The position numbers and the translations under genes are program-made. A model generated the notes under the pieces. The model ran no database searches, was not told where the DNA came from, and saw only the letters and a program-made list of their open reading frames with translations. From Haliscomenobacter hydrossis DSM 1100 (GTDB lineage Bacteria; Bacteroidota; Bacteroidia; Chitinophagales; Saprospiraceae), in assembly GCA_945878825.1 (NCBI GenBank), contig CAMDWC010000004.1, forward strand, positions 1 to 40,569: DNA of 40,569 bases, read 5' to 3'. The first letter of the stretch is position 1. Every line of letters starts with the position of its first letter. Positions 1 through 40,569 of this stretch are shown here, in pieces.

Positions 1-630
1 ATTGGCGGATTAATGACCTCCTCACCTGATTTCCCTATTCCTGGATTTAAAGAAGATACCGTTTATCTGGAACCAAGCTTTGATAAAGCTGCGGCGCAGG
101 GTTATCAATTGGCAGCGCTGGGCATACAATGTCTTGAAAAAGGGACTGATAATATGACCTTTAGTAAAGCTAAACTGAAAATCAATGCGAAAACGTTAGA
201 ACTTCCACTGAAAAATCCATTGTATCGGTTAGCCGCTTTTATGGGCGTTGTAAAGCGTGGAACAAGTAGCTGGATTAATATCAGGACTGAAATAGCTGCC
301 TGGCAGCTCGGAGACGTACATTTTTTACACTATCCCGGCGAATTATATCCTGAAATATTAAACGGTGGAGTTGAAAAGCCCAAAGGACAAGATTATAATA
401 TGGCCCCCTTTGAAACGCCCCCATTGAGAAGTTATATTTCGTCAAAATATTCCTTCACAATGGGACTCTCAAATGACATGATTGGATACCTTGTTCCGAA
501 GAGTCAATGGGACGAGAAACCACCTTTCACTTATACCTTTAAAGATGCGCCTTATGGAGAAATTAACTCTTTGGGACCTGAAACAGCGCCCATTTTGTAT
601 CGGGCGATGAAGGAATTATTAAAGAAATAA
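1..630 (+). CDS. C-terminal part of a neutral/alkaline ceramidase-like or related secreted protein, truncated by the window start
   Basis: Frame is open from base 1 (IGGLMTSSPDF...). The motif GDVHFLHYPGELYPEI resembles the C-terminal region of ceramidase-like proteins. Confidence 0.45.
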   Translation: MGGLMTSSPDFPIPGFKEDTVYLEPSFDKAAAQGYQLAALGIQCLEKGTDNMTFSKAKLKINAKTLELPLKNPLYRLAAFMGVVKRGTSSWINIRTEIAAWQLGDVHFLHYPGELYPEILNGGVEKPKGQDYNMAPFETPPLRSYISSKYSFTMGLSNDMIGYLVPKSQWDEKPPFTYTFKDAPYGEINSLGPETAPILYRAMKELLKK

Positions 631-642
631 AGGCCAATATCA

Positions 643-2922
643 TTAAGGAATTATCTGAAGTTTAGCAAATTTCAACATTAATCTTCTCTCAGGTTCATCA
701 ATGTCTCTGAAAAGAATGGTGGCTACCCTATTATCTCTTCCACCGTCGATTTTTGTGATTTTTCCCACGCCAAATTTTTGATGCACTACCGTCATACCAG
801 GCGTTAGTGTTTCGGGAGGACTCGCTTTAAAATCTTCGGCATTAAACTTATCGGGCATTTTAATCATTGGCTTTCGGGTATTCGGAGCAAATCCTGTTAC
901 CGTCGAAGTAGTTTGAACAGACCTGTTATTTGACCTCATGGGAGAGGTAGATTCTAAATATTCCCCGGGTAATTCTTCTAAAAATCTGGACATTTCACTA
1001 TACTTCATCTGACCAAACTTATATCTGCTCAGAGAATAAGAGAGCGTCAAAAAAGTTTCTGCCCGGGTGATAGCCACATAAAAGAGTCGTCTTTCTTCAT
1101 CTAAACCCTCTGCTGAATCCATAGACATGTGAGATGGAAAGAGATTTTCTTCCAGACCCGTTACAAAAACAGCTTTAAATTCAAGGCCTTTCGCTGAATG
1201 CACCGACATGAGTGTGACAGTTTCATCACCAGCTTCCTTATCGTCCAAATCTGTGTAAAGGGCGATAGATTGCAAGAAAGAGACCAATGATTTGTCTAAC
1301 TGCCCATCTAACTGATCCGATTCATCTTCATCGACAAAATTCTTAACGGCATCTAACAGCGCATTTACGTTTTCTATCCTTGACACACCTTCGGGCGTAC
1401 TGTCGGCCTTCAATAAGTCAATCAAACCAGATTGTTTAGCGGCCAGGGTAGCTAAATCAAAGGCATTTTCAGTTTCTTTTTTCTCAGAGAAAGAAAGAAT
1501 CATTTCCACTAATTGTTTCAACAATTTTGGTGCCTTCTGATTATTCAAACCCTCTAACTTAACCACTTCCCAAAGTGGAACTTCCTTTTCAGCGGACATT
1601 TGAAGCATTTTTTGAATGCTCGTATCTCCAATACCCCTTCTCGGATAATTTATAATTCTTTTTAAGGCTTCATCATCAGACGGATTAATAATAACCCTCA
1701 GATATGCGATTAAATCTTTGACCTCCTTGCGCTGGTAAAAGGAAAGTCCGCCATATACTCTATATGGAATATTTTCCCGTCGGCAATATTCTTCAAAAAC
1801 CCTTGACTGGGCATTAGTTCTATACAAGATAGCGATATCACTAAAAGAAAGATGGTATCTGTTTCTCAATTCTGTTAAAGTATTGATTACCTGTTTTCCC
1901 TCCTCGCTATCACTTACGGCCCGAACCACTTTAATTTTATGTCCTGCGCCCTTATGCGACCAAATTTTCTTCTGTATTTGTTTCGTATTATGCTGAATAA
2001 GCACGTTTGCTGCCTGCACAATTTCCTCGCTGCTCCGGTAGTTTTGTTCCAACTTAAAAACCTGAATACCGAAAGGTTTAAAATCATTCTCAAAATCAAG
2101 GATATTCTGAATGGTTGCCCCGCGGAAAGAGTAAATACTTTGGGCATCATCGCCCACTACACAAATATTCCTGGTACTACCTTCAAAATGGACTAATTTC
2201 CTGATAATGGCGTATTGCAGGTGGTTGGTATCCTGAAACTCGTCAACCATTACGTATTTGAATTTTTTCCTATATTTGTCTAAGATATTCTCTGGGTTAC
2301 GTTGCAGCAATTCATAGAGACGATAGAGAAGATCATCAAAATCCATGGCACCGGCTCTTTTGCAACGCTCTGTATATTTTCTGTAGAGCGTGGCAATCAT
2401 GGGTCTGCCAGCAGCCTTATCCTGGCTTAAAAACTCGGCATTGGTTTCGTACATCGTGGGAGTAACCAAGGCACTTTTAGCGGCGGAGATGCGATTTCTC
2501 AATTGATTTACCTGATAAGTTTCCTTATCGAGATTTAATTCTTTGATCAGGGCAGAAAGCACATTTTTCGAATCCTCTGTGTCATAAATCGTAAAACTGG
2601 TAGAATAACCGATATGGTGCGCCTCCATCCTCAGGATTCTTGAAAAAAGGGAATGGAAAGTTCCCGCCCAGATACCATTGGCGCTGCTACCTACGACAGA
2701 ATGAATCCTTTCCTGCATTTCCTTCGCCGCCTTATTGGTAAAGGTAAGGCTTAAAATACGGTCTGCGGAAATACCGGATTGAAGGATATGAGCAATTCGA
2801 TAAGTTAAAACCCTTGTTTTCCCAGAGCCAGGTCCGGCAATCACTAAAACAGGTCCATTGAGGGTCGTAACCGCATCTTTCTGCACCGTATTTAATGAAT
2901 TTAAATAATTTTGATTTGACAT
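643..2922 (-). CDS. pcrA: ATP-dependent DNA helicase, UvrD/PcrA family
   Basis: 759 aa with Walker A AGPGSGKT, DEFQDTN, QNYRS, VTLMSVHSAKGLEF and FYVAITRA motifs of SF1A helicases; C-terminal PcrA-like tail. Confidence 0.95.
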   Translation of the reverse strand: MSNQNYLNSLNTVQKDAVTTLNGPVLVIAGPGSGKTRVLTYRIAHILQSGISADRILSLTFTNKAAKEMQERIHSVVGSSANGIWAGTFHSLFSRILRMEAHHIGYSTSFTIYDTEDSKNVLSALIKELNLDKETYQVNQLRNRISAAKSALVTPTMYETNAEFLSQDKAAGRPMIATLYRKYTERCKRAGAMDFDDLLYRLYELLQRNPENILDKYRKKFKYVMVDEFQDTNHLQYAIIRKLVHFEGSTRNICVVGDDAQSIYSFRGATIQNILDFENDFKPFGIQVFKLEQNYRSSEEIVQAANVLIQHNTKQIQKKIWSHKGAGHKIKVVRAVSDSEEGKQVINTLTELRNRYHLSFSDIAILYRTNAQSRVFEEYCRRENIPYRVYGGLSFYQRKEVKDLIAYLRVIINPSDDEALKRIINYPRRGIGDTSIQKMLQMSAEKEVPLWEVVKLEGLNNQKAPKLLKQLVEMILSFSEKKETENAFDLATLAAKQSGLIDLLKADSTPEGVSRIENVNALLDAVKNFVDEDESDQLDGQLDKSLVSFLQSIALYTDLDDKEAGDETVTLMSVHSAKGLEFKAVFVTGLEENLFPSHMSMDSAEGLDEERRLFYVAITRAETFLTLSYSLSRYKFGQMKYSEMSRFLEELPGEYLESTSPMRSNNRSVQTTSTVTGFAPNTRKPMIKMPDKFNAEDFKASPPETLTPGMTVVHQKFGVGKITKIDGGRDNRVATILFRDIDEPERRLMLKFAKLQIIP

Positions 2923-2930
2923 TTATTTTT

Positions 2931-3290
2931 TTATACTTCGTCCGACAGATGATTATTTTCCAGGGCTTCCCAATATTCTACCGCTCTTCTTGTGTGGGGA
3001 ATGCAGATGGATCCACCCACCAGATTGGCTATGGAAAAGACCTCGAAGAGTTCCTCTTTGGTTACGCCCAGCTCATAACAAGTACCCAGATGGTACTTTA
3101 TGCAATCGTCGCAACGAAGAACCATCGAGGAAATTAATCCCAGTAATTCCTTTGTTTTGGTGTCCAGGGCTCCCGCCTGATAAGCTTGATTATCGAGACT
3201 CCAAAAACGTTTAATAACCTTATTATCAACCGATAATATTTTATCGTTCATTAACGACCTATAATCGTTAAAATCATCAACTACAGACAT
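2931..3290 (-). CDS. Carboxymuconolactone decarboxylase / AhpD-like family protein
   Basis: 119 aa with the RCDDCIKYHLGTCYELGVTKEEL signature (CxxC...H). Confidence 0.85.
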   Translation of the reverse strand: MSVVDDFNDYRSLMNDKILSVDNKVIKRFWSLDNQAYQAGALDTKTKELLGLISSMVLRCDDCIKYHLGTCYELGVTKEELFEVFSIANLVGGSICIPHTRRAVEYWEALENNHLSDEV

Positions 3291-3392
3291 TTTTTATTTA
3301 TTTAGGGTGTAAATATAAATGAATAAGGGTTCAATTATCGGGTAATTCTTCCAACTAAATAATTATTTGCTTGTTAAAAAAATCAAAACAAG

Positions 3393-3857
3393 ATGAAAAT
3401 AAAGAAAAAGCAATGGGAATTAATTCTGCCCGTAAAATTAGAGGAACTTTGGGATTTCTTCTCTGTTCCCGATAATTTAAATAAAATGACGCCTGAAAAT
3501 GCAGGTTTCAGAATGATTTCGTCATTGAATGGACAAAAAATATTTCCGGGCATGTTGATTGAACATGAGGTTCGCCCCATTTTAGGCATTCCTTTGTATT
3601 GGGTTACAGAAATTATTTATGTTGAGAAACCTCACACCTTTATTGACATACAATTAATAGGTCCCTATGCCCTTTGGCACCATCAACATACATTTATAGC
3701 CCATGAGAAGGGTGTTTTGATGACTGATACGCTACATTATCGTGTTGGACTAGGTTTATTGGGTACTCTGGCAAATAGTCTTTTTGTGGAAAAAAAAATA
3801 GAAGAGATATTCGATTTCCGGCGGGATGCTGCAGTGAAGCTATTTGGAAAGGCCTGA
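3393..3857 (+). CDS. SRPBCC (START-like) family ligand-binding protein
   Basis: 154 aa; pattern of polyketide-cyclase/SRPBCC proteins (LPVKLEELWDFFSVPDNLNKMTPE...FRRDAAVKLFG). Confidence 0.8.
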   Translation: MKIKKKQWELILPVKLEELWDFFSVPDNLNKMTPENAGFRMISSLNGQKIFPGMLIEHEVRPILGIPLYWVTEIIYVEKPHTFIDIQLIGPYALWHHQHTFIAHEKGVLMTDTLHYRVGLGLLGTLANSLFVEKKIEEIFDFRRDAAVKLFGKA

Positions 3858-3918
3858 ATAGGACAAATATTATAGCAGAACATTAATTTATTGTATTTTA
3901 GATGAAAATTCTACTAAA

Positions 3919-6669
3919 ATGATGCGACCATTTCTTTTTTTCCTACTGTATGTAGGTTTGTTACATCCTGTTTCAGGACAGAAAAAACAATTAGAACACA
4001 GCGATTTTGCCCATTGGAAAACATTGGGTAATACCGTTATTTCTGCCGACGGAAAATGGGTTTCCTATAATTTAACGCCAGGAGAAGGAGATGAAACGTT
4101 GATTATTCACCAAACGGAGAGTGGTGAAAATTTCGTTTTCCCCAGAGGTTCCCGCGCTTCTTTTACGGCGAACAATTCTCATGCTGCTTTCTTAGTCAAA
4201 GTACCAAAGTTAACCCTTGATTCTTTGCGTCGTAAGAAAGTTAAGTCCGAAGATTTGCCTAAAGATACGCTCTTCCTTTTTCAAACGGCCACTGGAAACG
4301 TAACAAAAATACCTAAAGTAAGAAGATTTGCTGTGCCAGAAAAATGGAGTGGATGGATTGCCTACCATAAGGAAATTGAAAAATCAGAGGGGAAGAAAAA
4401 GAAAGAAGGTATTCAAACAGGTACGCAATTTGTCATTCAATCGACTACTGATACTTTTTCTTTTACTATGCCATTCGCCAAAACTTTTCAGGTAGCTGAA
4501 GAAGTGCCTGGTTTGGTTTTACATGCAACGGGGGATGATGAAAATAACCTTCCCGGCATTTATTTTTTTGACGGACTCACCAGGAAATTAAGACCTGTGT
4601 ATAGAGGAAAAGGAGAATTTGATAATTTAGCTATTGATCGCAAAGCAAAACAAATTGCCTTTGTTTTGGACACGGGAAGTGTTAAGACAGAGCCTAGACC
4701 TATGTCTTTGTATTTTGCTTCCTTACAAATGAGTGATTCGGCCAAAGTTATTTGTAAGCCGAATGATGGTTTTTTACCTCAGAATTATGCGGTAAGTGTC
4801 CATGAAAAATTAAGATTCTCCCGTGACGGATCCAAATTGTTCTTTGGCATGGCACCGCCACTTCCTCAAAAAGATACGAATTTACTGGAAGAAGAGATCG
4901 TTCAAGTGGAAGTTTGGGGAACGGAGGACCCTTACATTTATCCAATGCAGAAGGTGCGTTTGGACCAGGAAAGAAAAAATGCGTTTACCGCGGTATTTAT
5001 TCCGTCCCTTGGCAAAAAAAATATCCTCGCGACCAATGACATCCCAGAAGTAAAAACTAATATTACCGCCAATTCTGATGTGGTGATTGGCTATACAGAA
5101 GACCCGTATTTGAAGAAATTTACCTGGGAAGGCGGGCCTATCGGAAAAGATTTGTTTGCCATTTCAACCCTCACCGGAAAAGCTACCCTCATTGAAAATG
5201 AGGTCCGCACAACGCCTCAACTTTCTCCCGCCGGTAAATATATTTACTGGTTCGACAGTCCCGATTCTACCTGGCGTGCCTATGAAACCGCTACAGGAAA
5301 AAAATATGACCTGTCAGGTAAAAATAAAAATTTATACTTTGATGAACTCAATGATTCTCCCGATTTTCCTTCTCCTTACGGTATAGCTGGATGGACTACT
5401 AATGACGATTACGTACTTCTTTACGATCGGTACGATTGCTGGAAGGTAGATCCGAAAGGAGGTATTTCACCCAATAATCTAACCTCGGGCAGAAAATCAG
5501 GTACCACGCACAGATTAATCCGTGTCGATGCTGACGAAATTGCCATAGACGAAATTAAGCCCTTTCTTTTTCATTTTCATAAAGACGGAAGTCATGAAGA
5601 AGGCTATTTATGGTTTAATTTGCACACAGGAAGTAAAAATATAGTTCAGGAAGGCCCTTTTACATTTACACAGCAGGTTAAAAAAGCAGCTAAAGCGGAA
5701 AAATGGCTTTTCACAAAAGAGGATTTTAATACTTTTCCCAATCTGATTCTTAGCGCAGACTTTAAAACAACAAAAGTTATTTCTAATGCCAATCCTCAAC
5801 AAGCTGACTATAAGTGGGGAAGCATGGAGTTGGTTCAATGGACTTCCCTCGATGGCACCCTTTTGCATGGATTATTAGCAAAACCAGACAACTTCGATCC
5901 TACTAAAAAGTATCCGATGATTGTTAATTTTTATGAGCGCAGCTCCGATGGCTTATACGGGCACAAATTGCCTGTTGCCGGAAGAAGTCAGATCAATTAT
6001 ACGTTTTATACTAGTAGGGGTTACCTCGTTTTCAATCCTGATATACCTTATAAAATAGGCTATCCCGGGGAAAGTGCTCTACAAGCCGTAGTATCCGGAA
6101 CCACCGCATTGATAGATAAAGGATTTGTCGATAAAAATAATATCGGCATACAGGGACATAGCTGGGGAGGTTACCAAATAGCCTATATTTTAACCCGTAC
6201 AAATCTTTTTAAATGTGCCGAATCGGGTGCACCGGTGGTCAATATGTTTTCTGCTTACGGAGGCATTCGCTGGGAATCGGGAATGAGTAGAATGTTCCAA
6301 TATGAGCATACGCAATCGAGAATTGGCGGAACATTGTGGGAAAAACCAATGCAATTTTTTGAAAATTCACCCTTGTTCTTCTTAGATAGAATAAATACGC
6401 CTGTTCTAATACTTCACAACGACGCAGATGGTGCCGTTCCATGGTATCAAGGCATTGAATTTTATATGGGCATGCGCCGCCTCGGCAAGCCTGCCTGGAT
6501 GTTGAACTATAATGGGGAACCTCACTGGCCGGTAAAACTGGAAAATCGTAAAGATTTTCAAATAAGGATGCAGCAGTTTTTTGATCATTATCTACTCGAT
6601 AAACCACTGCCTCAATGGATGGCAAAAGGCGTTCCTGCCATAGAAAAAGGAATAAATAAAGGGTACTAA
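3919..6669 (+). CDS. S9 family peptidase (prolyl oligopeptidase-like), secreted
   Basis: 916 aa; N-terminal signal peptide; beta-propeller-like region; catalytic GHSWGGY, late Asp (HNDADGAVPW) and His (NGEPHWP). Confidence 0.9.
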   Translation: MMRPFLFFLLYVGLLHPVSGQKKQLEHSDFAHWKTLGNTVISADGKWVSYNLTPGEGDETLIIHQTESGENFVFPRGSRASFTANNSHAAFLVKVPKLTLDSLRRKKVKSEDLPKDTLFLFQTATGNVTKIPKVRRFAVPEKWSGWIAYHKEIEKSEGKKKKEGIQTGTQFVIQSTTDTFSFTMPFAKTFQVAEEVPGLVLHATGDDENNLPGIYFFDGLTRKLRPVYRGKGEFDNLAIDRKAKQIAFVLDTGSVKTEPRPMSLYFASLQMSDSAKVICKPNDGFLPQNYAVSVHEKLRFSRDGSKLFFGMAPPLPQKDTNLLEEEIVQVEVWGTEDPYIYPMQKVRLDQERKNAFTAVFIPSLGKKNILATNDIPEVKTNITANSDVVIGYTEDPYLKKFTWEGGPIGKDLFAISTLTGKATLIENEVRTTPQLSPAGKYIYWFDSPDSTWRAYETATGKKYDLSGKNKNLYFDELNDSPDFPSPYGIAGWTTNDDYVLLYDRYDCWKVDPKGGISPNNLTSGRKSGTTHRLIRVDADEIAIDEIKPFLFHFHKDGSHEEGYLWFNLHTGSKNIVQEGPFTFTQQVKKAAKAEKWLFTKEDFNTFPNLILSADFKTTKVISNANPQQADYKWGSMELVQWTSLDGTLLHGLLAKPDNFDPTKKYPMIVNFYERSSDGLYGHKLPVAGRSQINYTFYTSRGYLVFNPDIPYKIGYPGESALQAVVSGTTALIDKGFVDKNNIGIQGHSWGGYQIAYILTRTNLFKCAESGAPVVNMFSAYGGIRWESGMSRMFQYEHTQSRIGGTLWEKPMQFFENSPLFFLDRINTPVLILHNDADGAVPWYQGIEFYMGMRRLGKPAWMLNYNGEPHWPVKLENRKDFQIRMQQFFDHYLLDKPLPQWMAKGVPAIEKGINKGY

Positions 6670-6681
6670 ATTCTATGCTTA

Positions 6682-6733
6682 AAAAACACCTGCACAAGAA
6701 TGTTGTCAACCTTGTGCAGGTGTTTTTATTTTT
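6682..6733 (+). terminator. Strong intrinsic-terminator-like hairpin after the S9 peptidase gene
   Basis: Perfect 17-bp stem aaaaacacctgcacaag / cttgtgcaggtgttttt with a 12-nt loop, followed by a T-rich tail. Confidence 0.85.
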
Positions 6734-7121
6734 ATGAATAATTTTAGCCCTAATATTACGTTTGTTTATTAATTCATTTCATTAGGTAAGTATTTGGAGT
6801 ATAAAAAAAACAGCATAGCTATTTTTTTAAACACCTCATTAAAAGCATATTTAAAATACATTTTTATTATATATCAAAAACATATTATACATATAACACT
6901 AATTTTCAACATTATAAAATAAAAATCAAATTTTTTAACAAAATAATACATTAAAAATACTTTGAATATATTTCCATAAATCCTATGATTTTTCGCATCT
7001 TATTATTTTCTTTGTTCTAGGAAGACAGATGAAAATTATTGTTAAATCTTAAATATTTGATAATCAATATTTTGTTCTATTCCTTGTTTGATTACCTCTA
7101 TTATGACACTTGGAGAACACT

Positions 7122-7442
7122 ATGGAAAACACACTAAACAAGCGTGCGCTGTCAAAGGCGACGAAACTGCTTGAGGCATTATACCTCCCAGGAAGCAGAA
7201 AACTTATTAAAATAATGGAATCTCACGAATCCATTGAAAGTATTGACTTATTAATTCAAACAGGATGGCAAGAAGAAAAGCTATCTAAACATTTGAATTT
7301 ACTCCGTCAAGTAGAAGCAATTAACATGACTTTCCTTAGCGAAGGAAAAGCCAGCTATGAGCTGAATCATGAAAAAATATTAATTGTTTGCAAAACAGCT
7401 AAAGTACTCAGTAAATCTGTTGTGCGCAATGTAGTACTCTAA
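7122..7442 (+). CDS. Small winged-helix (ArsR-like) DNA-binding protein
   Basis: ~106 aa from ATG 7122; the track's TTG start at 7110 is probably too early. Helix pattern SIDLLIQTGWQEEKLSKHLNLLRQVEAINMTFLSEGKASYELN is wHTH-like. Confidence 0.65.
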   Translation: MENTLNKRALSKATKLLEALYLPGSRKLIKIMESHESIESIDLLIQTGWQEEKLSKHLNLLRQVEAINMTFLSEGKASYELNHEKILIVCKTAKVLSKSVVRNVVL

Positions 7443-7453
7443 TTTTTTTTATC

Positions 7454-7506
7454 ACCGCAGTTTGCAAACTCAGGAAATTTTATATTTCCTGAAAGCAAGC
7501 TGCGGT
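7454..7506. other. Composite stem-loop at the junction of convergent genes
   Basis: Outer stem accgcagtttgc / gcaagctgcggt (12 bp, one G-T wobble) and inner stem tcaggaaat / atttcctga around a 5-nt loop. Confidence 0.7.
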
Positions 7507-8580
7507 TATATCGGGTGAACAACCGATACCTATCTCCTCCCCTACAATGACCTGTTTTTCTGCCGTATAATAAATACCCCCATTTATTGGGTCTTCACTT
7601 AGCATAAACGGACTATCCATATCGAAGTTTACCACTGCTTCGTGTGCCAGAGCAAAATGCGCCAATGCGGTGATGCCCAATCTACTCTCAGAAAAACAAC
7701 CTACCTGACATTTCATTCCTGCTGTTTGGGCAAAAAGCGCGGACAGTTGTGCTGAACGTATGCCCCCTGCCTTTGATATTTTTATGTTAAAGCCGCTGCA
7801 AGCATTTTCACGAATAAGCGTCAGCGCGTCAGAAGGATCAAACAAACTTTCATCAGCCATTATGGGTATTGTACTGTGTTTATGCAGAAAAGCCATAGCT
7901 TCAAAATCTCTTGCCTGAACTGGTTGTTCGCAATATTCAACATTATAAGGAATAATGTCAGACAGTATTTTCAAAGCGGTAGAAGTATCCCAACCTTGAT
8001 TTGCGTCTATGCGAAGAGGAATAGCCTCACCTACAGCTTCTCTGACCAATTTAACCCTTTGTACATCATCTTTAAGCTGCGTTCCCAGTTTTATTTTTAT
8101 GGCTGGAAAAGCATCATCAACATATTTTCTTGCCTCCAAAGCCATATTTTCCGGACTATCAATGCCCACAGTCATGTCAGTAAACATCTTTTTTGTATTG
8201 TTACCGCCCAGATAGGCATAGAGAGGCAATCCTGCTATTTGTGCTGACAAATCATAAAACGCCATATCAAAGGCACTTTTAATACCATTTTGCCCGACTA
8301 CCGTATTGCTTAAAGCCTTTTGCCGTGTCAATATATCCCACGGATTAATACCAAGAAGTGCCGGCGCTATTTGTTGAGCATAATGTAAACAGGACGCCTG
8401 CGTTTCATTATGTATTTTCTCATAAGGACTAATTTCACCATAGCCCAAAAAGCCAGAGTGTGTTTCCATGACAATAAGCACATTTTTAGCCACCGTTATC
8501 GTTTCAAGGGAAATAACGAATGGATATTTTAAAGGAATATCCATTTTAAAAATGCGGATATGCTTAATACTATGGTTCAT
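7480..8580 (-). CDS. Dipeptide epimerase / enolase-superfamily (mandelate racemase-muconate lactonizing) enzyme
   Basis: 366 aa; KIKLG motif, metal ligands RIDANQGW, EYCEQPV, MADESL, late KISKAGG. Confidence 0.9.
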   Translation of the reverse strand: MNHSIKHIRIFKMDIPLKYPFVISLETITVAKNVLIVMETHSGFLGYGEISPYEKIHNETQASCLHYAQQIAPALLGINPWDILTRQKALSNTVVGQNGIKSAFDMAFYDLSAQIAGLPLYAYLGGNNTKKMFTDMTVGIDSPENMALEARKYVDDAFPAIKIKLGTQLKDDVQRVKLVREAVGEAIPLRIDANQGWDTSTALKILSDIIPYNVEYCEQPVQARDFEAMAFLHKHSTIPIMADESLFDPSDALTLIRENACSGFNIKISKAGGIRSAQLSALFAQTAGMKCQVGCFSESRLGITALAHFALAHEAVVNFDMDSPFMLSEDPINGGIYYTAEKQVIVGEEIGIGCSPDITAACFQEI

Positions 8581-8691
8581 AAAAAGAACTTTGAAGATTA
8601 TTTTGAAAATTTAGTTCAAGGTATGTTAAAACCTACAATAAATCCATTTCAAATTTTGTTAAATTTACATTTTCAACATAAAAAAAAATCT

Positions 8692-9609
8692 ATGTCAGTT
8701 AGGGTGGAAGGTCTCACCAAAATATATGGGGAACAAAAAGCCATCGACAAGCTCAGTTTTCAAGTTGAAAAAGGTCAGATTCTTGGCTTTTTGGGTCCAA
8801 ATGGTGCTGGAAAAAGTACTACCATGAAAATACTGACGGGCTACTTACCGCCAACCGAAGGCTCAGTAGAAATTGGTGGTTTTGATGTGCAGGCGAATCC
8901 TAAAGAAATAAGAAGATTGATTGGGTACCTGCCAGAAAATAATCCCTTGTATGGCGATTTATATATTAAGGAATATCTTCACTTTGTTGCTGGCTTTTAT
9001 CCTATAAAAAATCCCTCCGCCAGAGTGTCCGAGGTCATTGATCTTATTGGACTTACCCCTGAAAAACATAAAAAAATAGGCGCTTTGTCCAAAGGTTATA
9101 AACAAAGGGTTGGACTGGCTCAAGCCATTATTCACGATCCTCAGGTATTGATACTGGATGAACCCACGACAGGCCTGGACCCCAATCAATTAGTGGAGAT
9201 CCGATCTCTGATAAAAGCATTGGGCAAGGAAAAAACATTGATTTTTTCTACCCACATCATGCAGGAGGTTACCGCCTTATGCGACCGTGTTCTCATTATA
9301 AAGGACGGTAAAATGCAGGCGAATGATACCTTGCAAAATTTACAGTCCACCTTCCAAGGCGAATGGGTTACTACGGTAACGTTCCAGGGTCTCTTTACCT
9401 TAGAGCATTTTAAAAAAATAAAGGACGTTCAGCGTATTCGTCAAATACATCCTGATGTTATTCAGGTGATTACCGCGCCAGGCATTGATGTAAGGCCCTT
9501 AATATTTAAGCAAGCTGTTAAAGACGACAATATCATCATTGGTATGCAACAAGACCGACGCAGTGTAGAGGAAATATTTCAAAAACTAACAGGATCTGAC
9601 ATTCAATGA
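8692..9609 (+). CDS. gldA: Gliding motility-associated ABC transporter ATP-binding subunit GldA
   Basis: Likely ATG at 8692 (MSVRVEGLTKIYGEQKAI). Walker A GPNGAGKST, signature LSKGYKQRVGLAQAI, Walker B VLILDEP; followed by gldF and gldG. Confidence 0.9.
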   Translation: MSVRVEGLTKIYGEQKAIDKLSFQVEKGQILGFLGPNGAGKSTTMKILTGYLPPTEGSVEIGGFDVQANPKEIRRLIGYLPENNPLYGDLYIKEYLHFVAGFYPIKNPSARVSEVIDLIGLTPEKHKKIGALSKGYKQRVGLAQAIIHDPQVLILDEPTTGLDPNQLVEIRSLIKALGKEKTLIFSTHIMQEVTALCDRVLIIKDGKMQANDTLQNLQSTFQGEWVTTVTFQGLFTLEHFKKIKDVQRIRQIHPDVIQVITAPGIDVRPLIFKQAVKDDNIIIGMQQDRRSVEEIFQKLTGSDIQ

Positions 9610-10265
9610 AAAAAATAATCCTTTTTCTGGCTCTTTGTTTTGCTTATACTTTTTCTTTTGGCCAACGCGCGCTAAATCAGGAGTTAAAGTTAGTGGACGG
9701 TCTATACCTGAATATTAATGAGTTCAAAAAAGATGCCCCTTCCCGTTTATGGAAAGAGTATGAGGTTATCTGGACTTATAACACGAAGCTTAAATGTTAC
9801 CAAGTTGAAAATATATATAAAAAAGGTAAACCTTCAACGGGTATTCAAGACTCTGTCTGGGGATTTACCCTAAAAGGCATTCCATATATTAGAATTTCTA
9901 AGGACAGTTCTGGCAGGCCCTTAACTTTGTTTGCGGAACTCACGGTAAGAGGACTGATAAATATTTTTTCTTATGAAAAGGAGAATCAGGAATTGTTTCC
10001 TATGAAAGCATATAATCCATTAACTGGGACGGTATTTAGAAAAGGCGTTGTAAAAAGAAATATCACGACTTTGGAAAGGCGGATTTTCCATTTGAAGGAC
10101 GACCTTATTATGCCCTACGACAAGGATATTCTGGAGCAATGGATGGAAAAAGACAAAGAGATTTTACGGGCGCTCCTCTTCGCTTCGGAGGAAGAATATG
10201 AAGAAAAATTGACTCGCGCGCTTATTGTCTTCAATGGCCGTTACCCTTTTATCATTCAAAAATAA
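9606..10265 (+). CDS. Uncharacterised secreted protein encoded within the gld operon
   Basis: 219 aa with signal peptide MKKIILFLALCFAYTFSFGQ. Its ATG overlaps the gldA stop (ATGA). Confidence 0.75.
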   Translation: MKKIILFLALCFAYTFSFGQRALNQELKLVDGLYLNINEFKKDAPSRLWKEYEVIWTYNTKLKCYQVENIYKKGKPSTGIQDSVWGFTLKGIPYIRISKDSSGRPLTLFAELTVRGLINIFSYEKENQELFPMKAYNPLTGTVFRKGVVKRNITTLERRIFHLKDDLIMPYDKDILEQWMEKDKEILRALLFASEEEYEEKLTRALIVFNGRYPFIIQK

Positions 10266-10276
10266 TAGGCAAATTC

Positions 10277-11011
10277 ATGTGGGTAATTTATAAGAAGGAA
10301 TTAACAACATTTTTCAATAATCTGACAGGCTATTTGGTTTTGAGCGTGTTTTTAACCGTTATGGGATTATTTTTATTTGTGTTCCCGGAAACCAGTTTAC
10401 TGGAATCAAATTTTGCCTCTTTAGAGCCATTTTTCGAGATGGCTCCCTCCTTATTTTTATTTTTGGTGCCAGCCATAACCATGAGATTATTGGCCGAAGA
10501 AAGACAACTGGGAACGCTTGCTCTTTTACTAACTAAACCGATAGATGAAATGGGCTTAGTTATCGGGAAGTTTCTAGCTGCGGTATCGCTCCTTTTCCTC
10601 GCATTGGTGCCTACCCTATTTTACTATATAACACTGTATTTTCTGGGTTCACCCGTTGGTAATCTGGACACTGGGGCTATTATGGGTTCTTATTTAGGCC
10701 TTTTGCTCCTCGGCAGTGCGTTTGCTTCCATTGGCATGTTAGCCTCTTCGCTTACAGAAAGCCAGATTGTCGCTTTTGTGTTAGCGGTAACGGGTTGTTT
10801 TTTATTCTTCTACGGCTTTTATTTCCTATCAGGGCTACCTGTTTTTTTTGGAAAATGGGACGCTTTAGTGCAACAATTTGGTATGGACTATCATTACCAT
10901 GCCCTTAGCAAAGGAGCGCCTGATACCCGCGACCTTATTTATTTTCTGTCAGTGATTGCTATATTTTTATTAATCACCCGATTTGTTTTGCAATACCGCA
11001 TTCGTTCCTAA
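10277..11011 (+). CDS. gldF: Gliding motility-associated ABC transporter permease GldF
   Basis: 244 aa, multi-TM ABC-2 type permease; FLVPAITMRLLAEERQLGTLALLLTKPI motif; located between gldA and gldG. Confidence 0.9.
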   Translation: MWVIYKKELTTFFNNLTGYLVLSVFLTVMGLFLFVFPETSLLESNFASLEPFFEMAPSLFLFLVPAITMRLLAEERQLGTLALLLTKPIDEMGLVIGKFLAAVSLLFLALVPTLFYYITLYFLGSPVGNLDTGAIMGSYLGLLLLGSAFASIGMLASSLTESQIVAFVLAVTGCFLFFYGFYFLSGLPVFFGKWDALVQQFGMDYHYHALSKGAPDTRDLIYFLSVIAIFLLITRFVLQYRIRS

Positions 11012-11023
11012 GTCAACTCCATC

Positions 11024-12724
11024 ATGCGTTATAAACAAGCTTTAATCAATCTTTCCCTCGCTATAGGCATTATTATATTGTTGAATGTCTTAATGCACTC
11101 CCGCATTGGGAATTTTCCTCTTTACACCCGCTTTGATCTTACGGAAGACCAGCGGTTTACCCTAACGACAGCTACAACATCGTTACTTCGCAATCTGGAC
11201 GAGGTTGTTTTTGTCAAAGTATTGTTACAAGGCGACTTTCCCGCAGGTTATAAGCGTTTACAAGAATCGGTGGAAGACATGCTACTAGATTTTCAGAGTG
11301 AAAATGCCCTTATTTCCTATCAGTATGAAGACCCTTTAGCCGGAAATACAGAGCAGGTAAATACAAGAAAAAAGCAACTGGCTGAACTCGGCGTACTCCC
11401 TGTGAGCCTAAATGTCAGGGAAAATGGGGAGAGAAGTCAAAAACTCACCTACCCTTATGCCATATTTTATTATAAAGGGCGAAGTATTCCCGTTAATTTT
11501 CTGGAAAATCAAATTCCAGGTGTTCCCCCTGATGTTATTCTAAATAAAGCAGTTACGCTGTTGGAATATAAGTTTATTCATGCCATTCAACAGTTAAAGC
11601 AAAGTACGAAGCCAACCTTGCTGTTTCTGGACGGCCATGGAGAAAGTTTACCCGCCGAAACCGCTGATGTGGAAAATAGCCTGAGGGAAACATTTAATAC
11701 CGGACGCATTGTTCTCGATAGTGTCATCGCCATTGATAGCACAGTAAAAACCTTAATCATTTCTTCTCCCAAAACGGCATTTACCGATAAGGATAATTTC
11801 AAAATTGACCAGTATGTCATGCAGGGTGGCCGATTATTATTTCTCGTTGATAAAATAGCTATTCATCTAGATAGCTTGCGTCGGGGAGAATATTTGCCCA
11901 ATGAAAGGAATCTGAATATAGATGATTTGCTATTCAAATATGGTGCGCGATTACAGCCTAATTTATTGCTGGATATGCAAAGTAGCGTGATACCTTTAGC
12001 TACAGGGCAGGTTGGGAATGCCCCTCAATTTGAATATTTCAGGTATCCCTATCATTTGGTGGTTATACCCAATAGTAATCATCCGGCCGCAAAAAACATA
12101 GGTCCCATCAACATGCAATTTGCCGGAGGCATTGATACGGTAGCAACTAAATATCCAGTAAAAAAGACTGTTTTACTGCAAACTTCTGCTGAAAGTAGGT
12201 ATCAATTCCTTCCTTTACGCATGAATTTTGACTTCATGAGATATCCTTTAGATGAAAAGTTATTTAATAAAGGACCTCAATCGGTAGCCTTATTATTGGA
12301 GGGGACATTTTCATCTCTTTTTGAAAATAGATTGGCAGCCAATATGCTTTCTTCCCTTCAAAAGCAAGGTAGGCCTTTTATAGGAAAATCGCCTGAGACC
12401 AAAATAATGGTTATTTCTGACGCTGATTTAATTCGGAATAGGATAGATAAACAGACTGGAAAAATAATACCGGCCGGTTATAATGAATTCGAAAAATATA
12501 CCTTTTCCAACAAAGATTTTTTACTGAATGCTTTAGAATATTTGTCTGACGATGATGGTATTATCGCAGCGAGGGGTAAGGATATAAAACTCAGATTATT
12601 AAATACCACTAAAATTAAGGAGGAAAAGGTTAAGTGGCAAATCATTAATCTTTTGCTACCTTTAATTCTTATAGTGTTGGGTGGTTTACTCTTTCATTTT
12701 ATCCGTCAACGCCGTTACCAGTAA
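11024..12724 (+). CDS. gldG: Gliding motility-associated ABC transporter substrate-binding protein GldG
   Basis: 566 aa with N- and C-terminal TM segments; DLTEDQRFTLTTATTSLLRNLDEVVFVKVLLQGDFPAGYKRL is typical GldG. Confidence 0.92.
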   Translation: MRYKQALINLSLAIGIIILLNVLMHSRIGNFPLYTRFDLTEDQRFTLTTATTSLLRNLDEVVFVKVLLQGDFPAGYKRLQESVEDMLLDFQSENALISYQYEDPLAGNTEQVNTRKKQLAELGVLPVSLNVRENGERSQKLTYPYAIFYYKGRSIPVNFLENQIPGVPPDVILNKAVTLLEYKFIHAIQQLKQSTKPTLLFLDGHGESLPAETADVENSLRETFNTGRIVLDSVIAIDSTVKTLIISSPKTAFTDKDNFKIDQYVMQGGRLLFLVDKIAIHLDSLRRGEYLPNERNLNIDDLLFKYGARLQPNLLLDMQSSVIPLATGQVGNAPQFEYFRYPYHLVVIPNSNHPAAKNIGPINMQFAGGIDTVATKYPVKKTVLLQTSAESRYQFLPLRMNFDFMRYPLDEKLFNKGPQSVALLLEGTFSSLFENRLAANMLSSLQKQGRPFIGKSPETKIMVISDADLIRNRIDKQTGKIIPAGYNEFEKYTFSNKDFLLNALEYLSDDDGIIAARGKDIKLRLLNTTKIKEEKVKWQIINLLLPLILIVLGGLLFHFIRQRRYQ

Positions 12725-12736
12725 TTAGAAAAACAA

Positions 12737-13732
12737 ATGCGTCGAGAAACATTTATTTTAATGTCTGTTTTTGTCCTCTTAGGCGCTGGATTCATCTTGC
12801 TTCAACTAAAAAATAAACCGTTAGTTGATCCCGACAGAACGTTTCATATTGAAGACAAGGGGCGCGTTCATGAGGTATTTATAACCCACAGAGATGGGGA
12901 GCAAGTGAAATTAAGCAGAAAAGGAACCTCCTGGTTGCTCAATGATCGTTTTCCTGTCAATCCCAATATTATGGAAAATGTATTGGATGCCATAGCCCGC
13001 ATACAAATTAAATATGTTCCTCCACAAGCTGCCGTGCCTGCCATCATAAATGATTTAGCAAAAAATGGAATACGAGTAGAGATATTTGACCGGAATCATG
13101 AAAAAATAATGGGTTACTACGTCGGTGGTAGCACAGTTGATGAGCGGGGTACACATATCATCAGAGAAAACAGCGATTTGCCTATGATTGGAGAGTTAGC
13201 TGGTTGGGAAGGTAATTTGCGCTTCCGGTTTAGGATGAGAGGTAATGAATGGCGCGATAAAACGATTTTCCAGTATAAAGTAAATGAATTGAAGAGTGTT
13301 CAATTGATTTACCCAAAACAACAGCTTGCTTCCTTTACCCTTACTCAGCAGAATGGCTCTTTCCAATTGGAATCTTCATCTACCCCCCAAAAAATAGTTA
13401 AAATAACAAATGCCAGGGGCATAGCGTATTTATCAGGCTTTGAAAAATTAGGGGCAGAAGCTTTTGAAACAGGAAATCCTTACAGAGATTCTATTGAAAA
13501 TTCACTCCCATTTGTTAGCATAAAAGTACAAGAAAAAAAGGGAACCCAAAGAACCTTGAAAGTTTGGCCCATTTATCCGCTGCAATCTTCTGACGAAGGC
13601 GTCGTTTTTAGGAATGAGAACGGCACTGTTGAACGCTACTTCGCGGGAGAGGAAAACGGAGAATTTTACTTGATTCAAGATCGCGTTTTCAGGAAAATAT
13701 TTAGGGGCATTGATTTTTTTACTCGAAATTGA
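12737..13732 (+). CDS. DUF4340 domain-containing protein
   Basis: 331 aa; signal anchor, then EVFITHRDGEQVKLSRKGTSWLLND...PVNPNIMENVLDAIARIQIK; positioned directly after gldG. Confidence 0.75.
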   Translation: MRRETFILMSVFVLLGAGFILLQLKNKPLVDPDRTFHIEDKGRVHEVFITHRDGEQVKLSRKGTSWLLNDRFPVNPNIMENVLDAIARIQIKYVPPQAAVPAIINDLAKNGIRVEIFDRNHEKIMGYYVGGSTVDERGTHIIRENSDLPMIGELAGWEGNLRFRFRMRGNEWRDKTIFQYKVNELKSVQLIYPKQQLASFTLTQQNGSFQLESSSTPQKIVKITNARGIAYLSGFEKLGAEAFETGNPYRDSIENSLPFVSIKVQEKKGTQRTLKVWPIYPLQSSDEGVVFRNENGTVERYFAGEENGEFYLIQDRVFRKIFRGIDFFTRN

Positions 13733-13832
13733 AAACCTATTATTTTTTACCTGTTTCTTAACTTTTTAATTCCAAAAAAGTTACTTATTCCTAAATAATG
13801 CGTTTAAAAGAAAACAGAAAAAGAGAAAGAGA

Positions 13833-15029
13833 ATGATGCAAGCAAGTTCGGCAAAGGATAGATTGCAATTTATAGATGCCATCAGGGCTTACGCCATATT
13901 GATGATGCTACAAGGACATTTTGTAGATACCATGCTTGCTTATCATTTCCGAGATCTTGAAAACGCATTTTATTCCTCCTGGTTCTTCCTGCGTGGCATG
14001 ACAGCACCCATCTTTTTTACTATTACTGGTCTTGTTTTCACTTTTTTGCTACTGCGAGATGGAAGACCGATAAAAGAAAATGAAAGGATTAGAAAAGGTA
14101 TTCGCCGTGGATTTTTCCTGATATTCCTGGGTTACCTCTTGAAAGTAAATTTCCCCGCCTTCTTAATAGGTTGGTTTTACAAAAGTTATCCTGCTTTAGA
14201 CGTTTTACACAATATAGGATTTGCCCTATTGGCTCTTATCGCATTATATTGCCTCCACCTAATTACTAAAATTTTCTTGCCTCTACTCTATTTCGGAGGC
14301 GGCATTTTCATATTTTTAATAAATCCTACCTGGCTCGCTTACGATTGGAGCTTCTTACCCGTTGTATTAAGGAATTATTTTGATACTGATAACGGGTCTC
14401 TTTTCTTGCCCGTTCCCTGGCTTGGCTTTACCTTATTAGGCGCAGGACTTGGATGGCATTTATTCCATAAAACTTATTTATACAGAACCTGGTATTGGCC
14501 AGCTATTTTATTGACAACAGGTCTAACCATACATTTTTTCTCCACTAAGGGTTTACTTTTGCTAAATCAGTGGACAGGTTGGGAAAATTTCTTACAATTA
14601 GCTTACGATAACGTATTATTCTGGCGATTTGGACATGTGCTAATAATCATTTCCCTATTTATATTCCTGGAGAAAATAATCACATTCCCTCCGTTGATGT
14701 TAAAAATAGGTTCGGAAACTTTAACTATTTATGCAACCCATTACGTGATACTTTATGGTACCTGGTTAGGTATTGGCATTAAAACATTTGGGCAGTTCAC
14801 CTGGCACCCTGTACCTGTTATCATTGGAGCTATTCTTTTTGTTTTGGCAGCCATTGTTTACATCAGATACATTGAAGAAATAAGAACCAAATTAGCGTTG
14901 CACATCCCGGGGAGATTGAGATACCTCAGACGCTACGTGCATATAATGGGTAAACGTTTATTAAAACAAGTGCTCTGTCAGGTCAGGCAGTGGATTAATC
15001 GCTTATCAACCAATGTAGGCATTTGGTAA
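13833..15029 (+). CDS. Heparan-alpha-glucosaminide N-acetyltransferase-like (DUF1624) membrane protein
   Basis: 398 aa; RLQFIDAIRAYAILMMLQGHFVDT...FLRGMTAPIFFTITGLVF; multiple TM helices. Confidence 0.75.
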   Translation: MMQASSAKDRLQFIDAIRAYAILMMLQGHFVDTMLAYHFRDLENAFYSSWFFLRGMTAPIFFTITGLVFTFLLLRDGRPIKENERIRKGIRRGFFLIFLGYLLKVNFPAFLIGWFYKSYPALDVLHNIGFALLALIALYCLHLITKIFLPLLYFGGGIFIFLINPTWLAYDWSFLPVVLRNYFDTDNGSLFLPVPWLGFTLLGAGLGWHLFHKTYLYRTWYWPAILLTTGLTIHFFSTKGLLLLNQWTGWENFLQLAYDNVLFWRFGHVLIIISLFIFLEKIITFPPLMLKIGSETLTIYATHYVILYGTWLGIGIKTFGQFTWHPVPVIIGAILFVLAAIVYIRYIEEIRTKLALHIPGRLRYLRRYVHIMGKRLLKQVLCQVRQWINRLSTNVGIW

Positions 15030-15130
15030 AATAGCAAAGTTTGTTTCGGGGAAATCTTGATTTTTTAAAAAGAAAAGTTTCTATTTTTCAATTTAGATAG
15101 GTATATTAGTCGAATTAATACCCACACTAA

Positions 15131-16492
15131 ATGAATCGTAGTTTCATCTTTATTATTTCCCTCCTATTATCTACTCATTTTTTATTTTCGCAATCTGCCA
15201 CCCTCACAAAGCCAAGTGCTCAACAGCTGCGTTGGCATGAGATGCAATATTATATGTTCATCCATTTTGGAGTTAACTCATTCACTAATCTGGAATGGGG
15301 TGAAGGGGCAGAAAATCCAAAAATATTTAACCCCCAAAATTTAGATAGCAGACAATGGGCCAGAATAGCGAAAAAGGCAGGTATGAAAGCTATCATTTTA
15401 ACGGTTAAGCACCATGATGGTTTTTGTCTTTGGCCTTCGGCTTACACGGAACACGACGTAGCCAACAGTAGTTGGAAGGGTGGAAAAGGAGATGTTTTAA
15501 AAGAACTCTCCGAAGCTTGCAAAGAATATGGCCTTAAATTGGGCTTTTATATTTCCCCATGGGACAGAAATAATCCTATTTATGGAAAAGATGATCTGGC
15601 GTATAATACTTATTTTAATAACCAGTTAAAAGAGATTTTAACTCAATATGGCCCTATTTTCGAAGTTTGGTTTGATGGCGCTAACGGAGATCGTGAAAAT
15701 CCTGAAAAGTATCAGGTCTATGATTGGACAGGATTTAACGAAACTATTCGTTCTCTGCAACCTGATGCACTGATTTTTGGAGCGGGTTATGCCGATATAA
15801 GATGGGTCGGAAACGAAAGAGGAGTAGCTTCTGAGACAAACTGGAATACTTTCGACTCAAAAAAAAGAAATCCAAGTGAGGATGCACCTATTCCACTCCT
15901 TCAGGCAGGCATTAAAAACGGGGATTTATGGTGGCCCGCTGAGACCGATGTGTCTATCAGACCAGGTTGGTTTTATCATCCGGAAGAAGATACAAAAGTC
16001 AAATCTGTAGATCAATTGGAAAAAATTTATTTTGAATCCGTGGGCCGGAATACAAATCTGCTATTAAATATACCAATTGACAGAGAGGGGCTTGTCAATG
16101 CTGCCGATTCTATCGCGCTCATGCAATTAAGAGCTCGTTTAGATGCCACTTTTATTGATAACAAACTAGAAAAATTATCTAAAGGGACACCGGACAACAA
16201 TGCTGTGGTTGTTGAATTAAAAGGTAAAAAAACCTTTGACGTCATATCTCTTAAGGAAAATATAAGCCAGGGGCAAATAATTGATGGTTGGAAAGTAGAA
16301 GCCTGGGTGGATAATCAGTGGGTTTTACTTGGTGAAGCGACCACCGTCGGTTACCAAAGATGGCTCATTTTACCCAAAACAACCTCTCCTAAAATACGAA
16401 TTCGCTTTGAAAATACGCTACCTTCCAATCAATTACTGGACGTGAATCTGTTTTTAAGAGCCTCTCCAAATCCTTTACTAGACAAAAAATGA
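15131..16492 (+). CDS. Alpha-L-fucosidase (GH29), secreted
   Basis: 453 aa; signal peptide; MFIHFGVNSFTNLEWGEG, TVKHHDGFCLWPS, EVWFDGANG motifs. Confidence 0.92.
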   Translation: MNRSFIFIISLLLSTHFLFSQSATLTKPSAQQLRWHEMQYYMFIHFGVNSFTNLEWGEGAENPKIFNPQNLDSRQWARIAKKAGMKAIILTVKHHDGFCLWPSAYTEHDVANSSWKGGKGDVLKELSEACKEYGLKLGFYISPWDRNNPIYGKDDLAYNTYFNNQLKEILTQYGPIFEVWFDGANGDRENPEKYQVYDWTGFNETIRSLQPDALIFGAGYADIRWVGNERGVASETNWNTFDSKKRNPSEDAPIPLLQAGIKNGDLWWPAETDVSIRPGWFYHPEEDTKVKSVDQLEKIYFESVGRNTNLLLNIPIDREGLVNAADSIALMQLRARLDATFIDNKLEKLSKGTPDNNAVVVELKGKKTFDVISLKENISQGQIIDGWKVEAWVDNQWVLLGEATTVGYQRWLILPKTTSPKIRIRFENTLPSNQLLDVNLFLRASPNPLLDKK

Positions 16493-17187
16493 AAAAATAC
16501 ATTTTCACTATTTTCCTGATTATTGCAGGTTTACAGCTAATGCAAGCTCAGGATGACCCATTTATAGGTTATTTTGAAAATAAAACAGAGGAATTCTCTT
16601 TGAAAATCGATAAAAAGGACAATAATGATTACAACTGCGTTTTACAACTACAGGGAAATACCATTTCCTTCACAGGGACAAAAATATTTGGATTGATATC
16701 CGGGATGTTAACCTTTCAGGGACAAAGCTTATCCTATTCATTGTCAAGATTATTAGGAATTTATTACTTTACGTTGGATGGTACTTCTTTAATGGTTGAA
16801 AAAGGGAATCCTCCAACATCTAAAGACTCTCCATCGGTTAAAAAAGACGCTCATCAGTCCGATGCCCTTTGGGAAAAAAGAATTTCAGGAAAGCAGCTTA
16901 TTTATCTATATAACAGTAGTGGATTTTCCGACAAAACCATCCTTAATTTGTTTTCAAATAAAACTTTTGAAGGTAGTGTTGAAAGTGTGTCTGTTTCTCA
17001 ATTAGGTTCAGGATCCGCTCGAAATTCTTCCAATGGGACTTGGAAAATCAATAAATTATCGAATGGTACGTGGTTGGACCTAACCCATAAGGATGGATCT
17101 TCAGAAAGTTTTTTGCTAGAGCAAAGGCAAGCAGGAAATGAAATAAATATGAATGGTAAAAGATTTTTTGTGACTGAAATAAACTAA
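16489..17187 (+). CDS. Hypothetical secreted protein overlapping the fucosidase gene by 4 nt
   Basis: 232 aa; signal peptide MKKYIFTIFLIIAGLQLMQAQ; ATGA-type overlap. Confidence 0.7.
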   Translation: MKKYIFTIFLIIAGLQLMQAQDDPFIGYFENKTEEFSLKIDKKDNNDYNCVLQLQGNTISFTGTKIFGLISGMLTFQGQSLSYSLSRLLGIYYFTLDGTSLMVEKGNPPTSKDSPSVKKDAHQSDALWEKRISGKQLIYLYNSSGFSDKTILNLFSNKTFEGSVESVSVSQLGSGSARNSSNGTWKINKLSNGTWLDLTHKDGSSESFLLEQRQAGNEINMNGKRFFVTEIN

Positions 17188-17233
17188 ATATTTACTTATA
17201 TTTAGTTTATTATAAACCCTAAATTTATTCGTT

Positions 17234-19195
17234 TTGGCTTCATCCATTTTGTCATCAAACCTTCTACGTTATAGCCTTATTTCAAGTATTCTCCTTGTAT
17301 TAGGTTATTTTTATGTCAATAAAGAGGAAAAAGCCCCCATTTCAGACCCCAATGACCTGAATCAATTAAATATTGAAGCCAGGACAATTTTTGCTCACCA
17401 TTGTTATTCTTGTCATGGAGAGGTTAAAAGTAAGGGCGGCCTTCAATTGCACACAAAAGCAGCCGCGTTTGCCGGAGGTGATGATGGTCCTGTAATTATA
17501 CCCGGAGACATAGACAAAAGTGAATTAATACGTCGTATTACGCTTCCGCATAGTCATAAAGACTATATGCCCTCAAAAGGAGAAAAATTAACGAAAGATC
17601 AGGTTCAAACGCTTATAAAATGGGTTGAAACAGGAGCACCCTGGTCGGATAGTATGACTACATCGGTTTACAGATTGGCTCCTTTCGAACATAGGTTGCC
17701 CAAAGTGCCCACCCCCAAAAAAGGACTTTCAAATCCTATCGATTTATTTGTAGATGTATATTTTGAAAAAAATAAAGTGAAGTGGAAAGATCCTGTTGCC
17801 GATCCTTTATTTATTCGCAGGGTTTACCTGGATGTTTTAGGATTACTACCCACGCCAAATGAAATAAAAGCATTCAACGAGGATAAAAACCCTAAGAAAA
17901 GGGATAGATTAGTTAAAACATTGTTGTCTAATGACACCGTTTATGCGCAACACTGGTTAACCTTTTGGAATGATTTGTTGAGAAATGATTATTCTGGAAC
18001 GGGTTATATAACGGGAGGGAGAAGCGCTATTACCCCCTGGTTATATGAATCGTTAACAAAAAATAAAGCCTACGACTCTATTGTTCACCAGCTTATCAGC
18101 CCTTCAGAACCTTCGGCGGGTTTCATCAAAGGCATTCAATGGCGTGGAACAATCAATGCAAGTCAACGAGTGGAAATGCAGGCGGCACAAAATGTAGCGC
18201 AGGTATTTTTAGGCTTAAATTTAAAATGTGCCTCTTGTCACAACAGTTTTATCAGTGACTGGAAACTCGAGGATGCTTATGGTTTTGCTAATATTTTTTC
18301 TGAAGAGCCCCTCGAAATATACAGATGCGACCAGCCTACTGGTAAAATTGCTTCGAATAATCTTCTATTTCCTTCCTTAGGGAAATTAAAAGAAACCACC
18401 GACCGAATGGAGCGATTAAAAGATTTGGCGGGATTGTTGGTTCAGGAAAAAAATGGCCGTTTGTCTCGCACTTTTGTTAATCGGATCTGGGCGCAATTTA
18501 TGGGCAGAGGTTTTATTGAACCCCTTGATTTTATGGACAACATGCCCTGGGACCAGGATTTACTGGATTGGATGGCCTTTGATTTTGTGCGGAACGATTA
18601 TGACATTAAAAAGGTAATGTATCAGATTTTAACCTCTAAAACCTATGCGCAACCGTCTGTCGCTTTTGAAGAACCTGAAAAATTAATATCAAAAGACTAT
18701 GTTTTTCAGGGAATGGTACGCAGGAGGCTTTCGGCCGAACAATTTGCCGATGCTATAAGTAAGGCATTTTACCCTGTTTACAACGACTCAAATTTCGTTA
18801 AAAAGCACTTTCCGCAAATGAATGAAATAAAATCTCCCTTTGTGAGGGCTTCCATGGTAAAGAATGATATTTTCATGACCGCCCTGGGTAGGCCTAACAG
18901 GGAAAATGTAGGGGCAAGTAGAAATAGCCAATCCAATTTAATTCAGGCGCTTGAAGTGACAAATGGTCAGATATTAAATACCAGATTACAACTGGGATCA
19001 GAAAAATGGTTATTATCCAACCTAAGAAAAGACCAGTTAACAGATTCTCTTTTCCTGAATTTTTTAGGACGAACGCCCACGATAAGGGAGAGAAGAGCAA
19101 CAAATACCTTATTGTCTGAAAAGCCTAATGGCTCAGAGATTCAGGATTTGGTTTGGGCATTAACACTGCTCCCTGAATTTCAATTAATTTATTAA
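17234..19195 (+). CDS. Planctomycete-type cytochrome c + DUF1549/DUF1553 domain protein
   Basis: 653 aa; heme motif CYSCHGEVKSKGGLQL; FIRRVYLDVLGLLPTPNEIKAF; FVNRIWAQFMGRGFIEPLDFMD. Begins with TTG; no in-frame ATG nearby. Confidence 0.88.
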   Translation: MASSILSSNLLRYSLISSILLVLGYFYVNKEEKAPISDPNDLNQLNIEARTIFAHHCYSCHGEVKSKGGLQLHTKAAAFAGGDDGPVIIPGDIDKSELIRRITLPHSHKDYMPSKGEKLTKDQVQTLIKWVETGAPWSDSMTTSVYRLAPFEHRLPKVPTPKKGLSNPIDLFVDVYFEKNKVKWKDPVADPLFIRRVYLDVLGLLPTPNEIKAFNEDKNPKKRDRLVKTLLSNDTVYAQHWLTFWNDLLRNDYSGTGYITGGRSAITPWLYESLTKNKAYDSIVHQLISPSEPSAGFIKGIQWRGTINASQRVEMQAAQNVAQVFLGLNLKCASCHNSFISDWKLEDAYGFANIFSEEPLEIYRCDQPTGKIASNNLLFPSLGKLKETTDRMERLKDLAGLLVQEKNGRLSRTFVNRIWAQFMGRGFIEPLDFMDNMPWDQDLLDWMAFDFVRNDYDIKKVMYQILTSKTYAQPSVAFEEPEKLISKDYVFQGMVRRRLSAEQFADAISKAFYPVYNDSNFVKKHFPQMNEIKSPFVRASMVKNDIFMTALGRPNRENVGASRNSQSNLIQALEVTNGQILNTRLQLGSEKWLLSNLRKDQLTDSLFLNFLGRTPTIRERRATNTLLSEKPNGSEIQDLVWALTLLPEFQLIY

Positions 19196-19214
19196 AAGAT
19201 TCAAATTTAGTGAA

Positions 19215-20645
19215 ATGATAAATGCATGGAATAGGCGTGAATTTTTAAAAACTGCGTCACAAGCTACCTTAGCCGCTTTGGCTGCTGGTGCACCAATAGC
19301 CTCACTACTAACTAGTTGTGCCGGGTCAAAACCAATAGACACCAGTACTGCCGACACGGTTATATTACTTTGGATGGCGGGCGGTATGGCACATACGGAA
19401 ACGTTTGACCCTAAGAAATATACCCCTTTTGAAAAAGGGATGGAAGGAAATCGCGTTCTTTCCACTTTTCCAAGTGTTCCGACGGTTCTTGACGGTATAT
19501 CATTTTCGGAAGGATTGCAGGAAATTGGTAAAGTAATGGATAAAGGGACCGTTATTCGCTCTTATGTGGCTGCCGATTTAGGACATATTTTACATTCCCG
19601 GCATCAATTTAATTGGCACACCTGTTATGAACCGCCACAAACCGTGGCAGCTCCACATATAGGTGCATGGATAGCAAAAGAATTGGGACCTAAAAACCCC
19701 GTAATCCCTGCCTTCATAGATATTGGCCAGCGATTCACCGTAGGAGAGGCTGAAGAATTAAAAGCATTTCACACCGCTGGATTTCTGGGAAACGAATATG
19801 GCCCATTCTTTATTCCCGATCCAAGTCAGGGTTTAGATAGCGTTCGTCCTCCAATTGGCATGAATTTGAAAAGATTTGAAGCCAGAAATAAACTGTATAA
19901 GGAACTGACTTCTACCTCACCCATTGGAGAATATGGTAGTGATTATCAGAAAGAATCCTTACAACGTTCTATGGAACAGGCATATAGCCTTTTACATTCC
20001 CCCGAATCTGCCGCTTTTAATTTATTGGATGAGCCAAAAGAATCTTATGATGCCTATAACACCGGTCGCTTCGGATTGGGTTGTTTGCTTGCAAAAAGAT
20101 TGACCAAACAAGGCGCCCGTTTTGTCAGTGTTACCACGGAATACGAACCATTTTTTGGCTGGGATACTCATGACAATGGTCATACCAGACTGGCGGCAAT
20201 GAAAAAACAAATAGATATGCCTATTGCCCAACTCATCAGAGATTTAGATGAATCAGGGCACTTAGACAGAACGCTGATCATTTTAGCCAGTGAATTTAGC
20301 CGCGATATGATGGTAGAGGGGCGTCCAGACCTGAAAGTAAAGGAGCAAGTCGATCAACCTGATATTCTTCACGAACTGAAATATTATGGTATGCACAGGC
20401 ATTTTACGGACGGTTGTTCTGTATTAATGTTTGGCGGCGGTATAAAAAAAGGATTTGCGTATGGAAAAACATCGGATGAAAGGCCATGTAAAACCATTGA
20501 AAATCCAATAAAAATTGATGGGCTGCACCAAACTATTTATCATACCCTGGGCATTTCCCCGGACACAAATTATGACGTTGAAAAAAGACCATTTTATACT
20601 ACACCCGATGGAAAAGGGAAAGCAGTTATGGATCTTTTCGCATAA
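19215..20645 (+). CDS. DUF1501 domain-containing protein (Tat signal)
   Basis: 476 aa; NRREFLKTASQATLAALAAG twin-arginine leader; sulfatase-like fold motifs; partner of the upstream DUF1549/DUF1553 gene. Confidence 0.88.
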   Translation: MINAWNRREFLKTASQATLAALAAGAPIASLLTSCAGSKPIDTSTADTVILLWMAGGMAHTETFDPKKYTPFEKGMEGNRVLSTFPSVPTVLDGISFSEGLQEIGKVMDKGTVIRSYVAADLGHILHSRHQFNWHTCYEPPQTVAAPHIGAWIAKELGPKNPVIPAFIDIGQRFTVGEAEELKAFHTAGFLGNEYGPFFIPDPSQGLDSVRPPIGMNLKRFEARNKLYKELTSTSPIGEYGSDYQKESLQRSMEQAYSLLHSPESAAFNLLDEPKESYDAYNTGRFGLGCLLAKRLTKQGARFVSVTTEYEPFFGWDTHDNGHTRLAAMKKQIDMPIAQLIRDLDESGHLDRTLIILASEFSRDMMVEGRPDLKVKEQVDQPDILHELKYYGMHRHFTDGCSVLMFGGGIKKGFAYGKTSDERPCKTIENPIKIDGLHQTIYHTLGISPDTNYDVEKRPFYTTPDGKGKAVMDLFA

Positions 20646-20752
20646 AGCGTCATTGGCATGGTTCTTAGCGACCCATTTTTAAAATATTAACCAAATTTTC
20701 TGTTAGATAGCCAGATAAGTATTTTGCTGACTTCGCCGTTGGGATACCCATT

Positions 20753-20905
20753 TTAAATTTTCTCGATGCTTTGCCAGTATTTTTCGTTGTAAAGTAGTTT
20801 GAATTGGTTGTGCTGCTTGGTTAAAAGTAAAAGTGATAAATAGATTTGTTTTGCAAAGGCAGTTTTATTTTTATTGTTGTGATTGATTTGGCGTTGGCAA
20901 GTGCT
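20753..20905 (-). pseudogene. Possible decayed ORF remnant of unknown family
   Basis: Minus-strand frame reads ...RQINHNNKNKTAFAKQIYLSLLLLTKQHNQFKLLYNEKYWQSIEKI* without a clear start, in an otherwise ORF-free 700-bp gap. Confidence 0.3.
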
Positions 20906-21353
20906 TTATAAGCACTAAAATTGATACCTGAAAGGTTTAATAGCCTGTCGAGTTGCTAATAAAAACAAAGCTTATCCTACCAGACCGATTTTTTTTCGTG
21001 ATATAAACATCCTATAAAATAAATATTTTTAGTCTTGCGATATCCATTTTGCTATCGCAAAAATTATAAAACATTTATACTCAAAGTAATAAATAATAAC
21101 CTAAAAAAGCGTGGCGAAGTCAGGAGTTTTTTGATTCACTTTACCTTATATTTTCCTGATTTTGAATAAATATATTCCATTTTTAGTTGAATCAGAAACC
21201 TACTTTCAGTTTCTGCAAAATCGGTATTTAACGAACAAGAATAAAGTCTTTTATGGGTTTTTCTGACTCTGATTTCACCTTTTTCCGTCCAGGATTTTAG
21301 CACCTTTTATCGGTTAAATTTATAAGCAAAATAACTACCTAAGGTTTACCCGT

Positions 21354-23411
21354 TTATTTTTTCATACCAGGTGAATAAATACGTTCTGCCTGCGCCATTA
21401 CCTTTTGCTTATCAAGCGTCATCGGCTTGGTTTTCTGCGCTAAAAAGAGAGGAATCTGGTCGGCGAAATGAGGATTATCGGGATGAGAGGAGGCGCCGTA
21501 GGTATTTACCGTTTCGATAACAGGCAGTTCATTTTTGGGAAATTTAACCATCATCACATAGGCATCACCTCCAACAATTTTTCTTTTCCCCCCTTCGTAG
21601 GGACGACTCCATTGCGGGGCAAGCAAGTCAGGTAATCCACCCACAGGAAATTCCTGATTTCCGCGTACCAATTTTTGAATATCACCTAAGGCGAGATCTA
21701 TTTTTCCAAAATTATCCAGGAGGTATTTTTTTGCGTACGCTAAAGCCTTCATTCCCTCCTCTTTAGTAATCGCCCTTGCCTCTTGGCCTCTTAGTGCCCT
21801 GGCCAAATATTCATAAACGAGCATAAAAACTGCGGCCCCTTTACTTTCGGCAGTTCCCTGGAAATCCCAGGTTTTCAAAGTATTCAACAGCCTATTATCC
21901 TGGTCATCCCCTGCATTTTCCAAAAGGAAAAGGGAATCGAGTTGATACATAAAAGTCAATTTTTCAGGATATTGCCTATCGAATTTAATATCTCTGAAGG
22001 TTTGAAAATCAATTTTAGGGGTAGATTCAAATCTTTGTCTGAAACGGACACTCCTATTATTTTCCATGGTTTCCCACCCATCGGCAGACGAAAACTGGGA
22101 CACTTTTAAATTATCGGCGCTTGCTGTAGCTGAAAAAGAAGAGTGATTGGTATTGAATAGAAAGCCGGAGGACGGATTAACATATTGGGGAAGATCCTTC
22201 AGTGGCCTAAACCTTGTCCACAAGGTAGTTGAGGTATTTCCAGGCAAAGTTTCGAGCCAATTTAGCTTGGGATCTTCCTTTCTAATCGGCATAAGGGCAT
22301 TATTTACATAGAAAATCGTATCATACCGATCGGCATAAACGATGTTAAACATTGATAATCCCTGCACGTTTAATGCGTTATAAAAATCAGTGAAATTCTT
22401 TCCCTTATTCATTTGGTACCATTGATCGAGCGCTCTAATTTCCTGATTGGCACCTAATCTTACAGAAAAAGCACCTTGTTCATTGATTAAAGTTGGACCA
22501 TATTTGCTGGAAAAAGCTTTTTTGGAAATAGGAAAAGGTACCCCCTTCACTCGTAAGCTGACCTTTTTAATTTGTAATTTCTCCCATTGGCCGTCATATT
22601 TATAGTAATACTTCTTTTTAGGATGCCTTTCGAGTTGAAAAATGTCCATTCTATCGCATAAATTTACAGTATGCGCCCAACCGTAATGTTCATTTACCCC
22701 GTGTAATATACATGGACCGCCGGCGAGCAATCCGCCCAAAGCATTCCAACCTTCCTCACTTTGAACATGCGCCTCATAAAATGCCTCAGGTCCTTCATTG
22801 GGCTGATGAGCATTTATGGCCAGATAAGCGACCCCTTCCGTTGTCCTGTCAGGATGCACCGCAATGCCATTTGACCCAATTTTGTCATAGTCAATGAGCC
22901 ATTTCACCTGATTATTGAAAATTTGCTGTAACGCCTGGTCCCCCCCATTGAATTTGGTCAATGCCAGAACCGATGAAGCAATATATTCTTTAACTGTGAT
23001 GGGAAAAACCTTTTTAACGAGCACCTCTTCTGGATGCGCCGCTGCGTAATCATTTACCCCCTGAACATAACCAGTTATAAGTTTTATAAATTCAGGAGAA
23101 AGGGAATTCCATTTTTCCTCTGTCACCTCCCTGCATTGAAACCAATCAAACGCATAATCTGCTGCCACCGCATTTTTACCAAAAGCACGTCCCATGGCTT
23201 TTTTTGCTGGCAATGCAACCATTTGTAAACTAGCAAACTGATCTTCACAATAAGCCCAGGCCAAACCATAAGAAACTTCAGGATCCGTTTTAGCAAAAAT
23301 ATGGGGGATGCCAAAACTATCTCGAACGATGGTTATTTTACCCGGATCTATCTGTCCGTTTACAACATTTAAAAATAAAATTAGCCCAATAACAAAAGGA
23401 AACCGCTTCAT
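21354..23411 (-). CDS. Penicillin acylase family protein (Ntn hydrolase), secreted
   Basis: 685 aa; signal peptide; ITIVRDSFGIPHIFAKTDPEVSYGLAWAYCEDQ; putative autoproteolysis site KIG|SNGIAV; GGPCILHGVNEHYGWAHTVN. Confidence 0.9.
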   Translation of the reverse strand: MKRFPFVIGLILFLNVVNGQIDPGKITIVRDSFGIPHIFAKTDPEVSYGLAWAYCEDQFASLQMVALPAKKAMGRAFGKNAVAADYAFDWFQCREVTEEKWNSLSPEFIKLITGYVQGVNDYAAAHPEEVLVKKVFPITVKEYIASSVLALTKFNGGDQALQQIFNNQVKWLIDYDKIGSNGIAVHPDRTTEGVAYLAINAHQPNEGPEAFYEAHVQSEEGWNALGGLLAGGPCILHGVNEHYGWAHTVNLCDRMDIFQLERHPKKKYYYKYDGQWEKLQIKKVSLRVKGVPFPISKKAFSSKYGPTLINEQGAFSVRLGANQEIRALDQWYQMNKGKNFTDFYNALNVQGLSMFNIVYADRYDTIFYVNNALMPIRKEDPKLNWLETLPGNTSTTLWTRFRPLKDLPQYVNPSSGFLFNTNHSSFSATASADNLKVSQFSSADGWETMENNRSVRFRQRFESTPKIDFQTFRDIKFDRQYPEKLTFMYQLDSLFLLENAGDDQDNRLLNTLKTWDFQGTAESKGAAVFMLVYEYLARALRGQEARAITKEEGMKALAYAKKYLLDNFGKIDLALGDIQKLVRGNQEFPVGGLPDLLAPQWSRPYEGGKRKIVGGDAYVMMVKFPKNELPVIETVNTYGASSHPDNPHFADQIPLFLAQKTKPMTLDKQKVMAQAERIYSPGMKK

Positions 23412-23573
23412 AAATAAAGATATTTATTACAATATAGGAAAGTTATCACAAGTGACCTGATTTATACCAGCGATTTTAAAATTTTAAAATTGCATCATTT
23501 ACAAATCAACTAATTGTATATAGTAAATGTTTACAAATAAATTCTAAAAAACCACCCTGGAAAAGCCTTACTT

Positions 23574-25319
23574 ATGAAACCCAAAAAAGAAAGTACCGTC
23601 AGTTTGAAATTTGTCTATCAAACCTTTATTCACCCGCGTTTAAATAAATTATCTGTTGGTCTTCTTCTCATCATTATCAGTAGATTAGCTAGTCTGATAT
23701 TACCCGGAGCGAGCAAATATCTCATTGATGACGTTATTCCCGATAAAAATTTACAAGGGTTGGGCTGGTTATTGGCCGCAGTCGTTATTGCATTGATCAT
23801 ACAGTCGGTTACCTCTTATTTTTTGACTCAACTTCTCAGCGTTGAAGGACAATATTTAATCTCTCAGTTGAGGGTGAAGGTTCAAAAACACATCATACAA
23901 CTTCCTATAAGATACTTCGATAACGTTAAAACAGGAGAACTCGTTTCCCGCATCATGAACGATGTGGAAGGAGTGAGAAATATTGTGGGTACGGGTTTAG
24001 CCCAGATGATTGGGGGTGTCATTACTGCCGTCATTTGTTTGTTTTTACTCGTCGCCATTAGCCCACTTTTGACCCTATATGTCTTAGTGCCTGTTATTAT
24101 ATTTGGACTCATATCTCTAAAAGCTTTTGGAAAAATCAGACCTATTTTCAGGGCAAGAGGCGTTATAAATGCGGAAGTTACTGGTCGATTGACTGAAACA
24201 TTAGGCGGTGTAAGGGTCATCAAAGGATTTAATGCCGAGCAACAGGAAATCGATACCTTTGCCAGAGGGGTCGAAAAATTATATCAGAATGTTAAATCCA
24301 GCCTAACGGCCACCAGTTTTGTGACCAGTGCCGCTACGTTATTGCTCGGATTGGCATCGGCGGGAATTATGGGATTAGGCGGTTATCTGATTATGACCAA
24401 TAAATTGACCTTTGGCGATTTTCTTGCTTTCACCCTGTATTTAGGATTTTTAATTGCGCCCATTGTGCAAATGAGCAATATTGGTAGTCAATTGACAGAG
24501 GCTATTGCTGGCCTGGATAGAACAGAAGAAATCATGCGTTTGCCACTGGAAGCCAATGAGGAAGTGCGCAACGTTACTTTAGACAGGATAAACGGCGATA
24601 TTCATTTCAACGATGTCAGTTTTGCGTATGATCAAGGAAAGGAAGTGGTAAAAAATATCACTTTTCATGCTCCTCCAGGATCGGTTACCGCATTGGTAGG
24701 AACGTCAGGTTCCGGAAAATCAACAATAGCTGGATTGGCTGCCACTTTTTTAAATCCCGATGCTGGTAATATTACAGTGGACGGTATTGACCTGAGTACT
24801 ATAAGCTTGAAAAGTTTCAGAAGCCAATTAGGGGTTGTTTTACAAGACGATTTTCTTTTTGAAGGCAGTATAAAGGACAATATTCTTTTCTCAAGACCTA
24901 ATGCCTCAGCTGAAAAATTGAATAATGCCGTTCATGCAGCTCATGTTCACGAATTTACAGACCGATTTGAAGATGGATTAGATACGTTGATTGGAGAAAG
25001 AGGCGTGAAATTATCAGGCGGACAAAGGCAAAGAATTGCCATAGCCAGAGCTATTTTGGCCAATCCACGGGTCTTGATTTTAGATGAGGCTACCTCAAAT
25101 CTGGATACAGAAAGCGAATCACTCATTCAGGAAAGTTTGAAAAGACTTATGGAAGGCAGGACTACTTTTGTTATTGCGCACCGATTAAGTACTATCAGAC
25201 AAGCCACTCAAATATTAGTGGTAGAACAGGGTAATATTGTGGAAAGAGGTACGCACGATGATTTAATCAAGCTGGAAGGCCGTTATTATTCCTTATATAC
25301 TTATCAGGCTAGAATTTAA
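23574..25319 (+). CDS. ABC exporter, fused TM + ATPase (MsbA/multidrug type)
   Basis: 581 aa; TM domain; Walker A GTSGSGKST, signature LSGGQRQRIAIARAI, VLILDEATSNLD, H-loop IAHRLST. Confidence 0.93.
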   Translation: MKPKKESTVSLKFVYQTFIHPRLNKLSVGLLLIIISRLASLILPGASKYLIDDVIPDKNLQGLGWLLAAVVIALIIQSVTSYFLTQLLSVEGQYLISQLRVKVQKHIIQLPIRYFDNVKTGELVSRIMNDVEGVRNIVGTGLAQMIGGVITAVICLFLLVAISPLLTLYVLVPVIIFGLISLKAFGKIRPIFRARGVINAEVTGRLTETLGGVRVIKGFNAEQQEIDTFARGVEKLYQNVKSSLTATSFVTSAATLLLGLASAGIMGLGGYLIMTNKLTFGDFLAFTLYLGFLIAPIVQMSNIGSQLTEAIAGLDRTEEIMRLPLEANEEVRNVTLDRINGDIHFNDVSFAYDQGKEVVKNITFHAPPGSVTALVGTSGSGKSTIAGLAATFLNPDAGNITVDGIDLSTISLKSFRSQLGVVLQDDFLFEGSIKDNILFSRPNASAEKLNNAVHAAHVHEFTDRFEDGLDTLIGERGVKLSGGQRQRIAIARAILANPRVLILDEATSNLDTESESLIQESLKRLMEGRTTFVIAHRLSTIRQATQILVVEQGNIVERGTHDDLIKLEGRYYSLYTYQARI

Positions 25320-26166
25320 CGTCTTTTTTATACTGTCTCGGACTTATTCCTTTTTTTTTCTTAAAAATACGATTGAAGTAAGGAATATCATAAAATCCAC
25401 TCTGAAAGGCTATTTCTCTAATGGCCATATCAGTGTTTAGCAGTAAATGGCAGGCTTGTTTAATCCTGAATTCGAGGAGAACTTCTACGAAGGATTGTTG
25501 CGTAATACTTTTGAAATATCGACAAAAGGAGGTTGGCGAAAGGTCAGCTATCCCTGCTATTTTTGCTAATGAAATATCTTCTTTATAGTGCGTTATGAGG
25601 TAGGAAAACACCTTTTGAAAACGGTTGGTTTCTGATACCTTAAAGTCATTTTCTGCGAAAGAAAGATCTATCGGTTTCAGCTGCACTGCCCTACTTAACC
25701 TATCTAATATATCCAGTAAGATCAATATTTGTTGTGTTGGCGAGGCAAGTTTCATTTCGAATAATCTGTCGGTAATCTTCTTTTTATCGTTTCCCTGAAT
25801 GTCAAAACCTGCTTTTGATTTGTCAAGAAACATTTTGATAGCTACAAATTCATTAAGATTAAAAAAATCTTCTCCTAAAAAATGCTGGTTAAACTGAACC
25901 ACGATGGCTTCAGATAACTCCGTTTGATTTTCCTTTTGGTGATTTATCCAACAATGAGGTAAATGAGAACCTAAGAAAACCAAGTCTCCATCTGAAAAAT
26001 CATCTACTTGTTTACCAACAAAGCGCTGCCCCTCCCCTTTTACAATCAAGGTAAGTTCATATTCCGGATGAAAATGAAAGGGGGCGTCAAATTGTGGTAT
26101 CCTAAAATGACGCACGAGCAAAGCTTTGGAGGGATCTGATTTTACCTGTTCAAAAACAGCTTTCAT
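25309..26166 (-). CDS. AraC family transcriptional regulator with N-terminal cupin
   Basis: Likely start MKAVFEQV at 26166. Cupin motif PFHFHPEYELTLI; C-terminal two-HTH AraC domain ending FNRIFKKKKGISPRQYKKD. Confidence 0.9.
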   Translation of the reverse strand: MKAVFEQVKSDPSKALLVRHFRIPQFDAPFHFHPEYELTLIVKGEGQRFVGKQVDDFSDGDLVFLGSHLPHCWINHQKENQTELSEAIVVQFNQHFLGEDFFNLNEFVAIKMFLDKSKAGFDIQGNDKKKITDRLFEMKLASPTQQILILLDILDRLSRAVQLKPIDLSFAENDFKVSETNRFQKVFSYLITHYKEDISLAKIAGIADLSPTSFCRYFKSITQQSFVEVLLEFRIKQACHLLLNTDMAIREIAFQSGFYDIPYFNRIFKKKKGISPRQYKKDVKF

Positions 26167-26299
26167 AGGATTAAATTTTCTATTTCTAAGTAAAATAGCA
26201 TAATAAATGATAAAATAAAACAATTATTTGCCAAAAAAGTCAAAGCCCAGGAAGAAAATCGAGTATAATTTTGAGCGTAAACTAAACGAATTCATCCAA

Positions 26300-27109
26300 A
26301 TGAAAACAACAATCATAAACCAGCCCTTTCAGGTGAGTGAGGAAGCCATCGCATTTTTCCAAAAAAACAGATTTATCAAACTGAAAAATGTGTTGGATGC
26401 GGAAACACTAGCTTATTATGGAGAAGCAATTAGTAGAAAAGTGGCAGAAATAAATACGCAGGACAAGCCAATGGAACAAAGAGATACTTATGGAAAAGCT
26501 TTTTTACAAATTTTTAATCTTTGGAGAGAGGACGAAACCTGTAAAGAATTTGTGTTAAGTAAAAGGCTGGGGCACATTGCTACGCAGTTGCTTCAAACCA
26601 ATGGTGTCCGATTATATCACGATCAGGCGTTGTTTAAAGAGGCTCGAGGCGGAATCACCCCCTGGCATGCCGATCAATATTATTGGCCATTGGCTTCCGA
26701 CAAAACCGTTACCGCCTGGATTCCACTACAAGAAGTACCGTTAGAAATGGGCCCGTTAGAATTCAGCGCTGGAAGTCAGGCGATTGTGGAGGGCAGAGAA
26801 TTATCTATCGGGGATGAAAGTGAACAGAAGATAGCGCAAAGATTGAGGGTAACCGACTTTGGACACGTTATTGAACCCTTTGAACTAGGTGAAGTAAGTT
26901 TCCATTCTGGCTGGGTTTTTCATAGAGCAGGAGCAAATGATACCGATCGTACAAGAAAAGTAATGACCATGATTTACATGGACAGTGAGATGAAATTGAA
27001 GGAACCGGAGAACGAGAATCAGGTGAATGACTGGAATACCTGGTGTCCGGGAGCTAACATCGGGGAAATTATCGCCTCGCCTATTAATCCTCTCATTTAT
27101 TCTAAATGA
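26300..27109 (+). CDS. Phytanoyl-CoA dioxygenase (PhyH) family protein
   Basis: Likely start MKTTIINQ at 26300. HxD iron-binding motif ITPWHADQYYW, distal FHSGWVFHRAGAN. Confidence 0.85.
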   Translation: MKTTIINQPFQVSEEAIAFFQKNRFIKLKNVLDAETLAYYGEAISRKVAEINTQDKPMEQRDTYGKAFLQIFNLWREDETCKEFVLSKRLGHIATQLLQTNGVRLYHDQALFKEARGGITPWHADQYYWPLASDKTVTAWIPLQEVPLEMGPLEFSAGSQAIVEGRELSIGDESEQKIAQRLRVTDFGHVIEPFELGEVSFHSGWVFHRAGANDTDRTRKVMTMIYMDSEMKLKEPENENQVNDWNTWCPGANIGEIIASPINPLIYSK

Positions 27110-28218
27110 TTCATTGTAAAGCTGCGGTTACCGATGGTAATGGACAATTTTCTATAAAAGAAATTTCTGTTGCCGATCCGACGGGAGATGAAATTCTGGT
27201 TAAAATAATGGCTGCAGGCATCTGCCATACCGATTGGGATGCCCAATTTTGGGGCAAACCACTTATTCTGGGGCATGAAGGAGCCGGCATCGTTGTAAAA
27301 ACAGCTGAAAAAGTGACGGCATTGGCCATCGGCGATAAAGTCATGCTTAATTGGGCGATACCTTGTTATCAATGTTTTCAATGTCAGTTAGGAAACCAGC
27401 ATTTGTGTGAACCCAATTCAGCCGTTACTGCGGGAAACAAACGAAGTGGCGGTCATGCAACCTACGAAAACACTACCTGTGAGGGTAAGCCGATAGAACG
27501 TGCGTTTAGTTTAGGAACCATGGCTGAATACACCTTAGTCAGAGAGGCAGCTTGTGTAAAAATACACGTTGAAATGCCCTATCCTTCCGCGGCCATTGTA
27601 GGTTGTGGCGTTATGACCGGTTATGGTTCAGTAGTTCATGCCGCCCAGGTTAAAACGGGTAGTAGTGTGGTAGTATTGGGCACGGGTGGCGTAGGTCTAA
27701 ATGTTATACAAGCAGCCCGAATTGCTGGTGCTCAAAAGATTATAGCCATTGATGTGAATCCCGGAAGATTGGAAATAGCGGCAACTTATGGTGCCACACA
27801 TTTTCTTTTAGCCGATAAAAACGATACCGGATTGCTTCTTATGGCTCAAAAAGTAAGGGAATTAACTCAGGGCAGAGGGGCAGATTATGCCTTTGAATGC
27901 ACTGCTATTCCAGCTTTAGGTGCAGCACCACTTTCCATGATACGTCATGGAGGCATGGCGGTGCAAGTAAGCGGTATTGAGCAGGAAATAACCATAGATA
28001 TGAATCTTTTTGAATGGGATAAAGTGTATATCAATCCCTTGTATGGTAAAACAAAACCACAAATTGATTTTCCCATCCTTCAGGATCTATATGCATCCGG
28101 CGCATTGAAACTGGATGAAATGATCACATCTACTTATCCTTTGGAAAAACTTGGGGAGGCATTTCATGATATGCATGCGGGAAAAAATGCGAAGGGAGTG
28201 ATTGAATTTGTAGATTGA
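27106..28218 (+). CDS. Zinc-dependent alcohol dehydrogenase (MDR family, class III-like)
   Basis: 370 aa; GICHTDWDAQFW, GHEGAG, structural Zn cysteines CYQCFQCQLGNQHLC, GTGGVGLNVIQ Rossmann motif. ATGA overlap with PhyH. Confidence 0.9.
   Translation: MIHCKAAVTDGNGQFSIKEISVADPTGDEILVKIMAAGICHTDWDAQFWGKPLILGHEGAGIVVKTAEKVTALAIGDKVMLNWAIPCYQCFQCQLGNQHLCEPNSAVTAGNKRSGGHATYENTTCEGKPIERAFSLGTMAEYTLVREAACVKIHVEMPYPSAAIVGCGVMTGYGSVVHAAQVKTGSSVVVLGTGGVGLNVIQAARIAGAQKIIAIDVNPGRLEIAATYGATHFLLADKNDTGLLLMAQKVRELTQGRGADYAFECTAIPALGAAPLSMIRHGGMAVQVSGIEQEITIDMNLFEWDKVYINPLYGKTKPQIDFPILQDLYASGALKLDEMITSTYPLEKLGEAFHDMHAGKNAKGVIEFVD
28145..28218 (+). repeat. 74-bp repeat, copy 1 (3' end of the alcohol dehydrogenase gene)
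   Basis: 73/74 identical to 32681..32754; single T/C difference (EFVD vs EFAD). Confidence 0.97.
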
Positions 28219-28228
28219 ATAAAACCTG

Positions 28229-29020
28229 ATGATGTCCACATTTTTCACCATGGAAGAAGCCTACATATCTCCATTTCAAGTGCTGACCGTCAAGAGTCCA
28301 TCGTTAGGGAAGCGAGCAGATATTACGGTATTTAATCCTGAGAAAAATAAAAGCTCGGTTAAGTCCTTACCCCTTGTTATTTTATTGCATGGCGTCTATG
28401 GCAGTCACTGGACATGGTCTTTGAAAGGAAAGGTTCACTTGATCTTGCAACGATTTAATAGATGAAAAACGGGTAAATCCCATGGTTTTAGCGATGCCCT
28501 CCGATGGATTATTTGGCGATGGCAGCGCTTATATTCCCCATAAAACAGAAAATTATGAACAATGGATTGTTCAAGATGTTATCGCTGCAGTAAAGAAAAA
28601 AACGAGGTATTGGATGATCATTCTCCCATTTATATAGCAGGTCTATCGATGGGAGGGTATGGAGCGCTCCGTTTGGGGGCAAAATATCCGAATCTATTTA
28701 GTGGATTTTCCGGATTATCATCTATCACTTTTGATCAGATGTCCTTGTTTCTTGAAAACATGGATGAACTTAAGGAAAAAGCACTCATACAAGATGGTGT
28801 GCTGGAATGGATGATAGCCAATAAAAAATATCTCCCTCCCTTTCGATTTGATTGTGGCATTGAGGATTTATTGATTGAACCAAACAGATTCTTACATCGT
28901 ACTTTAATTAAATATAATATTCCTCATATTTACGAGGAAAATGAAGGAAAACATGAATGGGAATATTGGACCAAAAATATTGAGCAATCTTTGTTATTTT
29001 TTGATGGCTTGAACAAGTAA
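28229..29020 (+). pseudogene. Alpha/beta hydrolase esterase (S-formylglutathione hydrolase/FrmB-like), disrupted by two compensating frameshifts
   Basis: LVILLHGVYGSHWTWSLKGKVHLILQR in ORF 28229..28465; NPMVLAMPSDGLFGDGSAYIPHKTENYEQWIVQDVIAAVKKK in a second frame; IAGLSMGGYGALRLGAKYPNLF back in the first frame. Extra T near 28454-28456, missing A in the A7 run 28596-28602. Confidence 0.8.
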
Positions 29021-29102
29021 CTCCCATTTACCCGGGAGTATATCCTCTGGGAAAGTTATAAATTACAACATAATTTGGTATATTTAATACAAATAAATTC
29101 TC

Positions 29103-29351
29103 ATGGCAAAAAACACATCCATTTTACTTGAAGATAATTTTGAAACTTTTATAAATGGTCAACTACAAACCGGGAAGTTCTCTTCTGCGGGCGAAGTAGT
29201 TCATGCCGCGTTGAGATTGTTTGAACAAGAAGAAACAAAAAAAGCTGAGCTTATCAATGAACTCATTAAGGGAGAAAAATCTGGGTTTGTCAAAGATTTT
29301 AATCGTGATGCCTTTATGCAAAATCTTAAGGAAAATCACTTTAAAAAATGA
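29103..29351 (+). CDS. parD: ParD-like ribbon-helix-helix antitoxin
   Basis: 82 aa; NTSILLEDNFETFINGQLQTGKFSSAGEVVHAALRLFEQEE. Confidence 0.85.
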   Translation: MAKNTSILLEDNFETFINGQLQTGKFSSAGEVVHAALRLFEQEETKKAELINELIKGEKSGFVKDFNRDAFMQNLKENHFKK

Positions 29352-29649
29352 ATTTTAGCTAAGTAAAGAAACGGAAAGAGATTTAGAAAATATATGGTTA
29401 TATACACATGAAAATTGGTCCATTGAGCAAGCTGAGAGATATCTAAATTTGATTTTTGACGAGATTGATTATCTCTGCTTAAAGCCAAAATCAGGGTTTG
29501 AATTTGGAAACATAAGAGATGGATATTTGCGCTCAAAAGTTAAATCACATTATATCTATTATAAAATCAACCTTAAGGAAAACGAATTAGAAATAATAAG
29601 GATTTTGCATGAAATGATGCATGTTGAAAATCAACTTGGTAGAAGCTAG
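29348..29649 (+). pseudogene. parE: ParE-like toxin with a frameshift in its first codons
   Basis: ATG 29348 gives MNFS*; from 29359 another frame reads LSKETERDLENIWLYTHENWSIEQAERYLNLIFDEIDYLCLKPKSGFEFGNIRDGYLRSKVKSHYIYYKINLKENELEIIRILHEMMHVENQLGRS. One missing base between 29354 and 29359 would reconcile them. Confidence 0.8.
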
Positions 29650-29690
29650 CGGCTAAAATTTCGTTGCGTTATGAGAACGCTTACCATTGG

Positions 29691-30251
29691 TTATACCAAA
29701 CCGTTCGTTATGGAGATATTTATCAGCTCCATCGAATTTTTTACTCCCCATTTAGCCAGCATATTCCTTCTTTGTGTATTAACCGTTTCCTTTAAAATAA
29801 ATAATTGTTTGCCAATTTCTTCATTGGTTCTGCCTTGAATCAGTTTATTCAATATTTCTTTTTCCCTGGTTTAAAAACGCTCTTCTGGTTTTAGAAAGGA
29901 AAGAACAGGTAATCCTTCATTTTTTAAATCTGTAATATCTGAATGTATACCCATCGATTTTACAATGGCACCTTTATCGTCTGTTTCGATAGTTATTACT
30001 TGTTGTAACACCCTCATATAATGCCCATCTTTATGCTTTAACCTGTAATCATATCTTACTTTATACTTAAACATTTTTTCTATGGTCAATTCGTTAAAAA
30101 ATTCCATAACCTTTGATTCAAAAGACATGACCACAGGTAAATCAATAGGGTGCACCAACGAAATCAATTTTCCCAAAGACATTTCATTTGGTTCATAAGC
30201 TGATACATCCCTGGTGCCCGAACTATAATTATTCAATAAAGAATTCTTCAT
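29691..30251 (-). pseudogene. PAS-domain + LuxR-type HTH regulator interrupted by an in-frame stop
   Basis: PAS ORF 29871..30251 ends PEERF*; the same frame continues TREKEILNKLIQGRTNEEIGKQLFILKETVNTQRRNMLAKWGVKNSMELINISITNGLV* to 29691. Confidence 0.8.
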
Positions 30252-30791
30252 ATCCAGAAAATAAAAATAGGACTTTCCAATAATGAAAAGGGCTAACTTA
30301 TTTTCCTGAAGGACATCAATAACAGCTAAATTTTATTGAATGGAATTACCATATTTCTGATTGTTCCAGATATTATTGACTAATTTTTCGATGGGTAGAT
30401 AGCTATTTATGAGAGTAAAGAATTTTAATACAATTTCAAAAATAATTAGTTTTCCTCCTAAAAAATGACGTGAAATACATGAATTTATCGTAGAATGTAG
30501 GTTACTGGTCTTATAATAATGGATTTGAAAACTGTCCCATCATGAACTAATGAAGCTACTGGAAAAATATCCTATTAAAAAAAATTAAGGTCCGTTGACA
30601 AAGATATATTCAAAAAAATATTGGAACATTATAAGAATATCGATCTTAACGAGCATGTATCCTGCTTATCATAATGTTGAATCGTTTTGTGATTTATATA
30701 TACTAAACAAATTTTGATGGCATAGCTTTAAAGTTTATAAACTGTTTCATTTTAAACTAAGTTCAGCATAATTTCATTGAATAATTTTCAT

Positions 30792-31982
30792 TTAATGCTG
30801 TACTATAAGTTTTGCGCTTACGCTTCGCGATTTTATTAAATATACTCCATTTGGTAATCCTCTTGTGTCAATACGTTTTGCAGATGTTATTTTTGGCAAT
30901 ACAGTCTGCCCACTTAAATTAAATATTTCAACATCGTATATTTCCTCGTTGAAATGTATAAAATCATTAGCTGGGTTTGGATAAAATTTTATACCATTAT
31001 TATTTATTTTTTCATTATCTAAAGCACTTACAATGGATAAATTACAATTCATAATAAAAGGCTTTGATGCATAATTAGTTCTCCATTTATTTACGACAGC
31101 TGGAATAAATTGCCATTCTACTTTATTTGCAGTAACTAAAACATTTATCGAATCCATCAAATCATCTAATTTAGTTGAAATAAAATTAGGAGTGTTAAGA
31201 TAATTTTCTCTAAAAAAAATACTTGTACAATAGAACCCATTAGATGGAGCAGAGCCAGACTGAATAGCATTCGTTAATTTTCTTATTTCTTTCATTAAAT
31301 CAGTAATACGAGTTGTATCATGAAATTCGTATTTACAACCTTGCCCGTAATTTATTAAATGATTTGAAGCTTTGTGTTTTAAAAAATTAGTCCTAGATTC
31401 TGGTTTCCAAATGCCGTTATAAAGGGGGTCCTTGGTGTGCCCTGGAGTTCCTGCCCCCCATAAAATTTCAGGCGCCCAATAGTAAGAAGGAAAAATATCG
31501 CCATTATTTGGAACCTGATAATCTTGCCAATCGTGTCCGCTAGCTAATTCATTATACAAAAAGCCACTCATCACTTTTCCTGGAGGAACACCACAACTGT
31601 CGTGAAGCTTTGCAACATCTGCATAATTGTAAAGTGATTCATGTGCATGAGGATCACATTCTACTGCTGTAGAATAAGTAGTTGAAACATATTTTAAAAC
31701 ATTAAATCCACCCGTAGAAGCTGTTAAAGCTCCTTTATCGTATGAAAGAACTGCTCTTAACATAGTATGGTCGCTTCCTAAATGCCACTTAGCTCCTTTA
31801 CTCGCAGCAAGTTGAGCCATTTGAATGATTTTTGGTCTAATCGCTAAAAAAGTTGCCGGGTTAGACAGGTAAGAGTAATTTTCTTCGTTGTGAGACACAA
31901 GGTTTATGTAAACCTTTGGACTTTGTGCTTTTGTGAAAAATGATATTAAACACATCATAAATATAAATAAATGTATTTTCAT
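30792..31982 (-). CDS. Secreted protein with T9SS type A C-terminal sorting domain, function unknown
   Basis: 396 aa; signal peptide MKIHLFIFMMCLISFFTKAQ; C-terminal GIKFYPNPANDFIHF...VEIFNLSGQTV...GLPNGVYLIKSRSVSAKLIVQH. Confidence 0.85.
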   Translation of the reverse strand: MKIHLFIFMMCLISFFTKAQSPKVYINLVSHNEENYSYLSNPATFLAIRPKIIQMAQLAASKGAKWHLGSDHTMLRAVLSYDKGALTASTGGFNVLKYVSTTYSTAVECDPHAHESLYNYADVAKLHDSCGVPPGKVMSGFLYNELASGHDWQDYQVPNNGDIFPSYYWAPEILWGAGTPGHTKDPLYNGIWKPESRTNFLKHKASNHLINYGQGCKYEFHDTTRITDLMKEIRKLTNAIQSGSAPSNGFYCTSIFFRENYLNTPNFISTKLDDLMDSINVLVTANKVEWQFIPAVVNKWRTNYASKPFIMNCNLSIVSALDNEKINNNGIKFYPNPANDFIHFNEEIYDVEIFNLSGQTVLPKITSAKRIDTRGLPNGVYLIKSRSVSAKLIVQH

Positions 31983-32090
31983 AAAAATTTTACTACTTAT
32001 TGAAAAAAGAAAAATTAGTTACACCCATTAATATACGAATTTTCAAGGAAAAAGTCGGGTACTACCGTTATTTTGCTGAATATATTTTCC

Positions 32091-32466
32091 TGTGTTTGTC
32101 AAAAATAAAATCCGTCTGAAATTGACCCCCCTTTTTAGTGCTAAATTACGTCAGATTTAATTGGTAAAATAATGGTAAAAGAGGTGCCTACCTTTCGAAT
32201 TTAAAAATCGAAATGAGATGGCAAATAAACCACTTACCGTGAATAGGATCGGATTAATCATGCAAAACCTAAATCAAGACGATAGTATTATGGAAATAAG
32301 CCGTAAATACGACATATCCATAAACACTATCAAGAAATACCGTAAATCACTGAGTTTAGATGGTTCTACTGTAGCGCCCATCATTGAGTTGAGTGATGAG
32401 CAATTATCGGAGCAACAACTGAGCCCTATGAAGAAAGAAGATAGTGGAAGCAGACACAGTCGACTG
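32091..32466 (+). mobile_element. IS21-family remnant: candidate left end plus IstA N-terminal fragment
   Basis: Candidate left end tgtgtttgtcaaaaataaaatccgtctgaaattgaccccc; ORF from 32218 MANKPLTVNRIGLIMQNLNQDDSIMEISRKYDISINTIKKYRKS...KKEDSGSRHSRL resembles IstA N-termini. No catalytic domain or istB follows. Confidence 0.6.
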
Positions 32467-32754
32467 AAGACTAAAAAAGATTATTTAATTAGTCAAAATA
32501 AAAACGAAAATATGAATTTCCAAAGGGTGATGGAGGCCTTTGATTTATTTAACTCATTAAACTTTGCCTAGGATTTATCCCCATTTATTCATTTAGAAAA
32601 GCGCAGGCCTCAAGGAACTGAAAACTTACAAAGTTTGCTTCATTCCATAAAAACCCGCCGTAAAATTAAATTTAGTTATCAAAAACTTGGGGAGGCATTT
32701 CATGATATGCATGCGGGAAAAAATGCGAAGGGAGTGATTGAATTTGCAGATTGA
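32218..32754 (+). pseudogene. In-frame mosaic: IstA N-terminus + WYL-domain regulator fragment + alcohol dehydrogenase C-terminus, one internal TAG
   Basis: One frame of 179 codons. TAG at 32569-32571 (NFA*DLSPFIHLEKRRPQGTENLQSLLHSIKTRRKIKFSYQK, WYL-like), then LGEAFHDMHAGKNAKGVIEFAD* matching the gene at 27106-28218. Confidence 0.75.
32681..32754 (+). repeat. 74-bp repeat, copy 2 (displaced alcohol dehydrogenase 3' end)
   Basis: 73/74 identical to 28145..28218, direct orientation. Confidence 0.97.
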
Positions 32755-32854
32755 CTCCTCCTAAAGAAAGGTAACAGACAAGTGGATTAAAACATTTTAT
32801 TTAAAAATCACTAATTAACGTACAAATTGTGGTGCATTTACAAAAATTGATTTC

Positions 32855-33106
32855 ATGAAAAAAGTAACAATTTCTACTTTAAGAAAAGAAATGAAAGAAT
32901 ATTTTGATTATGTTTCAAAATCGATGGGAGTAATCATTGTTCCCAGAAATAAAGAAAATGAAGCTATTGTAATCATTTCAATTCAAGAATATAATTCTCT
33001 TTTGGAAACAGAACATCTTTTATCAACCAATAATAATCGCAACAGAATTCAAGAATCAATAAATCAAATGGCAAAGGAAAAAACGGTATTATTTAAGGTG
33101 GATTAA
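32855..33106 (+). CDS. yefM: Phd/YefM-family antitoxin
   Basis: 83 aa; VTISTLRKEMKEYFDYVSKSMGVIIVPRNKENEAIVIISIQEYNSLLETEHLLS. Confidence 0.8.
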   Translation: MKKVTISTLRKEMKEYFDYVSKSMGVIIVPRNKENEAIVIISIQEYNSLLETEHLLSTNNNRNRIQESINQMAKEKTVLFKVD

Positions 33107-33108
33107 AT

Positions 33109-33321
33109 ATGAATATTGAATTTACAGCTCATGGCTGGGAAGATTTCAATAATTGGCTTGAAAATGATAAAGAAGTTGTCAAGAAAATAAAAGAATTAAT
33201 AAAAGCAATAATACGGGAGCCATTTAAAGGAATTGGTACCTGCGAACCATTAAAATTTGGTCTTAAAGGTTTTTCGTCCAGAAGAATTATTGGAGAACAT
33301 CGTTTGGTATATTCAATGTAG
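33109..33321 (+). pseudogene. yoeB: YoeB-like toxin truncated at the C-terminus
   Basis: 70 aa NIEFTAHGWEDFNNWLENDKEVVKKIKELIKAIIREPFKGIGTCEPLKFGLKGFSSRRIIGEHRLVYSM*; ends before the terminal RYHY-type segment of YoeB. Confidence 0.75.
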
Positions 33322-33395
33322 ATTTCATTTTGATTAAAAATACTTAAACTTTTATGCGGCAAATGATTAATTTGCATTTCCCTTTTTTTAATACG

Positions 33396-33403
33396 TACCT
33401 TTG
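33396..33403 (+). promoter_or_regulatory. Candidate Bacteroidota -7 element (TACCTTTG) upstream of the Rpn-family gene
   Basis: Matches TAnnTTTG, with a TTTG at 33371-33374; the ATG is 14 nt downstream. Confidence 0.4.
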
Positions 33404-33416
33404 AAAAAAAAGGAAA

Positions 33417-34391
33417 ATGATTTTCGTAGATATCAAAAATGACATAGCATTCCGCAAAATATTTGGTAATGATGAAAAAACAGCACCACTTATTTCCTTT
33501 TTGAATGCTGCATTACAATTAGAGGGGAATGATCAGGTTGAAAGCGTTACCCTAGTCAATCCATATCAATTTCCACGGATAAGGGGAGAAAAAGCATCTG
33601 TTTTGGACGTTAGGGCAGTGGATCATTCAGGTCGAATATTTGTTGTTGAAATGCAGGTTGCCGAAAAGAATGGTTTCGATAAACGCGTACAATATTACAT
33701 TTCCCGTGATTATTCCATGCAGATTAACATTGGAGATGATTATCCAGTGTTGAACCCAGCTTATTTTATTGGTATATTAGATTTCCCCTTTGGAGAAGGG
33801 GATAAATATAATACCCATCATTTAATACTGGAAAAGGAGACCTACGAGCATCTGTTGACAGATATTCAGTTCGCATTTATACAATTACCCAAATTTAATC
33901 TCGGCATAGATGAATTAGTTACCCCTATTGACAAGTGGACCTATTTTATTAAAAATGCCACAAAATTAACCTTTATACCTGAATTTGCACAAGCTGATGA
34001 GGGTTTAAAAACGGCATTTATAGCGGCGGATAAACATAATTGGACTAAAGAAGAATGGATAGCCTACGATAATACAATGATTAAAGCAAGAGATTTAATC
34101 CAGGAAAAATTGTTTATAATTGAAAAAGCGGAAGCTAAAGGATTAGAGCAAGGTAGAATAAAAGGTAAACTGGAGGGTAAAATAGAAGGCAAAATAGAAG
34201 GTAAAATAGAAGGTAAAATAGAGGGAAAAATTGAAGGCAAAATTGAAGGTAACTTGGAGGGAAAGATACAAAAGGAGGTAGAGTTAATTTTAGGGATGCA
34301 TTACGAGGGTTTCAAGATTCCACAAATCGCAAGAATAACCCTAAAGAGTGAGGAAGAGATTATTAGAATTATCAAACAGTCGGAGTTATAG
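33417..34391 (+). CDS. Rpn family recombination-promoting nuclease / PD-(D/E)XK transposase-like protein
   Basis: 324 aa; DIKNDIAFRKIFGNDEKTAPLISFLNAAL...DVRAVDHSGRIFVVEMQV...RVQYYISRDYS; C-terminal GxIEGK repeats. Confidence 0.88.
   Translation: MIFVDIKNDIAFRKIFGNDEKTAPLISFLNAALQLEGNDQVESVTLVNPYQFPRIRGEKASVLDVRAVDHSGRIFVVEMQVAEKNGFDKRVQYYISRDYSMQINIGDDYPVLNPAYFIGILDFPFGEGDKYNTHHLILEKETYEHLLTDIQFAFIQLPKFNLGIDELVTPIDKWTYFIKNATKLTFIPEFAQADEGLKTAFIAADKHNWTKEEWIAYDNTMIKARDLIQEKLFIIEKAEAKGLEQGRIKGKLEGKIEGKIEGKIEGKIEGKIEGKIEGNLEGKIQKEVELILGMHYEGFKIPQIARITLKSEEEIIRIIKQSEL
34152..34271 (+). repeat. Ten in-frame 12-bp tandem units (consensus ggtaaaatagaa, G-K-I-E)
   Basis: Read directly; units differ mostly at synonymous or conservative positions. 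Confidence 0.9.
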
Positions 34392-34629
34392 CGAATGATA
34401 AGCAAAATAGGCTACTGAAAAAACCAATTTATTGACTTGAAAAGTCGAAATTTACCATAAATTAAAAGAAAATGGATCAATTACCTATTTGGTGAAATAA
34501 AAGATGATTATAAAACAGGTATTCCATTTTTAAAATATTGAAGGGAAAAATCTTATTTTTATAGAAATCAATCATTGATTTAACCCTACGTTGTATTCTA
34601 ACCGTGAATACAGCCAATAATATTTCAAA

Positions 34630-36123
34630 ATGCACCTGAAATCCATAAAACATTTATTATTACCAGTCCTTATCATTTTCGTTTTTACTTCTTTTCAAAC
34701 GAAAAAGCAAATAGCTAATAAACAGCCTAATATCGTACTCATTTTCATGGACGATATGGGTTATGCCGATTTGAGCTGTTATGGATCGGAGACCATTTCC
34801 ACGCCAAATATTGATAAACTGGCAGACAATGGCGTGAAGTTTACCGATTTTCATGTAGCTGCCTCCGTTTGCACCCCATCCCGTACCGCCTTGTTGACTG
34901 GCTGTTACCCTCACCGTCTTGGTTTGCCAAAAGTGCTTTTCCCCGAAGGAAAAAACAATGCAGGTAATACCGGATTACACCCAGAGGAACAAACAATTGC
35001 CGAGCTACTTAAAGGAAACGGATATGCTACGTCGATGGCTGGCAAATGGCATTTGGGGGATAAAAAAATGTTTTTACCAACCCAACATGGTTTTGATCAA
35101 TATTTTGGCGTGCCTTACAGCAATGATATGACCATTGCGCCTGACATGGTTTTAGCGGAAAATATCCTTTTGCAAAATGGCGTGACCAGAGAAATGATTC
35201 AACACTTTGACGCTGTGAAAATGGATAATAAAAATCATCAGACGCCGCTTATGAAAAATAATGAGGTAGTCGAATTTCCTGCTGACCAAACCACTTTAAC
35301 CAAACGATACACCGAATATTCCGTCGATTTCATCAATCAACAGGCGGGAAAATCACCCTTTTTCCTGTATTTAGCCCATACCATGCCACATATTCCCATT
35401 TTTGCTTCAAAAGACTTTTTGGGCAAATCTAAAGGGGGTTTGTATGGTGATGTCATAGAAGAGGTGGACTGGTCTGTTGGCGAAATAATGAAGGCGTTAG
35501 AGAAAAAAGGGGTCTTGAATAATACGCTGATTATTTTCACTTCTGATAATGGACCCTGGCTTTCCTACGGAAATCATGGTGGCAGTGCAGGCAAACTGCG
35601 AGGTGGTAAATTTGATGTTTTTGAGGGTGGCTTCAGGGTTCCCTGCATCATGTCTTTTCCAAAGGTTATCCCAAAAGGGAAGGTAAATCATGATTTAATA
35701 AACAGCATGGATATTGTTCCTACCCTTTGTCAAATGACTGGAACGCCCTTGCCCACAAAAAAGATAGACGGAATCAATGTTTTGTCTTTGCTTAAAGGTA
35801 AAAAGATGAATAAGACGCTGGATACCCGATATTTTTATTATTTCTCTGATGAAAAATTATCGGCTATCCGGAAAGGACATTGGAAATATATGATTCCTAT
35901 TAAATATAAGGCCGTTTCAATCGCAGGTGAAAATGGTAAAAATGGTAAATCGGAAGCTTATCAGCAATTAGAAGCCCTCTACCATTTAGATAAGGATATT
36001 TCAGAAAGCACAAATATCATCAATGATTACCCTGAAATAGCCAACGAGCTAAGACAAGCACTGGAAGCATTTAATCAAACCATTAAAAAAGAAGCTCGAC
36101 CTATTGGCGTCACCTCAAAATAA
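34630..36123 (+). CDS. Sulfatase (arylsulfatase family), secreted
   Basis: 497 aa; PNIVLIFMDDMGYADLSCYG; formylglycine motif CTPSRTALLTG; GKWHLG. Confidence 0.93.
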   Translation: MHLKSIKHLLLPVLIIFVFTSFQTKKQIANKQPNIVLIFMDDMGYADLSCYGSETISTPNIDKLADNGVKFTDFHVAASVCTPSRTALLTGCYPHRLGLPKVLFPEGKNNAGNTGLHPEEQTIAELLKGNGYATSMAGKWHLGDKKMFLPTQHGFDQYFGVPYSNDMTIAPDMVLAENILLQNGVTREMIQHFDAVKMDNKNHQTPLMKNNEVVEFPADQTTLTKRYTEYSVDFINQQAGKSPFFLYLAHTMPHIPIFASKDFLGKSKGGLYGDVIEEVDWSVGEIMKALEKKGVLNNTLIIFTSDNGPWLSYGNHGGSAGKLRGGKFDVFEGGFRVPCIMSFPKVIPKGKVNHDLINSMDIVPTLCQMTGTPLPTKKIDGINVLSLLKGKKMNKTLDTRYFYYFSDEKLSAIRKGHWKYMIPIKYKAVSIAGENGKNGKSEAYQQLEALYHLDKDISESTNIINDYPEIANELRQALEAFNQTIKKEARPIGVTSK

Positions 36124-36148
36124 CATTACTTTGAAAAATCTATACAAA

Positions 36149-39100
36149 ATGAAAATTTCCTTACCCTTGCACCGACTTTTCTTCGTACTATTTTGTATCC
36201 TTTATTTTTTATCTGGTCAGTCCTCTAAGAAACTCGATCCTGGTCCATTAAAATTTACCTTAAAACAAAATGGCGATCAGATTGAAGTTTGGCAATCGGG
36301 TGTTATAAAACCCGTGGTAGTGCAAAACGCAAAGGCTGATTTCAGACCTTATATTCATCCTATTTTAGCACCCAATACCACTGTTTCTTTGACGCAGTAC
36401 AGTCCTGAGCACCATAAACACCAGACCGGTTTGTTTTGGGGCTTTACCAGAGTAAATGGGTCAGGTTTAGAAAAGGATAGCTTAAATAAATGGTTTTATC
36501 GGAAAGCTAAACCCGCAGATATACAAGCCCAAATAGGTCGGGACTTTTTTCATAATCCTACAGGTGATTACTGGCAAAAAGTAGAGGCGACTATCCTTAA
36601 AGCCAGTGGTGATAAATTACAATGGCAAACCGTTTACAATCTGTTGGATGGGGATAAAAAGCCCATTTTAAAGGAAACGCAGACCTGGACATTTTCTCAT
36701 AAAGACAATAAACATCTATTATCATTAGAATGGGAAGGTGAAGCTATTGAAGATATTACCATAAATGAATTTGATTATGGTGGTTTGTTTTTAAGAATGC
36801 CATGGAAAGCAGGTGTTCAGGGAGAAGCCGTGAATACTGCCCGTCAAATAAATCAAAAAGCAGATGCTCAACGTGCTCAGTGGGTTGATGTCGGTATGGC
36901 TATTGATGGCTTAAACGATTGGGGGCATATTGCCCTTTTTGATCATCCCGATAATGATGGATTTCCAACTACCTGGCGGGTAGATGGTCAACTGGGAATT
37001 GGGCCTGTGAAGGCAAAACAGGGGGATTGGCATATTAAAAAGGGTCAGATGGCTACTTTTCAACATCAGGTTGTCGCCTATTCGGGCACCCTCAATAATA
37101 TGGAAATGGATAATCTTTGGGGAGATTTCTCCGGAGATAAAGGCATGTATAATACGGCCTCTCTTTGGGGCATTGCTCAACAGGAGGGCAGAGATGCTAA
37201 ATTTTTAAGCCCCGAAGAGGCAGTGGCAAATATGACTATGAAAGAAGGATTCAAAGTCAATGTCTGGGCTGCTGAACCCATGATTACCCAACCTATGGCC
37301 TTTTGTTGGGACGATAAAGGGCGCCTGTGGATTGCAGAAAACCGTGATTATGAGTCGCGGGGCCACGGTTTTTCAAACGCAGGAAATAGCCGTATTTTAA
37401 TCATTGAAGATACCAATCACGATGGTGTAGCGGATACTAAAAAAGTGTTTTTGGAAGGTATCGCTTTTCCCGCAGCGATGGCCGTTGGTTTTGATGGCTT
37501 GTATTTGGGCGCACCGCCTAATTTACTGTTTGTACCTGATAAAAACCACGATGATAAAGCAGACGAAAATGATATTGAAGTCCGGCTGACTGGTTGGGGT
37601 ATTCGCGACAGACATGAAACTTTGAACAGCCTGCATTGGGGACCCGATGGCTGGTTATATGGCTGCCAAGGCTTTGCAACCCCTTCAAAAGTGCGCAAAC
37701 CCGAAGGAAAAGGACGGCTTTACAGACATAAAGACCCTTTCCCGGAAGATATTTTAGACGGGGATGGCGTGGATATCAACGGAGGTGTGTGGCGGTATCA
37801 TCCTATAAAAGATAAATTTGAAGTGGTGGCTCATGGTTTTAGTAATCCCTGGGGCATTGATTTTGATGCCAAAGGACAATTATTTATCAGTGCTTGCGTC
37901 ATTCCCCATATATGGCACGTGATTCCTGGAGGTATTTATCACAGGCAGGGAGGACAACATTTTAATCCTTATTTTTATAGTGATATTCGAACCATAGCCG
38001 ACCATAGCCATCGGTCCGCACATGGAGGTGCCAGAGTATATCAATCAGACGCATTTCCAGCAGAACACAAAGGCCGTATTTTTATGGCAAATATCCACGA
38101 ACATGCCGTCCTATCTGATATTTTACAGCCCAAGGGCTCTGGTTTTGTCGCCAAACATGGCGATGAATTGCTTCTGGCGAATAATGCACAATGGGTAGGT
38201 TTTAGCATGGAAGTTGGTCCTGACGGCGGGCTATATGTATTAGACTGGCATGACGCTGATATTTGTGGAAAGGAGGTATTGAATGGTGAAACAGGCCGTA
38301 TTTTTAGAATAATGCCTGAACAATCATTGGCACAAAATTTTGAAAACAGATTTGCCGATTTGAATACTTTTACGGATAAACAATTGGTGGAATTACAAAA
38401 AAGTCCGAGTGATTGGCATGCAAGACGCGCCAGAGTAATCCTGCAACATAGAGCGCATAAAGGCAAAGTAGATAAAAATGCCATTGATGCTTTACAAGCC
38501 ATTTACAAGCAAAATGCCAATGCAGATTACAGGCTTCGGGCGATGTGGACCTTGCATATTACAAATCAATTTACTTCAAATGATCTCCTCGCAGCATTGT
38601 CCGATAAAGATGCACATATACGTGCCTGGGCCATTCAATTTCTCTGTGAAGACAAAAAACCCTCTAATGAAGCTATTTTAGCCTTTATTCGCTTGGCAAA
38701 AGAAGATTTTTCACCTGTTGTTCGCTTATATCTGGCTTCCGCAATGCAACGTATCAACAAAGAAGCTGCCTGGAATCTGGCAGAACAACTGGCTTTGCAC
38801 AGCGAAGATGCAACGGATCATAACCTACCTAAAATGCTTTGGTTTGGCTTGGAACCATTGGTGAAAAATAATCCTGACAGAGCGATTACCCTGGCTAATA
38901 ATGCAAATATTCCTTTAATATCACAATACATTTCACGACGACTGATAGATGCCAATTTGCCTGAATTGGTGCTTGCTACCCTCAGTAAAAAGTCTAAAAA
39001 TCAAATACTTATTTTGGAAGGAATGCGTGATGGTCTGGAGGGTCGTTTTGATCTGAAAGCACCCAAAAACTGGACAGCTGTTTATGCGAAATTGAAACGC

Positions 39101-40042
39101 AATAAAGGAAAAACGGAACAATTAGCCAACCAGATTGCTCAAAGATTTGGTGACACGGAAGTACATGAAAAATCTATGGTAACGCTTAAAAATAAAAATG
39201 CGACGGTTGTTACCCGTATTCAAGCTATACGGGACATTTCAGTTCGAAAAGGAGATGCTTTACTGGATGAGATACCAAATTTAATCAATGAACCAGCCTT
39301 AAGAATGGAGGTTATTCAGGCTATCGCTAATTACGATGTTGAAGTACTGGGAAAATTACTTTTGTCAAAATACAAAGATTTTAATGCGACAGAAAAGCAA
39401 CAAACCATTCTAACTCTTTCCTCCCGGCCTCGATATGGCTGGCTTTTGACACAAGCTTTAAAGGAGCAAAAAGTGCCCAAAAAGGACATACCCGCTTATA
39501 CTGCCAGGCAGTTATTGCGCGTAGTTGGCAGCGGTTTTATTGAAGTTTGGGGACCCATTGAGCAAGAACCTTCCCTCGCTAAAGCTTATTCCAAATACCA
39601 CAAAATGCTAACTGCTAATACCTTGGCAACAGCTAATGCGAAAAGAGGGGAAGTGCTTTTTCAGGTAGCTTGCGGCAGTTGCCATAAAATGTATGGCAAA
39701 GGTGGTGACATTGGTCCTGATTTGACAGGATCAAATCGGGGAAATCTGGACTATCTTTTGTTTAATGTCCTGAATCCCAGTGGTGAAATACAAGATGATT
39801 ATAAATTGGTTGTTGTGACAACGCGCGATGGACGTACTTATTCAGGGAATGTAGTGGTTGAAAATGAGCGCCAACTCACTATGCGCATGGTGGGACAGGA
39901 AGCGGCAATCATTAATAAATCTGATATTCAATCGCGGGAAGTACAACCTACTTCGTTAATGCCTATTGGTTTATTTGACCCTTTGGATGAATCCGAGGTA
40001 TTAGATTTGGTGAAATATATGCAAACCTTTAAGTCTAAATAA
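36149..40042 (+). CDS. Multidomain DUF6807 (PmoA-like) + PVC-type dehydrogenase + HEAT-like repeats + cytochrome c (CxxCH) protein
   Basis: Likely start MKISLPLHRLFF at 36149. DUF6807-like N-terminus (YSPEHHKHQTGLFWGFTRVNG), dehydrogenase MTQPMAFCWDDKGRLWIAENRDYE-like region, C-terminal VACGSCHKMYGKGGDIGPDLTGSNR. Confidence 0.85.
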   Translation: MKISLPLHRLFFVLFCILYFLSGQSSKKLDPGPLKFTLKQNGDQIEVWQSGVIKPVVVQNAKADFRPYIHPILAPNTTVSLTQYSPEHHKHQTGLFWGFTRVNGSGLEKDSLNKWFYRKAKPADIQAQIGRDFFHNPTGDYWQKVEATILKASGDKLQWQTVYNLLDGDKKPILKETQTWTFSHKDNKHLLSLEWEGEAIEDITINEFDYGGLFLRMPWKAGVQGEAVNTARQINQKADAQRAQWVDVGMAIDGLNDWGHIALFDHPDNDGFPTTWRVDGQLGIGPVKAKQGDWHIKKGQMATFQHQVVAYSGTLNNMEMDNLWGDFSGDKGMYNTASLWGIAQQEGRDAKFLSPEEAVANMTMKEGFKVNVWAAEPMITQPMAFCWDDKGRLWIAENRDYESRGHGFSNAGNSRILIIEDTNHDGVADTKKVFLEGIAFPAAMAVGFDGLYLGAPPNLLFVPDKNHDDKADENDIEVRLTGWGIRDRHETLNSLHWGPDGWLYGCQGFATPSKVRKPEGKGRLYRHKDPFPEDILDGDGVDINGGVWRYHPIKDKFEVVAHGFSNPWGIDFDAKGQLFISACVIPHIWHVIPGGIYHRQGGQHFNPYFYSDIRTIADHSHRSAHGGARVYQSDAFPAEHKGRIFMANIHEHAVLSDILQPKGSGFVAKHGDELLLANNAQWVGFSMEVGPDGGLYVLDWHDADICGKEVLNGETGRIFRIMPEQSLAQNFENRFADLNTFTDKQLVELQKSPSDWHARRARVILQHRAHKGKVDKNAIDALQAIYKQNANADYRLRAMWTLHITNQFTSNDLLAALSDKDAHIRAWAIQFLCEDKKPSNEAILAFIRLAKEDFSPVVRLYLASAMQRINKEAAWNLAEQLALHSEDATDHNLPKMLWFGLEPLVKNNPDRAITLANNANIPLISQYISRRLIDANLPELVLATLSKKSKNQILILEGMRDGLEGRFDLKAPKNWTAVYAKLKRNKGKTEQLANQIAQRFGDTEVHEKSMVTLKNKNATVVTRIQAIRDISVRKGDALLDEIPNLINEPALRMEVIQAIANYDVEVLGKLLLSKYKDFNATEKQQTILTLSSRPRYGWLLTQALKEQKVPKKDIPAYTARQLLRVVGSGFIEVWGPIEQEPSLAKAYSKYHKMLTANTLATANAKRGEVLFQVACGSCHKMYGKGGDIGPDLTGSNRGNLDYLLFNVLNPSGEIQDDYKLVVVTTRDGRTYSGNVVVENERQLTMRMVGQEAAIINKSDIQSREVQPTSLMPIGLFDPLDESEVLDLVKYMQTFKSK

Positions 40043-40052
40043 GGGAATAAGT

Positions 40053-40375
40053 GGAGAATGGAGTGACATAGAGAATTATCTGGCTCGTCGTGGGTTGTCC
40101 TTTGACAAAAAAAGGAAGCATCAGGAAATTGGTGACTTTTACGCTACTTTCGATTGTGATTATAATCCTTCTGAAGGCAAAAATGGCAATTCTTATTTGT
40201 CCGTCTATGGCTGGACAGTTGAGCCTTTGATTGAATATTATATTATTGAAGACTGGAGAAACTGGGTTTCCTACATGTCACCAGATGCTACTTTTAAAGG
40301 AGTATCATAGGCTACAAAAGTAGTGGCAGTTTTGAATTTAAGGAGTTAGATGTCTTTGTAAAAAAGAATAAATGA
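40053..40375 (+). pseudogene. GH11 endo-1,4-beta-xylanase remnant, 5'-truncated and internally deleted
   Basis: GEWSDIENYLARRGLSFDKKRKHQEIGDFYATFDCDYNPSEGKNGNSYLSVYGWTVEPLIEYYIIEDWRNW, then in another frame GYKSSGSFEFKELDVFVKKNK*. Confidence 0.78.
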
Positions 40376-40408
40376 AACTTTTCGTCGTACTAAATCTGTC
40401 TACTAATA

Positions 40409-40569
40409 ATGATTATATACAAACTTTTGAAAAAACCTTTTTTCGGGCAATTTATGGTCAATTGGAGAAATCCACTGACTGAAAATGAGAAAAAGAATTG
40501 GAAAGAAATTTCAGTACTAAGTAAATCTGGTGCAATATTATCTGGATTATACGCCATAACAGATAACCC
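40409..40569 (+). CDS. 5' end of an uncharacterised ORF running off the window
   Basis: ATG 40409, open to window end: MIIYKLLKKPFFGQFMVNWRNPLTENEKKNWKEISVLSKSGAILSGLYAITDN. Not in the supplied ORF track. Confidence 0.5.
   Translation, partial: MIIYKLLKKPFFGQFMVNWRNPLTENEKKNWKEISVLSKSGAILSGLYAITDN

Follow-up and report, generated by a model that had tools for sequence, protein, structure and literature searches.

A three-piece reading frame behind an alcohol dehydrogenase gene in Haliscomenobacter as a probable scar of one-sided insertion

Homology-facilitated illegitimate recombination (HFIR) joins DNA through homology on one side and through 3-10 bp of microhomology at the illegitimate end, and measurements have shown it to be rare (PMC3240628). 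It has been proposed for the T6SS clusters of Vibrio, in which inserted modules shift the 3' ends of the displaced genes behind them (PMC5361080). Here, a related arrangement is described in a window of 40,569 nucleotides (the whole stretch of DNA analysed; contig CAMDWC010000004.1, assembly GCA_945878825.1, Haliscomenobacter hydrossis DSM 1100), in which a block of decayed genes lies between an intact alcohol dehydrogenase (ADH) gene and a second copy of that gene's 3' end. As in the HFIR products of naturally transformable bacteria, homology on one side, microhomology on the other and an insertion of foreign DNA would be combined at this locus (PMC3240628). In those products a deletion of comparable size is usual, whereas in the window the last 74 nt of the ADH gene are duplicated, no part of the resident locus is visibly missing, and the event is one deduced from the sequence. 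The order of anchor, new genes, 3' end of the old gene and old downstream neighbor also matches the effector-module displacement in the T6SS of Vibrio cholerae (PMC5361080), but effector and immunity genes are absent here, the anchor encodes a metabolic dehydrogenase, and the role of the neighbor falls to a toxin-antitoxin locus whose toxin gene has decayed. Truncated insertion sequence (IS) relics and chimeric bacterial pseudogenes offer a third parallel, the left end of an IS and the 5' part of istA being fused to an unrelated fragment with an internal stop; unlike in the usual cases, two successive joints in the window are in phase, which is mildly unusual yet within chance. The scar is an already known kind of recombination product, and the locus is a clear natural case of short gene 3' ends being left when blocks enter downstream of a conserved gene, with other states visible in relatives.

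The source assembly is a draft metagenome-assembled genome (MAG) of 425 contigs, 88.6% complete. This genome (G000) was compared with six genus relatives (G001-G006), which are MAGs labelled Saprospiraceae, Haliscomenobacteraceae or Bacteroidetes/Bacteroidota; isolate names referring to a pond, together with lake-style sample codes, suggest a freshwater habitat.

Translation of 32218-32754 on the forward strand gives a single frame of 179 codons with one internal TAG (32569-32571) and a terminal TGA, as a preliminary description of this DNA had stated, while the remaining two forward frames contain stops throughout. The frame runs from the start of istA through the middle of a WYL/WCX regulator gene into the last 74 nt of an ADH gene. 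The three family assignments made earlier (IstA-like, WYL-like, ADH end) are correct, each piece having its own homologue: an intact IS21 transposase for the first, a 315-aa WYL-WCX gene that is intact in a genus relative for the second, and the ADH of the window itself for the third. The suggested search of related genomes recovered the intact WYL gene, in G005, and in no relative the fusion; the istA/WYL/ADH joined frame is absent from all relatives searched and does not form one conserved protein family. Because of the in-frame TAG, the unconstrained divergence of the istA part and the absence of the joined frame from the relatives, the 179-codon frame is not regarded as a gene. It is probably a recombination scar, in which three broken gene ends were brought together by a one-sided insertion. 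On its own the frame is of little weight: it is a scar resembling a pseudogene, and gene finders could wrongly annotate it as a small IS21 protein.

Both joints lie in A-rich microhomology. At the istA-to-WYL joint (32474-32480) the two homologous matches overlap in AAAAAG(A), and at the WYL-to-ADH joint (32681-32688) the WYL match overlaps the ADH repeat in AAAAA(CTT), approximately 5-8 nt. The A-rich run that had been proposed as common to both partners at the latter joint is thus present, and the istA/WYL joint has one likewise. The open frame inside each piece stems from its earlier coding role. Of the 6-7-mers shared between WYL and ADH, 46-48% already agree in codon phase, as do 42-45% of those shared between IstA and WYL, so two in-phase microhomology joints are expected approximately once in five. 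Retention of the frame is therefore unremarkable and within chance, and where joints fall in A-rich lysine codons, in-phase joining of unrelated coding pieces says little for function. Hence, of the earlier interpretation, the families and the A-rich microhomology stand and the significance given to frame retention does not: to call the frame preserved was an overstatement, since the TAG lies in it, and the weight implied for a frame crossing both junctions is unsupported given the chance expectation, the TAG and the neutral decay of istA.

The internal WYL-WCX fragment (32474-32688, forward strand) is 79% identical at the nucleotide level, over 215 nt, to the intact 315-aa WYL+WCX gene of G005. 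Its approximately 70 codons, with the TAG inside, are homologous to residues 83-157 of that protein; full WYL and WCX domains are not found in one open protein, the WYL domain match having an E value of 0.14. Differences from the G005 gene number 13, 5 and 26 at the first, second and third codon positions, and the third-position excess is read as a likely trace of selection before breakage and on the intact G005 copy. Among 149 related genomes the fragment matched only G005, apart from three matches of approximately 26-36 nt that are too short to count, and the draft genome of the window contains no other WYL-WCX gene copy. The WYL/ADH joint had no match in an exact scan of viral contigs. Reassignment of the TAG as a sense codon was also considered; against it, the intact G005 gene has CAT (His) at that position.

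The first piece of the frame belongs to an IS21-family left end with the 5' part of istA (32108-32480, forward strand), whose start codon lies at 32218 and which breaks off after approximately 88 codons. IS21 homology of this N-terminal part is present: alone, it matches the NCBIfam IS21 transposase model NF033546 weakly (E 5.7e-4, profile 1-77), and it is 38% identical over 63 aa to the N-terminal part of an IS21 transposase that is intact (534 aa) and occurs in the same family. A second relic, in G002, is 85% identical over 296 nt and, by eye, extends beyond the joint of the window into more IstA-like sequence. Since the differences between these two relics are equal across the three codon positions (13/12/14), the decay appears neutral, as expected without selection. 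The piece is a relic rather than an element because only the left end and those istA codons remain, neither istB nor a right end having been found in the block. IS21 relics sharing this istA piece occur elsewhere in the genus. An intact IS21 source, sought throughout the genus, scored above the cut-off only in G001, and in the draft genome of the window the IS21 transposase matches (28.2 and 24.8 bits) are both under the family cut-off. Several IS21 left-end relics of the genus end approximately 45 nt into istA, and three of the left-end relics (L040:3710-3864, L077:5644-5794 and L078:2798-2948) share the continuation CTGGGCCACCTCCTAACTTC... GGGGATAAAAAGG; relics of this form may represent a derivative that carries an internal deletion and has moved repeatedly.

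The intact zinc-dependent ADH gene (370 aa; 27106-28218, forward strand) has 94-98% amino acid identity to its counterparts in the six genus relatives. Its last 74 nt (28145-28218) recur downstream at 32681-32754 on the same strand with 73 of 74 positions identical, a direct repeat that the preliminary description had missed. The two ADH ends, which differ at one base, are 4536 nt apart and flank the block 28219-32680; the downstream end carries a GCA codon, as in G002 and G004, and the intact upstream copy carries GTA. Within the frame, the ADH piece supplies the last 24 residues and the stop, and the ADH_N and zinc-binding domains are not in it. A donor tract, sought as a drop in ADH identity to the relatives towards the 3' end, is not visible, since no clear drop occurs.

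The block between the repeats (approximately 4.5 kb) consists mostly of decayed genes. The esterase gene (28219-29020, forward strand) has a stop and frameshifts, and is followed by a ParD-like antitoxin gene (29103-29351; PF03693, TIGR02606) and a ParE-like reading frame that shows no clean start on translation (together 29103-29650, forward strand). On the reverse strand lie a truncated PAS-domain protein gene (29690-30251; ORF 29871-30251, PF08447), decayed in its downstream part, and a gene for a 396-aa secreted protein with a C-terminal sorting domain (30792-31982), which is 83% identical at the nucleotide level to a gene elsewhere in G005. The PAS region has 88% nucleotide identity to G006 and 76-77% to paralogues at other loci of the genus. 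The IS21 and WYL fragments complete the block, and no genome among those searched carries it in full.

Comparison of gene orders indicates which part of the locus may be older. In each of the six genus relatives, sequence matching the window from 32681 onward adjoins ADH, 28219-28947 is missing between, and next come genes for a YefM-like antitoxin and a YoeB-like toxin, then an Rpn-family nuclease gene, whole or in part. In the window, by comparison, ADH is followed by the esterase, ParD/ParE and the fragments, then by the second ADH end, and only then by the YefM/YoeB-like locus (32755-33382, forward strand; antitoxin 32855-33106). Outside the genus, 60 of 80 ADH loci of GTDB genomes have an esterase gene at most 500 nt downstream, mostly a few dozen bases away (counted by hand from a table of ADH loci); because of this frequency, the ADH-esterase order of the first copy in the window is taken, on gene order, as the widespread older arrangement. 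The last 73 nt of the esterase (28948-29020) are the only esterase part left in G001, G003 and G006, where they sit with ParD/ParE after the YefM/YoeB locus. Given these gene orders, the GCA/GTA codons and a deletion in the YoeB-like gene common to several genomes, the right part of the locus seems to retain the resident order typical of the genus, and the block from ADH-esterase to WYL appears to have been added. This direction of the event would follow by parsimony over seven genomes whose tree is nearly star-like, with weak support for deep branching beyond the outlying place of G005, the genome most distant from the others.

From the ADH repeat and the genus arrangement we therefore infer that the frame is the right-hand scar of a one-sided insertion at a short A-rich microhomology, which accounts for the locus in few steps. 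A chromosome with the ADH-YefM/YoeB order common in the genus would have received linear DNA from a relative, carrying ADH-esterase-ParDE and the fragments beyond. Homologous recombination within ADH or upstream of it would have taken in one donor end, and the other would have joined illegitimately, at approximately 5-8 nt of A-rich microhomology, within the final 80 nt of the resident ADH gene. The istA/WYL fusion was probably in the block before insertion. The in-phase frame would then be a by-product of joined lysine-rich A-runs, already broken by a stop. That the specific mechanism was HFIR is possible, and we propose it tentatively: the microhomology at 32681-32688, with ADH supplying the homology on the other side, conforms to the HFIR pattern, which is what would be expected and not proof of the process. 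As for a donor, ADH-esterase is common outside the genus, and the esterase end with ParDE occurs inside it. The competence genes searched for do not discriminate, because DprA and ComEC, which are in the genome of the window, are also in most control genomes including E. coli.

A rather unlikely alternative is tandem duplication with reciprocal loss, in which an ancestor with the order ADH-YefM/YoeB-esterase-ParDE-WYL was duplicated at the WYL/ADH microhomology and the copies lost different genes. It likewise predicts that WYL and ADH meet in a novel microhomology joint and that an ADH 3' end is left over, and the three relatives with the esterase end and ParDE behind the YefM/YoeB locus fit it; but YefM/YoeB must have been lost precisely at the ADH stop codon, giving back an ordinary ADH-esterase spacing, the entire block must also have been lost from the second copy, and a simple tandem copy would put the esterase, not YefM/YoeB, behind the second ADH end. 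Less probable still, an assembly chimera of two strain haplotypes in the metagenome is unlikely: the MAG is the incomplete draft described above, the region varies among strains and the 74-nt repeat exceeds common k-mer lengths, but the WYL/ADH joint has only approximately 8 nt of shared sequence, too little for contig merging, the istA/WYL joint is alike in this, and the ADH/esterase joint is a natural one, so at most partners were swapped at the repeat. Site-specific integration of an element, with the two 74-nt copies serving as attL and attR at the 3' end of a gene, would leave just such a block flanked by direct repeats as follows integrase-mediated insertion; it is nevertheless very improbable, because no integrase or recombinase gene was recognized among the scanned ORFs of 28219-32680 and the left part of the block is the old ADH neighbor, and the contents are mostly decayed fragments. 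It is barely credible that the first 117 codons, an IstA helix-turn-helix with a WYL linker, form a functional small DNA-binding protein, for although the native istA start codon is retained and the frame is stop-free to 32568, the istA part lacks codon-position bias against the G002 relic, no relative searched has the fusion, and the draft genome offers no above-cut-off IS21 transposase to regulate.

Short gene 3' ends are seen at more than one place: from ADH (74 nt) in the window, from the YoeB-like region (96 nt) in both G001 and G003, and from the esterase (73 nt) in G001, G003 and G006. In G001, a 96-nt direct repeat of the end of the YoeB-like region (L034:4861-4956 and L034:5605-5700) flanks the esterase end and ParD/ParE, with the same junctions in G003; this state is comparable to that of the window and speaks for the one-sided insertion. 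The right joint of the ParD/ParE block in G001 has an overlap of approximately 3 nt. Downstream of the YoeB-like gene, the window encodes an Rpn-family (PD-(D/E)XK) recombination-promoting nuclease (33417-34391, forward strand; TIGR01784, E 8e-35; PF12784). It is conceivable, though highly doubtful, that this nuclease promotes RecA-independent joining here and that the region downstream of ADH is a recurrent site of one-sided capture; if so, toxin-antitoxin genes and other fragments would be captured there, leaving these gene 3' ends behind.

Several further features of the downstream region were observed. The YefM/Phd-like antitoxin ORF is still open in the window, and the YoeB-like gene (33110-33382) is shortened by the loss of an internal stretch, apparently between ATTCAAT repeats, in G001, G004 and G006 as well as the window, whereas its C-terminus looks intact in G005. 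The Rpn-family gene contains approximately ten in-frame 12-nt repeats (KIEG-type) near its C-terminus, with several insertion scars adjoining, and survives only in pieces in G006. A sulfatase-like gene (34641-36065) is present in the window and G006 and missing at that place in G001, G002, G004 and G005. Finally, the stretch of the ADH end and YefM/YoeB (32681-33317) is 95.8% identical between G000 and G005 (L039) against approximately 91% in its flanks, suggesting either a recent exchange or stronger constraint.
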